This document shows positions 1-64,000 of a DNA stretch of 64,000 nucleotides, in pieces (positions within the stretch are counted from its first letter, which is position 1; each line of letters starts with the position of its first letter). This DNA is from Buttiauxella gaviniae ATCC 51604 (lineage in GTDB: Bacteria; Pseudomonadota; Gammaproteobacteria; Enterobacterales; Enterobacteriaceae): the NCBI RefSeq assembly GCF_001654835.1, contig NZ_LXEP01000031.1:124001-188000 (forward strand). The letters are read 5' to 3'. The notes below the pieces were generated by a model. That model was not told the DNA's origin. It worked only from the letters and a program-made list of their open reading frames with translations, and made no database searches. A program made the position numbers and the translations under genes.

Positions 1-15
1 ATTAAGGGGGTTAAA

Positions 16-441
16 ATGTTGCTGGTCTTGATAACTGGGATGCCTGTCATCCTGTGCAATATGTTGCTGCAATCACTGATGTCTATTTGGTGCATTCGCT
101 TTTACATCAAGCGCTTTCACCAGAGAGAAGGGATGTTGTATGGCGTATTGGCATTGTTTGGCATCATCATCATTGTATTGGTGGGTAACCTGCTGCAAAT
201 AATGCTGTGGGGGATTTTGTTTTTGTGGCTGGGGGAGTTTTCCTCACTGCAAGAGGCGGTTTATCACTCCGGTGTCAATTTTGCCACGTTGGGTTATGGC
301 GATATCGTGATGAGTGCAAAATGGAAACTGCTTGGCCCACTGGAAGCGGTGAATGGTGCGCTGATGATTGGGTTGTCTGGGGCCAGCATGCTGGCGGTGC
401 TACAGCACCATATCCGCAAGCAGTTGGGGAATTTAAAGTAA
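16..441 (+). CDS. Two-TM potassium-channel-like membrane protein
   Basis: A 141-residue, very hydrophobic protein with about three membrane segments. Around residues 85-100 it carries ATLGYGDI, which matches the selectivity-filter/pore signature (T-x-G-Y-G-D) of the Ion_trans_2 two-TM potassium channel fold, followed by a last hydrophobic helix and a short basic tail (HHIRKQLGNLK). The ATG has AAGGGGG a few bases upstream, so this start is good. No regulatory RCK domain is present, so if it conducts ions it is a minimal channel. After the stop the same frame stays open and hydrophobic for 37 more codons (separate entry). The family assignment rests on the filter motif; substrate and gating are not known. 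Confidence 0.75.
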   Translation: MLLVLITGMPVILCNMLLQSLMSIWCIRFYIKRFHQREGMLYGVLALFGIIIIVLVGNLLQIMLWGILFLWLGEFSSLQEAVYHSGVNFATLGYGDIVMSAKWKLLGPLEAVNGALMIGLSGASMLAVLQHHIRKQLGNLK

Positions 442-555
442 TCTTTTTTATCAGGAGCAACGTTTTTCGCTATTGCTGCAATACTGGGTTTCATAGCAGA
501 AGTATTGACGTATTTAAAGCGGTTGAATGTGTTCAAAAGTGGCAAGTTTAAGTAA
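442..555 (+). other. In-frame hydrophobic continuation after the channel gene stop
   Basis: Directly after the TAA at 439-441 the same reading frame runs on for 37 codons to a TAA at 553-555. It encodes a hydrophobic stretch (FFAIAAILGFIAEVL) and a basic tail (KRLNVFKSGKFK). There is an AGGAG at about 451-456 but no ATG, GTG or TTG at a usable distance. It may be the remnant of a longer ancestral C-terminus, the tail of a decayed gene, or chance. Confidence 0.3.
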
Positions 556-676
556 AGATATTATATACGGCTGGAATGGATAATATTATACAAAAAAGAG
601 AGGTTGATATAATATCCCGCTCACAGGGGAATTCCTTAATAGAAATAATATCTCGCGAAGAATAAATGTTACACTT

Positions 677-2080
677 ATGAAAAACATCCAACCTCTTAAT
701 TACGACATTATTAAAAATGAGTGGCAGTTGTTAATTAATAATACAAATGCTGCAACTCATCAGACCCTCATGAGCCTTAGTGATGAGGAGGTCAGGCAAC
801 TGGTTGATGCGTATTATCAATATATGTTGCAGGATGAGAAGGCGAAGTTATTCCTTAGCACGACCCAGGTTGAAGAGAGACTTAGTGCCAGTATGAACAA
901 CTGGTTGCGCAAGGTGCTGGGTAGTTCGTGTGAAGATTTATCAGAGTTAATTGCTCATCAGCGCAAGGTTGGTGAAGTTCATGCGCGTATTGGTCTACCT
1001 ATCGACCTTGTCGCCCGTGGTGCCAGAAAGCTGAAGTATGAGCTTTTTCAATTACTATTAAATAAACCACAGATCTCAGCAAAAGAAATTAGCGATGCTA
1101 TCTTTTTTAGTGGCATGGCCATAGATTCAGCAATTGAAGTCATGACGATTGCTTTTACGCCATCACATCAGAAAATGATGCACGATCAAGAACATTTTCG
1201 CCTGCTGACTGTATATGATGATATGAACGTTGAGCGTGAACGTCAGTTAGGGGCTTTGAAAGATTGGGAAAATCAGTTTATTTATAATATTGCGACTGAA
1301 TTGCCATTTGAAGAGCGAGTGCTACTCAGTGATTCTGAATTTGGGCTATGGTTTGCTCATAAAGGCCAGCATATTTTCAGACAGCCAGATTTAATTAAAA
1401 AAATCGACTCGTTAATCCAAAAAATAGATAGGATTATTACCACTGAGTTTGCTAATGAATCCTCAGATGCTTTTAGTCGCATTCATCTGTTACGCATGTT
1501 AAGGCAAGATGTTGAACAGGTTAATATGATTCTTAGCTCTATTTTCGAAGAGATAGTGAAGAGTGAGAATGGCAAAGATCCAATGACCAAGCTACTTACT
1601 CGTCGCTTTATCCCTACGATTATGGGACGTGAGATTGGTTTATCTATTAGGTCCGGTAAGCCTTTTACTATCGCTTTGTTGGACATAGATTACTTCAAAA
1701 AAATCAATGATAATTATGGTCACGCCGTTGGTGATAACACACTAAAAAATATTGCGACTTGGTTACATGAGTATGTACGCAGTAGTGATTATGTCTTCCG
1801 CTACGGTGGCGAGGAATTTATGTTGTTGCTGGTGGAAACGACACTGTCTCAGGCTCAAGTCCTGACGGAGCGACTGCGCAACCATATTGCCAGCCAGATG
1901 ATTGAAGTTGATGTAGACACTTCATTTAATGTCACCATCAGTGCAGGTTTGGTCGAATTCGATAACCACCCTGATTACCAGCGGCTTATTAACAAAGCAG
2001 ACCAAATGTTGTATCAGGCAAAAAATAATGGTCGCAATTGTATTGAGAGTTACCCATTCGGCATGGATAACTCACTTTAA
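677..2080 (+). CDS. dosC: Globin-coupled heme sensor diguanylate cyclase (DosC-like)
   Basis: A 467-residue protein that follows E. coli DosC/YddV end to end as I recall it. The N-terminal globin sensor spans residues 1-160, with the likely proximal heme ligand His102 in VHARIGLP. A middle signalling domain follows (FGLWFAHKGQH), then a C-terminal GGDEF domain from about residue 305. The active site reads GGEEF at 377-381, with an intact inhibitory RxxD I-site (RSSD, 368-371) exactly five residues upstream. It should make c-di-GMP in response to oxygen or other gas bound to heme. In E. coli dosC lies beside the phosphodiesterase gene dosP; no dosP is present here. The start is the first ATG; its ribosome site is weak. 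Convergent with araE. Confidence 0.88.
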   Translation: MKNIQPLNYDIIKNEWQLLINNTNAATHQTLMSLSDEEVRQLVDAYYQYMLQDEKAKLFLSTTQVEERLSASMNNWLRKVLGSSCEDLSELIAHQRKVGEVHARIGLPIDLVARGARKLKYELFQLLLNKPQISAKEISDAIFFSGMAIDSAIEVMTIAFTPSHQKMMHDQEHFRLLTVYDDMNVERERQLGALKDWENQFIYNIATELPFEERVLLSDSEFGLWFAHKGQHIFRQPDLIKKIDSLIQKIDRIITTEFANESSDAFSRIHLLRMLRQDVEQVNMILSSIFEEIVKSENGKDPMTKLLTRRFIPTIMGREIGLSIRSGKPFTIALLDIDYFKKINDNYGHAVGDNTLKNIATWLHEYVRSSDYVFRYGGEEFMLLLVETTLSQAQVLTERLRNHIASQMIEVDVDTSFNVTISAGLVEFDNHPDYQRLINKADQMLYQAKNNGRNCIESYPFGMDNSL

Positions 2081-2101
2081 TTGCCAGATGAAATAGATAA
2101 C

Positions 2102-2122
2102 CCCTGACTGATGAGGTCAGGG
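2102..2122. terminator. Hairpin between convergent dosC-like gene and araE
   Basis: CCCTGAC and GTCAGGG form a 7-bp stem between the ends of two converging genes. There is no strong T tract on either side, so it may be a weak or factor-assisted bidirectional terminator. Confidence 0.45.
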
Positions 2123-2140
2123 ATTATTGTACTGGAAGAG

Positions 2141-3565
2141 TTACTGCCCAATATTACGCAGCTTTTCACCCGCCATAAGTTTCTTCTCGATGTGTTCCAG
2201 TGTGACATTTTTCGTTTCTGGAATTAGCCAGAAAGTGACGCCAATAAATGCAATATTAAGCGCGGTATACATCCAGAATGTCGCCGCCGGGCCAACTGCA
2301 TCTAACAGGCTCAGGAATGTTGCACCAATTATCATGTTCGACACCCAGTTAGTGGTGGTTGAACAGGTAATCCCAAAATCACGGCTTTTCAGCGGCTGAA
2401 TTTCAGAGCACAGAATCCAAACCACAGGTGCGGCACTCATCGCATAGCCTGCGATACACATCATAGTCATACCGACAGACAGGTAAGACAAACCATCTGA
2501 AGCATTGCCATTATCAAACTGCATCAGGCAATAACCCAACACCAGTGTGCCAACAGCCATAACGCTAAAGCCAATCTTCAGCGCCGGTTTACGTCCTGCT
2601 TTATCGACCATGAAAATAGCAATGAAGGTGGCGAGCATAAACGTCAGGCCGACAACAATGGTTGCCATCATCTGTTCATGCGTGGTTGTGAAACCCGCCA
2701 TTTCAAAGATTTTTGGCGCGTAATACATAATGATATTCATGCCGGTGAACTGCTGCATCGCTTGCAACAACATGCCAAGGAATACGGCTCGGCGCACGTT
2801 GCTGTTCATTTTGAACAGCTCCCAACCGTGCTGTTTTAACTTGAGGCTTTCACGGATATCCTGCAATTCCTGGCGCGCTTTCTCCGAGGTATCTCGCAAT
2901 TTACTTAATACTTCTTCGGCTTCAATATGGCGCCCTTTAGCGGCCAACCAGCGTGGGCTATTGGGCAAAAATACGACCAGTATCAGCAGCAGGAATGCCG
3001 GAATTGCCAACACGCCAAGCATCATTCGCCAGTCGCCGCTGTAGCTCAGGGCTGTATCTGATAAGAACGCCAGCAAAATACCCAGCGTAACCATCAGCTG
3101 ATACATGCTGATCATTTTCCCGCGAATATCTTCCGTTGCCATTTCAGATAGATACAGAGGGGCTGTGTATGAAGCAATCCCCACAGCCATCCCAAGGACG
3201 ACGCGCGAGACCATCAATATTTCAACCGTTGGCGCGAATGCTGAGCCGAGTGAACCGATAATAAATAATATCGCCCCTGCCATAAGACTATATTTGCGAC
3301 CCAACGCAGATGAGAGCCAGCCGTTTGCGAGTGCACCGATTGCTGCACCTAACATCATGGTACTCACAACCCACTCTTGCTGTTGGCTATTTAAAGTAAA
3401 ATGTTGAGTAATAAAGGGTAGAGCACCAGAGATCACGCCGATATCAAGTCCAAACAACAGGCCCGCTACCGCCGCAGAAACGGAAACAAACAGTGTCATT
3501 CGGCGCGAGTCGCGCGCTCTGGTATTGAGGTGACCGGGGTAACCAGGCAGTACTTCATTAGACAT
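2141..3565 (-). CDS. araE: Arabinose:proton symporter AraE
   Basis: A 474-residue, 12-TM sugar:H+ symporter of the major facilitator superfamily, nearly identical to E. coli AraE across its length. Diagnostic stretches are [14 protein letters not shown], the loop motif [36 protein letters not shown] and the C-terminal [15 protein letters not shown]. An upstream in-frame extension exists, but the ATG at 3565 begins [11 protein letters not shown], has GGAG seven bases before it and gives the family length. In E. coli araE lies near lysA, so it is relocated here next to ydhS. An AraC half-site and a CRP-like site lie upstream. No araBAD or araFGH is in the window. Confidence 0.95.
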
Positions 3566-3668
3566 AATAAATCTCCAAAATCCCGCAAGCGCAATGTAGT
3601 TCCAGAAAACCAATGACAGCACTTTATAAGATCTTTCCAGAAAACGTCTGACTCCGGGTAGGCAGATA

Positions 3669-3684
3669 TATGGATTATTTTGCT
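3669..3684 (-). promoter_or_regulatory. AraC-type half-site upstream of araE
   Basis: On the minus strand this reads AGCAAAATAATCCATA, matching the AraC I1 pattern (AGC, six bases, TCCATA). It sits about 104 bp before the araE start; a TATAAA-like -10 occurs downstream near 3626-3632. The factor assignment is inferred from the motif and gene identity. Confidence 0.55.
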
Positions 3685-3698
3685 GTGGTGATCATTTG

Positions 3699-3714
3699 TG
3701 TGATGAGTGCGACA
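3699..3714 (-). promoter_or_regulatory. CRP-like site upstream of the araE AraC site
   Basis: TGTGA-TGAGTG-CGACA on the plus strand matches 8 of 10 conserved bases of the CRP consensus TGTGA-N6-TCACA. It lies just upstream of the AraC-type half-site, the order expected for a catabolite-repressed arabinose promoter. Confidence 0.45.
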
Positions 3715-3972
3715 TAATTGATAAATACAGTGAATAAGAAGTTAATTGCATAAATAACAATAAGATGGGTTGATTTTTTAGATGTTTTTGTGAGGTGCGG
3801 TCATAGCAATACAAATAATATGTATGGATAAATTTTGTTCTGCTTTTCGATGTTGTAAGAACCAACTGAATATATTGACGTTTGTGCTGACTATGCAGTT
3901 TATGAAAGGTAGTTATTTATCAGGTCTAAAAAATATGATTTAACAACATCAATTGCCTATGAGGAGTTGAGA

Positions 3973-4554
3973 ATGCGCGAATTTAGCAAAATGGTAAGTG
4001 GTGAAAATTATAATATTAACGACCCAGAGTTACGTGAAATTCGCTACCGAGTACGCGATATCGTTGATGAATTTAATGCATTGAGTGCCCGTGCCGTTAC
4101 CGAGAAAGAGAGATTGATTCGCACAATATTTGGCCGTGTTGGCGAGAATGTTCATTTCGAAAAAGGGATGCGTATTGATTACGGCTGTAATACCCATATT
4201 GGTAATAATGTATTTATTAATTTCAACTTTGTGCTACTGGATTGTGCGCCAGTGACTATTGGTAATAACGTATTTATTGCTCCTGATGTACAAATTTATA
4301 CCGCTCAGCATCCGCTGGACCCTGAAACGCGAAACCAACATATTGGCAGCGCACGGCCGATAAATATTGGCGATGATGTATGGATCGGTGGAGGATCTAT
4401 TATTTTGCCTGGTGTAACTATCGGTAAAGGCAGCACTATTGGTGCTGGAAGCGTAGTGAAACATGATATTCCTGCTGGAGTCATTGCTGCGGGTAACCCA
4501 TGCCAGGTAAAACGAGTTTGTTTGGCAGATAAATTGCCAGAAACCGTTGAATGA
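3973..4554 (+). CDS. Sugar O-acetyltransferase (Maa/LacA family)
   Basis: A 193-residue left-handed beta-helix (hexapeptide repeat) acetyltransferase that uses acetyl-CoA. The N-terminal segment MVSGENYN...ELREIRYRVRDIVDEFN matches the maltose acetyltransferase cap domain. The hexapeptide coils follow, with the catalytic His in YTAQHPLDPETRN (about residue 115) and the trimer-type ending GAGSVVKHDIPAGVIAAGNP. A TTG six bases upstream is in frame, but the ATG at 3973 is preceded by GAGGAG at 3961-3966 and is preferred. It resembles Maa and LacA about equally and lacks a lac or mal neighbour, so the natural acceptor sugar is open. Confidence 0.85.
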   Translation: MREFSKMVSGENYNINDPELREIRYRVRDIVDEFNALSARAVTEKERLIRTIFGRVGENVHFEKGMRIDYGCNTHIGNNVFINFNFVLLDCAPVTIGNNVFIAPDVQIYTAQHPLDPETRNQHIGSARPINIGDDVWIGGGSIILPGVTIGKGSTIGAGSVVKHDIPAGVIAAGNPCQVKRVCLADKLPETVE

Positions 4555-4608
4555 GCCTAATCTCAACAGAGAGATGGAAGACTTTATAACAACGGTGGGT
4601 ACAGTTTG

Positions 4609-6219
4609 ATGAAAAGAATCGCTATTATAGGCGCGGGTCCTACGGGCATTTACACTCTTTTCTCCCTTCTGAAGAAGCAAGTGCCACTGTCCATTACTAT
4701 CTATGAGCAGGGCAGTGAGGCAGGGGTTGGTATGCCTTACAGCGATGAAGAAAACTCCCGAATGATGCTGGCCAATATTGCCAGCATCGAAATCCCGCCT
4801 ATTTTTTCGACCTACATCGACTGGTTGCGCAGCCAAAGTGAAGATCATCTGGCGCGTTATGGTGTTCGCCATGACTCACTTCATATCCGACAGTTTCTAC
4901 CTCGTATCCTTCTTGGCGAGTACTTCCGCGATCAGTTTCTGGAGTTGGTTGTTCAGGCAAAAGAGCAAGGGTTCCGCGTGGAGGTTCATGAATCTTGCCA
5001 GGTCACCGATCTTGAGGCGACTAAAGAGGGAGTAAAACTGTGGGCAGAAGGCGAACCTTCGCCTGCGTTGTTTGATCTCGCCGTGATTGCCACCGGGCAC
5101 GTATGGCCTGATGAGGAGAAGTCGACTCACACCTTTTTCCCAAGCCCATGGTCAGGGCTGATGGAGGCTAAAATTGCTGCGTGTAAAGTCGGAATTATGG
5201 GGACATCGTTGAGTGCTCTGGATGCCGCGATGGCAGTGGTCATCCAGCATGGGGAGTTTGTTGAATCGGAGCGAGAGCAAATCCATTTCAATCTCGATGA
5301 GGGGAGTGAAAAGCTTAACATTGTGCTTATGTCCCGATCGGGAATTCTGCCGGAAGCTGATTTCTACTGCCCAATCCCTTACGAGCCATTAACTGTCGTG
5401 ACGCAAGAGGCGATAAATCACGAAATTTCAGCAGGGGCCGATGGTCTTCTCAATCGAGTTTTCGGCCTTATGGTTGAGGAAATTGAACATGCAGACCCGG
5501 CCTGGAGCAAACATCTGGCGCTTAATACGTTGGATGCGGATAGTTTTGCTAAAGCCTGGTTTGCTGACAGGAAAATCAACGACCCGTTTCACTGGGCTGA
5601 AGCCAATCTTTATGAAGTTGAACGCAATAAACGCGACAAGCGAACAGTTCCGTGGCGTTACGTGATCCTTCGGTTACATGAAGCCGTCCAACTGATTGTG
5701 CCTTATCTGGACGAGCAGGACAGAAAGCGCTTTGACGTGGGCCTTGCACGAGTGTTCATCGACAATTATGCAGCAATACCATCGCAATCTATTCGCCGTT
5801 TACTGGCATTACGCGAGGCCGGGATAATCAGCATTCTTACGCTTGGGCCGGATTATAAGATGGATGTAAAAGAGAAACAGACGGCGATTTCCGTCGGGCA
5901 AAATGTTTATGAGTTTGACGTATTTATTGATGCCCGTGGGCAGAGGCCGCTTAAGACCAAAGATCTACCGTTTACTACCTTACGAAAACAGCTCGAGTCT
6001 GGCGGCGATGATATTCCAGATGTCGGTGAGGACTACATATTATTACAACCGGAATCTGTTCGTGGGCGCATTGCTTTTGGGGCGCTGCCTTATCTGATGC
6101 ACGATCAACCCTTCGTTCAGGGGCTGACTGTCTGTGCGGAAATTGGAGAAGCTATGGCAAAGGGGATATTTGAGTCAGCACCTCATGTGCGCCGACGATT
6201 ACCATTTTTAGATTGGTAA
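4609..6219 (+). CDS. ydhS: FAD/NAD(P)-binding protein YdhS
   Basis: A 536-residue cytoplasmic flavoprotein-like protein of the NAD_binding_9 group, colinear with E. coli YdhS. The N-terminus has the dinucleotide-binding IIGAGPTGIYTL (GxGxxG). A second nucleotide-binding signature occurs mid-protein at VGIMGTSLSALDAAMA (about 190-205), and IDARGQRPL near 445 is typical of the family. The reaction is not known. The TTG at 4606 is in frame, but the ATG at 4609 gives the E. coli N-terminus MKRIAI. It follows the acetyltransferase by 54 bases and may share its transcript. A GC-rich hairpin lies just after the stop. Confidence 0.9.
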   Translation: MKRIAIIGAGPTGIYTLFSLLKKQVPLSITIYEQGSEAGVGMPYSDEENSRMMLANIASIEIPPIFSTYIDWLRSQSEDHLARYGVRHDSLHIRQFLPRILLGEYFRDQFLELVVQAKEQGFRVEVHESCQVTDLEATKEGVKLWAEGEPSPALFDLAVIATGHVWPDEEKSTHTFFPSPWSGLMEAKIAACKVGIMGTSLSALDAAMAVVIQHGEFVESEREQIHFNLDEGSEKLNIVLMSRSGILPEADFYCPIPYEPLTVVTQEAINHEISAGADGLLNRVFGLMVEEIEHADPAWSKHLALNTLDADSFAKAWFADRKINDPFHWAEANLYEVERNKRDKRTVPWRYVILRLHEAVQLIVPYLDEQDRKRFDVGLARVFIDNYAAIPSQSIRRLLALREAGIISILTLGPDYKMDVKEKQTAISVGQNVYEFDVFIDARGQRPLKTKDLPFTTLRKQLESGGDDIPDVGEDYILLQPESVRGRIAFGALPYLMHDQPFVQGLTVCAEIGEAMAKGIFESAPHVRRRLPFLDW

Positions 6220-6230
6220 CTTCAAAGTAA

Positions 6231-6251
6231 GGGCTGCTATGTTTGCAGCCC
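6231..6251 (+). terminator. Hairpin after ydhS
   Basis: GGGCTGC-N7-GCAGCCC forms a strong 7-bp stem 11 bases after the ydhS stop. No T tract follows, so termination efficiency is uncertain. Confidence 0.5.
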
Positions 6252-6331
6252 CTAATAATTGAATAGTTTATTGTTATTCAAAGCAATTTATAGTGCCTTT
6301 AAATATAACTCGGCAATCTCTTCAATCTTCG

Positions 6332-6521
6332 CTTCGCGAATTATTGGCCGCAACTATTTCGTTATTTGCAGGCTTTATTTGGTGATAAGCCGCAACATAA
6401 AGTCAGCCGTATTGATCGCTTCGCATTCTATGAACGAGCGCAGCAGGCATTTGCGATCGTCATCACAGGTGAGACCGCCAAATACGGGAATATTCTGTTA
6501 AAAAAAGGGGTTACGCCGTAG
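6332..6521 (+). pseudogene. fucU: Decayed L-fucose mutarotase fucU (C-terminal remnant)
   Basis: Two fragments of the fucose mutarotase FucU are readable in one frame each. Bases 6332-6382 encode [12 protein letters not shown], resembling the E. coli stretch SDLLQAIIPLF, and then run into TGA. Bases 6381-6521 encode [33 protein letters not shown] and KKGVTP, nearly the exact E. coli FucU C-terminus, ending in TAG. About 50 codons between the fragments and all upstream codons are missing. With fucR directly downstream, as in fucPIKUR, this is the 3' scar of a deleted fucose operon. The stretch from 6252 to 6331 shows nothing else recognisable. Confidence 0.85.
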
Positions 6522-6540
6522 TCTCAGACTCCTTGTTTTG

Positions 6541-6567
6541 CCATGCGCCACCGGCGCATGGTTTTTT
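6541..6567 (+). terminator. Intrinsic terminator between fucU remnant and fucR
   Basis: CCATGCGCC-ACC-GGCGCATGG (9-bp perfect stem) is followed by six T's. It corresponds to the fucU-fucR spacer and has survived decay of the operon. Confidence 0.85.
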
Positions 6568-6586
6568 CAGGTAGAGGAGAGTGCTT

Positions 6587-7294
6587 GTGAAAACGGCGCG
6601 CCATGCGGCAATAGTAGAACTCATACGACAACATGAAACCCTAACAACTGAAGATCTTGCCGAGCTATTAAAGGTCAGTAAAGAAACCATCCGCCGTGAT
6701 CTGAATGCACTACAGACGCAGGGGAAAATCATTCGCCAGCATGGGCGAGCTAAAAGCATCAAGCGCGACACTCATGACAGTGGAGACCCATTTAGCGCTC
6801 GCCTCAAAAGCCATTTTGCCAGCAAAGCCGACATTGCGCGCCAGACACTACCGTGGATTAGTGGTGGAATGACTATTGCGCTCGATGCGAGTTCAACATG
6901 TTGGTATCTGGCAAAACAACTCCCGGATATTGATATCACTGTTTTTACCAATAGTGTGCGTATTTGCCAGGAACTGGCAAAATGGGAAAATATACAGCTC
7001 ATTAGTTCCGGTGGCTTGCTTCAACGTAAATATGCTTGTTACGTCAATCCTGCAATTATTTCCCAAGTTAAAGAACTGGATATCGATCTGTTTCTTTTTT
7101 CTTGTGAGGGAGTTGATAAGGATGGCGTGCTATGGGATTCCAATACTTACAATGCTGAATTTAAATCATTACTCATGAAGCGCGCGGCGCAGTCTTTATT
7201 ACTTATCGACAAGAGTAAAATAAATAGAACCAGTGAAATAAAAATAGGCTGTGTGGAAGATGTTGTACTAGTTATTTCAAATCAAAATGCCTAG
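6587..7294 (+). CDS. fucR: L-fucose operon activator FucR (DeoR family)
   Basis: A 235-residue DeoR-family regulator, closely matching E. coli FucR. It has an N-terminal winged helix with the DeoR signature LKVSKETIRRDLNALQTQGK (about residues 22-42), then HGRAKSIKR. The C-terminal sugar-phosphate sensor domain contains ALDASSTCWYLAKQL and FSCEGVDKDG. The GTG at 6581 is in frame, but GTG at 6587 aligns with E. coli MKAAR and has AGAGGAGA six bases before it. FucR responds to fuculose-1-phosphate and activates fuc genes. Since fucP, fucI, fucK and functional fucU are missing here, it is an orphan unless fuc genes exist elsewhere. Confidence 0.92.
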   Translation: MKTARHAAIVELIRQHETLTTEDLAELLKVSKETIRRDLNALQTQGKIIRQHGRAKSIKRDTHDSGDPFSARLKSHFASKADIARQTLPWISGGMTIALDASSTCWYLAKQLPDIDITVFTNSVRICQELAKWENIQLISSGGLLQRKYACYVNPAIISQVKELDIDLFLFSCEGVDKDGVLWDSNTYNAEFKSLLMKRAAQSLLLIDKSKINRTSEIKIGCVEDVVLVISNQNA

Positions 7295-7948
7295 CACAAC
7301 CACGGGCTGTTAAGACAATTAATGAGATAATCCTACAAAAAAAGCGCAGCTCACCAGACCATGGGTTGTAAATTAATCTATTTTTACAATAAATTAATGC
7401 GAGCAACGTGAGTTGGCCTTTAAAACGCTATCTTCATATAAAATAAACATATGTAACAAACACTTACATCACTGTTCGTTTATTGTCCGCTTATTTATTC
7501 TATCGTATCTCTTCTCGCGTAATATTTAGAAGTAAATATTCGAATTTAATTTTCCATAATTAAAGACACCACGCGAAATGCGTTAACATTTCCTTAAAAC
7601 TTAATCATATAACTAAACAAATTGATAGGTTTTATCGATCTATTGTTGGCGAATGATCTATGAGACCTATTGATTAAATCTATCGAAATTAATTTATTGA
7701 TCGTTTATATCGATCTGTGTTTATATATTAAGCATGCTAATGACTGCCTGACTAACACTGCACTAACAAGCGCGGTTGCGTTGCATCATAAGCGGCAAAA
7801 TATAAGCATCTTTCCGGCAACACTAATTAATAAGAAAATCTGATGAATTAGAACTCATACCAAAAATTCAACATTTGGAAATATTCGGAATTTTTATAAA
7901 TATAGTTGTCAGTCAGGCAATAAATGTCCAAAAAAGAGTATTTTTGAG
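7295..7948. other. Long AT-rich leader region before the PTS-IIC/EAL gene
   Basis: 654 bases, strongly AT-rich, with no credible ORF. It contains one large imperfect palindrome (7625-7670, separate entry) and a second small one, GATCG-N7-CGATC, near 7699-7715. The length and repeats suggest a regulated and possibly H-NS-bound promoter for the downstream c-di-GMP gene. Confidence 0.5.
7625..7670. repeat. 16-bp inverted repeat in the upstream region of the IIC-EAL gene
   Basis: ATAGGTTTTATCGATC at 7625-7640 and GATCTATGAGACCTAT at 7655-7670 are inverted copies agreeing at 13 of 16 positions, separated by 14 bases. It has the size and symmetry of an operator for a dimer or pair of dimers. It is not followed by a T tract and is far from a gene end, so a terminator is unlikely. 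Confidence 0.45.
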
Positions 7949-10078
7949 ATGAGCACATGGTTTCAGAACACTTTTATTTATCAGCTTAATAACAGCAGGA
8001 TTTTGTTATTTAATAACCGAATTATAAAATCTATTGTTGCAAGCTCTTTAGCCATTGTTCCCTTTGCCATCATCCGCGCACTACTTCTCATTAGCTCGAT
8101 TATCTGTGATCAATTGGGGTGGGGGCGTTTTTCTGTACAGCTGTTCCAGCTACAAGAGACGCTTACAGACTTTATGCCAATCGCAATAAATGCCTTTATG
8201 GCTTTGCATTGGGCAATTCGTAATCGCTACTCAGTTATCCATTTTCTGACCATTAATTTATGTAGCTTGCTATTTATTAGCCGAGTTATAAGTAATGACA
8301 AGCTTTTCTTCTTTGATATCACTGTTCCTTTAGCATTGCTTTCCGGCATCACTGTCAATTTTTTGCTAGAAAAGGCCATCGCTTTGGTCGATTCGATTCA
8401 TTTCCTGAAAAGCAAAAGCCGGAAAACATCCGCTCTTTTCTTCTGTTCTGTACTCATTATCTCCTTTGCCACCTTGATTATTGGTGTGCTGGCCCATTCA
8501 CTATACCTTTTAGTTTTCCCAGTAATATCTCAAACGCTACTGCACTCTTACCCTGATAACTTCATCGATGGGTTGATTTATATTGTTCTACGCTGCATAC
8601 CGTGGTTCTTTGGTATTCATGGGTATTTTATTTGTGCCGATATTGATGCTGGTTTTATTTCCGAAATGAATAGCAATATTGCTGCCTGGCATGCAGGGCA
8701 AGCACAGCTAAACATCATTAGCCCTGTTTTTTATAATATCTGGTGCACGATGGGCGGTACAGGAAACACTCTGGGAATGCTGCTGTGTATACTGCTAAAT
8801 AAAAAATCTCCCCACCGGCATATGCTTGGCTTATCGCTTCCTCTGTCACTGTTTAACGTGAACGAACCCTTGATTTTTGGGTTGCCGATAGTCATGAACC
8901 CCTTGCTGATTATCCCCTTTGTTCTGGTGCCAGCTGTGTCCTATACGATAGCGTACACGGCAACTGTCTGGCATCTGGTGCCGCCGGTTTCTGAAGCGGT
9001 AAACTGGAGCATTCCACCTATTTTGAGCACCTGGCTAGCCACTGGGGGATCGGTCTGCGCCATTATACTGAATATCGTTATTATTGGCGTAAGCGCGGTT
9101 ATCTACACACCATTTGTCAGAAAATGGTCTATTAGCAAACTAAAAACCCCTGAGCTGAATTTATTTTTACCACCGACAAATTTAGACCTGGTTCCTGGGC
9201 ATACGCTTCAGTCCGAAGAAAAATCTTATCTGGATGCACTGAGCAAGGTGCAACATTTACAATCGAGTGGTCATTTCATTCTTTATTTTCAGCCTCAGGT
9301 ACGGATTTCCGACCGTCGAATTATTGGGGTAGAGGCATTAATCCGCCATCAGGGTGAAGACGGGGAAATTACGCCACCTATTTTCCTACAATACTATGAT
9401 CGCCTCAAAGCGATGGCAGATATAGATTTTTGGGTTATCGAGCAATCTGTTAATTATCTACATCATCATCTTCAAGAATTTAATGAAATGACTCTGTCGG
9501 TCAATATCTCGGCGCAGACACTGCTAGATAAGAGATTATTTAAAGTCATATCCCAAGTGCTGGATAAACCTTTGCCTCCAGGCTGGACTCTTGAGATGGA
9601 AATCACAGAGTCGCAAGCTGTTATCGACCCGGTCAATGTGGCCTCGGTGCTGACAAAATTAAAATCAATGGGGATTCGTATTGCTCTCGATGATTTTGGG
9701 GCGGGGTACTCAACACTGAATTATCTGACACGATATCCACTCGACAAGATAAAGCTTGATCGTTCACTTGTGCAGGGGCTAGCTGAAAATGGTGGGCTGC
9801 AGTTTTTAAAACAAGTAACCAGACTGTGCCGACTCACGCACTGCAATCTTGTTATTGAAGGTGTTGAAACTGAAGATGAGCTGCGCCAGGTTCTTATTGA
9901 AGGGATTGAAACAGACCAGGAACTTGCCCAGGTCTGTTCAGTTGGTATCGAACTGGCACAGGGGTTCCTTTTCTGGCGTCCATTACCAGTTGAAAAATTA
10001 TGCCAGGTCCTGAAAGAAAATCATCATTGCTCTAATAATATTTCAACCTATGAAAAGGAGCTGCAATTAACATCATGA
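7949..10078 (+). CDS. PTS IIC permease fused to EAL c-di-GMP phosphodiesterase
   Basis: A 709-residue two-part protein. Residues 1 to about 400 form a polytopic PTS IIC domain of the lactose/cellobiose type, shown by GGTGNTLGM and LSLFNVNEPLIFGLPIV, the family's substrate-site signature. Residues about 430-695 form an EAL domain with the expected catalytic set: EALIRH (Glu462), NISAQTL, EITESQ, DDFGAGYS (Asp581/582), KLDRSL, EGVET (Glu637) and QGFLFWRPLP. It should hydrolyse c-di-GMP, with the permease acting as transporter or sugar sensor. No IIA or IIB is encoded nearby, favouring a sensory role. The EGVET segment is tandemly duplicated (separate entry). The start ATG has only a weak ribosome site. 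Confidence 0.88.
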   Translation: MSTWFQNTFIYQLNNSRILLFNNRIIKSIVASSLAIVPFAIIRALLLISSIICDQLGWGRFSVQLFQLQETLTDFMPIAINAFMALHWAIRNRYSVIHFLTINLCSLLFISRVISNDKLFFFDITVPLALLSGITVNFLLEKAIALVDSIHFLKSKSRKTSALFFCSVLIISFATLIIGVLAHSLYLLVFPVISQTLLHSYPDNFIDGLIYIVLRCIPWFFGIHGYFICADIDAGFISEMNSNIAAWHAGQAQLNIISPVFYNIWCTMGGTGNTLGMLLCILLNKKSPHRHMLGLSLPLSLFNVNEPLIFGLPIVMNPLLIIPFVLVPAVSYTIAYTATVWHLVPPVSEAVNWSIPPILSTWLATGGSVCAIILNIVIIGVSAVIYTPFVRKWSISKLKTPELNLFLPPTNLDLVPGHTLQSEEKSYLDALSKVQHLQSSGHFILYFQPQVRISDRRIIGVEALIRHQGEDGEITPPIFLQYYDRLKAMADIDFWVIEQSVNYLHHHLQEFNEMTLSVNISAQTLLDKRLFKVISQVLDKPLPPGWTLEMEITESQAVIDPVNVASVLTKLKSMGIRIALDDFGAGYSTLNYLTRYPLDKIKLDRSLVQGLAENGGLQFLKQVTRLCRLTHCNLVIEGVETEDELRQVLIEGIETDQELAQVCSVGIELAQGFLFWRPLPVEKLCQVLKENHHCSNNISTYEKELQLTS
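9854..9937 (+). repeat. 42-bp in-frame tandem duplication inside the EAL domain
   Basis: Residues 636-649 (IEGVETEDELRQVL) and 650-663 (IEGIETDQELAQVC) are adjacent 14-residue copies, 9 of 14 identical. Removing one copy restores the usual spacing between EGVET and the QGF motif of EAL domains. The DNA copies have diverged mainly at third positions, so the duplication is not recent and its frame has been kept. Confidence 0.85.
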
Positions 10079-10130
10079 TGTTAAAGCGGGGCTTAATCTC
10101 ACACGGATGTTTTTTTGTACATATTGAAAG

Positions 10131-12356
10131 ATGGAAAGTTGTGTAATGCAAATAAGTACAGAAACCAGAAATACGACTAAATGCATGATTGAAGCTTGTT
10201 TCTTGTTGTTTCTGTTTCATTACGTTTTTAGTCTACTAATGAGTAGTGCTGAAGTAGGTGGATATGCTCTGACATTTTATGATCTCAGGCTACCATTGTT
10301 TACTGCGCTACTAGTTTTATATGGTGTCAGAGCCATGCCGGCACTCGGGCTGCTTTTTATCTACAGCTTAAACACGCAATCCGTATTGCAAAACCTCACT
10401 GTTTACTCACAGTTATTGGCCGCTTCAATCAGTTGCCTGATATATTTTATATCTGTTGGAAGCAAAGGTGCAGTTAGTTTCGGGCGGTACAAATTAACAT
10501 TTCATCGTATCGGTTGGTTGGTTGTTTTTAACTCTGTAGTGTTTGAGTTTGTCCATCAGTTAATGTTGTTTTTATTCCATTTTGATGAAGTTTTATATGG
10601 TGATTTCTTTAGCACCAAAAACTTGATTAACATTCAGTGGATGATGACATCTTGCCTTACTGGTGTACCATTCTGTTATCTTATTCTTAGATGTATCAGC
10701 AATACCGCATGGTGTTCGCGTTACCTTAATGAACAAAAGAAAATAATATTTTCAGGTTCGCGAGTAGTCTATCGGATAATATGGTTATGCTCTCTCATTG
10801 GTATCATGTATTGCTTACTATCTACTAAGCATATATTTTTATTATTTACAGGGTATGGTTTGTTATTGCTTCTCCCGATAATGGTCTGGGGAACAGTAAC
10901 TATTGGTCATTCAGTTATTGTTCCCATCTGGAGCGCTATTTTAATTCTGCTCGGATTCCACAGCGATGGTTATATACAATATAATTACGCCATCAGTGAA
11001 CTTGAAATCCTTGAACCTTTGGCAACCGCCTCTGCCACAATATTAGTTGTGTCCTTCTCTTTAGTTTTATCTGGAGTGCTGGTTTCAAGTAATCGCTCAT
11101 ATATAAAAAAGATAACCAGACTCATGCTAACGGAGTATTATACTGGCTTGCCGAATGTTTATGCGCTCAAGAGATCTCTTGTTGAATATCCAGGGGCAGG
11201 GCTCGCTTTAATTCACTGCCCTGAGCTTTGGTCTTTGACTCAAACGCATGGCCTTAGCATTAGATTTATGTTCGTTAAGTCATTGACCGCCTATCTTCTT
11301 CCTCATCTCCAGGATAATGAAGATATATATTATCAACCAGGTTACGGGCTTTATATACGACTGGGTACACCTGATAAAGAGCATATTCACAACATCTATT
11401 CTTTAGTTAAAGCATACCGTTTCTCGTACGGCAAAAATACATTTGGCATTAATTCTGGTCTGACTTATATGTTGAGCTTGCCAGGAAAATATAATTTATT
11501 GATGATTGTTGGAAAGTTGTCTGCTGTCGCCGCGGACTCTATAAATAGTGAAGTTCCGGTGATGGTGACTTGGGATGACAACGAATGTTTAACTGTGGCA
11601 AGCAATATAACGAGTAATGACAATATCAGGAGTGAGCTGCAAAGTGCTGTTGATAACCAGTCGTTTGTGCTTATGGCTCAACCTATAATTTCATCGAGTA
11701 CGGATTCATACTATCATGAAGTTCTGATCCGTATCAGAAACAAAAATGGAAAGCTGTTATATCCTGACTCTTTTCTACCTATTGCAGCGCAAGCAGGTAT
11801 CCTGGCTCAGTTAGATATGACTGTTATTGAACAAACATTCAGATTTATACAGTCACTTGATGAATCTAAATCTGAAAGTAAATTTAGTATTAATTTAGCC
11901 CCGCGGACGCTTCATCATATCTATTTTATTGACCATTTGACGGTGCTATTCAAGAAGTATGAAATATCACCGGACAGAATTATTTTTGAAATTGTCGAAA
12001 CAGACATTATTGATACTAAAGTAGCCGCTTTAAAGCTTGAAAAAATGCGCAGTCTTGGTTGCAAGATAGCCATTGATGACTTTGGTACCGGTTGCTCTAG
12101 CTATTCTCGCCTGGAAGAAATAGAAGCTGATATTCTTAAAATAGATGGTTCATTTATCCGCAAGATTCTTCATGATGACTTAAATCACTTTTTAGTTAGA
12201 TCTTTCTGCACCGTTGCTAAAATCAAGAAAATGCAGGTCGTTGCAGAATTTGTTGAAAATGAAGAGATCAGGCAAGAGCTAATAAGAATAGGTGTAGATT
12301 GGTTACAGGGATACCATACGGGTAAGCCTGTGCCGATTGAGGAAGTAATACTTTAA
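10131..12356 (+). CDS. Membrane-anchored protein with degenerate GGDEF and EAL domains
   Basis: A 741-residue protein. Residues 1 to about 325 hold eight to nine hydrophobic segments forming a MASE-like sensory membrane domain. A GGDEF-fold domain follows (LTEYYTGLPNVYALKRSL), but its signature is lost: PGYGL stands where GGDEF belongs, so no cyclase activity is expected. The C-terminal EAL domain (about 500-735) has EVL in place of EAL but keeps NLAPRTL, EIVETD, DDFGTG, LKIDGSF, AEFVENEE and QGYHTGKP, so it is probably an active phosphodiesterase. An ATG at 10146 with GGAAAG upstream is an alternative start. It lies 52 bases after the IIC-EAL gene, likely in one operon with it. Confidence 0.82.
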   Translation: MESCVMQISTETRNTTKCMIEACFLLFLFHYVFSLLMSSAEVGGYALTFYDLRLPLFTALLVLYGVRAMPALGLLFIYSLNTQSVLQNLTVYSQLLAASISCLIYFISVGSKGAVSFGRYKLTFHRIGWLVVFNSVVFEFVHQLMLFLFHFDEVLYGDFFSTKNLINIQWMMTSCLTGVPFCYLILRCISNTAWCSRYLNEQKKIIFSGSRVVYRIIWLCSLIGIMYCLLSTKHIFLLFTGYGLLLLLPIMVWGTVTIGHSVIVPIWSAILILLGFHSDGYIQYNYAISELEILEPLATASATILVVSFSLVLSGVLVSSNRSYIKKITRLMLTEYYTGLPNVYALKRSLVEYPGAGLALIHCPELWSLTQTHGLSIRFMFVKSLTAYLLPHLQDNEDIYYQPGYGLYIRLGTPDKEHIHNIYSLVKAYRFSYGKNTFGINSGLTYMLSLPGKYNLLMIVGKLSAVAADSINSEVPVMVTWDDNECLTVASNITSNDNIRSELQSAVDNQSFVLMAQPIISSSTDSYYHEVLIRIRNKNGKLLYPDSFLPIAAQAGILAQLDMTVIEQTFRFIQSLDESKSESKFSINLAPRTLHHIYFIDHLTVLFKKYEISPDRIIFEIVETDIIDTKVAALKLEKMRSLGCKIAIDDFGTGCSSYSRLEEIEADILKIDGSFIRKILHDDLNHFLVRSFCTVAKIKKMQVVAEFVENEEIRQELIRIGVDWLQGYHTGKPVPIEEVIL

Positions 12357-12391
12357 ATTAATCCAGAAGGTATTAATAGGGCACTTATGAT

Positions 12392-13003
12392 ATGAACAGT
12401 CGAACGGATGTCGCGCGCTCAGTAAAAGTAGTCGGTGAAGAGATAGAAAAATGTAAACATGCATTTTTTGCAGTTAGAAAAAAGGGGCAGCACGTAGAGC
12501 TCATTCAGGATAATCAGGTCGCATTCCTTAAATCTGGCGTTGTAACCATTCATCGTATTGAAGATGGGCTACTGACTAACTCTATTAAAGCGCCCGCAGT
12601 TATTGGGCTTGGGCATATACGTGATATTGGGCTGACACATTTCATTCAGTGTAAAAGTGAATGTTCTATGTGGATACTTGATTCGAATATTGTTTTTGAC
12701 TTATTTACAGAGAAAAACTTGTGGCAAGAAGCTTTCTTTATAATTAGAAGCTATTTATATATTTGCATGCCTAAAGGAAAACTAATTCATAAATCATCGG
12801 CCAGGGAAATAGTTATTGAACATTTGAAGGAAATTTGGGCTTTAGATGAACCAGAAAGATACACAACATCTGTGTACAATTTTATTCTATCCAGAAATAA
12901 TATATCGAGGAGTGCCGTTCAGAAGGTTGTAAGAGAGTTAGAAGACTCAGGAGATATAAAATTTTACCGCGGGAAATTGATTGAGTTGAATGAGATGGCT
13001 TGA
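12392..13003 (+). CDS. IprA/YaiV-type winged-helix regulator
   Basis: A 203-residue protein resembling E. coli YaiV and Salmonella IprA. It has an N-terminal cyclic-nucleotide-binding-like beta-roll (FLKSGVVTIHRIEDGLL, IKAPAVIGLG) and a C-terminal winged helix-turn-helix (ILSRNNISRSAVQKVVRELE). The beta-roll lacks the Arg-rich cAMP pocket of CRP. It lies 35 bases after the EAL gene on the same strand, so it may be co-transcribed with the two c-di-GMP genes and could regulate them, though this is inferred from position only. AT-rich codon use matches its upstream neighbours rather than the folD side. Confidence 0.75.
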   Translation: MNSRTDVARSVKVVGEEIEKCKHAFFAVRKKGQHVELIQDNQVAFLKSGVVTIHRIEDGLLTNSIKAPAVIGLGHIRDIGLTHFIQCKSECSMWILDSNIVFDLFTEKNLWQEAFFIIRSYLYICMPKGKLIHKSSAREIVIEHLKEIWALDEPERYTTSVYNFILSRNNISRSAVQKVVRELEDSGDIKFYRGKLIELNEMA

Positions 13004-13024
13004 TCTTACAACACGTCATCATTT

Positions 13025-13696
13025 CTATGATGGTTTACAACAAATAGTGGCATGATCCCACCATGGATTATGATTCAGGTCGGTGTAAATAATCGAGAAT
13101 CCCTGCTTGCTGATCTCTTCTTCCAGCAGTGTAAGAGGCTTTAAGGTTCTCCATGGCCGGCCATTCCTCATTAAATGATAATTATCGGCATCAAAATCTC
13201 GTAAATCTTCAGGTTTTTTCGGTTTCCCAGCCATAGTACTGATAACAACCGTACCTTCTGGTTTTATCAGACGTCTTATTTCTGCAAGACACAACTCACG
13301 CTGTGAACCAATAAGGCAATGCAAGCAACTTCCATCAAAAATAACATCATATGAATCTGCTTCCAGCTGCTTAAGATGGCAGACATCGCCTTGGGTAAAA
13401 TGCCCTTTAAGCCCAAGTGTCAAAAATCGCTCTATCGCCCACTCAATTGCAGTTTGTGAAATATCAACACCGGATACTTCGTAGCCACGCTCAGCCATAT
13501 ATTGAGAAGACATTGCACCATTTCCACAGCCTAATTCCAGAAATGAAGCTCCGGGGGAGGGGAGGATACTACGTTGTTTTAATTCTTGCAGAATGACAGC
13601 TAATTGTTGATGAGCTCGCTTATAACCTTCACCAGCCCACGCCTGCGCACCATTGTGCTTTAATAGTCGATATTGCTCTTCATAGATATTCATCAT
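13025..13696 (-). CDS. Class I SAM-dependent methyltransferase
   Basis: A 223-residue methyltransferase with the Rossmann SAM-binding signature FLELGCGNGAMS (motif I, about residues 52-63), the acidic residue ending motif II in VSGVDIS, and IFDGSCLHCL in the motif IV position. It belongs to the small-molecule methyltransferase superfamily; the substrate cannot be told. A GTG lies two codons upstream in frame, but ATG ATG at 13696/13693 after GGTGG is more likely. It converges with the IprA-like gene and stands between the c-di-GMP genes and argU. Confidence 0.8.
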   Translation of the reverse strand: MMNIYEEQYRLLKHNGAQAWAGEGYKRAHQQLAVILQELKQRSILPSPGASFLELGCGNGAMSSQYMAERGYEVSGVDISQTAIEWAIERFLTLGLKGHFTQGDVCHLKQLEADSYDVIFDGSCLHCLIGSQRELCLAEIRRLIKPEGTVVISTMAGKPKKPEDLRDFDADNYHLMRNGRPWRTLKPLTLLEEEISKQGFSIIYTDLNHNPWWDHATICCKPS

Positions 13697-13925
13697 AACC
13701 ACCGTTTTTCCAATTAAAAACAGGATGCGCTGCCGATACTATCCCTAAATTGGCACTCTGTGTACAACGGTGTTCCCTTGAAATTTGATCTGGATTGCTT
13801 GGTTTGCGAGTAGTCTGAGAAGGGGGACTTTGGGAGGATAAGAAAGCTAATCCCATGAACCGTATCTGAAAGAAGGTTCCCGGAGTGCAGGCTGTTTGAT
13901 GGAGGGAGTCTGGTCTTCAGGCATA

Positions 13926-13947
13926 AAAAAGGACGTCAATTGACGTC
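13926..13947 (-). terminator. Terminator of tRNA-Arg (argU)
   Basis: The perfect palindrome GACGTCAATTGACGTC (13932-13947) is followed on the minus strand by six T's (plus-strand A's 13925-13930), 15 bases after the tRNA 3' end. Confidence 0.85.
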
Positions 13948-13961
13948 TGTTTGCTTCGAAA

Positions 13962-14038
13962 TGGTACGCCCTACAGGGCTCGAACCTGTGACCTACGGCT
14001 TAGAAGGCCGTTGCTCTATCCAACTGAGCTAAGGGCGC
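13962..14038 (-). tRNA. argU: tRNA-Arg (anticodon UCU)
   Basis: A 77-base cloverleaf on the minus strand including an encoded CCA (13962-13964). The acceptor begins GCGCCCT and pairs with AGGGCGT, with one G-U at the first pair. The D-arm is AGCTCAGTTGGATAGAGC, the anticodon loop CCTTCTAAG carries TCT, and the T-loop GGTTCGAGCC is standard. It decodes the rare arginine codon AGA and is nearly identical to E. coli argU. Its 3' end faces the accessory region to the left, the side where integrases insert at this tRNA. Confidence 0.97.
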
Positions 14039-14225
14039 ACTGTATTCCTTTCGGAAGCATTGCGGATTCGGATTATACGGTCAGTACCTTACGAGTCAAT
14101 GGCTTTTGAACTGCCTGCGCGACAATTGAGCATAAAGGCTTAACAATGCCTGACAGCGAGCCGCGCTTCTGACAAAATAGAAACAATCCCCTCCCTTTTC
14201 GATTACAGACGGAATCATCTGACTG

Positions 14226-15092
14226 ATGGCAGCAAAGATTATTGACGGTAAAACGATTGCGCAGCAGGTACGGCTTGAAGTTGCTGAAAAAGTGAAAGCC
14301 CGAATTGCCGCTGGAAAACGTGCTCCAGGACTTGCGGTTGTTCTGGTTGGCGAGAATCCTGCTTCGCAAATTTATGTTGGAAGTAAACGTAAGGCATGTG
14401 AAGAAGTGGGCTTTATTTCCCGCTCGTATGATTTGCCTGACACGACTTCTGAAGCAGAGCTGCTGGAGCTGATTGATACACTCAACGCAGATAAAGAAAT
14501 TGACGGTATCCTGGTGCAGTTACCGCTGCCCGCAGGTATCGATAACGTGAAAGTTCTGGAGCGTATTGACCCAGATAAAGATGTTGATGGTTTCCATCCT
14601 TACAACATAGGTCGCCTGTGCCAGCGTTCACCGCGTCTGCGCCCTTGTACGCCACGTGGTATCGTGACATTGCTTGAGCGCTACAATATCGACACCTACG
14701 GTTTGAACGCGGTAGTGATTGGCGCATCCAACATTGTTGGCCGTCCGATGAGCATGGAGCTGCTGTTGGCCGGTTGCACCACAACCGTCACACACCGCTT
14801 CACCAAAAACTTACGTCAACACGTTGAGAACGCCGATCTGGTCATCGTCGCGGTGGGCAAACCAGGCTTTATTCCCGGCGAGTGGATCAAGGAAGGGGCG
14901 ATTGTGGTGGACGTGGGTATTAACCGTCTGGAGAGCGGTAAAGTGGTCGGTGACGTAAATTATGATGAAGCCGCTGCCAAAGCCTCGTATATTACGCCGG
15001 TTCCGGGTGGCGTTGGCCCAATGACCGTCGCCACTCTTATCCAGAATACCTTGCAGGCTTGCGAGGAATATCATGATGTCCATGGAGAATAA
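14226..15092 (+). CDS. folD: Methylenetetrahydrofolate dehydrogenase/cyclohydrolase FolD
   Basis: A 288-residue bifunctional cytoplasmic enzyme: NADP-dependent 5,10-methylene-THF dehydrogenase and 5,10-methenyl-THF cyclohydrolase, supplying formyl-THF for purines and fMet. Visible signatures are [14 protein letters not shown] with the catalytic Lys54, [26 protein letters not shown], the nucleotide-binding [11 protein letters not shown], and the C-terminal [15 protein letters not shown]. Length and start match E. coli FolD. The end of the gene carries the ribosome site of ybcJ, which begins two bases after the stop. Confidence 0.97.
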
Positions 15093-15093
15093 A

Positions 15094-15306
15094 ATGGCGA
15101 CCTTCTCATTAGGTAAACACCCACACGTTGAATTATGCGATCTGCTGAAGCTGGAAGGCTGGTGTGAAAGCGGCGCACAGGCGAAAGCGGTGATTGCAGA
15201 AGGGCTGGTGAAAGTAGACGGCGAAGTAGAAACCCGCAAACGCTGCAAAATCGTTGCGGGTCAGACAGTGGTTTTTGAAACACTGAGCATTACGGTCGAA
15301 GCTTAA
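15094..15306 (+). CDS. ybcJ: S4-like RNA-binding protein YbcJ
   Basis: A 70-residue S4-fold RNA-binding protein, matching E. coli YbcJ at most positions. The S4 signature is visible in LCDLLKLEGWCESGAQAKAV followed by GLVKVDGEVETRKRCKI. In-frame ATGs lie upstream inside folD, but MATFSLGKHPHV at 15094 fits the E. coli start and has GGAG seven bases before it. Translationally close to folD, so coexpression is likely. Its RNA target is not established. Confidence 0.95.
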   Translation: MATFSLGKHPHVELCDLLKLEGWCESGAQAKAVIAEGLVKVDGEVETRKRCKIVAGQTVVFETLSITVEA

Positions 15307-15317
15307 ACTTCCCGTTT

Positions 15318-15341
15318 AACCCTCGCTTTCCAGCGAGGGTT
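15318..15341 (+). terminator. Terminator after folD-ybcJ
   Basis: AACCCTCGCT-TTCC-AGCGAGGGTT, a 10-bp stem with a TTT run, 12 bases after the ybcJ stop. Confidence 0.85.
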
Positions 15342-15396
15342 TCCCTTCTGAATTAATTTTCTGCAATTCTATAAATATTTCCGGACCTGCTCAAAG

Positions 15397-15426
15397 AATG
15401 AGGCCTGCCATCAGACCGGCCTCATT
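15397..15426 (-). terminator. Hairpin after the POT transporter gene
   Basis: AATGAGGCC and GGCCTCATT pair across 12 bases, 18 bases beyond the transporter stop on the minus strand. It faces the ybcJ terminator. Confidence 0.6.
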
Positions 15427-15443
15427 GCGGGTGACGATATGAC

Positions 15444-16997
15444 TCAGGCATTGCTCACTGGTTTTTGTTCTGTCTTCACCTGAGCATTTTCCAGCATTTT
15501 GCGTACCGGAATAATCAGCACGAACAGTACAGCCGCACAGATCAGTAACGCAATCGAACAACGCGCGAATAGGTCAGGCAGCATATCCAACTGGTCGGCT
15601 TTCACGTGACCGCCAATCAGGCCTGCCGCAAGGTTACCCAGCGCGCTGGCGCAGAACCACAGTCCCATCATCTGGCCACGCATTCTTTCTGGAGCCAGCA
15701 GCGTCATGGTCGCAAGTCCAATTGGACTCAGGCACAGCTCGCCGAGTGTCAGCATCAGGATGCTTCCCACCAGCCAAAGTGGAGACACACCAGCACCGCC
15801 GCTGTTCAGAACGTTTTGTGCTGCCAGCATCATCAAACCAAAGCCTGCAGCGGCGCATAAAATACCGATGATAAACTTGGTGATACTACTTGGGCGGATG
15901 TTATTACGTGCAAGGCGCGGCCATGCCCAGCTAAACACCGGTGCCAGTAAAATGATAAACAGCGCATTGATTGACTGGAACCACACTGCAGGGATCTCAA
16001 AATCGCCGATCATGCGGTCGGTGTAGTCATTCGCAAACAGGTTGAACGAAGTGGGTTTTTGCTCAAACGCAGACCAGAAGAAGGCCGCAGAAACCAGCAG
16101 AATAAAGCAAACCAGCAGCCTGGCGCGCTCTTTGCGGTTAAGTCCCGCGAACATGAACAGATAGATAAAATAGAGCGCTACCGACGCTGCAATCACGTAT
16201 ACCAGCACACTGGCAACTGCAACAGGGTTAATGACGATCACACCTTTTGCAATCAGCGTCACGATAACGGCCACGCCCACCGCCAGTGCCAGCAACCAGC
16301 CACCGACACCGTTTTTCTTAGACACCGGGTTGTTCCAGGTTGAATCCAGGCCCACTTCACTGTCGTAGCGTTTCATGGCCGGAACGGCGAACACACGGAA
16401 GATAACCAGTGCAACTAGCATTCCGATACCGCCAATACCAAAGCCCCAGTGCCAGCCGTGAGTTTTTATCAGCCACCCGGAGATCAGGGGGGCAATAAAC
16501 GAACCCATGTTGATGCCCATATAGAACAGCGAGAAACCGCCGTCACGGCGCGCATCGCCTTTTTTATACAGCGTTCCGACCATGACTGAGATGCATGTCT
16601 TGAACAGGCCAGAGCCAAGAACGATAAACATCAGGCCGATGAAGAACAGGTTGTTACCCATGAATGCGGAAAGCGCAATCGACAGGTGACCGAGGGCAAT
16701 GAGAATCGAGCCATACCAAACTGCTCTCTGCTGCCCCAACCAGTTATCAGCAAGCCACCCACCAGGCAGCGCCGCCAGATACATACAACCAGCAAAGATA
16801 CCGACGATTGCCGATGCGTTTTCACGCGCAAGCCCCATACCGCCGTCGTAAACCGTTGCTGCCATAAACAAAATGAGTAAGGGACGGATCCCGTAAAACG
16901 AGAATCGCTCCCACATCTCAGTAAAGAACAGTGAGCCTAACGGGTAAGGATGACCGAAGAAGGTTCGGCTCTCGTTGTTGTTAACCGAGGATTGCAT
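15444..16997 (-). CDS. POT-family proton-dependent oligopeptide transporter
   Basis: A 517-residue, 12-14 TM peptide:H+ symporter of the POT/PTR family. The N-terminal family motif FFTEMWERFSFYG (E-x-x-E-R-F, coupling proton movement) is intact. Other marks are the PTR2 signature with GGWLADNWLG, FYMGINMGSFIAPL, FEQKPTSFNLFAND and LTLGELCLSPIGL. Its N-terminal motif differs from DtpC and it is not a clear copy of DtpA, DtpB or DtpD, so no symbol is given. The start has GGAGAA five bases upstream. It lies between ybcJ and ybcI, which are neighbours in E. coli, so it is an insertion in this lineage or a loss in E. coli. Confidence 0.9.
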   Translation of the reverse strand: MQSSVNNNESRTFFGHPYPLGSLFFTEMWERFSFYGIRPLLILFMAATVYDGGMGLARENASAIVGIFAGCMYLAALPGGWLADNWLGQQRAVWYGSILIALGHLSIALSAFMGNNLFFIGLMFIVLGSGLFKTCISVMVGTLYKKGDARRDGGFSLFYMGINMGSFIAPLISGWLIKTHGWHWGFGIGGIGMLVALVIFRVFAVPAMKRYDSEVGLDSTWNNPVSKKNGVGGWLLALAVGVAVIVTLIAKGVIVINPVAVASVLVYVIAASVALYFIYLFMFAGLNRKERARLLVCFILLVSAAFFWSAFEQKPTSFNLFANDYTDRMIGDFEIPAVWFQSINALFIILLAPVFSWAWPRLARNNIRPSSITKFIIGILCAAAGFGLMMLAAQNVLNSGGAGVSPLWLVGSILMLTLGELCLSPIGLATMTLLAPERMRGQMMGLWFCASALGNLAAGLIGGHVKADQLDMLPDLFARCSIALLICAAVLFVLIIPVRKMLENAQVKTEQKPVSNA

Positions 16998-17370
16998 AAA
17001 TTCTCCAAGAGGGTGTGCGGTTGTGTTTATACGTGGCGAAATGCCTGGCGGCTAGCTGAGTTGCCGCTCTTTAACATTCAGCCATTATTATTAGTTAGCG
17101 GGATTTGTCTAATGCCAACCGCAGAACTTTTAGATGAAAAGTCGACAAATGTCTACGTTTACAGATTTTATAGCGGCAGATATGAGATGTCGATTGGCAG
17201 ATTCTAGTGTGAAGACCCTGCTCTCGAAGCCATAAATTATCACGGTGAAACATTCCCTTTCGCACTGGCAGGTAGAAGGGAAGCAGCGACCAGTTTCGGA
17301 TGTTTAGCCTGGTTTCTTTTTGTTTATCCTGAGCTATTCTGCTTTTTTCACTCACCAGACAACGCCTTCT
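16998..17370. other. Divergent spacer between POT transporter and ybcI
   Basis: 373 bases with promoters expected for both flanking genes. I see no conserved operator, RNA gene or credible ORF. Confidence 0.5.
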
Positions 17371-17898
17371 ATGCCAACTATCATCACTCACGCTGCGGTA
17401 CCCATTTGTTTAGGATTAGGGCTTGGCAAAAAAATTATTCCTCCACGTCTGCTATTGGGCGGGATCATTCTGGCGATGTTGCCGGATGCCGATGTACTGG
17501 CGTTTAAATTTGGCGTGGCGTATGGCAATGCTTTTGGTCACCGTGGGTTCACGCACTCTTTGCTGTTTGCATTTGTGGTGCCGCTACTGTGTCTATTTGG
17601 CTATCGTTGGTTCCGCGCAGGTTTTGTTCGCGTCTGGTTATTCCTGACTGTGTCTCTGCTTTCGCATAGCCTGTTGGACTCGGTTACGACTGGCGGCAAG
17701 GGTGTTGGCTGGCTATGGCCGTGGTCAGATGAACGATTTTTTGCGCCATGGCAGGTGATTCGTGTCGCACCTTTTCAGCTCTCTCGCTACCTCGAACCCC
17801 GTGGTCAGGCGGTAATTTGGTCTGAGCTACAATGGGTTTGGTTGCCGGGCTTGCTGATGGCGTTCTTGCTGTTTGTTGTGCGTAAGAATTTGCGCTAA
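17371..17898 (+). CDS. ybcI: Inner-membrane metal-dependent hydrolase YbcI
   Basis: A 175-residue membrane protein of the YdjM/YbcI family (LexA-binding, inner-membrane-bound metal-dependent hydrolase family). Conserved metal-ligand-like residues occur in MPTIITHAAVP, LPDADVLAF, GHRGFTHSL and SHSLLDSVTTGGKG. The ATG at 17371 matches the E. coli start and discards a 17-residue extension. The family is assigned with confidence, but no biochemical role is established. Confidence 0.92.
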   Translation: MPTIITHAAVPICLGLGLGKKIIPPRLLLGGIILAMLPDADVLAFKFGVAYGNAFGHRGFTHSLLFAFVVPLLCLFGYRWFRAGFVRVWLFLTVSLLSHSLLDSVTTGGKGVGWLWPWSDERFFAPWQVIRVAPFQLSRYLEPRGQAVIWSELQWVWLPGLLMAFLLFVVRKNLR

Positions 17899-18071
17899 CG
17901 GCATCATGTTTTTTGATGGATGACGCGAGCTTATCTGCCTTACAACATCTATTCACTTCTAATAAGCCCCCATAAATTGCAGGTCAAAACCTGCTCAACT
18001 TCAAATATTCGATAACAGTATGGCTACAACGCATATTTTAGTTGCCGGACAAAAAACGTTTCGTCAGTATA

Positions 18072-18099
18072 AGTAGAACGTTCTACTAGAACGTTCTAC
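18072..18099. promoter_or_regulatory. Twin palindromic operators before the PTS gene
   Basis: AGTAGAACGTTCTACT (18072-18087) and CTAGAACGTTCTAC (18086-18099) are perfect or near-perfect palindromes centred on AACGTT, with centres 13 bp apart. A TATAAG -10-like hexamer overlaps the first copy at 18068-18073. The AACGTT core is that of the MalI operator as I recall it, fitting repression by the MalI-like protein encoded downstream. Confidence 0.7.
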
Positions 18100-18106
18100 C
18101 AAGCAT

Positions 18107-18133
18107 AAAAACGCGTAAAACCAAAAACGCGTA
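18107..18133 (+). repeat. Direct repeat AAAAACGCGTA in the PTS leader
   Basis: Two identical copies of AAAAACGCGTA at 18107-18117 and 18123-18133, 16 bp apart, each with a palindromic ACGCGT. They lie between the operators and the PTS start and may be a second regulator's sites. Confidence 0.5.
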
Positions 18134-18160
18134 GGCGGCGTCAACACCGGGGGATTGTTT

Positions 18161-19660
18161 ATGAGTTTGCTATCAAGTGTTACAAAATCGTTATCTAAAT
18201 TGTCGATGATAGGCCGCGCATTAATGCTGCCTATCTCTTTGTTGCCGGCGGCAGGCTTGTTACTGGCCTTCGGCGATAAATTCCATTTGCCGTTAATGAT
18301 GAATGCGGGTGGGGTGATTTTCGACAACCTGCCGATGCTGTTTGCGATTGGCTCGGCTGTGGGTTTGGCTGCTGAATCGGGGATTGCTGCACTGTCGGCG
18401 GCGGTATCAGTCTTTATTATTAACGTCACGATTGGCACGGTGATGCATATCACGCCAGAAATGGCGGCAGCGGGCGGGAAATATGCCATGGTTGTTGGTA
18501 TCCCGACCTTGCAGATGGGGGTATTTGGTGGCCTGATTTCCGGCATTCTGGCCGCATGGTGCTATAACAAATTCCACACCATGCAGCTCCCTGAATTCCT
18601 TGGTTTCTTCTCGGGTAAACGCTTTGTTGCCATTGCTACCGCGTTTTTATCCTTCCTGCTCGGGATGGCATTGCCATGGATTTGGTCATATATCCAGTCG
18701 GGAATTGATGCTCTGTCGGTTATTGTGAATGGTGATAATCAGGCGCTTTCAACCTTTATCTTCGGCCTGGTTGAACGTGCGTTAATTCCGTTGGGACTAC
18801 ACCACATCTGGTATCCGTCATTCTGGTATTCATTTGGTGAGTACACGACTACAGCAGGCCAGGTTATCCACGGTGACCAGACAATCTGGTTCAAGATGCT
18901 AGAAGAAGGTGTGAAATCCTTTAGCAGCGACAGCTACCATAATGCAGGCAAATTCATGCAGGGTGAATTCCCACTGATGCTTTTTGCAGTGCCTGCGGCA
19001 TGTCTGGCGATGTACCACGAAGCGAACACCAAAAATAAGAAAATTGCCTCCGGTATTCTGTTCTCTGCGGCATTGACCTGTTTCCTGACAGGCATTACTG
19101 AACCGGTTGAATTTACCTTTATCTTTGTTGCGCCAATCCTGTATGTATTCAACGCAATTATGGCTGGTCTGTCTTACATGTGTATGTACCTGCTGCATGC
19201 GCATATCGCCAAGTCTTTCTCGGCGGGGATGATTGACTATATTTCCTTCGGCATTTTGCCGTCGTTCAACGGTTATCAGACTAACTTCTTGTCGGCTGTG
19301 ATTGTCGGTATACCGATGGCGCTGATTTATTACTTCACTTTCCGTTTTGTTATTCGTCGTTTCGATGTGAAAACACCGGGTCGCGCTGATATTACTGCCA
19401 ACGCTAATGATAAAACTGACACTGAACTTGCTGGCGATATTATCGGCTTGCTGGGTGGTGCAGAGAACATTAATTCTGTTGGTTCATGTATTACGCGTCT
19501 GCGTCTGGAAGTGGAAAAAAGCGACCGTGTAGACAAAGACGGTCTCAATAGTCTCGGCGCGCGCGGCGTAGTGTTTGTTGGCGACTCGGGCATTCAGGTG
19601 ATATTTGGCGCACGAGCTCAATTTATCGCACAGACGATGTCCACAATGATTGGTAAATAA
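18161..19660 (+). CDS. Glucose/maltose-type PTS IICB permease
   Basis: A 499-residue fusion of a glucose-superfamily IIC domain (1 to about 400) with a IIB domain. IIC signatures are LMLPISLLPAAGLLLAFG, GLHHIWYPSFWY, and GITEPVEFTFIFVAP with the substrate-binding Glu. The IIB domain ends with GSCITRLRLEV, whose Cys443 is the phosphorylation site. There is no IIA domain, so phosphate would come from a free IIA such as Crr. It resembles PtsG and MalX but is neither. The TTG at 18155 is in frame; ATG at 18161 with GGGGGA upstream is chosen. Twin operators precede it and a MalI-like repressor follows. Confidence 0.9.
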   Translation: MSLLSSVTKSLSKLSMIGRALMLPISLLPAAGLLLAFGDKFHLPLMMNAGGVIFDNLPMLFAIGSAVGLAAESGIAALSAAVSVFIINVTIGTVMHITPEMAAAGGKYAMVVGIPTLQMGVFGGLISGILAAWCYNKFHTMQLPEFLGFFSGKRFVAIATAFLSFLLGMALPWIWSYIQSGIDALSVIVNGDNQALSTFIFGLVERALIPLGLHHIWYPSFWYSFGEYTTTAGQVIHGDQTIWFKMLEEGVKSFSSDSYHNAGKFMQGEFPLMLFAVPAACLAMYHEANTKNKKIASGILFSAALTCFLTGITEPVEFTFIFVAPILYVFNAIMAGLSYMCMYLLHAHIAKSFSAGMIDYISFGILPSFNGYQTNFLSAVIVGIPMALIYYFTFRFVIRRFDVKTPGRADITANANDKTDTELAGDIIGLLGGAENINSVGSCITRLRLEVEKSDRVDKDGLNSLGARGVVFVGDSGIQVIFGARAQFIAQTMSTMIGK

Positions 19661-19789
19661 CTTTCCCCGTCATCCTTCAAGCTGCAGATGCGTTGGCTGC
19701 ATTCACTTACCCCAGTCACTTACTCAAGTAAGTTCCTGGGGCTAAGTTCTTTTGCCGCCTTCCTGCAACTTGAATGCTATAGGGGAAAG
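19661..19789. repeat. Long palindromic intergenic repeat (copy A)
   Basis: It begins right after the PTS stop. Outer ends CTTTCCCC (19661-19668) and GGGGAAAG (19782-19789) are perfect inverted repeats. Inside them TTCAAGCTGCAG and CTGCAACTTGAA pair at 11 of 12 bases, and a core hairpin has CCCCAG/CTGGGG around ACTTAC/GTAAGT. A shorter relative lies at 61414-61468. It resembles the dispersed palindromic repeats of enterobacterial genomes and probably also acts as a 3' end structure. Confidence 0.8.
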
Positions 19790-19804
19790 AGATGCAAAAT
19801 AGTT

Positions 19805-19830
19805 AGCCCCCGGTATGTTTACTGGGGGCT
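19805..19830 (+). terminator. GC hairpin between PTS gene and MalI-like regulator
   Basis: AGCCCCC-N12-GGGGGCT followed by TTTATGG, 43 bases upstream of the regulator start. A likely weak terminator or attenuator. Confidence 0.55.
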
Positions 19831-19872
19831 TTATGGTATTGATAACAAGGATATTTGGTGCAAAGGAACGGG

Positions 19873-20889
19873 ATGAAAAAGGTCAATATTATTGATGTAG
19901 CCCAACTGGCGGGAGTTTCTGTCTCCACCGTGTCATTGGTGCTGCGCCAAAAAGGTAAGATCTCTGAGGCAACTATTGAAAAGGTTAACGCTGCGATCAA
20001 ACAGCTTGGCTACGTCCATAACGTTGCGGCGGCGAACCTGCGTTCCAGCACCTCAAATCTTATCGGCCTGGTTATCAGTGATTTCAATGACTCCTTTTGT
20101 GTAAACGTTATGGCAAGCGTCGTCCATTATCTGGAAAAACAAGGCTATATGGTTTTTCTGGGTCACCCGCAGGACGATGATCAACAGCTTCAACAGTGTT
20201 TAACATCTTTTTCGCAGCAAGGCGTGGCGGGTGTTATTTATCTGGATGCTAACCACCGCTTAGCCTCTATTCCGGCGCTGATTGCACAATGCCCGTTGCC
20301 AACAGTCATCATCGCTGAATCGACTGTAAGCAGCCATCGGGATGTCATTGGTCGAGATAATCGCCAGGCCGGAAATCAGGCAACGCGTTACTTGCTTGAC
20401 CGTGGACACCGAAATATCGCCTATTTGGGTGGAACTGCATCGAACTTGATGCGCGAAGAGCGTTTGCTGGGCTATCGCAATGCACTGGCTCAATACAATT
20501 TGCCGTTTCGCGAAGAGTGGGCTCCAGTTTGTGAAAACGACACCGAGAATGCTGCACGTTTAACACGTCAATTGCTTGAGAAAAACAGCAAAATCACCGC
20601 AATGCTCTGCCATTCACCATCAGCAATTATTGGCTGCCTCAATGGTATCCAACAGGTTGGGCGCACGGTCGGTAAAGACGTGTTTTTGACTCAGCAGGTT
20701 TCGTTAATTGGCTTCGAAGACATGATGCACATTAATCTCACCTCACCGCGCTTTACCTATGTTTCGGCATCCAGCGAAGAAGCAGGCCGACAGGCGGCAA
20801 CATTGATTGTGAATAAGATTAAAGAGCCGGCGCTGCCTGCTCAGAAGATTATTATTTCAGGAGAGTTGGTGCTAAGGGAATCGGCCTGA
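19873..20889 (+). CDS. MalI-like LacI-family repressor
   Basis: A 338-residue LacI/GalR-family repressor. The N-terminal helix-turn-helix reads IIDVAQLAGVSVSTVSLVL, followed by a hinge helix (AAANLRSSTSNLIGLV) and a periplasmic-binding-protein-like effector domain (GYRNALAQYNLPFREEW, QQVSLIGFEDM). It resembles E. coli MalI, including the VSVSTVSLVL recognition helix and an unusually long loop before the effector segment QQVSL. The ATG at 19873 follows AAGGAAC. It most likely represses the adjacent IICB gene through the AACGTT palindromes at 18072-18099. No malY-like gene is nearby. Confidence 0.87.
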   Translation: MKKVNIIDVAQLAGVSVSTVSLVLRQKGKISEATIEKVNAAIKQLGYVHNVAAANLRSSTSNLIGLVISDFNDSFCVNVMASVVHYLEKQGYMVFLGHPQDDDQQLQQCLTSFSQQGVAGVIYLDANHRLASIPALIAQCPLPTVIIAESTVSSHRDVIGRDNRQAGNQATRYLLDRGHRNIAYLGGTASNLMREERLLGYRNALAQYNLPFREEWAPVCENDTENAARLTRQLLEKNSKITAMLCHSPSAIIGCLNGIQQVGRTVGKDVFLTQQVSLIGFEDMMHINLTSPRFTYVSASSEEAGRQAATLIVNKIKEPALPAQKIIISGELVLRESA

Positions 20890-20896
20890 CAATTAT

Positions 20897-20922
20897 TGTC
20901 CCCCTTCAAGAAAAGGGGGACA
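20897..20922. terminator. Bidirectional terminator between MalI-like gene and rnk
   Basis: TGTCCCCCTT and AAGGGGGACA form a 10-bp perfect stem, 7 bases after the MalI-like stop and 6 bases beyond the rnk stop on the opposite strand. Confidence 0.8.
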
Positions 20923-20928
20923 CATCAT

Positions 20929-21339
20929 TTAACGGTGGTACTCGCCAGCGGCTTCCGGCTGGTATTGCAACTCCAGCACTTCCAGATGCGTCTGGTTACC
21001 GTTCGGTAACGTCCAATTAATTGTCGCACCAACACGCAAACCCAGCAGTGCTGCGCCAACCGGCGCCATGACTGAGAGTTGATTGTCGCTGTCTGTTAGG
21101 TTTACCGGGTAAACCAGCGTGCGAACATGCTCCTCTTTTGAGGAGAGATCGCGGAATTTTACGCGGCTGTTCATCGTAACGACGTCAGCCGGAATATCTT
21201 CAGGCTTACACATTTCTGCTCTGTCCAGTTCTGCGTTCAGCACTGTAGCTACCGGCTGGTTAGCAAATTGTGGTTGCTCCAGCAAACGGTCAATACGCTC
21301 GGCATCGAGTTCATTAATGATAATGGCTGGTCTGGACAT
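20929..21339 (-). CDS. rnk: Regulator of nucleoside diphosphate kinase Rnk
   Basis: A 136-residue cytoplasmic protein of the GreA/GreB-like Rnk family, with a short N-terminal coiled coil and a C-terminal FKBP-like domain ([19 protein letters not shown]). It binds RNA polymerase near the secondary channel and affects nucleoside diphosphate kinase levels. Sequence and length match E. coli Rnk. The ATG has GGAGAG upstream. A strong hairpin with a T tract lies only 15 bases before that ribosome site (separate entry). In E. coli rnk and rna are neighbours; here about 8 kb of sugar-acid genes separates them. Confidence 0.95.
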
Positions 21340-21353
21340 ATTTCTCTCCGTGT

Positions 21354-21378
21354 AAAAAAACAGGCACTCATGTGCCTG
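21354..21378 (-). terminator. Terminator-like hairpin in the rnk leader
   Basis: CAGGCACATGAGTGCCTG followed by seven T's on the minus strand (T run = plus 21354-21360), ending 15 bases before the rnk start codon. It may end readthrough from the gntP-type gene, or attenuate rnk. Confidence 0.75.
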
Positions 21379-21397
21379 ATGGGGACCTTACAAAAGA

Positions 21398-21425
21398 AAA
21401 CCCTCACCGGTAAGAGTGAGGGTTT
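21398..21425 (-). terminator. Terminator of the GntP-family permease gene
   Basis: AAACCCTCAC and GTGAGGGTTT pair across 8 bases and are followed by TTCTTTTG on the minus strand, about 64 bases after the permease stop. Confidence 0.8.
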
Positions 21426-21488
21426 GGTCTGCAGTGATAATACTGAGCTTAACGTATAGTTTAAAGTGACCTGAGTCACAAACTGCAG

Positions 21489-22865
21489 TTAGAGAATAAT
21501 GCTACCTACTAATGCGAACAGGAAAGCGATAGTACCAATCAGCGTTTCCATCACAGTCCAGGTTTTCAGTGTGGTTTTCTCGTCCATTTCCAGGAAACGG
21601 CCAACCAGCCAGAAACCGGAGTCGTTAACGTGAGACAGAACAGTCGCACCACCTGCAATTGCTACCACGATGAAGCACAGATCGAACTGGCTCAAGCCTG
21701 GAGTTGCCGCAACCATTGGCGAGATAAGTGCCGCAGTGGTAGTCAGAGCAACGGTCGCAGAACCTTGTGCCACACGCAGAGCGGTAGAGATAACAAACGC
21801 GGCTACAATTACCGGCATACCGGTATCAGACAAGATACCCGCAAGTGCATCACCAATGCCGCTGGCACGCAGAACGCCACCGAACATACCACCTGCACCG
21901 GTCACCAAAATGATGCCGCAGATTGGGCCAAGCGCGCCATCGCACACTTTTTCCAGGTGCTGGCGGCTATGACGACCACTAAACACAGCAAGAGCAAAGA
22001 ACACAGTTATCAGTAATGCAATTGGGGTTTTACCCAACATACGCAGGAACTGAACCACGGTATTGTCAGCAGTTACCCAACCGAGCACGGTTGCTGTGTT
22101 CAGGCCAGTATCAAGGAAAATCAGCACCAATGGCAGCAGAAGAATCGACAAAACAGTGCCAAAAGATGGTGGCTGGTGGTTTGGATCAGCCTCTACATTG
22201 CCGAGGAAAGAAGAAGGCAATGGTACTTCGAATTTCTTGCCAGCATACAGGCCAAACAGATACGCACCGAGATACCAGGTTGGAATCGCGATTACCAGGC
22301 CAACAATGACCAGAAGTCCAATGTTCGCGCCCAGCAATTCACTTGCAGCAACCGGACCCGGATGCGGTGGCAAAAGTGCGTGCATCACAGCGAATGCACC
22401 CGCGGCAGGCAGCGCATATTTCAGCGTGGAACCACCGAATTGTTTTGCTACGCTGAAAATAATTGGCAGCATTACTACCAGGCCCGCATCGAAGAAGATT
22501 GGGAAGCCAAACAGCAAAGATGCAACGCCAAGCGCCAGTGGTGCGCGGTGTGAACCAAATTTCCCGACCAGTGTGTCAGCCAATACTTTGGCACCGCCAG
22601 AAATTTCAAGTAAACGACCAATCATGGCACCAAGGCCAACCAGCAGGGCAACGCCTGCCAGGGTACTCCCAAAACCGCCCAAAATCGTTGGGACAATTTT
22701 ATCGAACGGCACACCGGTGACCAGTGCAACAACAACACTCACAAGAGTTAATGCTAAGAATGCATGCACTTTGAAGCGCATGATGAGAATAAGTAGGAGT
22801 ACGACTGCACAAGCTGCGATCCCAAGTAGGGTCCCTGCGCCGTAATGTGCTGTTATTTCGGTCAT
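21489..22865 (-). CDS. GntP-family gluconate/sugar-acid permease
   Basis: A 458-residue, 12-14 TM permease of the GntP family. Family hallmarks are GLGAMIGRLLEISGGA, FGFPIFFDAGLVVMLPI, HALLPPHPGP, ALRVAQGSATVALTTTAALI and SHVNDSGFWLV. E. coli members of this family carry gluconate (GntT, GntU, GntP), idonate (IdnT) or related acids; this sequence is not a clear copy of any one, so no symbol is given. Two GntR-type boxes lie upstream, fitting induction by gluconate-related compounds, and idnO plus an IdnR-like regulator are 2-4 kb away. Confidence 0.9.
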   Translation of the reverse strand: MTEITAHYGAGTLLGIAACAVVLLLILIMRFKVHAFLALTLVSVVVALVTGVPFDKIVPTILGGFGSTLAGVALLVGLGAMIGRLLEISGGAKVLADTLVGKFGSHRAPLALGVASLLFGFPIFFDAGLVVMLPIIFSVAKQFGGSTLKYALPAAGAFAVMHALLPPHPGPVAASELLGANIGLLVIVGLVIAIPTWYLGAYLFGLYAGKKFEVPLPSSFLGNVEADPNHQPPSFGTVLSILLLPLVLIFLDTGLNTATVLGWVTADNTVVQFLRMLGKTPIALLITVFFALAVFSGRHSRQHLEKVCDGALGPICGIILVTGAGGMFGGVLRASGIGDALAGILSDTGMPVIVAAFVISTALRVAQGSATVALTTTAALISPMVAATPGLSQFDLCFIVVAIAGGATVLSHVNDSGFWLVGRFLEMDEKTTLKTWTVMETLIGTIAFLFALVGSIIL

Positions 22866-22928
22866 ATGTTTGTCCTCTGCGCCGAATTAATAGGCAAGAT
22901 ATGCATTAAGCATAATTCACCATCTCTC

Positions 22929-22957
22929 TGATACCGGTAACATGATATCGGTAACAT
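22929..22957 (-). promoter_or_regulatory. Two GntR/IdnR-type boxes before the permease gene
   Basis: TGATACCGGTAACAT (22929-22943) and ATGATATCGGTAACAT (22942-22957) are overlapping near-palindromes matching the ATGTTACCGGTAACAT-type GntR operator at most positions. They lie 64-92 bases upstream of the permease start. A related box is at 26733. Confidence 0.65.
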
Positions 22958-23153
22958 GACGTCTTCGGGAATGGAGTGCGCCATGTTTATTAACATTTTG
23001 AGAGCAAGTTCAAACTATCGAAAGAAACCGTCCATAAGCCGCATTGATTAATTGCTGACCGTAAATAAACCTGCCATGGGCAAAACTTGCATTACTCTTT
23101 ATAGGCACGTTTCACTCAGGCCTTGTGCGGTCATCACCTGAACCGGAGATATC

Positions 23154-23984
23154 ATGAGCCATTACGACAAACTCACGTTAAAGGACGGCAGTTCTCTTTA
23201 CTTTAAGGATTGGGGAGAAGGGCAACCGGTAGTATTCAGCCACGGCTGGCCATTAACGGCGGATGCGTTTGAAGACCAGATGTTTTTCCTTGGGCAGAAG
23301 GGATTTCGGGTTATTGCTCATGACAGGCGAGGGCATGGGCGCTCATCGCAAAGTTGGGATGGGAATAACATGGACCAGTACGCCGATGATCTTGCCGAAC
23401 TGACCGCGCATCTCAATCTCAAGGATGCGGTCCACGTTGGGCATTCAACCGGCGGCGGGGAAGTGGCGCGTTATATTGGCCGCCATGGCACCAGCCGTGT
23501 GGCAAAAGCGGTGCTGATAAGTGCCGTTCCACCGATCATGGTCAAAACGGACTTCAACCCAAACGGTGTACCTATTGATGTGTTCGATGGTATCCGCGAA
23601 GGCGTGCGTGCGAACCGCGCGGACTTCTTCAAAGAGCTGACTTTGCCGTTCTACGGTTATAACCGCTCGGGGGCTGAAATTTCAGAAGGTGTCAGAGAGA
23701 GTTTCGTTGAGCAGGGCATGCAGGGCGGCATCAAAGCGTTGTATGACTGTATCAAAGCGTTCTCGGAAACCGATTTGCGCGAAGACCTGAAGAAAATGAC
23801 CATTCCGACGCTGGTTATTCATGGCGATGACGATCAGATTGTACCCTTTGAAACCTGCGGTAAGGTGACAGCAGCAACACTGCCAGATGCGACGTTCAAA
23901 GTTTATGAAGGTGGCTCACACGGTATTTGCACCACTGAGAAAGACCGGGTAAATACTGATTTGTTGGCGTTTTTGAAAGGTTAG
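23154..23984 (+). CDS. Alpha/beta hydrolase (esterase / non-heme chloroperoxidase type)
   Basis: A 276-residue alpha/beta hydrolase of the arylesterase/cofactor-free haloperoxidase group. The oxyanion region is [13 protein letters not shown], the nucleophile elbow [12 protein letters not shown], the acid [10 protein letters not shown], and the catalytic His lies in GGSHGI near the C-terminus. It is a soluble protein without a signal peptide. Family members hydrolyse aryl esters and can perhydrolyse carboxylates; the physiological substrate is unknown. It is transcribed alone, divergent from the gluconate-type permease. Confidence 0.9.
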
Positions 23985-24027
23985 TTGTTGTAGGCGGGTA
24001 AGAGACTATTACCCGCCATTCAGCCAC

Positions 24028-24177
24028 TCATTTAAGCGCAACCGGCAACATAATCTCTTTTAAAATTTCATAGCGCTGTTGGGGTGAAAGCCAAATCAAA
24101 CCCAACAGCTTATGCGCTTTTTCTTCACGTTCGAATTGGGCTTTTAACTGCATTAAAAAACGTTTCGTTGTGTTCAT
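24028..24177 (-). CDS. Undescribed 49-residue small protein
   Basis: ATG at 24177 with a strong GGAGG six bases upstream opens 49 codons ending in TGA. The product begins MNTTKRFLMQLKAQF and contains WLSPQQRYEILKEI, a mostly alpha-helical, basic and amphipathic sequence without signal peptide or Cys. The helix-rich look and the excellent ribosome site argue that it is translated. I do not recognise the family. It sits between the esterase and the YhcH gene, on the strand of the latter. Confidence 0.6.
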   Translation of the reverse strand: MNTTKRFLMQLKAQFEREEKAHKLLGLIWLSPQQRYEILKEIMLPVALK

Positions 24178-24275
24178 AATTACCTCCGCATTTGATAAAC
24201 AAAGCATATGCCTGCAAACCCGGAACTAATAGTGAACCGATTGTTTTTTGTCTTCCGTATTTAATTTAACAGCTG

Positions 24276-24749
24276 TTATTTGCTAATCAAACTCATATCT
24301 ATCTTCGCCACAATTTTCCTCAGCGCAGCCGGTTCATTTAGCGTTGCCATAGGGCGATGAAGCTCGCCGGGGAAAAGAATCGTCAGGTCCCCCGGTCGTA
24401 GTTTTATCAATGTTTCACAGCCCATGTTTTTATAGAACCCGATATCATTTTGCTCATCGAACTCACCGTCTTGTTGCTGCTGCTGATCCACCGGTGCGGC
24501 ACCGATTATCTCTTCGCCTTCCAGTACGATATGCACGTCGATATAACGGGCATGCAGTTCGGGGCGTTGTTCTTCCAGCAGTTTAGTTTTGCCATCAAAC
24601 ACCGAGAAATAGATAAGTTCGCCTTCAATCGGGTATTTGCCGTTGGCCAATTGCTGCGGACGGTTTGCGATAATTGCTTGTAAAGCATGGCGAATCACAG
24701 TTGGGTACACCGGGTTTTGAGCGGCATTCTCAAGTTTATCAATAATCAT
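24276..24749 (-). CDS. YhcH/YjgK/YiaL-family protein
   Basis: A 157-residue cupin-like protein of the DUF386 family (YhcH, TabA, YiaL). The conserved metal-binding pattern shows in HARYIDVHIVLEGEE and in FPGELHRPM near the C-terminus. Relatives are found with sialic acid, gulonate and gluconate catabolism and may act as sugar anomerases; the precise reaction is unsettled. GGGGGAAAT precedes the ATG. It starts nine bases after the idnO stop, so the two form an operon and a role on a ketogluconate-type substrate is likely. Confidence 0.87.
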   Translation of the reverse strand: MIIDKLENAAQNPVYPTVIRHALQAIIANRPQQLANGKYPIEGELIYFSVFDGKTKLLEEQRPELHARYIDVHIVLEGEEIIGAAPVDQQQQQDGEFDEQNDIGFYKNMGCETLIKLRPGDLTILFPGELHRPMATLNEPAALRKIVAKIDMSLISK

Positions 24750-24758
24750 ATTTCCCCC

Positions 24759-25523
24759 TTAGACCGCAACCAGCATGCCGCCATCAACAAACAGCAGGTG
24801 GCCATTCACGAAGTTGGACGCTTTTGACGACAGGAACACCGCAGCACCAATCAACTCCTCAGGATCGCCCCAGCGAGCCGCTGGTGTGCGTTTGCATAGC
24901 CACTGGGTGAAAGCTTCGTCGTCGACCAGCGTTTTGGTCATATCTGTTTTGAAGTAACCCGGTGCAATACCGTTAACCTGGATGTTGTAGCGCGCCAGCT
25001 CCACGCACATACCACGTGTCAACATTTTCACCGCTCCTTTTGCTGCGGCATATGGCGTAATTGTGTCGCGGCCCAGTTCGCTCTGCATTGAGCAAATATT
25101 GATTATTTTCCCGGCCTGGCGTTTTACCATGCGTCGTGAAACAGACTGTGAAACTAAAAATACGGCAGTTTGATTTACTGCAATAATATCGTTCCATTCA
25201 TTAACCGGAAATTCAGTAAATGGATGGCGGCGCTGGATGCCAGCATTATTAATTAATACATCAATCGGCCCGATCTCTTGCTCGATATTTTCAATCGCAA
25301 TTTCCACCGCTTCCGGGTCGGTAACATTAAATGCAGCAGTCCAGGCGGTATAACCACTGTCACGTAATTTCATTGCCGCATGTTCGGCGCGTTCAGCAGT
25401 AATATCATTGATGATAATTTCAGCGCCATGCTCAGCAAGACCTTGTGCTAATAAAAAGCCTATTCCTTGTGCAGAGCCGGTAATTAACACGCGTTTGTTG
25501 TCGAGCGTAAACAAATTCGTCAT
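24759..25523 (-). CDS. idnO: Gluconate 5-dehydrogenase IdnO
   Basis: A 254-residue classical short-chain dehydrogenase that interconverts 5-ketogluconate and gluconate with NAD(P)H. Signatures are the cofactor motif TGSAQGIGFLLA, NNAG (NNAGIQRRHPF), the catalytic Ser in SMQSELGRD, and Y-x-x-x-K in YAAAKGAVK. It matches E. coli IdnO closely, including the C-terminus FVNGHLLFVDGGMLVAV. First gene of a two-gene operon with the YhcH-family gene; divergent from an IdnR-like regulator, with a near-consensus CRP site between them. Confidence 0.93.
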   Translation of the reverse strand: MTNLFTLDNKRVLITGSAQGIGFLLAQGLAEHGAEIIINDITAERAEHAAMKLRDSGYTAWTAAFNVTDPEAVEIAIENIEQEIGPIDVLINNAGIQRRHPFTEFPVNEWNDIIAVNQTAVFLVSQSVSRRMVKRQAGKIINICSMQSELGRDTITPYAAAKGAVKMLTRGMCVELARYNIQVNGIAPGYFKTDMTKTLVDDEAFTQWLCKRTPAARWGDPEELIGAAVFLSSKASNFVNGHLLFVDGGMLVAV

Positions 25524-25591
25524 GGTGAATTCCTGTTATTTTTGCATCGTATTTAATATCCCTTATCAAAGCGGTTCAGAGCGGGTAAAAC

Positions 25592-25607
25592 TGTGAAGTA
25601 GATCACT
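25592..25607. promoter_or_regulatory. CRP site between idnO and the IdnR-like gene
   Basis: TGTGA-AGTAGA-TCACT matches 9 of 10 conserved CRP bases. It is placed 69 bp upstream of idnO and about 110 bp before the regulator, so it could serve both divergent promoters. Confidence 0.7.
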
Positions 25608-25716
25608 GCGAAAGGTGTTACGCCCGCATGATACCTGGAGTGTGAAGTGTGGTAGCTTTTCTTTTGTTAAGGATGCGAGGCATAATCCTTTTCCCGCGGG
25701 TTATCAGGAAAACCAG

Positions 25717-26709
25717 ATGAAGTACCAGCGCATTACATTGCAGGACATTGCCGCCCTTGCGGGGGTGACAAAAATGACCGTCAGCCGTTATTTGCGCACG
25801 CCGGATAAAGTCGCCCCGGAAACTGCCGCCCGAATTGCTGAAGTTATGGCGGAAGTCAATTATATGCCTGACCCTGAAAACAGGGCCTTGGCGAGCAATA
25901 TGCAGCCGCGAATCGGCGTCATTATTCCCTCCTTTAATAACCAGATTTTTGCCGATTTACTGGCAGGTATTGAATCCGTAACAAAGCCGATGGGTTACCA
26001 GACGCTGGTGGTTAATTACGATTACGACCGCGAGCGCGAAGAAGAACAAATTGCCACAGTGCTGGGTTTTAACGTTGCGGGACTTATCCTGACGGAAACC
26101 GTGCATACGCTGCGGACCGAGAAGTATTTAAGTGCTGCCGGAATCCCTGTGGCTGAAGTGATGGACCTGGTATCAGGTAGCGGGCGCATTAACGTCGGCT
26201 TTGATAACTTCCGGGCCGGATTTGATATGACCAATATGCTGATTGCCAGCGGCAAGAAGCGCATTATCTATCTAGGCTCGATGGCCGATGTGCGTGATAT
26301 CAAGCGGTATGAAGGGTATTGCAAAGCCATGGCTGACGCGGGTTTGACTGACGGACGGCTAATGCCAAATAAAGTTTCTTCTGTGAGCGTAGGAACAGGA
26401 ATGATGGCGATGGCGCGCCAGATGTACCCGGAGATGGACGGTATTTTATGTACTAATGACGATCTCGCCGCAGGTGTGTTACAAGAATGCCAGGCTGGCA
26501 ACATTCGTGTGCCGGAACAGATGGGAATAGCTGGTTTTCACGGCCTGGAAATCGGCCAGGTTACGGTTCCAAAACTTGCCAGTGTTGTCACGCCACGCTT
26601 TGAGATAGGGAAAGTCGCCACGGAAATTTTATTGAAGAAAATCAATAAACAACCAACAATTGAACAAGTCGATTTGCACTATCGCTTATCTCTTGGCGGC
26701 ACGCTTTAG
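25717..26709 (+). CDS. IdnR/GntR-like LacI-family regulator
   Basis: A 330-residue LacI/GalR-family regulator. The helix-turn-helix is LQDIAALAGVTKMTVSRYL, as in E. coli IdnR, and the effector domain contains GVIIPSFNNQIFADLLAGIE, LCTNDDLAAG and IAGFHGLEIGQ. A 34-residue in-frame upstream extension is rejected because the ATG at 25717 (MKYQRITLQD) aligns with IdnR and has AGGAAA upstream. It is divergent from idnO and heads the dehydrogenase and MFS genes. GGTAACA-type boxes before the permease gene (22929) and at 26733 are its likely targets. Confidence 0.88.
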   Translation: MKYQRITLQDIAALAGVTKMTVSRYLRTPDKVAPETAARIAEVMAEVNYMPDPENRALASNMQPRIGVIIPSFNNQIFADLLAGIESVTKPMGYQTLVVNYDYDREREEEQIATVLGFNVAGLILTETVHTLRTEKYLSAAGIPVAEVMDLVSGSGRINVGFDNFRAGFDMTNMLIASGKKRIIYLGSMADVRDIKRYEGYCKAMADAGLTDGRLMPNKVSSVSVGTGMMAMARQMYPEMDGILCTNDDLAAGVLQECQAGNIRVPEQMGIAGFHGLEIGQVTVPKLASVVTPRFEIGKVATEILLKKINKQPTIEQVDLHYRLSLGGTL

Positions 26710-26732
26710 TCGCTTAAATGCTGAAGCGATCA

Positions 26733-26746
26733 CGCTAACGGTAACA
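26733..26746 (+). promoter_or_regulatory. GntR/IdnR-type box before the 2-hydroxyacid dehydrogenase gene
   Basis: CGCTAACGGTAACA agrees with TGTTACCGGTAACA at 11 of 14 positions and shares CGGTAACA with the permease boxes, suggesting one regulon. Confidence 0.5.
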
Positions 26747-26853
26747 CGGTTTTCTAACATGGATTGGCGTGACCTACGTCGCAAAACCCTGCGCTTAAAA
26801 AGGCTTTGATGTTAAGCAGAAATATTGACTTAGCTGACTTAACCGGGGGAACC

Positions 26854-27801
26854 ATGTCGCAACCTACCCAACACGTATTACTTATTGCTCCAGTGATGGA
26901 TGCACTTCAGCAGCAACTGGAAACTCATTACACCGTTCATCGCCTTTACCAGCAGTCTGACGCTGCGGCCTGGCTTGCTGATAACGGCGCACAAATTGGT
27001 GCTGTTGTGACGCGGGGGGATATCGGCGTGACTACCGCCGTGCTGGAAAATCTGCCACAGGTCGGTGTGATTGCCATTTTTGGCGTCGGCACTGATGCGG
27101 TGGATCTGGAATATGCCCGCCGTCGCGATATTGCGGTGACCATTACTGCCGGGGCGCTCACTGATGATGTCGCCGACCTGGCTTTCGGTTTGCTGTTGAG
27201 TAGCGCTCGTCAACTTTGCCAGGGTGACCGCTTTGTACGAGAAGGGCGTTGGCACCAGGAAAGCCCTGTATTGGCAACCCAGGTGAGCCGTAAACGTATC
27301 AGCATCTTTGGGATGGGGAATATTGGCCGTGCCATTGCCCGTCGTGCCATCGGCTTTGATATGGAAATTTATTACACCGATCGCGAAATGGATAGCTCAC
27401 TGCCGTATCACTGGTGTGAAGATGTATTAAGTCTTGCCCGCAATAGTGACTTCTTTATTGTCGCGGTATCGGGTGGCAAGGCAAGTCACGGCATTGTGAA
27501 TCGACAAGTATTCGAGGCACTGCCTAAACATGCGTTGGTCATTAATATCGCTCGCGGCAGTATTATCAATGAGCAGGACTTAATTATCGCCTTACAAAAT
27601 GGTGATATTTCCGGTGCTGGGCTGGACGTTTTTGTGAATGAACCTAATGTACCTGCTGAATTAATCTGTATGGAGAATGTGGTATTACAACCGCATGTTG
27701 CCAGCGCCACACATGAAACACGCCAGCTTATGAGTAATATCGTATTTGAAAACGTTGAGGCTTATTTCAATCATAAGGTTCTGCCGCACCGTATTAATTA
27801 A
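26854..27801 (+). CDS. D-isomer-specific 2-hydroxyacid dehydrogenase
   Basis: A 315-residue NAD(P)-dependent dehydrogenase of the D-2-hydroxyacid family. Cofactor motif FGMGNIGRAIARRAIGF; catalytic Arg in INIARGSIINE, Glu in LDVFVNEPNVP, His in LQPHVASATHE. Family members reduce 2-ketogluconate, glyoxylate or hydroxypyruvate; together with the adjacent MFS transporter and idnO, reduction of 2-ketogluconate to gluconate is the most likely job. The ATG at 26854 follows GGGGGA and is preferred over an upstream in-frame start. It is 56 bases from the MFS gene, probably one operon. Confidence 0.88.
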   Translation: MSQPTQHVLLIAPVMDALQQQLETHYTVHRLYQQSDAAAWLADNGAQIGAVVTRGDIGVTTAVLENLPQVGVIAIFGVGTDAVDLEYARRRDIAVTITAGALTDDVADLAFGLLLSSARQLCQGDRFVREGRWHQESPVLATQVSRKRISIFGMGNIGRAIARRAIGFDMEIYYTDREMDSSLPYHWCEDVLSLARNSDFFIVAVSGGKASHGIVNRQVFEALPKHALVINIARGSIINEQDLIIALQNGDISGAGLDVFVNEPNVPAELICMENVVLQPHVASATHETRQLMSNIVFENVEAYFNHKVLPHRIN

Positions 27802-27857
27802 TTCCCGGAGCCCTTTATTAAAAAGGGCAATGACTTTTATTGTCACGGATAAATACC

Positions 27858-29171
27858 ATGGAAAAGAAAATCCCCGGCACTCGCTGGTGGCGCGTGGTCG
27901 CGCCTATTTTAATCGCCTGTATTATTTCTTTTATGGATAGGGTGAATATTAGTTTCGCACTTCCCGGTGGAATGGAGGCTGATTTAGGTATAACCAGCCA
28001 AATGGCAGGTCTCACCAGCGGGATATTTTTCATAGGTTATCTTTTCTTGCAGATCCCCGGTGGGCGTGCGGCAGTGAACGGTAGTGGTAAACGGTTTATC
28101 GCCTGGTCGCTGGTGGCTTGGGCTATCGTTTCTGTCGCCACAGGTTTTGTCACCAACCACTATCAGGTCTTAGTTCTACGGTTTGTGCTTGGTGTCGCCG
28201 AGGGGGGGATGCTGCCCGTCGTGCTGACGATGATCAGCAACTGGTTCCCGGACCGTGAGATTGGGCGGGCTAATGCTTTTGTCATGATGTTCGCGCCCAT
28301 CGGCGGAATGGTAACAGCGCCAATCTCGGGTGCGATTATTCAGAGTCTGGACTGGCGCTGGCTGTTTATCATCGAAGGCCTGCTGTCGATTGTGGTGTTG
28401 GCTGTATGGTGGTGGCTGATTAGTGATCGCCCGCAGGAAGCTCGCTGGTTGCCTGCTGCAGAGCGTGAATACCTGCTGGCGGAATTTGAACGCGACCGTC
28501 AGGCGCGAAGCCTGAAGCAGCCGGTAAGTAATGCACCGTTGCGCGACGTATTTCGTAACAGCAGTCTAATGAAGCTGGTGGCACTTAACTTTTTCTACCA
28601 AACCGGTGATTACGGCTACACGCTGTGGCTGCCGACCATCCTCAAAAATCTTACCGGCGCGAATATGGCGGGTGTTGGGCTGTTGGCTATAGTGCCGTTT
28701 GTCGCGACGATTATCGGTATCTATGTCATTTCAATGCTGAGCGATAAAACAGGTAAACGCCGACTGTGGGTGATGATTTCACTGTTGTGCTTTGCCGCGG
28801 CGTTGCTGGCATCGGTAGTTTTACGTCATAACATTATTGCGGCCTACATTGCTTTAGTGGTGTGCGGGTTCTTCCTGAAGGCTGCAACCAGTCCGTTCTG
28901 GTCGATTCCGGGTCGAATTGCATCTCCAGAAGTTGCCGGCGGGGCACGTGGTGTAATTAACGGTTTAGGTAACCTGGGGGGCTTCTGCGGCCCATGGTTG
29001 GTGGGGATGATGATTTATCTCTACGGGCAGAACATGGCAGTCTGCGCCCTGGCTGGTTCGTTGGTGATTGCTGCACTGATAACCCTGACGTTACCAAAGA
29101 ACTGCGATCTGACTCCAGATAATGGAAAGCCAGTCGCAGATGAGTCGGCTAAACAACCACACGTTGCTTAA
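27858..29171 (+). CDS. MFS transporter, anion:cation symporter family
   Basis: A 437-residue, 12-TM member of the ACS subfamily, which carries organic anions such as hexuronates, tartrate and ketogluconate. The TM1 signature IISFMDRVNISFALPGGMEA is typical, as are the loop GSGKRFIAWSLV and SDRPQEARWL at the central loop. The ATG at 27858 is chosen over an in-frame TTG at 27840. It follows the dehydrogenase gene, so it probably imports the substrate of that enzyme, likely a keto-sugar acid. Confidence 0.88.
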   Translation: MEKKIPGTRWWRVVAPILIACIISFMDRVNISFALPGGMEADLGITSQMAGLTSGIFFIGYLFLQIPGGRAAVNGSGKRFIAWSLVAWAIVSVATGFVTNHYQVLVLRFVLGVAEGGMLPVVLTMISNWFPDREIGRANAFVMMFAPIGGMVTAPISGAIIQSLDWRWLFIIEGLLSIVVLAVWWWLISDRPQEARWLPAAEREYLLAEFERDRQARSLKQPVSNAPLRDVFRNSSLMKLVALNFFYQTGDYGYTLWLPTILKNLTGANMAGVGLLAIVPFVATIIGIYVISMLSDKTGKRRLWVMISLLCFAAALLASVVLRHNIIAAYIALVVCGFFLKAATSPFWSIPGRIASPEVAGGARGVINGLGNLGGFCGPWLVGMMIYLYGQNMAVCALAGSLVIAALITLTLPKNCDLTPDNGKPVADESAKQPHVA

Positions 29172-29174
29172 CCG

Positions 29175-29981
29175 TCAGTAACCCACAGCATCCAGGCGGA
29201 ACTGCTTCGCGCAGTTGCCTGGATTTCTTTGTGTGGCAAACGAGCTTTCATTAAGCGGGCTATTAATTTTTGCCGCTGTCAGCGAGATTTGCATTTCCGT
29301 CAGGTATGCAGGGTTACCGTTACAGGTCAGTTTTACCGCCTTCACCGCATCATTACCCCAGCTCTTTTCCAACGCTTTATTGAACGCTTTTCGCGTGACG
29401 ACTTTGCCGTAGTTTGTTGCCAAAAAATCACCGAAAGCGCTTTGTTTGAATTCATTGTTCAGGCGAACCATGGTGCCGAAATAGGCATTGGGGTTAAAAC
29501 CAAAACACGCGCCATGTTTTGCGAACTCATAGCGTTCAAGGCACGACTGACCTCCAGCCCCTGGCATGACGCCCGCAAGTTTGCTGGCGATATCTGTTGA
29601 TAGCGCAGGTGCTGGCGCCTGGCATTTTTGCGAACCGCGAGCTTCGGCCATGTTCGGCACCGGGCGGGTTGAACAGCCGTAGCGCATCCACCGTTTTTCA
29701 TCCACGCCTCGCGCCGCAACTGATTTTGGCAAACCAGGCCACAGGCCGTGCACGGTTAAGAAAGTGCGCTTGTCATTTTGCTCTTGCTGCGTTTTACATT
29801 CGGCAGGTTCGTTGCGGTTACGCTCATGCATGCTCTGGCAAAAACCGGTTTGCCAGGACAGAGCCAACACGTAACGGTCGAAATCGGCATACTGTTTGGC
29901 GGTGAGTTCTTCCGCTTGTGACAGATGGCTGGTGGCCAGTAGGGAAGTCAGGATTAGCGTGTTTTGCCACATTAATTTCAT
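29175..29981 (-). CDS. rna: Periplasmic ribonuclease I
   Basis: A 268-residue RNase T2-family enzyme that degrades RNA in the periplasm. The N-terminal signal peptide (MKLMWQNTLILTSLLATSHLSQA) should cleave before EELTAK. Catalytic segments CAS1 (FLTVHGLWPGLPK) and CAS2 (RYEFAKHGACFGF) keep both His residues and the disulfide cysteines. An in-frame extension of ten residues upstream is rejected since MKLMW gives the E. coli length exactly. It converges with the MFS gene with only three bases between the stops. Confidence 0.95.
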   Translation of the reverse strand: MKLMWQNTLILTSLLATSHLSQAEELTAKQYADFDRYVLALSWQTGFCQSMHERNRNEPAECKTQQEQNDKRTFLTVHGLWPGLPKSVAARGVDEKRWMRYGCSTRPVPNMAEARGSQKCQAPAPALSTDIASKLAGVMPGAGGQSCLERYEFAKHGACFGFNPNAYFGTMVRLNNEFKQSAFGDFLATNYGKVVTRKAFNKALEKSWGNDAVKAVKLTCNGNPAYLTEMQISLTAAKINSPLNESSFATQRNPGNCAKQFRLDAVGY

Positions 29982-30024
29982 CGTTTTCTCGCTCGGGCTT
30001 CCAGAAGTCACTTTATTTAAACAT

Positions 30025-30050
30025 AAAAAAAGCGCCTCAATGAGGCGCTT
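30025..30050 (-). terminator. Terminator of dcuC
   Basis: AAGCGCCTCA and TGAGGCGCTT form a 10-bp stem followed by seven T's on the minus strand, 17 bases after the dcuC stop. Confidence 0.9.
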
Positions 30051-30066
30051 ATTGCAAAGCTAAAGA

Positions 30067-31443
30067 TTAAGGCAGAATAGCTGCAGACGGCACCAGAATT
30101 TCGGTGGCAATAATCACGACAATCAGACCAACAGCAACGGGTACTGACGTACGTTTTACCACTTCGAATGGAGAGATTTTTGCCATACCCGCAACCGCAA
30201 CAACCACACCGGAAACCGGAGAAATGGTGCGTCCAAGGTTAGAGGCTTGCAGCATCGGAATCGCCAGGTATGCAGGGTTGATACCAGATGAGTGAGCCAG
30301 TTTAGGGATCATCTCAACAAAGGCATAGAACGGTGCGTTACCGGAGCCGGTAGTCATTGCTGCCAGCATGGTGAGTACGACCAGCACCAGCATCAGAATG
30401 ATACTTGCTGAACCGAACGAGGTAGCAATTGAGATTAGGCTCTGGATAAAGCCGATAGTGCTAAGGCCTTGTGCAAATACACCCGCAGCAACTAACAGCA
30501 TAACCACGTTTGCGAAGGCATCAGCCATCCCGCGATAGCAGACTTCAAGGCCGGAGAAAACGGTTTGTGCTTTGAAGCTGCGGAAGAATTCAATCACCGC
30601 GGCAATCAGAATACAGATCACCAAAATAGAGATGATATGCAGCTGTGGACCCCATTTTCCGTCGAAAATCAGCACGCCGATAATTGGTGTAAACGGCAGG
30701 ATTGCATAGAAAGAAGGTGCAGTAGTCTGGATTTCGCTGACATCGAGCATTTCGTGGCTGACATTTTCTTTTTTATCCAGGTAGCGCTGCCAGAAGAAGT
30801 GGGCAATCGCCATGGCAATAATGGCAGCGATAGAAATTGGCACGGTGGTTTTAAAGGCAAAATCAACCAATGACATTTCTGCAGCTTTTGCCGCCAGCAC
30901 TACGTCGCCAGAAGTTGGAGACAGGATGATTGCCGCAGGAGAAGCACAAATTGCTGCTGCCGCACCACGACTAATCCCCACGTTCACCATAACCGGGAAC
31001 AATGTTGCCATCAGCAACACACCCAGGCCGGTTGCAGATGAAACCGCCAGTGACATAAGACAAGCCACGAAATAAGCGGCGATCATCAGAATATAGGGTG
31101 AGTTGATTAATTTCAGCGGCTTAGATGCAAGCTTAACCACCATGTCGTTGGCGCCGATATGTGTCATATAAGCTGCAAAACCGCACAGCATCATGATCAT
31201 CATGCCGAGATCGCCACCGCGGCTCATCAGCAGGATTTTGACATATTCAACAATATCGGTTGCGGTATACCCGGTGCTTTCGGCATTGCCAGGTAAAACC
31301 TTGTGGCCCATCAGGGCACTTATAATCAGTAATGTTAAACCACCGACGAATAATACGCCGGTCGCGGAGTAGCCTTTGATGATGTAGCGAGCTACACCGA
31401 CAATAACCACAACCCCAATAAGTAATTCAAGAGTAGTTAGCAT
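30067..31443 (-). CDS. dcuC: Anaerobic C4-dicarboxylate transporter DcuC
   Basis: A 458-residue, about 12-TM inner-membrane carrier for anaerobic C4-dicarboxylate exchange and succinate efflux. It is nearly identical to E. coli DcuC over its length, e.g. SRGGDLGMMIMMLCGFAAYM, SSATGLGVLLMATLFPVM, TTGSGNAPFYAFVEMIPKL and NLGRTISPVSGVVVAVAG. The C-terminus is a few residues shorter than in E. coli. AGGGGA precedes the ATG. The upstream spacer is AT-rich as expected for an FNR-type promoter, but I could not find a good FNR box. Confidence 0.95.
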   Translation of the reverse strand: MLTTLELLIGVVVIVGVARYIIKGYSATGVLFVGGLTLLIISALMGHKVLPGNAESTGYTATDIVEYVKILLMSRGGDLGMMIMMLCGFAAYMTHIGANDMVVKLASKPLKLINSPYILMIAAYFVACLMSLAVSSATGLGVLLMATLFPVMVNVGISRGAAAAICASPAAIILSPTSGDVVLAAKAAEMSLVDFAFKTTVPISIAAIIAMAIAHFFWQRYLDKKENVSHEMLDVSEIQTTAPSFYAILPFTPIIGVLIFDGKWGPQLHIISILVICILIAAVIEFFRSFKAQTVFSGLEVCYRGMADAFANVVMLLVAAGVFAQGLSTIGFIQSLISIATSFGSASIILMLVLVVLTMLAAMTTGSGNAPFYAFVEMIPKLAHSSGINPAYLAIPMLQASNLGRTISPVSGVVVAVAGMAKISPFEVVKRTSVPVAVGLIVVIIATEILVPSAAILP

Positions 31444-31858
31444 TTGAGTCCCCTGTCGCGTTCGGCATCTTTACCCATTGAAGCGGGTGAGTAGTACCTG
31501 AACGCAACGCCATGCCAGAAAATAAAAAAATAAGACGCTTTGCAGTCGTCGGCGAAAACGGTGCCAATCTGCCTGAATCGTTCGAGCAGATTTCTGATGA
31601 GCATCAAATTTAGTAAGCTTCGTTCTGCTGCTATGACACTTTTGTCGGCAGCCTTGCAATTATGACATTTACTTATTGATTAGCGGTATATATTTATATC
31701 GTTTATTGCTCTGTTAATAATCACATGAGGATTATTTAATTAAAATTATATTACATAATTGTTAATTACCCATCTAAATGTAAAACAACCAAAAATCTCT
31801 TTAAAATAAAAAGGTCTAATGCTTATACTGCCGCCTCGTATATTTTGGGGTAATCAAG
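31444..31858. other. Divergent dcuC / copper-efflux control region
   Basis: 415 bases, AT-rich in the middle, without a credible ORF. It holds a CusR-like inverted repeat (31634-31647) and a TTATACT -10-like hexamer near 31823 for the cus genes. Confidence 0.5.
31634..31647. promoter_or_regulatory. CusR-box-like inverted repeat
   Basis: TGACAC-TT-TTGTCG agrees with the TGACAA-N2-TTGTCA core of the CusR box at 10 of 12 positions. It lies 211 bases before the first cus-cluster gene, rather far, so the assignment is tentative. Confidence 0.35.
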
Positions 31859-32269
31859 TTGCAATCCACTTTCTGGTCGACAAGCCGTTTACGCTTCCTC
31901 AGAAAGCATCTTTTGATGCTGCTGTTGGCGTTTGGCTGGCTGTTTGTCAACAGCCAGGTCGCAGTGGCATCGCATGACTGCCCGGTAGAAATTAGTGCGC
32001 CATCCCTTTCCGTTCAGCATAGCGAGCATATGCTGATGAAAAACCATTGGGATATGGTGAAAGCGAAGGGAACGCTGTGTGATAAACACTGCATTCCGGA
32101 CGTGATGCAAAAAGATAACGGCTACAGTGCTTTGGCCGCATTACCGGTCACCGACACTCTGGCCTTAGTGATCCCCGAATGTACCGAAACGGTTACCTCG
32201 GTTGCCTTATTAACCCCGCCTGCAACTGGCCCTCCGGCCACAATACGGTTTTGTCGTTTTAGAGAATAA
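31859..32269 (+). CDS. Small exported Cys/His/Met-containing protein of the copper-efflux cluster
   Basis: A 136-residue protein with a signal-peptide-like N-terminus (basic RLRFLRKH, hydrophobic LLMLLLAFGWLFV, then VAVASHD). The mature part is rich in potential metal ligands: SHDC, HSEHMLMKNHWDM and CDKHC, plus two later Cys. The in-frame start is TTG at 31859; the only nearby ATG (31916) would remove the basic n-region, so TTG is preferred despite a modest ribosome site. It opens the cus cluster 65 bases before cusF. I do not recognise it; periplasmic copper or silver binding is inferred from composition and context. Confidence 0.65.
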   Translation: MQSTFWSTSRLRFLRKHLLMLLLAFGWLFVNSQVAVASHDCPVEISAPSLSVQHSEHMLMKNHWDMVKAKGTLCDKHCIPDVMQKDNGYSALAALPVTDTLALVIPECTETVTSVALLTPPATGPPATIRFCRFRE

Positions 32270-32334
32270 CTCCAGCACTGTCTTGGTTCATCCCTTACGG
32301 ATTTCATCCTTTGACTTTAGTTCTGGAGATTTTT

Positions 32335-32682
32335 ATGTCTGCTATTTCTGCACGTTTCTTCACAGCCGTTGCGCTGTCTGTATCTACTTTCTTTACCGTG
32401 GCTCACGCCACTTCTCACGATATGAATCATGAAATGTCGATGGCTCAGCCAATGGCCGCTGAGGTTTATCACGGCCATGGTGTGGTAAAGAAAGTCACCA
32501 ACGATTCCATTTCCATCGCCCATCAACCTATCGCGGCCCTTAACTGGCCAGCAATGACCATGACATTCAGCTTGCCTGAAGCGGGAGCATTGCCGGTGGT
32601 GAAAGCTGGTGAAACGGTTGACTTCACCTTCAGCCAGCAGTCTGAAGGCTACAAAATCGCTTCGGTTACCCCGACTAAGTAA
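32335..32682 (+). CDS. cusF: Periplasmic copper/silver chaperone CusF
   Basis: A 115-residue exported metallochaperone that hands Cu(I)/Ag(I) to CusB. A signal peptide ends at VAHA; a Met/His-rich linker (HDMNHEMSMAQPM) precedes the OB-fold. The metal site is visible as His in ISIAHQPIAAL, Trp in NWPAM, and the two Met of MTMTF, the His-Trp-Met-Met set of CusF. GGAG lies eight bases before the ATG at 32335. A second CusF-like domain is fused to the C-terminus of CusB downstream. Confidence 0.95.
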   Translation: MSAISARFFTAVALSVSTFFTVAHATSHDMNHEMSMAQPMAAEVYHGHGVVKKVTNDSISIAHQPIAALNWPAMTMTFSLPEAGALPVVKAGETVDFTFSQQSEGYKIASVTPTK

Positions 32683-32693
32683 CTGAGGTCATC

Positions 32694-33950
32694 ATGAAAC
32701 AACATTCCCTGAGCTTGTGGCTCGGCGGGGTGCTGTTTGCTGTGTCTGTCTCTGCCGCAAATGCGGCAGAGTTCAGCCTGCAACAGACCCTGTTCGCTGC
32801 TGAAAATTATTCCGCTGAACTGTCCGCTAACCGAAATCAGAGCGATGCGCTGAGTTCAATGGCTGATTCCGCACGCCAGCTACCTGACCCTAAATTGAAA
32901 TTTGGCATTGAAAATGTCCCGGTGCAGGGCAGCAATAGCCATCGATTTACTCGTGAAGGCATGACCATGCAACGCATTAGCGTCATGCAGGAGTATGTCA
33001 GCGAGGATAAACGCGACCGTAAAGCCGAAACTATTTTGGCTCAATCCGCCAGCAGCGCAGCCAAAGCCGAAGTGATTCGGACGACATTACAAAAAACGAC
33101 TGCTCAGGCCTGGCTTGATCTGGCGTTATCGCAAAAAGTGCTTACAACGGCGCAAAAACTGGTGGGCGAAACCGAGCGCCAGGTGGGTGTGCAAAAAGCG
33201 ACAGTCGCTAGCGGTAGTTCACCGGCTTCAAGCGTTGTGGATATTCGCATGACGCTCTTAGTGATGGAGGACAAAGTCACGCTCGCGCAGCGTGATGTAG
33301 CTCTGGCCCAGACGCGCTTACTGCAATTGACGGGTAAACAGATTGATAAAACTAGCGGTACGTTGCCGCGTTATCAGCGTTTGCCTGCAGATCCGGCATT
33401 ACTGGAACAAAATGTCGGGCAGCACCCGGAAGTGATTGAGGCGGCACGCGAGGCCGATGTTGCCAAAGCTCGTTCGGCACAGTCAGCGGTGGCGGCGGAA
33501 CCGAACGTCGGTGTTGAGGTTTTTTATGCTCATCGTGCGGATGATTACGATGACATGGCTGGCGTGATGTTTACCGTCGATTTACCCATGTTTAAACCGC
33601 AGCGCCAGGATAAAGACTTGGCGGCAGATGTGTCTCGTTCCATGGAAGCGAGCGACCAATTGACGTTAGCAAACCGCGCGCGCGTAGCACTGGTGCGCAC
33701 ACTGGTTGCGCAGTATCAGGCAGCTCAAACGCTTTGGCTGCGCCAGCAAGATGAAATTTTACCTCTTCAACGCCAGCGCCTCTCGCTGGTTGAAGCGCAA
33801 TACCGCTCTGGGCAATCGACCCTCTCCGACTTACTCAATGCTCGCCGTACTTTGCTTGATACCGAACTGACCACGCATAGTGCAGAAAAAAATGTGGCTG
33901 AAACCTGGGCCGCCATTCGCTATCTGACGCCACAGGAAAACAACCAGTAA
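32694..33950 (+). CDS. TolC-family outer-membrane channel of the Cus system
   Basis: A 418-residue outer-membrane efflux protein with two TolC-type repeats; heptad-rich helices run through 40-190 and 240-400. The N-terminus is a normal signal peptide (cleavage after ANA), not the lipoprotein type of E. coli CusC, and the protein is about 40 residues shorter, so it is a distant analogue. Metal-adapted relatives often carry the RREGMT-like motif, seen here as TREGMTMQRISVMQEY. Its stop overlaps the cusB start by one base (TAATG), so translation is coupled. Confidence 0.88.
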   Translation: MKQHSLSLWLGGVLFAVSVSAANAAEFSLQQTLFAAENYSAELSANRNQSDALSSMADSARQLPDPKLKFGIENVPVQGSNSHRFTREGMTMQRISVMQEYVSEDKRDRKAETILAQSASSAAKAEVIRTTLQKTTAQAWLDLALSQKVLTTAQKLVGETERQVGVQKATVASGSSPASSVVDIRMTLLVMEDKVTLAQRDVALAQTRLLQLTGKQIDKTSGTLPRYQRLPADPALLEQNVGQHPEVIEAAREADVAKARSAQSAVAAEPNVGVEVFYAHRADDYDDMAGVMFTVDLPMFKPQRQDKDLAADVSRSMEASDQLTLANRARVALVRTLVAQYQAAQTLWLRQQDEILPLQRQRLSLVEAQYRSGQSTLSDLLNARRTLLDTELTTHSAEKNVAETWAAIRYLTPQENNQ

Positions 33951-35407
33951 TGAACACCATGACGAAAATTTCATTGTTAGCGCTCACTATCGCGGCGGCA
34001 CTTGGCGCTGGGTATTACGCGGGTAAACAAAGCCATTCCACCACAACTACACAAGTTGTTCAGCCAGAACGAAAAGTTCTTTATTGGTACGACCCGATGA
34101 CGCCAGGTCAGCGCTTTGATAAGCCGGGTAAATCGCCGTTTATGGATATGGACTTAGTACCGCGTTATGCCGATGAAGCTACCGAAGATGGTGGTGTGAC
34201 GGTAAGCGCTCGCCAACAACAAAACCTCGGAATCAAAACTGCGTTGGTTGAGAAGAAAACCCTGGAATATCAATTTGATGCTTTTGCTACTGTCTCTACA
34301 GATGAACGTAGCGTGCAGATTATTCCGGCCAGTGCCAATGGCGTTGTTGAGAAGTTGTTTGTTAATGCGCCGCAGCAATTCGTCAAAGCGGGTGAACCAC
34401 TTGCGCAGTTGTGGATACCTGAATGGACGGCCGCACAGCAAGAGTATCTGGCGGTGCGTCGTTTGGGAGATGGCGCATTAAGTGCCGCCGCTCGAGAACG
34501 TCTGCAACTCCAGTTTATGCCTGCGGAAATAATTCGCCAGGTGGAGAAAACCGGGAAACCGCAAACTCGTGTGACGGTGCGTGCTAAACAAGCAGGCTAC
34601 ATCAATAAGCTAGATACACGCGAGGGTGCGCAGGTCGCGGCAACAGCGCCTTTATTTGAAATTGCCAGCCTCGAATCTGTGTGGATTGTTATTGATTACC
34701 CGCAAACCCAGGCCCAGGTGCTGCAAGTGGGGAGTGAAATTCAGGCCGCAAGTGACAGCTGGCCTGGTGAGGTTTTCCATGGGCGAGTGAGTGAGTTGTT
34801 ACCCAATATGGAAACGACTACCCGAACGCTTAAAGCGCGCATCGTGCTGGACAATCCGCAAATGAAGCTCAAGCCAGGGATGTATCTCAATGTGAAACTA
34901 GCCAGGCAGCTTAATCTCCCTCCAGTTCTGGCTATTCCAGAAGAGGCGATGATTGAAACGGGCAGCAATAGCCGGGTGTTAGTCGCTCAGGATGATGGTC
35001 ATTTCAACCCGGTGAATGTAGTGGTTGGGGCGGCGCAAAATGGCTGGGTTGAGATTAAACAAGGATTGAAAGAGGGCGATAAAGTTGTGACCTCCGGGCA
35101 GTTCCTGATTGATTCCGAAGCAAGCCTTCGCAGCGCATTGCCACAGGAGATAGCTGCAACTACTGCCACCCAGGAATACCAAGGCGAGGCAGTGGTGAAA
35201 GAAATTACTGATGATGCTGTCACCCTTTCGCATAAGCCTATTGCGGCGTTGAAGTGGGGGGCGATGACCATGGACTTCGCACTGAAATCGGCGGCTGACG
35301 CGCAGGGTGTAAAGGTTGGCGACAACGTGATGTTCAGTTTCACAATGGATGACGAACATGGCGCAGTAATCACTCATCTGATGCCGATGGCGGGGGCAAT
35401 GAAATGA
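33950..35407 (+). CDS. cusB: CusB-type periplasmic adaptor with C-terminal CusF-like domain
   Basis: A 485-residue membrane-fusion protein. After an N-terminal anchor, a heavy-metal-binding segment ([28 protein letters not shown]) is followed by barrel-sandwich, alpha-hairpin and beta-barrel domains. Residues about 410-485 form an extra domain with [18 protein letters not shown], the same His-Trp-Met-Met metal set as CusF. E. coli CusB ends before this domain; the fusion resembles SilB-type adaptors. The protein should carry Cu(I)/Ag(I) from CusF to CusA. It overlaps cusA by four bases (ATGA). Confidence 0.92.
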
Positions 35408-38400
35408 TTGCCGCAGTTATTCGCTGGTCACTTAAAAATCGGCTGCTGGTGTTGCTTGCGGCGATCATGATGGCGGCGTGGGGAATTTGGTCGTTGCAAC
35501 GCGCACCGCTGGATGCGCTGCCAGATCTCTCTGACGTACAGGTGATCATTCGTATTAATTACCCAGGCAAAGCGCCACAAGTTGTTGAGGATCAGGTTAC
35601 TTATCCGCTTACCACTACCATGCTTTCGGTACCAGGCGCGAAAACTGTGCGCGGTTTTTCGATGTTTGGTGACTCATATGTCTACATTTTGTTTGAAGAT
35701 GGCACCGATCCGTACTGGGCGCGCTCGCGGGTTCTGGAGTATTTAAGCCAGGTTCAGTCTCAGTTACCCCCTGAAGCTAAAGCTTCGTTAGGGCCGGATG
35801 CCACGGGAGTTGGTTGGGTTTATGAATATGCGCTGGTGGACAGAACCGGCAAACATAGCCTGGCAGATTTACGCGCTCTTCAGGATTGGACGCTTAAATT
35901 TGAGCTAAAAACTGTGCCGAACGTTTCGGAAGTTGCGAGCGTAGGCGGCATGGTTCGACAGTACCAAATTGTTCTCGATCCACAGCGCATGCGGGCGCTG
36001 AACATCACACATGAACAAGTTATTAGTGCAGTGCAAAGTGCTAACCAGGAAGGTGGCGGTTCGGTCATCGAAATGGGTGAAGCCGAATATATGGTGCGCA
36101 CAGCAGGTTACCTGAAGAACCTGAATGATTTTAAACAGGTAGTGATCACCACACGTGAAGGCGTGCCGGTGTTATTGAGCGATGTAGCAACACTGCGCAT
36201 GGGGCCTGAAATTCGGCGTGGCGTAGCGGAATTTAATGGTGAAGGTGAGGTTGCGGGCGGCATCATCGTAATGCGCTACGGTAAAAATGCGCTGGATACG
36301 ATTAATGCGGTAAAAGCGAAGCTCCAGCAAGTTCAGAAGAGTTTGCCTGCGGGTGTCGAAATCGTTCCGGTATATGACCGCTCACATCTGATTGAAAATG
36401 CTATTGAAACACTCTCCCACAAGTTGCTGGAAGAGTTCATCGTAGTGGCAATTATCTGCGCACTATTCTTGTTCCATTTCCGTTCCGCACTTGTGGCGAT
36501 GATAACCCTGCCGCTGGGGATTCTGGGCGCGTTTATCGTCATGCACTACCAGGGGGTGAACGCCAATATTATGTCGCTGGGCGGGATAGCCATTGCGATT
36601 GGGGCAATGGTTGATGCCGCGATCGTGATGATTGAAAATATGCATAAAGTGCTGGAACAGTGGCGGCATGACAATCCAGATAAGCAACCTTCTGGTGCTG
36701 ATTACTGGCGAATTTCTGAGCAGGCAGCGGTGGAAGTGGGGCCGGCATTGTTCTGTAGTTTGCTGATTATCACGCTCTCCTTTATTCCTGTGTTTTCCCT
36801 TGAAGCACAAGAAGGGCGCATGTTCTCGCCACTGGCGTTTACTAAAACCTACGCTATGGCTGTTGCTGCGGGGTTGGGTATCACGCTGGTACCGGTGCTG
36901 ATGGGCTATTTCATTCGCGGAAAAATTCCTGATGAGAAGGCTAACCCTATCAACCGTTGGCTGATAGCCGCCTATGAACCACTGCTGGATAAAGTGCTGG
37001 CGCGCCCGAAAACCACGCTGTTGGTTGCAGGGTTAGTATTACTGGCGACGTTATGGCCGCTGAGCCGACTTGGAAGTGAGTTTATGCCGCCGCTTGATGA
37101 AGGTGATTTGCTGTATATGCCATCAACGCTGCCGGGTATTTCCGCACGTGAAGCCGGACGTTTACTGCAACAGACAGACCGCTTAATCAAAACCGTACCT
37201 GAAGTGGCGACGGTATTTGGTAAAGCTGGGCGCGCAGATACCGCAACCGATCCTGCGCCGCTGACCATGATCGAGACCACTATTCGTTTTAAACCGCGCG
37301 ATCAATGGCGGCCAGGAATGACGATGGATAAACTGGTTAGTGAACTCGATAGCGTGGTGAAAGTACCGGGGATTGCTAACGTTTGGGTGCCACCTATCCG
37401 TAACCGCCTGGACATGTTAGCGACGGGTATCAAAAGCCCGGTAGGCATTAAAGTAAATGGCAATAATATTGCCGCCATTGAGCAGGTGGCTGAGCAAATC
37501 GAGCGGGTGGTGAAGCAAGTTCCTGGTGTCACATCCGCTCTTGCGGAACGACTCGGTGGCGGGCGCTATGTTGATATTAATATCGACAGGCTTAAAGCGG
37601 CGCGCTATGGCGTCTCAGTCAAAGAGTTACAGTCATTAGTCGCAACGGTGATTGGTGGGCAAAATATCGGTGAAACGATTGAGGGACGTGAACGCTATCC
37701 GATCAACGTTCGCTACCCACGCGAAATACGTGACAACGTCCAAAAATTGCAAAACTTGCCGGTAATTACCGCAAATGGTAGCCAGATTGCGCTTTCTGAA
37801 TTGGCAGACATCAGCATCACTGATGGCCCACCAATGTTGAAAAGTGAAAATGCCCGTTTATCTAATTGGGTTTATGTGGATTTACGTGGACGCGATTTAA
37901 AATCAGCAGTGGAAGATATGCAGCGTGCAGTTTCCCAGCAGGTGAAATTACCTGATGGCGTCTCATTATCCTGGTCTGGTCAATTTGAATATTTGGAGCG
38001 CGCGAGTGCTAAATTAAGAATAGTCTTACCATTCACCCTGGTTATTATTTTCGTCTTGCTTTATGTAACATTCTCCCGTGTAAGTGATGCGTTGTTAATA
38101 ATGGGGACTTTACCATTCTCACTCATTGGTGGTGTCTGGTTGCTATATTTGCTGGGATATAATTTATCCGTTGCGGGTGCGGTAGGATTTATTGCATTGG
38201 CTGGGGTAGCAGCTGAATTTGGCGTAATAATGGTACTTTATTTAAATCAAGCGATTGCGAGGCATAAAGCGCTAGATCCACAAGGAGGAAAACCCATGCT
38301 AATGCGCGCCCTACATGAGGGAGCAGTGCTACGCGTCAGGCCAAAAGTGATGACTGTTGCGACGATAATGGCGGGTTTATTGCCGATTATGTGGGGCGAT

Positions 38401-38523
38401 GGTACTGGGTCAGAAGTGATGCGCCGTATTGCAGCCCCGATGATTGGCGGCATGATTACCGCACCATTGCTATCGATGTTGGTCATCCCAGCAATGTATG
38501 TGTTACTAAAAAAACATAAATAA
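35404..38523 (+). CDS. cusA: Copper/silver RND efflux pump CusA
   Basis: A 1039-residue heavy-metal RND transporter with 12 TM segments and two large periplasmic loops. It moves Cu(I)/Ag(I) out with proton influx. The proton-relay helix reads [20 protein letters not shown], characteristic of the HME-RND subfamily; the ends of the two pore domains ([33 protein letters not shown]) and the final [22 protein letters not shown] also fit. Periplasmic Met residues available for the relay are present, e.g. in [10 protein letters not shown] and [13 protein letters not shown]. No cusRS-type two-component genes adjoin it. Confidence 0.95.
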
Positions 38524-38533
38524 TAGTCGGTTG

Positions 38534-38582
38534 CCCCTGTTGTTTTTTTAGCTTGAAAAAAAACAATAGGGGTGACTTTTTT
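38534..38582 (+). terminator. Terminator of the cus operon
   Basis: CCCC...GGGG enclose a GTTGTTTTTTT/AAAAAAAACAA stem (38534-38572), followed by a T run at 38577-38582, directly after the cusA stop. Confidence 0.85.
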
Positions 38583-38628
38583 GGGATGTTCAAATAGGCG
38601 TGAAAGGGTTTTTTAGGAGTTGGCCATA

Positions 38629-38645
38629 GGTTTATTTAGCTTTTA
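38629..38645 (+). promoter_or_regulatory. PhoP-box-like repeat and -10 before pagP
   Basis: GGTTTA-N5-CTTTTA resembles the PhoP box (G/T GTTTA, five bases, G/T GTTTA), with the second half weak. A perfect TATAAT is at 38652-38657. pagP is PhoP-activated in Salmonella, so the site is plausible. Confidence 0.35.
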
Positions 38646-38696
38646 TTAATATATAATTTGTTAGGCTGTGTATTGGATTTTGAAGTGGAAATCAAT

Positions 38697-39272
38697 GTGA
38701 CTCTAACAAATAAAATTATCTTTTCTTTTATTATTTTTGTATCACCATTAATGGTACCGCCTGCTGCAATGGCGAGCCAAAATAATGTATTAGGTGACGC
38801 CTGGAATACTTTGTCTGATAACGTTTCACAAACGTGGAACGAGCCGCAACATTATGATTTGTATGTGCCCGCAATAACCTGGCATGCTCGCTTTGCCTAC
38901 GATAAAGAAAAAACAGATCGCTATAACGAACGGCCTTGGGGTATTGGGTTCGGGCAAACGCGTTGGGATGACAGCGGTAACTGGCATGGTTTATATCTGA
39001 TGGCGTTCAAAGATTCCTATAACAAATGGGAACCTATCGGTGGCTATGGCTGGGAGAAGATCTGGCGTCCTTTGACTGATGATAACTTCCGTCTTGGTCT
39101 GGGCTATACACTGGGGGCAACAGCGCGTGATAACTGGAACTACATTCCGATCCCCGTGATTCTACCTTTGGCATCGGTAGGGTATGGCCCTGCAACGTTC
39201 CAGATGACTTATATACCCGGCACGTACAACAACGGTAACGTTTACTTTGCCTGGGTACGCTTCCAATTCTGA
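38697..39272 (+). CDS. pagP: Lipid A palmitoyltransferase PagP
   Basis: A 191-residue outer-membrane beta-barrel enzyme that transfers palmitate from phospholipid to lipid A. A signal peptide ends near PPAAMA. Conserved blocks are [18 protein letters not shown] with the catalytic His, [20 protein letters not shown], and the C-terminus [16 protein letters not shown] ending in Phe for barrel assembly. A TTG-started extension is in frame, but the GTG at 38697 gives a normal signal peptide and has GTGGAAA upstream, so it is preferred. Confidence 0.93.
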
Positions 39273-39431
39273 TGGGCATTGGTAGTCTGGAATCATACAA
39301 ATCGCGTATTTTTGCTGTCTGGTATTCAAAAATACGGACTGCTGCACAGTTTTTAAAATAGGTAGTAATTTTTATCACTTTTTAGCAATTCTGGGCTGGA
39401 CAAAATCCATCACAATTGGTGTACTGATGCC

Positions 39432-39455
39432 CGACACAGCATTTGTGTCGTTTTT
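39432..39455 (+). terminator. Terminator-like hairpin in the cspE leader
   Basis: CGACACA-GCATT-TGTGTCG followed by five T's, ending 18 bases before the cspE start codon. It could terminate pagP transcripts or attenuate cspE. Confidence 0.7.
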
Positions 39456-39473
39456 CATGTAAAGGTAATTTAG

Positions 39474-39683
39474 ATGTCTAAGATTAAAGGTAACGTTAAG
39501 TGGTTTAACGAGTCAAAAGGCTTTGGCTTCATTACTCCGGAAGATGGTAGCAAAGACGTGTTCGTACACTTCTCTGCAATCCAGAGCAATGGTTTCAAAA
39601 CCCTGGCTGAAGGTCAGCGCGTTGAGTTTGAAATCACTAACGGTGCCAAAGGCCCATCTGCTGCAAACGTAATGCCTATCTAA
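39474..39683 (+). CDS. cspE: Cold-shock-family protein CspE
   Basis: A 69-residue OB-fold RNA/DNA chaperone that melts RNA structure and antiterminates transcription. RNP1 (KGFGFITP) and RNP2 (VFVHFSAI) are intact. The sequence differs from E. coli CspE only near the end (VMPI). AAAGG stands before the ATG. A terminator-like hairpin lies in its leader and a strong terminator follows the stop. Confidence 0.97.
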
Positions 39684-39703
39684 GGCTTTACCAGTAGAAT
39701 ATA

Positions 39704-39729
39704 AAAACCCGCTAAGGCGGGTTTTTTTT
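39704..39729 (+). terminator. Terminator of cspE
   Basis: AAAACCCGC-TAAG-GCGGGTTTT with a run of eight T's, about 20 bases after the stop. Confidence 0.9.
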
Positions 39730-39738
39730 GCTTTAAAT

Positions 39739-39825
39739 TCAGGGGAAAAGATAAACTTTCACAAAGCACATCACAATCAGCGTGCTCATCAGCACCGCAG
39801 TCCATCCAGCAACACGTTCTTTCAT
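39739..39825 (-). CDS. Undescribed 28-residue single-TM protein
   Basis: ATG at 39825 with GAGG seven bases upstream (GTGTGAGGCAAACTT) opens 28 codons: MKERVAGWTAVLMS, then TLIVMCFVKVYLFP and TGA. A charged N-terminus followed by one 18-20 residue hydrophobic helix is the layout of enterobacterial membrane microproteins. It lies between cspE and crcB on the crcB strand, 70 bases after the crcB stop. I do not recognise it by name. Confidence 0.55.
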   Translation of the reverse strand: MKERVAGWTAVLMSTLIVMCFVKVYLFP

Positions 39826-39895
39826 AAGTTTGCCTCACACTCATTTTGATCCAGAGTGGCAGACAAAAATTAAGCTAACCTTAACGTGGCTTGAA

Positions 39896-40279
39896 TCAAT
39901 GACCGTAGGCTAAAGAAACTAACCAAAATGCGACGGCAGTCATGGTGAGTGAACCTGCGAGGTTAATCAGCATATTCAATCCAGCCCAGGCCAGACGCCC
40001 ATCTTGTAATAAGAAAACAACTTCTGCCGAGAAAGTTGAAAACGTCGTAAGGCCTCCGCAAAAACCTGTGGTGATTAACAGTTTCCAGACAGGGTCGAGG
40101 TGAGTCATTCTGGTAAACAGCGCCAGCCCAAGCCCAATAATAAACGCACCGACCAGGTTTGCAGTCAATGTCCCGACGGGAATCGCCGCATGTACTGGGT
40201 TGAGCTTCATACTCAATAACCAACGCACAACACTTCCTGTCCCACCGCCAATAAACACGGCTAAAAGCATCTGCAACAC
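39896..40279 (-). CDS. crcB: Fluoride exporter CrcB (Fluc channel)
   Basis: A 127-residue, four-TM dual-topology fluoride channel subunit. Family motifs [27 protein letters not shown] and [17 protein letters not shown] are intact, including the phenylalanine-lined pore residues. The GTG at 40279 (MLQML) aligns with E. coli and has AGGAAA upstream. No fluoride riboswitch pattern was seen in the short leader. Confidence 0.95.
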
Positions 40280-40386
40280 GATAGTTTCCTGTTCGTTCTT
40301 ATTTTAAAGTGCTTGAGTGTAACTTCAGCACGGGAAGTTTCACACCCGGTATACTGAAATTATTCGCAGCCTGTTGAGAGATGACA

Positions 40387-41175
40387 ATGAAAGTTGCAGT
40401 AGGGCAATTTGCGGTGAGCAAGGTATGGCAGGAAAATGTACAAACCTGCCAGGAGTTGATGACGCAAGCGCGAGCAGCAGGGGCACAATTGCTGGTATTA
40501 CCCGAGGCTGTCCTGGCTCGTGATGATAGCGACCCCGATTTATCAGTAAAATCAGCGCAAACCATGGACGACGAATTTATCGATAAGCTTTGCGAGCAGA
40601 GTCGTAATGATAATCTGACCACCATACTGACATTGCATATCAAAACCACGGTGGGCCGTGCGGCAAATACTTTGCTGGTAATTCGTGGCGGCGAGGTGAT
40701 AGCTCGGTATCAGAAACTTCATCTCTATGATGCGTTTAATGTACAAGAATCGCGCCTGGTTGATGCGGGTGATGTATTGCCACCTTTAATTGAGGTCGCA
40801 GGTTTTAAAGTGGGGTTAATGACCTGCTACGATCTGCGTTTTCCGGAGATGGCTTTGAGTCTGGCTTTAGCGGGCGCTGATATTTTAGTCTTACCTGCGG
40901 CATGGGTACGTGGCCCAAATAAAGAGATGCATTGGTCAACGTTACTGGCGGCTCGTGCGCTTGATACCACATGTTATGTTGTGGCATCAGGTGAATGCGG
41001 TAATAAAAACATTGGTCATAGTCGAGTTGTGGATCCGCTCGGCGTTGTCATTGCATCGGCAAATCAGCGACCGGCTTTGATCTATGCTGAGTTGGATAGC
41101 GAATATTTAACTGAAGTAAGGGCCATGTTACCTGTCTTGAAAAACCGCCGGTTTGGCTTACCCAAATTGTTATGA
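40387..41175 (+). CDS. ybeM: Nit1-type deaminated glutathione amidase YbeM
   Basis: A 262-residue nitrilase-superfamily amidase that hydrolyses deaminated glutathione, a metabolite-repair reaction. The catalytic triad is intact: Glu in [13 protein letters not shown], Lys in [10 protein letters not shown], Cys in [13 protein letters not shown]. An in-frame ATG six bases upstream is too close to the GAGAG ribosome site, so the ATG at 40387 is chosen. As I recall, the copy in E. coli K-12 is annotated as damaged, whereas this one is complete. Confidence 0.92.
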
Positions 41176-41302
41176 TGTTTTTTAAGTCGATCTTGATTCA
41201 ACTTGTTACAGGTTGCTATTGTATCGCGCGAGAAAATGACCGTTAATTGTCTCAGTGTATTGTTCGCCGTATCCACGGCACGCATGATTAAAGAAGGTTG
41301 TT

Positions 41303-41506
41303 ATGGGTGAGATTAGTATTACAAAGTTGTTGGTGGTCGGTGCGCTGATTGTTTTGTTATTTGGCACCAAGAAGTTGCGCACCCTGGGTGGTGATCTCGG
41401 CTCGGCAATCAAGGGCTTCAAGAAAGCCATGAATGAAGACGAGACTACCGCTAAGTCTGCCAACGATACGGATGCAACAACTGACCGTATTACGCATAAA
41501 GACTGA
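41303..41506 (+). CDS. tatE: Twin-arginine translocase subunit TatE
   Basis: A 67-residue TatA-family protein with one N-terminal TM helix ([16 protein letters not shown]), the hinge [14 protein letters not shown], an amphipathic helix [10 protein letters not shown] and an acidic tail. It matches E. coli TatE through residue 45. It supplements TatA in exporting folded proteins. Confidence 0.96.
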
Positions 41507-41535
41507 TCACGACGCAGCTTTCGACCAGATATAAA

Positions 41536-41565
41536 AAAACCGGCATCATTTATGCCGGTTTTTTT
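41536..41565 (+). terminator. Terminator between tatE and lipA (convergent)
   Basis: AAAACCGGCAT-CATTT-ATGCCGGTTTT, an 11-bp stem with seven T's on the plus side and A's on the left, so it can act both ways. Confidence 0.9.
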
Positions 41566-41604
41566 GTGCTTGGCGCAAATTAAAGGTAACGATTTGTTAC
41601 ATCG

Positions 41605-42570
41605 TTATTTAACTTCCATACCTTTAGCTTGTAGATCTGCGTGGTATGAAGAGCGAACAAACGGGCCGCAAGCTGCATGGGTAAAGCCCATAGCCAGAGC
41701 TTCTGCTTTCATCTCTTCGAACTCGTCAGGGCTTACATAACGCTGCACTGGCAAGTGATGACGGCTTGGCTGTAAATATTGGCCCAGAGTCAACATAGTG
41801 ACGCCGTGGCGACGTAGGTCGCGCATCACTTCCACAATTTCTGCGTTCGTTTCGCCTAAACCTACCATCAAACCTGACTTGGTTGGGATATCAGGATGCG
41901 CTTCTTTAAAACGCTCCAACAATTTCAGCGACCAGTTGTAGTCAGCGCCAGGACGTACTTTGCGATAAATACGCGGTACGTTTTCCAGGTTGTGGTTGAA
42001 CACATCAGGCGGCGTGGCGGTAAGGATTTCTAGCGCTTTGTCCATTCGTCCACGGAAATCAGGCACTAATGTTTCAATTTTGATGGTCGGGTTTTTTTCG
42101 CGAATTGCGCTTATGCAATCGGCAAAATGTTGAGCTCCACCGTCGCGCAGGTCATCACGGTCAACTGATGTGATGACGACATAACGTAATGCCATGTCAG
42201 CGATAGTTTGGGCCAATTTGGCTGGTTCATTGGCATCTGGTGCAACAGGGCGACCATGAGCCACATCGCAGAATGGGCAGCGACGAGTGCAGATTGCACC
42301 AAGAATCATAAAGGTTGCCGTTCCGTGGTTGAAACATTCCGCCAGATTAGGGCAGGAAGCTTCTTCACACACAGAGTGCAGACCATTTTTACGCATTGCC
42401 GCTTTGATACCCTGAATTCGGGTCGAATCAGATGGAAGTTTGATCTTCATCCATTCTGGTTTTCTTAACAGCTCCTGGCGCTCAGTGACCACGTTTTTAA
42501 CCGGGATCAGAGCCATTTTATCGGCGTCGCGATACTTGACACCGCGTTCCATTACAATAGGTTTACTCAT
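41605..42570 (-). CDS. lipA: Lipoyl synthase LipA
   Basis: A 321-residue radical-SAM enzyme that inserts two sulfurs into octanoyl groups on lipoyl domains. Both [4Fe-4S] motifs are present: the auxiliary cluster in [15 protein letters not shown] and the radical-SAM [10 protein letters not shown] (C-x3-C-x2-C), with the third-ligand Ser near the C-terminus (RSSYHADLQ). Length matches E. coli. lipB follows upstream with a 272-base gap; the LysR-type gene ybeF that fills this gap in E. coli is absent. Confidence 0.97.
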
Positions 42571-42757
42571 ATCGTACGTGTTCCAGTTGCTGAAAAAAAT
42601 CAGGCTAATCGAATGTTTTATTTATCAACTATTTTTTAATAGCGCCTGAAGTATATCATCACTGAAGGGAATAAATCAGCCTGACAGAGCAGTAAATGGG
42701 GAAAGAATTGTAAATGAGTTGTTGGATTGTGCGCTTTTCGAGGTTAACAATTAGCAA

Positions 42758-42789
42758 ATCGACCTCATAGCAACCGCCGGGAGGTCGAT
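42758..42789 (-). terminator. Inverted repeat after lipB
   Basis: ATCGACCTC and GAGGTCGAT pair perfectly across 14 bases between lipB and lipA. No T run follows; it may be a weak terminator or a REP-like element. Confidence 0.45.
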
Positions 42790-42842
42790 GTGACTACGCA
42801 GCCTATAATTTGTGCAGGATGCAGTTGTCAGAATAATAAATA

Positions 42843-43484
42843 CTAAGCAGGTAAGTATTTAACCGGCGGATTATTCAATAACTCGATGAATTTATTGATG
42901 AGCAATGGTTGTACATCTTCAAGTGACGTTCCAGTACGTAGTGAACTGACCTGTGTCATCTCAAGACCTGCATATCCACAAGGGTTGATTCGCAGAAAAG
43001 GGCTGAGATCCATATCAATATTCAATGCCAGCCCGTGAAATGAACAGCCCTTACGAATACGTAAACCCAGAGAGCAAATCTTACGTCCATCAACATAGAC
43101 ACCAGGAGCATCCGCGCGTGGATAAGCTTCTATCTGTAATTCTGCAAGGGTATTGACCACGGTTTGCTCAAGAATGGTGACCAGTTCCCGAACACCGAGC
43201 TTACGACGTTTAAGATTAAGCAACACGTACATCACTTGCTGACCTGGTCCATGGTAAGTGACCTGGCCGCCCCGGTCGCTTTGAATCACGGGTATATCAC
43301 CAGGAACGAGCACGTGCTCCGCTTTACCTGCCTGGCCTTGTGTAAAGACACGCTCGTGTTCTACCAGCCAAATTTCATCGGCGGTCGTTTCATCACGGGT
43401 ATCGGTAAAATCATGCATCGCCTGAGAAATGGGTTCGTAGGGTTGCAGGCCAAGTTGGCGGATTTGAATAGTATCTTGAGACAA
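42843..43484 (-). CDS. lipB: Lipoate-protein octanoyltransferase LipB
   Basis: A 213-residue acyltransferase that moves octanoate from ACP to apo-lipoyl domains. Hallmarks are [17 protein letters not shown], the catalytic Lys in [14 protein letters not shown] and the catalytic Cys in [15 protein letters not shown]. The start is TTG at 43484 (TTGTCTCAAGAT) with GGAGA upstream, as in E. coli where lipB also begins with TTG by my recollection. ybeD lies 86 bases upstream on the same strand. Confidence 0.95.
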
Positions 43485-43570
43485 AACATCGTCTCCGGCA
43501 GGTTAGAAAGATGAGGGAGTATATATCACCGGGGCAAAAAGCAGTACCCGGCCTATTGGCCGGGTATGAA

Positions 43571-43834
43571 TTACAGCACCATACGAACGATTTCGATCTT
43601 GCCGAGCTCTTCGTATAGGGTCTCAACTTGCTCAATGTGAGTCGCTTTAATGGTAACCGATACAGAATGGTAATTACCTTTGCTGCTCGGTTTAACCTGC
43701 GGGGTGTAGTCACCAGGTGCGTGGCGCTGCACCACCTCAATGACCAAATCAACCAGCTCGGGTTTCGCCAAACCCATCACTTTGTAAGTAAAGGGAGTCG
43801 GGAATTCGAGCAATTCTTTCAGATTGGTTTTCAT
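43571..43834 (-). CDS. ybeD: DUF493-family protein YbeD
   Basis: An 87-residue alpha-beta protein of the DUF493 family with an ACT-like fold, almost identical to E. coli YbeD ([20 protein letters not shown]). GGAG precedes the ATG by five bases. The function is unproven; it sits between dacA and lipB in all relatives I recall. Confidence 0.95.
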
Positions 43835-43945
43835 GGTAGCTCCAGCGTTACGGCATTAAAAATGATAACTCCCGCCAGGAGGGGCGGGAGTTGCTTTGAT
43901 TCATAGTATATGGGGATGACTTCTATTCTTTCAAGTGTTCAATTA

Positions 43946-45157
43946 TTAACCAAACCAATGATGGAATGTCAGTTTGATGTAATCAATGATACGACTGAAG
44001 AAATTACCTTCTGGCATTTCCTGAAGGACAACCAGTGGGCGTTGCTCGATAGTTTTTCCATCGAGTTGGAAATTGATGGTACCAACAACCTGGTTTTTCT
44101 GCAGTGGTGCATGCAGTTCAGTGGTGTTAAGTACATAGCTCGCTTTCAGATCTTTCATGCGGCCACGAGGGATTGTCAGATAAACGTCTTTATCAACCCC
44201 GAGCGATGCACGGTCGTTATCACCAAACCAGGCTGGCTCAGAAGCAAACTCTTTACCGGCTTTCAGTGGCGAGACAGTTTCAAAGAAACGGAAACCCCAG
44301 GTCAGCAGTTTTTTGCTTTCGGTTTCACGACCTTTGTACGTACGTCCACCAAGTACTGCAGAAATCAGGCGCATCTGGCCTTCAGTTGCAGAGGCCACCA
44401 GGTTATAACCTGCGGCATCGGTATGACCAGTTTTGATGCCATCAACTTGCAGGCTGGTATCCCACAGCAAGCCGTTACGGTTTGTCTGGCGGATATTGTT
44501 GAAGGTGAACTCTTTCTCTTTGTAGATAGCGTATTCGTTCGGCACATCGCGAATCAGCGCCTGGCCAATCAACGCCATATCACGCGCTGAGCTGAATTGG
44601 CCTTCGGCATCGAGACCGTGTACGGTCCCGAAATGGGTATTCTTCAGACCCAATGCGGAAACATAGCTATTCATCAGGCCAACAAATGCATCCTGGCTGC
44701 CGGCCACGAAATCGGCCATTGCAACACATGCATCGTTACCTGATTGCAGGTTAATACCGCGAATCAGCTGAGATACTGGCACCTGCATGCCTGGTTTCAG
44801 GAACATCAATGATGAACCTTTAAATACCGGGTTACCGGTCGCCCATGCATCCTGTCCAACAGTCACAATCGAGCTTTCGTTAAATTTACCGGCTTTCATC
44901 GCTTGACCGATGACGTAGCTGGTCATCATTTTGGTCAGGCTTGCAGGATCACGACGAGTATCAGCATTAGACTCGGCCAGTACTTTACCGGAGTTGTAAT
45001 CGATCAGGATGTACGCTTCCGCATCAATCTGCGGGACGCCTGGGATCATGGTTTTAATGTTCAGGTCGTCAGCGTGTGCGACAGCCATCCCCGAAAGAGT
45101 GAGGGCCGTAGTGAGCGCCAAGCGTTTAACAAAACGAAAAGAAGGGGCTGTATTCAT
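43946..45157 (-). CDS. dacA: D-alanyl-D-alanine carboxypeptidase PBP5
   Basis: A 403-residue low-molecular-weight penicillin-binding protein trimming pentapeptides in the periplasm. The signal peptide ends AVAHA before DDLNIKTM. Active-site motifs are DPASLTKMM (S-x-x-K), LQSGNDACV (S-G-N) and DGIKTGHTD (K-T-G). The C-terminal amphipathic anchor [18 protein letters not shown] is present. A 24-residue in-frame extension exists upstream but MNTAPSF gives the E. coli length. Confidence 0.97.
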
Positions 45158-45299
45158 GATTAGAACAACGACATCCATGATGGGAATAAAAAAGTGCCTT
45201 ACTATAGCAAAAGCGATTTTTGCTGGCATCCGTCTTTGCGCATCATTTGTTAATGGAATTTACATTAATTGACGCACGACGGATGCCAGACACAACCAC

Positions 45300-46448
45300 T
45301 TACATAGCGGGTGCGTTAGTGATGAAAGATTGCTGCTGGGCTTCGCTCATTAAACGTTGTTGCACAGCAGCAGCTTCGTTCCGACTGCCAAATGGCCCAA
45401 GCTGTACACGGAACATAGCACCGTTAGTGGAAACCTTGCCCGGCACGCCAAATTGCTGGCTAAGTTTTTGCTGCCACTGAGTTGCACGAGTCTGATCGCT
45501 GACTGCACCGACCTGAACGACATAACGCCCGGAAGCTGTGGCAACTGGAGCTGCTGTCTGTACGTTACCCTGAACTGAGCCTGGCGCGGTAACCGGTGCA
45601 TTTTGTTGTACAGGTGCTGCCGTTTGAACTGGTGTTGCTGCTACTGCAGGATCCGGGGCAACTACAGGCTGGTCATTTTCAATCACGCCGGGGGCCAGTG
45701 GAGTTGCAGCACCTAAGAAACCACTGCTATTTACTGGGGCTCCGGTTGTGTCTTCACTTTTCAGTGAGGAGTTACTAATAGCGCGTACTTCACCTTGCGG
45801 AGCTTCTGTTGGCATTCCTGAAGAAGCACTGCCCATTCCACCACTTAAATCAGGGCGAGCGGGGAGGATGTAGGTCTGTTTGGCAACAGTTGTACACACA
45901 GTCCCAGGTCCGGACATGGAACCATCCTGGGCAACAATAATTGGGTCGATGCGTACTTTGGTGTTGTTTGAGTTGTTCAAACGGTCGGCTGCGGCGCGTG
46001 ATAATGAAATGACACGATCATTGCCATAAGGGCCACGATCGTTAATACGCACGACAATCATGCGCCCATTTGCGAGGTTTGTGATACGCGCATAGCTTGG
46101 AATAGGAAGTGTTGGATGGGCAGCAGTCAGGGCAGTCGCATCAAATGGCTCGCCTGATGCTGTCAGGTTGCTACCTGGTTCCGCATCATAAATAGCGGCA
46201 AAACCTGCCTGGCTAAAGTTTGCCGGATTCTGCACGATTTTGTAGCGTTTACCGTTATTTTCGTAATCCTGATTAGCCGAAGGATTCAACGGTTCAAAGC
46301 GCGGTTCCGCACCGCTTATCTCAACCGTCGGTCCATTACACACCGCCGGTTGCGGTTGCTGGTTTACCTGTTGTTGATCACCGTCATCAGACGAGCAGCC
46401 AGCCAGTATTGCAGCAACGACACAGATCCCAAGCCAACGCTTAACCAT
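45300..46448 (-). CDS. rlpA: Septal lipoprotein/glycosylase-like RlpA
   Basis: A 382-residue outer-membrane lipoprotein. Lipobox LAGC gives acylated Cys18. The double-psi beta-barrel lytic transglycosylase-like domain covers about 75-180 with AAIYDAEPGSNLTASGEPFD and VRINDRGPYGNDRVISLS; a long Pro/Ala/Gln-rich linker leads to a C-terminal SPOR domain (about 305-380) that binds denuded septal glycans. GAGG lies six bases before the ATG at 46448. Part of the mrdA-mrdB-rlpA-dacA elongation cluster. Confidence 0.95.
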   Translation of the reverse strand: MVKRWLGICVVAAILAGCSSDDGDQQQVNQQPQPAVCNGPTVEISGAEPRFEPLNPSANQDYENNGKRYKIVQNPANFSQAGFAAIYDAEPGSNLTASGEPFDATALTAAHPTLPIPSYARITNLANGRMIVVRINDRGPYGNDRVISLSRAAADRLNNSNNTKVRIDPIIVAQDGSMSGPGTVCTTVAKQTYILPARPDLSGGMGSASSGMPTEAPQGEVRAISNSSLKSEDTTGAPVNSSGFLGAATPLAPGVIENDQPVVAPDPAVAATPVQTAAPVQQNAPVTAPGSVQGNVQTAAPVATASGRYVVQVGAVSDQTRATQWQQKLSQQFGVPGKVSTNGAMFRVQLGPFGSRNEAAAVQQRLMSEAQQQSFITNAPAM

Positions 46449-46464
46449 TACGCACCTCATCCAC

Positions 46465-47577
46465 TTACACGCTTTTTGATAACATTTTTCTGTGGGTATG
46501 TATCGACATCACGATACCAAACCCGGCCATCAGAACGATCAGGGCCGAGCCCCCGTAGCTCACCAGCGGCAAAGGTACGCCGACCACCGGTAAGATACCA
46601 CTAACCATACCAATGTTAACAAACACATATACGAATAAAATCAACATCAGCCCACCAGCCATTACTCGACCAAATGTGGTCTGAGCACGAGCGGCAATGA
46701 TAAGGCCGCGCATAATAAGCAATAGATAGAGCGCCAGTAACACCAGAACACCCACCAAGCCTAGCTCTTCGGCAAGTACTGCAAAGATAAAGTCAGTGTG
46801 GCGTTCGGGTAAGAATTCGAGTTGCGACTGTGTTCCGTGTAACCAACCTTTGCCACGTAATCCGCCAGAACCAATAGCAATTTTAGACTGAATAATATGA
46901 TAGCCAGCACCGAGAGGGTCACTTTCCGGATCAAGCAGCATCATTACGCGTGCACGTTGGTAATCGTGCATCAGGAAGAACCACAGAATCGGAATAAAGG
47001 CGGCAACCAATAGCACGGCAACACCGATAAGTTTCCAGCTCATACCGGATAAGAACAGCACGAACAGTCCTGATGCGGCAATGAGAATAGACGTTCCCAG
47101 ATCGGGCTGAGCGGCAACCAGCAGCGTCGGCATGAAAATGAGTATCAGCGCGATGCCGGTATTCTTCAGTGTTGGTGGGCAGACATCGCGGTTAATAAAG
47201 CGCGCCACCATCAGCGGCACGGCAATTTTTGCGATTTCGGACGGCTGGAAACGCACAATACCGAGGTCAAGCCAGCGTTGTGCACCTTTGGATATCGCTC
47301 CAAACGCATCCACCGCCACCAATAATATTATGCAGACAATATACAGATAAGGAGCCCAGCCTTCGTACACGCGAGGCGGGATTTGCGCCATCACGATCAT
47401 CACGATCAGCCCCATCAGGATCTGGCCAATTTTACGCTCCATCATGTCCATGTCCTGGCCACTGGCGCTCCAGATTACCAGCGCACTAAAGATAAGCAGC
47501 GCCAGAATGGTCACCAGGAAGAGCGGATCGATGTGGATTTTATCCCAGAACGACTTTTTATTTGGATTATCAGTCAT
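46465..47577 (-). CDS. mrdB: Elongasome glycan polymerase RodA
   Basis: A 370-residue, ten-TM SEDS-family peptidoglycan polymerase working with PBP2. SEDS signatures include [34 protein letters not shown] and [20 protein letters not shown]. It starts three bases after the mrdA stop, indicating translational coupling. Identity with E. coli MrdB is very high. Confidence 0.97.
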
Positions 47578-47579
47578 GA

Positions 47580-49481
47580 TTATTGATCCTCTGCACCTGC
47601 TGCTGCCGGTGCTTCAGTAGGCAGAACCGTATTGTCGTCCCCGAGCATAATATGGTCGAGGATCTGGCGCATGATGGTGCCTACAGCGGGGCCTGCGCCG
47701 CCGTTTTCCAGAATCATGGTGACGGAAACCTGTGGATTATCGTAAGGGGCGAACGCAGTCATCAATTTATGGTCGCGTAAGCGTTCAGCAATTTTATGAG
47801 CGTTATAAGTTTCATTAGCTTTCAGACCAAAGACCTGTGCCGTCCCTGATTTCGCAGCAATCTTGTACGGTGCATTGGCAAAGTATTTATGGGCTGTACC
47901 GTTAGGGCGGTTGGCTACGCCATACATCCCATCTTTGGCAATTTCCCAGTAACCTGAGTGAATATCGCCAACCGGCGGTTGAACCGGCTGCTGCCACGGC
48001 ACTTTTTTGCCGTTCTCAACGGTGCTCGACAAAAAATGAGGGACACGAACGATGCCGTCGTTAATCAGGATCATCATTGCTTTGCTCATTTGAATCGGAG
48101 TCGCGGTCCAGTAGCCCTGGCCGATACCAACAGGAATTGTGTCACCCTGATACCATGGCTTTTTAAAGCGTTTCTGCTTCCATTCGCGTGTTGGCATGTT
48201 GCCGGACCTCTCTTCAGAGAGATCGATACCGGTATAGTGCCCGTAGCCAAACTTACGCATCCACTCGCCCATACGGTCGATGCCCATGTCGTAAGCGACC
48301 TGATAGAAATAGGTATCAGCGGATTCTTCAAGCGCTTTGGTGACGTTCAGGCGGCCGTGGCCCCACTTTTTCCAGTCACGATAGCGTTTTTCAGAACCAG
48401 GTAACTGCCACCAGCCTGGGTCAAAGAGGGAAGTATTGCGGGTGATTACCCCAGCACTTAACGCGGATACCGCCATATACGGTTTCACCGTGGAAGCCGG
48501 AGGGTAAACCCCTTGCGTTGCACGGTTGATAAGCGGCGTGTTCGGGTCATTGAGCAAACCGGAATAGTCTTTGCTTGAGATGCCATCAACGAACAAGTTC
48601 GGGTTGTAACTTGGCATCGAAACAAGCGCCAGAATGCCGCCGGTGCGTGGGTCGGTGACCACAACTGCTGCACGGCTTCCTGCTAATAAGGTTTCAATGT
48701 AATTCTGTAGCTTAAGGTCGATAGTCAGATAGATATCGTGCCCAGCTTGTGGCGGCACTTCCTTGAGCTGGCGAATGACACGGCCACGGTTGTTGACTTC
48801 AACTTCTTCATAACCCGTCTGGCCATGCAAGACATCTTCGTAATAACGTTCAATACCGAGCTTACCGATATCATGCGTTGAGGCGTAGTTTGCCAGCTTG
48901 CCGTCTTTATCAAGGCGTTCAACGTCTTTATCGTTAATTTTGGAAACGTAGCCAATGACATGTGTTAGTGCTGAGCCATAGGGGTAGAAACGACGTTTAT
49001 AGCCCTTAACCTCAACACCCGGGAAACGGTACTGATTCACGGCAAAACGGGCAACCTGCACTTCGGTGAGGTTGGTTTTCACCGGAATAGAGGTGAAGCG
49101 ATGAGAACGTGCTCGCTCTTTCTTAAAGTTGGCAATATCGTCGTCAGTTAAATCTACGACTGAACGTAACGCTTCAAGCGTCGCCTGCACGTCGTCCACT
49201 TTCTCAGGCATCATTTCCACTTGGTAAATGGTGCGGTTGAGGGCGAGTGGTGTGCCGTTGCGATCGTAGATAATGCCGCGGCTAGGCGGAATGGGGACCA
49301 GTTTTATGCGGTTTTCATTCGAGCGAGTTTGGTAGTCAGTGAAACGGACGATTTGTAAATTATAAAGGTTGGCGACAAGCACACCGCTTAGCACCAAAAT
49401 GCCTAGAAACGCGACCAGCGCCCGGCGCACAAAAAGCGCAGACTCAGCTGTATAGTCACGAAAAGAATTCTGTAATTTCAT
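47580..49481 (-). CDS. mrdA: Penicillin-binding protein 2
   Basis: A 633-residue elongasome transpeptidase with one N-terminal TM ([20 protein letters not shown]), a pedestal domain and a transpeptidase domain. Active-site motifs: [10 protein letters not shown] (S-x-x-K), ESADTYFYQ (S-x-D/N), AKSGTAQVF (K-S-G-T). It crosslinks strands made by RodA in lateral wall growth. The downstream mrdB begins directly after the stop. Confidence 0.97.
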
Positions 49482-49508
49482 CCGCAGCTTTGTTCTACCT
49501 GACGATAT

Positions 49509-49979
49509 CTACTCACGGTGATAAGGATGGTTGGTCGTAATGCTCCACGCACGGTAGAGGCTTTCTGCTACAAGCACCCGAACTAAAGGATGTGGCATTG
49601 TCAGAGTGGACAGTGACCAGCTTTGCTCTGCCGCAGCTTTGCATGCTGGAGCGAGTCCTTCTGGACCGCCAATCAGCAAGCTTACATCTCTACCATCCTG
49701 TTTCCAGCGTTCAAGCTGCACGGCAAGGTGCGGTGTATCCCAAGGTTGCCCTGGGATATCCAGCGTGACAATTCGGTTGCCCTTGCCGGCTGCAGCCAAC
49801 ATCATTTCGCCTTCTTTTTCGAGAATGCGTTTGATATCGGCATTTTTGCTGCGTTTTCCCGCAGGAATTTCTACCAGTTCGAATGGCATATCCTTGGGAA
49901 AACGACGCAGGTACTCGGTAAAGCCGATTTGCACCCAGTCAGGCATTTTGGTGCCAACTGCTACTAATTGCAGCTTCAC
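49509..49979 (-). CDS. rlmH: 23S rRNA pseudouridine-1915 N3-methyltransferase RlmH
   Basis: A 156-residue SPOUT-class methyltransferase modifying position 1915 of 23S rRNA. The SAM-binding knot shows [18 protein letters not shown] and the C-terminus [16 protein letters not shown] is invariant. The start is GTG at 49979, three bases after the rsfS stop. One residue longer than in E. coli because of a Gly in AAGKGNRIV. Confidence 0.96.
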
Positions 49980-49982
49980 TCA

Positions 49983-50300
49983 TTAACCCCAGAGCTTTTC
50001 CAATTCGTATAGCTGGCGGCTTTCTTCTTGCATCACATGGACGATAATTTCGCCAAGGTCAACAACCACCCAGTCAGTCGCATTCACGCCTTTCACGCCC
50101 AAAGCTTCAAAACCGGCTTTGCGAGATGATTCTACGACGTGTTCAGCGATGGACATAACGTGACGGTTAGAGGTGCCGGTACAGATAATCATGCAATCAG
50201 TGATGCTTGATTTACCCTGAACATCCAGAGCAATGATGTCCTGGCCTTTGAGGTCGTCGATTTTATCAACGATGAAATCTTGAAATTCTTTACCCTGCAA
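49983..50300 (-). CDS. rsfS: Ribosome silencing factor RsfS
   Basis: A 105-residue protein that binds uL14 and blocks subunit joining in starvation. Core sequences [20 protein letters not shown] and [19 protein letters not shown] are as in E. coli. An upstream in-frame ATG would add 18 residues, but TTG at 50300 has AGGGGG six bases upstream and gives the E. coli length, so it is chosen. Coupled with rlmH. Confidence 0.93.
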
Positions 50301-50551
50301 GTGTTCCCCCTGGGAAAAGTAGAGTGTGTTCGATTTAGCCCGCATGATACCCATAATGGGGCAGCTTTACTGACAATTCGGCAATGCGGCGCTCAAAGCG
50401 GGGTATCATCCCACCGAGTGGCCTGGTTTGCATCGCCATTTTTGTAAAACTATTTTGGAAAGTCATGCTTGCGGGCAGGAAATTATGGCAGCGGAGCATA
50501 ACAGTCTGAGGTGTAGTGTCAATGGTTGACGATACCAGAGACGTTGGCAAC

Positions 50552-51163
50552 TTATTGCACCGGCGGACAAATAGCCCGGTTATTGAGAGTCCTGAGTGTG
50601 GTAAACCCCTCTCGAATCTCAATTGAACTCCATGCCCCTTGTTCAATTACAAAGTGCCACAATGACGCGGGCGGCATGTTGAGCAGGGTAGCGATAAGCA
50701 GACTCAGTACGCCCTGATGGCTCACAATCAAAACATTTTCATCTTTTGGCAACGTGGATAACGATGCGGAGAATTCGCTGACACGGCGGGAAAAAAGCTG
50801 GAAGCCCTCACCATTGCGGGGAATAACGTTCTGCCAGTCGTTGCACCATGCGGCGTAGTTTTCGCTATCCAAACGCTGTAAATCACGGTGATGGCGCATC
50901 TCCCAGTCACCAAAATCCATCTCATTAAGTCGTGGTTCGGTAACTACAGGGATTTTACGTTGCTGGAGAATCAATTGAGTGGTGTGTTGCGCCCGGCCCA
51001 ACTCACTGCAAAGCACCTTCTCAAAAGCAACATGACTTAGCATATCGCCTACCGCTTCGGCCTGGTTGATGCCTTCCGCAGTCAGTGGAGTTTCAGAAAT
51101 GCCACTGTAAAGACCGTCTAAATTTGCCTGGGTTTGTCCATGGCGCACTAACCATAATTTCAT
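50552..51163 (-). CDS. cobC: Alpha-ribazole phosphatase CobC
   Basis: A 203-residue histidine phosphatase that dephosphorylates alpha-ribazole-5'-phosphate in cobalamin assembly. The phosphoenzyme motif is LVRHGQTQANLDGLYSG, and the second His lies in VLIVSHQGVLSLL. The ATG at 51163 follows GAGG. It is divergent from cobD, forming the nucleotide-loop salvage pair known at this site in Salmonella. Confidence 0.93.
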   Translation of the reverse strand: MKLWLVRHGQTQANLDGLYSGISETPLTAEGINQAEAVGDMLSHVAFEKVLCSELGRAQHTTQLILQQRKIPVVTEPRLNEMDFGDWEMRHHRDLQRLDSENYAAWCNDWQNVIPRNGEGFQLFSRRVSEFSASLSTLPKDENVLIVSHQGVLSLLIATLLNMPPASLWHFVIEQGAWSSIEIREGFTTLRTLNNRAICPPVQ

Positions 51164-51247
51164 CTCATCCTCGCGCAAACATTGGCTGGCACTGGCATAA
51201 GTGTATCATTGCACCTCAAGTTCGAAGTCTGTTTTATTGGGGGACGT

Positions 51248-52342
51248 ATGGCGTTCAGTAGTCAGCACGGCGGCAATATCATTGAAGCTGCAGCTGTTAT
51301 GGGTGTGGATGCGAATTCACTTATCGATTTTAGTGCCAATATTAACCCATTGGGTATGCCCGATTCATTGAAGCGCGCCATTACCGAAAACCTGGCTATT
51401 GCTGAACGTTACCCTGACGTTGAATATCGCGCGCTGCACCAGGCTTTGGCCGAACATCATCAAGTCCCCCAAGAATGGGTATTGGCAGGTAATGGCGAAA
51501 CGGAGCTGATATTTAATCTAGTACAGCAACTCTTGCCACATAAGGCGCTGTTATTGACGCCGGGTTTTGCTGAATATCGTCGTGCGCTAACGCGAGTTAA
51601 TTGCGAAATAATTGATTTTCATCTTAGTGAAGAACAAAGCTGGCAACCTGATGAATCATTATTGCAGGCATTAACCCCCGATTTGGATTGCTTGTTTTTA
51701 TGCACACCGAATAACCCGACTGGTTTGATGCCTGAGAAATCTTTGCTTTTGGCCATTGCGCAGCGTTGCCAGGAAAACCATATTGATTTAATTCTTGATG
51801 AAGCCTTCCTCGATTTTTTACCCAATGAGCCAGGCCTGATTCCGCACTTAGCAAAGTTCTCCCGACTTTATGTTCTGCGCTCACTCACCAAATTTTTTGC
51901 TATTGCCGGTCTACGACTTGGTTATATGGTGAGTGCCAATACAGAAGTGGTTGGACGTATTCGAAGACAAAGAGAACCATGGACCATTAATGCGTTTGCT
52001 GCATTGGCAGGAGAGGTGATTCTCAATGACAGGGCTTATATCGAGGCGAGTTATCGTTGGCTAAGCACCGAACAACCTCGCTTGTTTAAAGGTCTTGGTG
52101 AGCTATCGGGAATTAAAGTATGGCCTCCACGGGCGAACTATATTTTTCTACGTTGCGAAATTGAAGGTTTAGATCTGCAACAACGGTTGCTGGAAGAAAA
52201 TATTTTAATTCGTCACTGTGTAAATTATCCGGGACTAGATTCGCGCTATTACCGTGTGGCGATTAAAAGCCCTGTCGACAACGACAAACTGCTGGCTGCC
52301 ATGCAGCGCATTCTCAGCAATACAGATGGTGCTGGCGAATAA
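51248..52342 (+). CDS. cobD: L-threonine-O-3-phosphate decarboxylase CobD
   Basis: A 364-residue fold-type I PLP enzyme making (R)-1-amino-2-propanol phosphate, the linker of cobalamin. It matches Salmonella CobD along its length: [41 protein letters not shown], and the PLP Lys in [17 protein letters not shown]. The ATG at 51248 has GGGGGA upstream. E. coli lacks cobD. Its last 29 bases overlap the end of the convergent nadD. Confidence 0.95.
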
Positions 52343-52967
52343 ACTCAGCGACTGCTGGGGGGAGTAGATCATCACAGGTTTGATGCTGCTCTAATCGTTG
52401 GCGGATAGCCGTTGCCGAAATGTCATACATTGGCGTTTGCGCGAGGTAAATCTGACCGGCAGACTGGCTATGGAGCTCTTCAACCGAATCGGTTTGATGC
52501 GCTTCAAGCCATTGCTGTTCCTCAGGTGTGTTCATCGACAGAGAATATCCGGGACGTTGGCAAACCAGCAGGTGGCATAACGTCAGCAGTGTTTCCCAAC
52601 GATGCCAGCGTTGCAGGCTAAGCAAGGAGTCCTGTCCCACGATAAACGCCAAAGGTTGTTCAGCTCCAATCTCCGAGCGTAGCTGTTCGAGAGTTTCAAC
52701 AGTGTACGACGGTGTTTCGCGCTGGAGTTCGCGGTCATCCAGCTTAAACAGGGGGTTCCCGGCAATGGCAATTTCGACCATGGTTTTGCGCTGCTCGCTG
52801 TTCGCCAGCGGCTGCGCACGATGTGGAGGAACGTTATTCGGCATGATAGTGACTTGTTGCAGTGCCACCTGTTTTGCCAGTACTTCGACCGGTTTTAAAT
52901 GCCCGTAATGGATGGGGTCGAATGTTCCGCCATACAGGGCACATAGACGTGAAGTGCTGTTAGCCAT
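52314..52967 (-). CDS. nadD: Nicotinate-mononucleotide adenylyltransferase NadD
   Basis: A 217-residue adenylyltransferase joining NaMN and ATP in NAD synthesis. Motifs are [15 protein letters not shown] (nucleotidyltransferase GxFxPxHxGH), NNVPPHR, and [10 protein letters not shown] (the ISxTxxR motif). The ATG at 52967 overlaps the holA stop by eight bases. It diverges somewhat from E. coli NadD but keeps all motifs. Confidence 0.95.
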
Positions 52968-53991
52968 CAATGAAAATTTCCGGCAGTGCTTTATGGCACA
53001 GCAAAAGAGAAAGCCCTTCCAGCTCGGCCCAGACCGACTGGCCGTAATCTTTTTTCAGCGTCATTTCGATTTGACTAAGCAAACGCACCGCCTGATAAAG
53101 CTGTTCTGCAGATAAGCGATTGAGTGCTTCCGTCACCAGCGCACGACGATTCTGCCACACGCGCTGTTGGTCAAATAAAGTACGTAGCGGAGTATGCGCT
53201 GACTGGCGTTTGAGATTAACCAGTTGCAGTAGCTCGCGCTGGATTGTTCGCAGCAAAATCACTGGTTCACTGGCTTCCAACCGGAGCTGTTGCAGAATAT
53301 GCAATGCACGCTTACTTTTCCCTGCCAGAATCGCATCCACCCAATGGAATGGAGTGAAGTGAGCTGCATCGTTTACCGCTTGCTCAACCCGAGGCAAGGT
53401 CAACGTACCATCAGGCCAAATCAGCGAAAGACGTTCCAGGGCTTGGGACAGTGCCAGCAGATTTCCTTCATAGCAATAACACAGCAGTTGGTTGGCCGCA
53501 TCATCGAGTGTGAGATTCATCTGTTTAGCGCGTTGGGCTACCCAGCGAGGCAATTGAGCCTGTTCCGGAGTTTGACAGGTCACAATAACGCAACGTTCGG
53601 CCAGCTTACTTAGCCACGCTGCATTTTCTTGAGCTTTGGTGAATTTGTTACCACGCACCAGCAGAAGAATGTCGTCATGCAGCAGGGACACCAGAGATTC
53701 TAGTTGGGCATTGATCGCAGCGTTTGGACCATTTTCTGGTAACAGCAACAGAAGTGTCTGGCGACTGGCGAACAGGCTTAAAGCCTGGCAAATCGAGAAC
53801 AGATCTTGCCAGTCGGTACTGACATCAATCTGAACGGTATGGTGTTCTTCGAAACCCTGGGTGCCAGCCATTTGGCGAATGGCATCCTGGCTCTCCTGGA
53901 GTAATAGCGGATCGTTACCGAGTAGCAAATACGCCGCGCGCAGCCCTTCATTGAGCTGCGCGCGAAGTTGTTCAGGGTACAACCTTATCAT
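52960..53991 (-). CDS. holA: DNA polymerase III subunit delta
   Basis: A 343-residue clamp-loader delta subunit that opens the beta sliding clamp. Its beginning [13 protein letters not shown] and domains follow E. coli HolA: the RecA-like domain with [13 protein letters not shown], and [14 protein letters not shown] in the clamp-binding region. It overlaps lptE by four bases upstream and nadD downstream, so lptE-holA-nadD are one coupled operon behind leuS. Confidence 0.95.
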
Positions 53992-54611
53992 TGGCTACCA
54001 GATGTGGCCGAAAGCGTGGTCGAAGTGCGGCCTGCTGGCGTTGCTGGCGTAGAAGTTGAGGTTGTGCCTTTAACCGGCGTCTCAGCTGCTTCGGTTTCAG
54101 CGACATCAGCAACATGCACGGTCATCAGCTTACGAATAAGCTGTTGAGCTGCAGTGGTGTACATCTCTTTGATCAATAAATCTTGCTCGGCATCTTTTTG
54201 CAGTGCAGCAAGTGGGTTATCAAAGAATGACTTATACACTCTGGCGTTAATTGGATAAATGTCATGACCCGGAATCAGCACCTGCGCTGAAACTGTCATA
54301 ACCATTTGATACTCCGCTGTGCGACCATCCTGGAAGACAGATGCAGTATCTTTTCCGAGTGAGCTGCCTAGTAAGCGCAGCGACGGAATATCCTTGCGAA
54401 CGCCCGTTCCGGTATCGCTGACTATCGTAACGCCGTTAAGGCGCAACTGAGAGCGTACTTCACGCGCTAGTGGGCCGTTCGGATCACCAGAGTTGAAGAT
54501 CAAGGTTTTCATTTGATCAGGAACCTGCGTGCTGCCACGCAGGTGAAAACCACACCCGGCAGTGACAAGCACCGCCAAAGTAACTAACAAGCTGATAAAG
54601 GGATGTCGCAC
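53988..54611 (-). CDS. lptE: LPS-assembly lipoprotein LptE
   Basis: A 207-residue outer-membrane lipoprotein that plugs the LptD barrel in LPS export. Lipobox VTAGC gives acylated Cys20, followed by [17 protein letters not shown] as in E. coli. The C-terminal tail is Thr/Ser/Ala-rich ([13 protein letters not shown]) and longer than in E. coli. It starts 14 bases after leuS. Confidence 0.95.
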
Positions 54612-54625
54612 GGTTCCTCCTGCGC

Positions 54626-57208
54626 TTAGCCCACAACCAAATTGAGCAGTTTGCCCGGAACGTAAATCACTTTACGTACGGTCACACCCTCAAGATATTT
54701 CGCAACCAGATGTTCCTGACCTGCGCGTTCCTGCACTTGTTCTTGCGTTGCATCCGCTGGAACAGTGATTTTGCCGCGAACTTTACCGTTCACCTGTACA
54801 ACCACCAGCAGCGAGTCTTCGACCATCGCTTTTTCATCAGCCTGTGGCCATGGTGCGTTGTCGATATCGCCTTCGCCACCCAGTGACTGCCACATATCGA
54901 AGCAAACATGCGGGGTGAAAGGATAAAGCATGCGAACCACAGCAATCAGCGCTTCATTCAGCAGCGCGCGGTCTTGATCGCCGTCCTGTGGTGCTTTCGC
55001 CAGTTTGTTCATCAATTCCATGATGGCAGCGATTGCGGTGTTAAAGGTCTGACGACGACCAATATCATCGGTCACTTTCGCGATGGTTTTATGAACATCA
55101 CGGCGCAATGCTTTTTGATCTTCGCTAAGAGCTGCAACGTCAAGCGCTGGAGCTGCACCGCGGCTGGTGTGCTCGTAAGCCAGTCTCCAGACACGTTTCA
55201 GGAAGCGGTTAGCCCCTTCAACGCCAGATTCCTGCCATTCCAGCGTCATATCCGCAGGAGAGGCAAACATCATAAACAGGCGAACAGTATCTGCGCCGTA
55301 GCGTTCAACCATGACTTGCGGGTCGATGCCGTTGTTTTTCGACTTCGACATTTTACTCATGCCAGCATAGACCAGTTCATTGCCCTGTGCGTCGCAGGCT
55401 TTGATAATACGGCCTTTCTCGTCACGTTCTACAATCGCATCAACCGGAGAAACCCAGTTACGCTCACCGTTAACACCGGTGTAATAGAACGCATCAGCCA
55501 GAACCATACCCTGACACAGCAGTTGTTTGGCGGGCTCGTTAGAGGTCACCATGCCTGCATCACGCATCAGTTTGTGGAAGAAGCGGAAGTAGAGCAGGTG
55601 CATGATGGCGTGTTCGATGCCACCAATGTAGATATCAACCGGCAGCCAGTAGTTAGCTGCTTTGGAATCCAGCATACCTTTGTCGTACTGCGGGCAGGTG
55701 TAACGCGCGTAGTACCAGGAAGATTCCATAAAGGTATCGAAGGTATCGGTTTCACGCAGCGCAGGTTTGCCATCAATAGTGGTTTTTGCCCACTCAGGAT
55801 CAGCTTTAATTGGGCTGGTGATACCGTCCATTACGACATCTTCAGGCAGGATAACAGGCAGCTGATCTGCAGGCGTTGGCATAACGGTGCCGTCTTCCAG
55901 AGTCACCATTGGAATTGGCGCGCCCCAGTAACGCTGACGGGAAACACCCCAGTCGCGCAGACGATAGTTAACTTTACGCTCGCCAACACCTTTGGCTGCC
56001 AGTTTGTCGGCAATAGCGTTAAAGCCGTTCTGGAAGTCCAGACCGTCGAACTCACCTGAATTGAACAGAACGCCTTTTTCGGTCATTGCGCAAGCCGTCA
56101 AGTCTGGTTCGCTACCATCGGCATTCAGAATAACCGGTTTGATTTGCAGACCGTATTTGGTCGCAAACTCCCAGTCGCGCTGGTCATGACCAGGAACGGC
56201 CATTACAGCACCGGTGCCGTATTCCATCAGGACGAAGTTTGCTACCCAAACTGGAACAGACTCACCGGTCAGTGGGTGAATAGCGTTAACGCCAGTCGCA
56301 ACACCTTTCTTCTCCATCGTTGCCATTTCTGCTTCGGCAACTTTGGTGTTACGGCACTCTTCAACGAACTCAGCCAGCGCTGGGTTGTTCAGTGCGGCTT
56401 GCTGCGCGATTGGGTGACCTGCGGCAACGGCCAGATAGGTCACGCCCATAAAGGTGTCCGGACGCGTGGTGTAAACAGTCAGTTTCTCAGCGCTGTTTTC
56501 CACATCGAAAGTGATCTCAACACCTTCGGAACGGCCAATCCAGTTACGCTGCATGGTTTTGACCTGCTCAGGCCAATGGTCCAGCGTATCGAGGTCGTTT
56601 AATAACTCGTCTGCATAAGCGGTGATTTTGATAAACCACTGTGGGATCTCTTTACGCTCAACTTTGGAGTCACAGCGCCAGCAGCAGCCGTCGATAACCT
56701 GCTCGTTAGCCAGAACGGTCTGGTCGTTCGGGCACCAGTTAACCGCGGAGGTCTTTTTATAAACCAGCCCTTTGGTGTACAGCTGAGTAAAGAACTGCTG
56801 TTCCCAACGATAGTATTCTGGGGTACAGGTCGCCAGCTCGCGGCTCCAGTCATAACCAAAGCCCAGCGTTTTGAGCTGGTTCTTCATGTAGTTGATGTTG
56901 TCGTAAGTCCACGGCGCAGGGGCGGTGTTATTTTTTACCGCGGCACCTTCAGCGGGCAGACCGAACGCATCCCAGCCAATGGGCTGAAGAACGTTTTTGC
57001 CAAGCATGCGCTGGTAACGTGCGATAACGTCACCGATGGTGTAGTTACGAACGTGGCCCATGTGTAGTCGGCCAGAAGGATAGGGTAGCATCGAGAGGCA
57101 GTAATACTTCTCTTTGCCTTCGTCTTCGGTTACTTCAAAAGTACGCTTCTCTTGCCAGTGAAGCTGTACGTTGGATTCTATCTCTTCCGGGCGATATTGC
57201 TCTTGCAT
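54626..57208 (-). CDS. leuS: Leucyl-tRNA synthetase
   Basis: An 860-residue class I aminoacyl-tRNA synthetase. The HIGH motif is HMGH ([15 protein letters not shown]), KMSKS is exact ([12 protein letters not shown]), the CP1 editing domain contains the [14 protein letters not shown] threonine-rich region, and a Zn-type [12 protein letters not shown] knuckle is present. The ATG at 57208 ([12 protein letters not shown]) is the E. coli start. First gene of leuS-lptE-holA-nadD. Confidence 0.97.
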
Positions 57209-57461
57209 GGCAGCCAATGGTCCTGTGATGAAAAACAGCTACAGGTTAGGTTTCATTCCTAACGTGTGATTTGATCCGCATAGCATAGCCGATAAGAGTG
57301 CGGCAAAACAGCCTTTCAAGGGCCGTGATCACCATTTCTCATTTGCAGATATTTACCTTGCTTGTGGTCAATCTAACAAAGAGATGCCCGATTAAGGTCT
57401 ACTATTATAGTCAGTTACATGACACTGAACGCATGAAACTCTTCAAGGAGGCAGGTAGACG

Positions 57462-57944
57462 ATGAACAAGGTTGCTCAATTTTACCGTGAACTGGTGGCC
57501 TCACTCACCGAACGGTTACGCAATGGAGAGCGCGATATTGACGAACTGGTCGACAGCGCGCGTAAACGCATGAACGAAACCGGGGAGCTGACTCGTACCG
57601 AAGTAGATGAAGTGACGCGTGCAGTCCGCCGTGATTTAGAAGAGTTTGCTCGCAGTTATAACGAAAGCCAGGATGAATTTACCGACAGCGTCTTCATGCG
57701 CGTGATTAAAGAGAGTCTTTGGCAGGAACTGGCTGATATCACCGACAAAACGCAGCTCGAATGGCGCGAAGTTTTCCAGGACCTCAACCACCACGGCGTT
57801 TATCATAGCGGTGAAGTGGTCGGCCTTGGCAATTTGGTTTGCGAGAACTGCCATTTCCACCTGGCGATTTATACCCCTGATGTGCTGCCCGTTTGCCCGA
57901 AATGTGGGCATAACCAGTTTAGCCGTCGCCCATTTGAACCTTAA
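57462..57944 (+). CDS. ybeL: Zinc-ribbon protein YbeL
   Basis: A 160-residue cytoplasmic protein of the DUF1451 family. The N-terminal half is helical and charged; the C-terminus has a zinc ribbon, CENCHFHLAIY...CPKCGH. AAGGAGG precedes the ATG. Function is unknown. In E. coli ybeQ, hscC and rihA follow; here a TRAP binding-protein gene begins 24 bases downstream. Confidence 0.93.
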   Translation: MNKVAQFYRELVASLTERLRNGERDIDELVDSARKRMNETGELTRTEVDEVTRAVRRDLEEFARSYNESQDEFTDSVFMRVIKESLWQELADITDKTQLEWREVFQDLNHHGVYHSGEVVGLGNLVCENCHFHLAIYTPDVLPVCPKCGHNQFSRRPFEP

Positions 57945-57968
57945 TTTTCACAACGCGAAGGAACCGCA

Positions 57969-59015
57969 ATGCAACGAAAACCCCTGGCCAGAAGAATTCT
58001 GGCCGTCTTCCTCACCATGATGCTAATGCCCACCACGGTATCGGCAGTTCAAATCCTGAAATATTCCGACCATGAACCACTGGGCGGAATGCGCACCAGC
58101 TTTATCAAGAACATTTTCTTTACCGAAATTGAGAAGGAATCGCACGGCCGCCTGAAGGTTGACGATCACTGGAACAGTGAACTGGCTCGTAGCTATGATG
58201 CTCTGGGTGTCGTTAAAGAAGGGAAGGTTGCTGATATGGCAATCGTGGTGCCTGAATATACGGCGAAAGAATTTCCCCTGCAGCAGATCTTCAAAAGTTT
58301 CCCTGTTGGTCCAACGGGTGAAAAACAGGTTGAGTTTTTCCGCAAGGCTTACGCCACTATCCCTGAGTTCCAGGCTGAGTTAGCAAAGCAAAATGTGGTT
58401 AACATCTTCCTTGCGACCGGCTATCCCGTGGCTTTTTTCAGTACTAAACCCCTGAGCGCATTAGGTGATATCAAAGGAACAAAGTGGCGTTCAGCCAGTT
58501 TCTGGCATCAGGATTTCCTGAAAAATAGCGGTGCAATTCCCGTTTCTATGCCGTGGGGCGAGGGAATTTATGACGCGCTGAAAGCGGGAAGTCTGGACGG
58601 ATTAATGGTTAACGTCGACAGCGGTTATGAGCTCAACGTGCATAAAACGGCTCCTAATGTTTTGATCTCCAAAGATCTGTGGTTGGGCCATGTTTATCCG
58701 TTGGTGATGAATAAAGACACCTGGAATAAACTTGCCGATCAAGACAAGCAAGCCATTCAACGCGCCGCTCAAAAAGCGTATCAAACTTTAGGCTCGGTGA
58801 TGGACAGCAGTTTCGATGTCATGGTGAGTGAGTCGCGTGATAAAGGTGTAAATATTCGCGAGCTGAAACCTGATGAAGTAAAGCATTGGGAAACGGCGAC
58901 CCATTACCAGGATGTGCAAAGCAAATGGGTGAAGGAGCAAGAGAGTAAAAGCGTGAAGGACGCAGGTCCTGTGATGAATAAAGTCACAGTGTTAATGAAC
59001 GAGACTATGAAGTAA
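57969..59015 (+). CDS. Orphan TRAP-type substrate-binding protein (DctP family)
   Basis: A 348-residue exported solute-binding protein. A signal peptide (basic RKPLARR, hydrophobic ILAVFLTMMLMPTTVSA) precedes the DctP fold: MRTSFIKNIFFTEIEKES, KVADMAIVVPEYTAKEF, then the ligand-Arg region KGTKWRSASFWHQDFLKNSG, and GSLDGLMVNVDSGYELN. The TRAP membrane subunits DctQ and DctM are not encoded anywhere in the window, so it must use a distant permease or act as a sensor. GAAGG before the ATG, 24 bases from ybeL, suggests co-transcription. Ligand unknown. Confidence 0.88.
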   Translation: MQRKPLARRILAVFLTMMLMPTTVSAVQILKYSDHEPLGGMRTSFIKNIFFTEIEKESHGRLKVDDHWNSELARSYDALGVVKEGKVADMAIVVPEYTAKEFPLQQIFKSFPVGPTGEKQVEFFRKAYATIPEFQAELAKQNVVNIFLATGYPVAFFSTKPLSALGDIKGTKWRSASFWHQDFLKNSGAIPVSMPWGEGIYDALKAGSLDGLMVNVDSGYELNVHKTAPNVLISKDLWLGHVYPLVMNKDTWNKLADQDKQAIQRAAQKAYQTLGSVMDSSFDVMVSESRDKGVNIRELKPDEVKHWETATHYQDVQSKWVKEQESKSVKDAGPVMNKVTVLMNETMK

Positions 59016-59021
59016 TTTTGC

Positions 59022-59054
59022 CGCGCAACCACCGCTCGAGAGGGTGATTGCGCG
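59022..59054. terminator. Hairpin between TRAP gene and gltL (convergent)
   Basis: CGCGCAA and TTGCGCG with inner CACC/GGGTG pairing form a long stem. T tracts are short, so it is a probable but not classical bidirectional terminator. Confidence 0.6.
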
Positions 59055-59067
59055 ACTTAATACCGAA

Positions 59068-59793
59068 TCAGTGCAGGATTTTCGCCAGGAAGTCTTTCGC
59101 ACGTTCGGACTGCGGGTTGTTGAAGAAATCCTCTTTATTCGAGTCTTCGACAATCTTCCCTTCATCCATAAAGATCACGCGATTTGCCACTTTACGGGCA
59201 AAGCCCATCTCGTGGGTCACCACCATCATAGTCATCCCTTCGTGTGCCAGCTCAACCATAACGTCCAGCACTTCATTGATCATCTCAGGGTCAAGGGCTG
59301 AAGTCGGTTCATCAAACAACATGGCAACCGGGTCCATACACAGTGCACGAGCAATCGCCACACGCTGCTGTTGGCCGCCAGAAAGTTGCGCCGGGAATTT
59401 ATCCGCATGTGCGGTCAACCCAACACGCTCAAGCAGTTTCAGCCCCTTTTTACGCGACTCTTCTTTGTTGCGTTTCAGCACTTTCACCTGCGCTAACGTC
59501 AGGTTTTCAATGATCGACAAATGGGGGAACAGCTCAAAGTGTTGGAATACCATACCGACGTGCGAGCGTAACTCAGCCAGATTGGTTTTCTTATTATTCA
59601 CCTGGGTGCCGTTCACCACGATTTCGCCTTTCTGCACAGGTTCCAGGCCATTCACGGTTTTAATCAGCGTTGATTTACCCGAGCCAGAAGGCCCGCAAAC
59701 CACAACGACTTCGCCTTTTTTCACTTCGGTTGAGCAGTCGGTTAGCACCTGAAAGTGACCATACCATTTAGAAACATTTTTCAGGGAGATCAT
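59068..59793 (-). CDS. gltL: Glutamate/aspartate ABC transporter ATPase GltL
   Basis: A 241-residue ABC ATPase. Walker [11 protein letters not shown]-loop [11 protein letters not shown], signature LSGGQQQR, Walker [15 protein letters not shown] and H-loop VVTHEMGF are all present. It powers GltJK import of glutamate and aspartate bound by GltI. Its start overlaps the gltK stop by one base. Confidence 0.97.
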
Positions 59794-60467
59794 TACACTG
59801 TCCTTTTCTTCAAATAGCTGACCAAAAGCGAAGCGCTCAAACTGATTGCAAAATACACGGCACCAGCAAACAGGATCATTTCGACCTGTGTTCCGTCGCG
59901 CTCGCCAATCGTCGATGCGGTACGGAAGAAATCTGCCAGGCTCAACACATAAACCAGCGACGTATCCTGGAACAGTACGATGCCTTGCGTTAACAGCAAC
60001 GGCACCATGGCGCGGAAGGCTTGCGGCAGGATGATCAATTTCATTGACTGCCAGTGCGTCATCCCCAAAGCCAGCGCGGCGTTGGACTGCCCACGCGAAA
60101 CGCTCTGAATACCCGCGCGGATAATCTCTGAATAGTAAGCGGCTTCAAACATAGAAAACGCCACCATCGCGGAAATTAAGCGAATGTCGGTTTGTGGGGA
60201 AAGCCCCAATACTTTCTGCAAGAATCCCGGCACCACCAGGTAGAACCACAGCAGAACCATGACGAGCGGAATAGAGCGGAAAACGTTGACGTAAGCGCTG
60301 GCAAACCAGGCCACCGGCTTAATCGGTGACAGGCGCATCACTGCGAGCAGTGTTCCCCACACAATACCGAAGATAACCGCTGTCACCGTGATTTTCAGGG
60401 TAATGATCAGCCCCTGCATCAGGTAAGGCATAGCGGGAAGAATGGACGTCCAGTCAAAATCGTACAT
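59793..60467 (-). CDS. gltK: Glutamate/aspartate ABC transporter permease GltK
   Basis: A 224-residue inner-membrane permease with five to six TM segments of the His/Glu/Gln/Arg/opine family. The EAA coupling loop reads [20 protein letters not shown] followed by [15 protein letters not shown]. Starts two bases after gltJ; coupled. Confidence 0.97.
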
Positions 60468-60469
60468 TA

Positions 60470-61210
60470 TTATTTGCCTCCCATATTGCCAGGCAGGCGA
60501 ACTTTGCGTTCCACCACATACATCACCAACATAATCACGGCGTTAATCAGCACATACGCCAGCGTGATGGCCGTAAAGGATTCATAGGCGTGCGCGGAGT
60601 AATCCAGCAATTTACCCGCCTGAGCGGCCATATCGACCAGACCGATAGTTGACGCAATGGCTGAGTTCTTCACCAGGTTCATCATTTCAGATGTCATTGG
60701 CGGCACGATAACGCGATAAGCGTTTGGTAACAGTACGTAGCGGTATGCTTGTGGGAGTGTCAGCCCCATCGCCAGTGCGGCATTTTTCTGGCCGCGTGGC
60801 AAAGACTGAATGGCTGCACGAACCTGTTCGCATACGCGAGCGGCGGTAAACAGGCCAAGGCAAATCATTGATGACACGAAGAATTGAACATTCGGGTCAA
60901 GCTCAGATTTAAACCACATGCCGAGATTTTCAGGCAGTAATTCCGGCACCACTAAGTACCAGGTAAAGAACTGCACGATAAGCGGCACGTTACGGAACAG
61001 CTCGACATACAGCGTGCCAAGGCTCGACAGCCATTTATTGGGAACGGTACGTAAAATGCCGAACAGAGAGCCGACGAGGAAAGCGATTATCCATGCACAG
61101 ATGGACAGGGCGACGGTGACCTGGAAGCCATTCCAAATCCAGCCCAAATAGGTGGTGTTGCCGAACGGGGCGGGCTGTAGAAATATTCCCCAGTTCCAGT
61201 CTATAGACAT
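60470..61210 (-). CDS. gltJ: Glutamate/aspartate ABC transporter permease GltJ
   Basis: A 246-residue permease partner of GltK. N-terminal [18 protein letters not shown] is as in E. coli; the EAA loop is [20 protein letters not shown] then [21 protein letters not shown] terminator-like hairpin lies 14 bases upstream, between it and gltI, so it should be made in smaller amounts than the binding protein. Confidence 0.97.
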
Positions 61211-61223
61211 AACATACTCCGAG

Positions 61224-61256
61224 AAAAAATTGAGGGTAGCGAGTTACGCTACCCTC
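61224..61256 (-). terminator. Intercistronic terminator between gltI and gltJ
   Basis: GAGGGTAGCG-N5-CGCTACCCTC (61232-61256), a 10-bp perfect stem followed on the minus strand by AATTTTTTC. It would end part of the gltI transcripts and form the 3' end of the SroC-type RNA. Confidence 0.85.
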
Positions 61257-61322
61257 GAAGATTGATGAGAAGCTTGCACCCTGATTTCAGATCTATGCCT
61301 GAGATTTATTGGGGTGCTTTCA

Positions 61323-61350
61323 CGCCGGATGGGGAACGGCCATCCGACGC
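61323..61350. repeat. REP-like palindrome in the gltI-gltJ spacer
   Basis: GCCGGATGG...CCATCCGACGC forms a stem like the REP/PU elements found in enterobacterial intergenic regions. Confidence 0.55.
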
Positions 61351-61413
61351 ATAGTCTGTCCGAGCTTCATGTTCGTCAATCGAGAGGGCTGGGTCATCCC
61401 GGCCCCTTGTTCT

Positions 61414-61468
61414 ATACCCGCCATCCTTCAAGCTGCAGCCTGGCTGCAACTCGAATGCTAATGGGTAT
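61414..61468. repeat. Palindromic intergenic repeat (copy B)
   Basis: Outer ATACCC/GGGTAT and inner TTCAAGCTGCAGCC (61427-61440)/GGCTGCAACTCGAA (61442-61455; 12 of 14 paired) give a long hairpin beginning three bases from the gltI stop. The CATCCTTCAAGCTGCAG half is shared word for word with copy A at 19671-19687. Confidence 0.8.
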
Positions 61469-61470
61469 GT

Positions 61471-62382
61471 TTAGTTCAGTGCTTTATCGTTTGGTTCTTT
61501 GAACAGGGCTTTCATGTCGTCAGACAGAGCGAAGTTCATGTTGATGTTTTTCGGTGGAATTGGATTCATGAACCACTTATCAAACCATTTCGCCGCTTCA
61601 CCAGATGTCTGTGCCTGAGCGATGGTGTCATCCATCAGCTTCTTAAACTCTGGATCGTCTTTACGCAGCATACAGCCGTAAGCTTCGCGGGATTGCGGAG
61701 TGCCGAGGATTTCCCAGTTATCTTGTTTCTTCGCTTTAGCACGTTCGCCAGCCAACAGGGCATCATCCATCATAAAGGCAACGGCACGACCGCTTTCCAG
61801 GGTACGGAAAGAGTCACCGTGGTCTTTGGCACTGATGATACGCATATCCATTTTCTTCTCTTCATTCAGCTTGTTCAGCAGAACTTCAGAAGTGGTACCA
61901 GAAGTCACAACAACTGCTTTGCCTTTCAGGTCAGCGAAGTCCTTAATCGGGCCGCCTTTCTTAACCAGCAGACGGGTACCGACGACGAAGATCGTGTCAG
62001 AGAACGATGCTTGTTTCTGGCGTTCCAGGTTGTTGGTGGTAGAGCCACACTCAAAATCGAAGGTGCCGTTTTGCAGCAATGGAATACGGTTTTGTGAAGT
62101 AATCGGGATCAACTTAACCTGCAGGTCAGGCTTGTTGAGCTTTTTCTTCACGGCTTCAACGATAGCGTTGGAGTAATCCTGTGAATAGCCGACGACTTTT
62201 TGTTGGTTATCGTAGTAAGAAAAAGGAACAGAAGACTCACGGTGACCGACCACAATGACGCCGTTTGCGGCAATCTTATCAAGAGTACTTTGTTGAGCTG
62301 CAGGTTTAGCATCTTCGGCGTGTGCGATTCCAGCGCCTAAACCCATAACCAGCAAAGCTGAGGCTAGTTTACGTAATTGCAT
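61471..62382 (-). CDS. gltI: Glutamate/aspartate-binding protein GltI
   Basis: A 303-residue periplasmic binding protein of family 3. A signal peptide (MQLRKLASALLVMGLGAGIAHA) precedes EDAKPA. Ligand-site segments GHRESSVPFSYYD, FDFECGSTTNNLERQK and VVTSGTTSEVLLNKL match E. coli GltI. The ATG at 62382 has AAGGAG seven bases upstream; an in-frame extension is rejected. First gene of gltIJKL. Confidence 0.97.
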   Translation of the reverse strand: MQLRKLASALLVMGLGAGIAHAEDAKPAAQQSTLDKIAANGVIVVGHRESSVPFSYYDNQQKVVGYSQDYSNAIVEAVKKKLNKPDLQVKLIPITSQNRIPLLQNGTFDFECGSTTNNLERQKQASFSDTIFVVGTRLLVKKGGPIKDFADLKGKAVVVTSGTTSEVLLNKLNEEKKMDMRIISAKDHGDSFRTLESGRAVAFMMDDALLAGERAKAKKQDNWEILGTPQSREAYGCMLRKDDPEFKKLMDDTIAQAQTSGEAAKWFDKWFMNPIPPKNINMNFALSDDMKALFKEPNDKALN

Positions 62383-62417
62383 TACCAACTCCTTTATCTT
62401 AATGCCATGAGGCATTG

Positions 62418-62480
62418 ATACCCGTTGTGAGTGTTTTACCTGTCATCCCTCGAGCCGCAGTGGCTGAATGCTGCCAAGTA
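62418..62480. repeat. Possible degenerate copy of the palindromic repeat
   Basis: ATACCC, then GTCATCC-CTCGAG-CCGCAG-TGGCTG and GAATGCT recur in the order seen in copy B but with a broken stem. Likely a decayed member of the same repeat family, located in the gltI leader. Confidence 0.35.
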
Positions 62481-62754
62481 TATTTTTGTTGTTGTGTGTT
62501 ATTGAATAAGCTTAATTCTTTGTCTTTTTGTTAACACTTAACCTAGCTTAATGTAAAGATTTTGCTATCCAGATGTTTATTTTTGCGAAGCGTGCCGCAC
62601 CGTTTAGAGGCAAAAATCTTCCGTTGCACTACTTTGGTGCTGGCTTTGTCATCGTTTGGTGCATCTCAATGCTTCATGCTGCTCACAGGGTAGTGATTCA
62701 GCATTTTGTATCTTTCTAGTGAGTAATATTTTGCAAAGGTTGTGCCAGAAATGA

Positions 62755-62782
62755 AAATGACCAGCATGAGCTGGCCATTTTT
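62755..62782 (-). terminator. Terminator of lnt
   Basis: AAAATGGCCAGC-TCAT-GCTGGTCATTTT with one mismatch, 14 bases beyond the lnt stop. Confidence 0.75.
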
Positions 62783-62795
62783 AGGTAATGCAGAA

Positions 62796-64000
62796 TCAGG
62801 ATTTGCGGCGTGTGCGCAGTGCCAACAGAACAGAGGCAAAGCCAAAGATGAGTGTTGCGCCCCACAGTGGCCAGTTGCCAAAGCGTGCATATGGCGTAAT
62901 ACCGCGCGTTGGCGTGACCTTCGCTTCCAGAACTTCGCGAGTAAACTGCGGGATCATTGCGTCGATATCACCGTTAGCATTAATCACGGCGGTAATACCG
63001 TTGTTCGTGCTGCGCAGAAGCGGACGACCCAGCTCCAGTGAACGCATACGTGCCATCTGGAAATGCTGCCATGGGCCAATCGATTTGCCGAACCATGCAT
63101 CATTCGAAATAGTCAGCAGGAAGTCAGTATCAGGGCGGAAGTTATCGCGCACCTGCTCTCCCAGGATAATTTCGTAGCAAATCGCAGGTGTCAGCTTAAT
63201 ACCATTGGACTCCAACTGCGGCTGTAAATATGGGCCGCGACTGAATGATGACATTGGCAAATCAAAGAACGGGGCCAGTGGGCGCAGAATCGATTCCAGC
63301 GGCACAAACTCGCCAAACGGCACCAGATGGTTTTTGTTGTAACGATCGGCGCTGTTATAGCTGTACTGGTTGCCTTCACCCAATGTGATGATGGTGTTGT
63401 ATGTGTCGTAGCGGTTCTGCTTATTCAAACGCGCATCAACAATACCGGTAATGAGCGAGCTGTGCTTCGAGCGCAGCAGGTCGTCCATCATCGTCAGGAA
63501 TTGCTGCTGGTTAATCTCAAGATCCGGGATTGCCGATTCAGGCCAGATAATCAGTTGGGATTTCCCCATCTGTGGCTGCGTTTTATCGAGATAGATCTTC
63601 AGAGTATTAAGCAGCTGGTTTTCATCCCATTTCAGGGATTGCGGGATATCACCCTGAACCATCGCGACATCAATCGTGCGTGCAGTTTGTGGCTGATACC
63701 ACTGAATAGAACGCAATGGCCACGGCAGGAGCAGCAGGGCTGCAGCAATGACCACAGGACGCCAGTTACGTTCGTGCAGTGCAAACACCAGCAGGCCGCT
63801 GATAATCATCAGCAGGAAGGTCACGCTTTCAACACCGAGAATCGGGGCGATGCCTTTTAGCGGGCCATCAATCTGGCTATAACCAAATTGCAGCCACGGG
63901 AAGCCAGTTAATACCCAGCCACGCAGGAATTCGGTGAGTTGCCACAGCATGGGTGCTGCGATAGCCACGCGCCACCAGGTGGTTTTGGGGCAAAGCTTGC
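62796..64000 (-). CDS. lnt: Apolipoprotein N-acyltransferase Lnt (N-terminus beyond window)
   Basis: The C-terminal 401 codons of the enzyme that adds the third acyl chain to lipoproteins in the inner membrane. The frame stays open to the window edge ([17 protein letters not shown]), so the apparent GTG start at 63968 is internal. The nitrilase-like catalytic triad is present: Glu in [12 protein letters not shown], Lys in [12 protein letters not shown], Cys in [11 protein letters not shown]. The final TM and basic tail LALRTRRKS complete it. Confidence 0.96.

Follow-up and report, generated by a model that had tools for sequence, protein, structure and literature searches.

A PTS permease domain joined to an EAL domain in Buttiauxella gaviniae and in distant bacteria: a putative ligand sensor of the c-di-GMP network

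One gene of Buttiauxella gaviniae ATCC 51604, located in a window of 64,000 nucleotides of contig NZ_LXEP01000031.1 (the whole stretch analyzed), encodes an IIC membrane domain of the phosphotransferase system (PTS) joined to an EAL domain with all its catalytic positions kept. Such fusions recur in distant bacteria with the glutamate of the permease pocket conserved, PTS_IIB is missing from many of the genomes carrying them, and their IIC halves form a lineage separate from that of plain IIC proteins. We think it probable that the fusion is a ligand sensor derived from a permease, which would set the activity of the EAL domain without PTS phosphotransfer. A wider proposal is put forward more tentatively, as one that may well fail: PTS permeases of a lineage both old and widespread would have been turned wholesale into c-di-GMP receptors outside the phosphotransferase system, being the sole EIIC in whole genomes and including one branch, with the pocket His changed to Asn, as a non-transporting sensor.

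The fusion frame and its domains

ORF reading showed that the plus strand is open for 709 codons, giving one protein of 709 residues (Table 1); the matching frame of the reverse complement contains many stops. The initial annotation had described a lactose/cellobiose-type IIC domain and a complete EAL domain in a single frame, and the joining of both domains was confirmed by Pfam matches above the cut-off, for PTS_EIIC at residues 60-328 (68.6 bits, cut-off 30.7) and for EAL at residues 434-646 (199.3 bits, cut-off 31.3). The motifs quoted in that annotation, FNVNEPLIFGLPIV and GGTGNTLG, are present in the translated fusion. The assignment of the IIC type also holds, ChbC (3qnq) being the sole PDB match to the IIC half in a sequence search; the score against TIGR00410, the lac/cel IIC family, is below the curated cut-off (176 vs 236 bits). 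An assembly artefact can be ruled out because five named species of Buttiauxella have this frame open as well, with 67-96% identity. The DNA of the fusion region gave no match when compared with E. coli.

Both pocket residues are present in the alignment with 3qnq, His224 within the GIHG motif and Glu306 within the NVNE motif; their equivalents, chain positions 250 and 334, were counted from this sequence alignment, and we take ChbC His250 and Glu334 to be the pocket residues with functional roles in the ChbC literature. The outer limits of the IIC domain were drawn by eye from the helices of an AlphaFold model (mean pLDDT 72.9, pTM 0.50), which was also used for fold matches. The membrane part of this model is too weak for pocket geometry or domain placement, and since the PDB fold list was filled by EAL chains, other IIC folds are barely covered by it.

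Regarding the EAL domain, the eight positions listed in Table 1, which we assume to be the catalytic set, are all kept, and judged by its sequence the domain is complete in this respect and a predicted c-di-GMP phosphodiesterase. The description of a complete domain requires one correction, a 14-residue tandem duplication placed immediately after the catalytic EGVE motif, which is probably the reason why the Pfam match ends at residue 646 and which could damage or alter the EAL activity of the window protein. The duplication was found in 8 of 71 aligned fusions, all of them members of the Buttiauxella orthologue group. The strand position of the duplicated segment might be filled by either copy.

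Table 1. Positions of the fusion gene, its parts and its neighbours in the window.
Feature	Position	Strand	Basis or remarks
FucR-like DeoR regulator, upstream	6581..7294	+	L-fucose operon activator model, 408.8 bits, cut-off 259
IIC-EAL fusion gene, 709 aa	7949..10078	+	Frame, Pfam, orthologues
PTS IIC membrane domain, residues ~17-399	7997..9145	+	Pfam PTS_EIIC 60-328; lacE-type 129-399
GIHG motif region, residues 221-226	8609..8626	+	His224 corresponds to position 250 of the 3qnq chain (ChbC)
NVNE motif, residues 303-306	8855..8866	+	Glu306 corresponds to position 334 of the 3qnq chain (ChbC)
Linker, residues 400-433, low confidence; then helix 418-440 into EAL	9146..9247	+	AlphaFold model
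EAL domain, residues 434-684	9248..10000	+	Catalytic positions E462, N519, E551, D581, D582, K602, E637 and Q671 kept
Tandem duplication of 14 residues (637-650 and 651-664) following the catalytic EGVE motif	9857..9940	+	
Second EAL protein, 741 aa	10131..12356	+	52 bp 3' of the fusion by listed start; Pfam: EAL only
Winged helix HTH_46 regulator	12392..13003	+	35 bp 3' of the second EAL gene

Genomic surroundings and sister copies

The close spacing of the fusion, the second EAL gene and the HTH_46 gene suggests an operon and, judging from this spacing, the first two probably form one. The HTH_46 protein is IprA-like, yet it scores far under the IprA cut-off (46.9 vs 359 bits). In B. agrestis the counterpart of the second EAL protein has a MASE1 as well as an EAL domain, and the fusion adjoins both an MHYT-GGDEF gene and a MASE1-EAL gene. 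Only short repeats were detected in the region 7290-7960, and promoter-like sites over 7290-13100 were at chance level (18 found vs a mean of 20.0). Of note, a protoglobin-GGDEF protein with a DosC middle domain is encoded ~6 kb upstream of the fusion (window 677-2080). In B. massiliensis (L002:794-5343) fucI, fucK and fucR are all located upstream of the fusion; of these, the fucR-like gene is the only one that adjoins it in the window.

The survey of the architecture indicated that the fusion is commoner than the initial annotation had implied, the genome of B. gaviniae itself harbouring four IIC-EAL fusions, each with both Pfam domains. Another of these genes lies between rstA and rstB, within a two-component operon (L137:2984-7762), and a third (L138:1433-7673) adjoins a HAMP-GGDEF-EAL gene, together with two genes that resemble those of periplasmic binding proteins but score under the family cut-offs. 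The idea that the third own-genome copy is broken by two stops was ruled out by its open frame of 689 residues; the stops probably arose where the alignment overran its ends. As had been noted for the window, no IIA or IIB partner of the two families searched is nearby: searches of the whole genome with PTS_IIB (PF02302) and lac-type PTS_IIA (PF02255) gave ten and three matches, respectively, none of them in the window or beside any of the four fusions. Six of the ten PTS_IIB are within ~3 kb of a plain IIC and the contigs that carry the other three fusions have none of the ten; on the contig of the window, the nearest one is 19 kb upstream of the fusion, beside its own IIC.

Moreover, when the ORFs surrounding 44 fusion loci were grouped into clusters, the largest 40 of these contained no partner gene common to the main lineages, most of them being confined to one genus or near kin. 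One exception comprises three Buttiauxella loci and one Photobacterium locus, with the MHYT-GGDEF gene as its B. agrestis member; another overlaps the fusion itself. Neither IIA nor IIB was found among eight neighbour proteins scanned, six of which came from families of these clusters that are neither the fusion nor the EAL proteins next to it. The fusion locus of V. metoecus includes a LuxR-type response regulator and, going by the gene order in V. cholerae, our guess is that VC1211 is an IIC-EAL fusion. In the available part of PMC4624772, VC1211 is a predicted EAL protein that was negative in a binding screen.

Distribution and conservation of the family

Matches to the fusion were found in 21 of 295 genomes of the order sample (E up to 1e-60) and in 24 of 398 genomes of the phylum sample (1e-70); six of the latter matched the EAL half only and were not counted, leaving 18 genomes, and the extra fusion loci of this sample were left unaligned. 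Within the family of the host, the order sample gave the fusion in the own genome and in two genomes of the same genus, and no match at E up to 1e-60 in the 20 genomes listed for its other genera. Outside it, fusions are present in Vibrionaceae, beta-proteobacteria, Pseudomonas, Tritonibacter (Alphaproteobacteria, on a plasmid) and Acetoanaerobium (Clostridia). The Acetoanaerobium noterae record carrying the fusion (L135) is filed as a plasmid of 2.63 Mb and is probably a chromosome. Comparison of the window fusion with that of B. brennerae gave a dN/dS of ~0.05 in both domains at a dS of ~2, which is therefore saturated; dS for B. izardii and B. agrestis was mostly not computable.

From 77 fusion loci fetched, 71 rows were aligned, including the query and near-copies. 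Four loci had no frame passing the filter, L037 having no single long frame and L065, L066 and L085 having open ones; L025 and L038 were dropped as short or split, and L051 as a repeat of the query. The eight EAL catalytic positions are kept in all 71 fusions and Glu306 in 70, the exception being an Asp in the fourth Buttiauxella copy (L054). Position 224 is occupied by His in 55 and by Asn in 16 of them, a replacement that needs two changes on the 73-row set of the tree, also with 16 Asn. Plain IICs keep both the pocket His and Glu (19/19).

A tree of the IIC halves was built with 54 fusions (21 near-copies removed and four further fusions added) and 19 plain IICs (one short and one near-copy sequence removed). 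Both groups were split on one branch with a support of 100/99, which was 96/85 when Acetoanaerobium, Tritonibacter, G569 and G589 were added; Acetoanaerobium and G569 branch closest to the plain IICs. As the tree is unrooted and contains long branches, a single origin of the fusion is not proved by it.

PTS complement, the sensor reading and related systems

We then counted PTS components in 52 fusion genomes from two samples (23 and 29), which may share one Vibrio genome. The first 23 were picked for spread from 45 fusion loci and include drafts and MAGs of unstated completeness, thus single absences may be gaps; the further 29 are all the genomes with a fusion in the order and phylum samples except the own one, and are rated 99-100% complete. 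PTS_IIB is absent from 21 of the 52 and present in 31, the count covering the PTS_IIB family alone. Among the first 23, PTS_IIB was found in 9, lac-type IIA in 6 and glucose-type IIB in 8; the 14 genomes devoid of PTS_IIB also lack the other two, and the sole EIIC match in each is a frame of the fusion's length. PTS_IIB is missing from 7 of the 29 genomes of the second sample, in which the EIIC search covered 11 genomes; the fusion is the sole EIIC in five of these seven, G005 and G010 holding others, and thus in 19 of the 21 IIB-less fusion genomes.

An IIC protein without IIB cannot perform phosphorylation-coupled transport. The IIB-less genomes suggest a change of role for the transporter part, from transport to sensing, and the retention of the pocket motifs and of the EAL active site despite the missing IIB fits a permease turned ligand sensor. 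The initial annotation had proposed a receptor rather than a transporter, which is supported for the fusion family because 21 of 52 surveyed genomes lack PTS_IIB. For the window protein this may or may not hold: since His224 is kept and the host has several IIBs (ten matches), with Glu306 kept as well, a IIB acting in trans might allow it to transport, and it may have a PTS-linked role in a Buttiauxella host rich in PTS.

The alternative that survives best, which we regard as unlikely, is that the fusion reports the state of the PTS: the phosphorylated IIB of another sugar system would dock on IIC, and EAL activity would track PTS flux. The ten PTS_IIB matches of the own genome speak for it, as do the grouping of PTS_EIIC with phosphoreceiver domains in the accessible text of a 2022 review (PMC8846402) and the control of V. 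cholerae PdeS by EIIA-Glc (PMC6877527, likewise available in part). It is opposed by the 21 of 52 genomes without PTS_IIB and by the loss, in 51 of 54 fusions, of a basic residue near the pocket (Lys/Arg, 12 positions before the pocket Glu) that all 19 plain IICs have and three fusions keep, a lead rather than a test because it was picked after a scan of all IIC columns. Two of the four fusions added later, from Acetoanaerobium and G569, keep this residue and branch beside plain IICs; both facts, together with the 31 of 52 genomes carrying PTS_IIB and the other EIICs of G005 and G010, count against the sensor reading.

It is more doubtful still that IIC merely holds and dimerises EAL at the membrane, without sensing. 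Strong divergence over much of IIC and the loss of the pocket His in some fusions would agree with such an anchor, yet among stretches of 20 residues in the IIC half it is the pocket motif (301-320) that is conserved best, with a mean column entropy of 0.83 (vs 0.99 for the EAL core residues 581-600), and a bare anchor has no need of this motif. A working transporter, served by IIB in trans or acting as a phosphorylation-independent facilitator, and with EAL as a local controller, is very improbable given the 19 genomes where the fusion is the sole EIIC without PTS_IIB and given that neither PTS_IIB nor lac-type IIA is linked to it in the own genome, even with His224 and Glu306 kept in the window protein and IIBs existing in its host.

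According to the ligand-sensor reading, the protein would be a membrane c-di-GMP phosphodiesterase with a retired sugar permease as its sensor, putatively dimerised through IIC. A sugar-like ligand may bind IIC at the old substrate pocket, and the resulting movement of the substrate domain could pass through the C-terminal helix and the linker to EAL, where hydrolysis of c-di-GMP would change, in either direction; PTS phosphotransfer would not be needed for this action. We infer both the carbohydrate nature of the ligand and its effect on c-di-GMP.

Whether bacteria swim or form biofilms depends on c-di-GMP, and for many membrane sensors of this network the ligand is not known. Because the sensor of the fusion is a permease with a structural relative of known pocket, candidate ligands are testable at once, namely beta-linked disaccharides such as cellobiose or chitobiose, and genomes without PTS_IIB offer a clean setting, where interference from PTS transport is not expected.

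The EIIC-EAL domain pair is already known, since in its accessible text PMC8846402 places PTS_EIIC among the rare "receiver" domains of c-di-GMP proteins; the PTS_IIB census, the sole-EIIC genomes, the conservation of the pocket and catalytic residues and the split between fusions and plain IICs are added here. No experiment on an IIC-EAL protein was found in the literature searched, and no such protein is described in the available parts of PMC6528568, PMC10100716, PMC12469244 and PMC11878068; in the last of these, biofilm variants are reported in which two V. cholerae EAL genes are changed.

Compared with known systems, the fusion shares with ChbC, the lac/cel PTS IIC of 3qnq, the IIC fold and the GxHG and NxNE pocket motifs, and differs from that family in its C-terminal EAL domain, the absence of PTS_IIB and lac-type IIA genes linked to it, the score under the cut-off and the separate branch. 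The PTS_EIIC proteins of PMC8846402 have the same domain pair as far as its accessible text tells; EIIC is treated there as a phosphoreceiver, whereas fusion genomes without PTS_IIB argue for a ligand sensor. PdeS and EIIA-Glc of V. cholerae likewise link sugar to an EAL phosphodiesterase, as far as the accessible part of PMC6877527 describes them, but there a separate EIIA binds the enzyme, while in the fusion the permease domain is built into it. Finally, in sensors of the MASE1 and MHYT type, both of which adjoin the B. agrestis fusion, a membrane domain precedes the catalytic domain as it does here; unlike theirs, the membrane domain of the fusion can be recognised as a permease, one whose substrate pocket is known.
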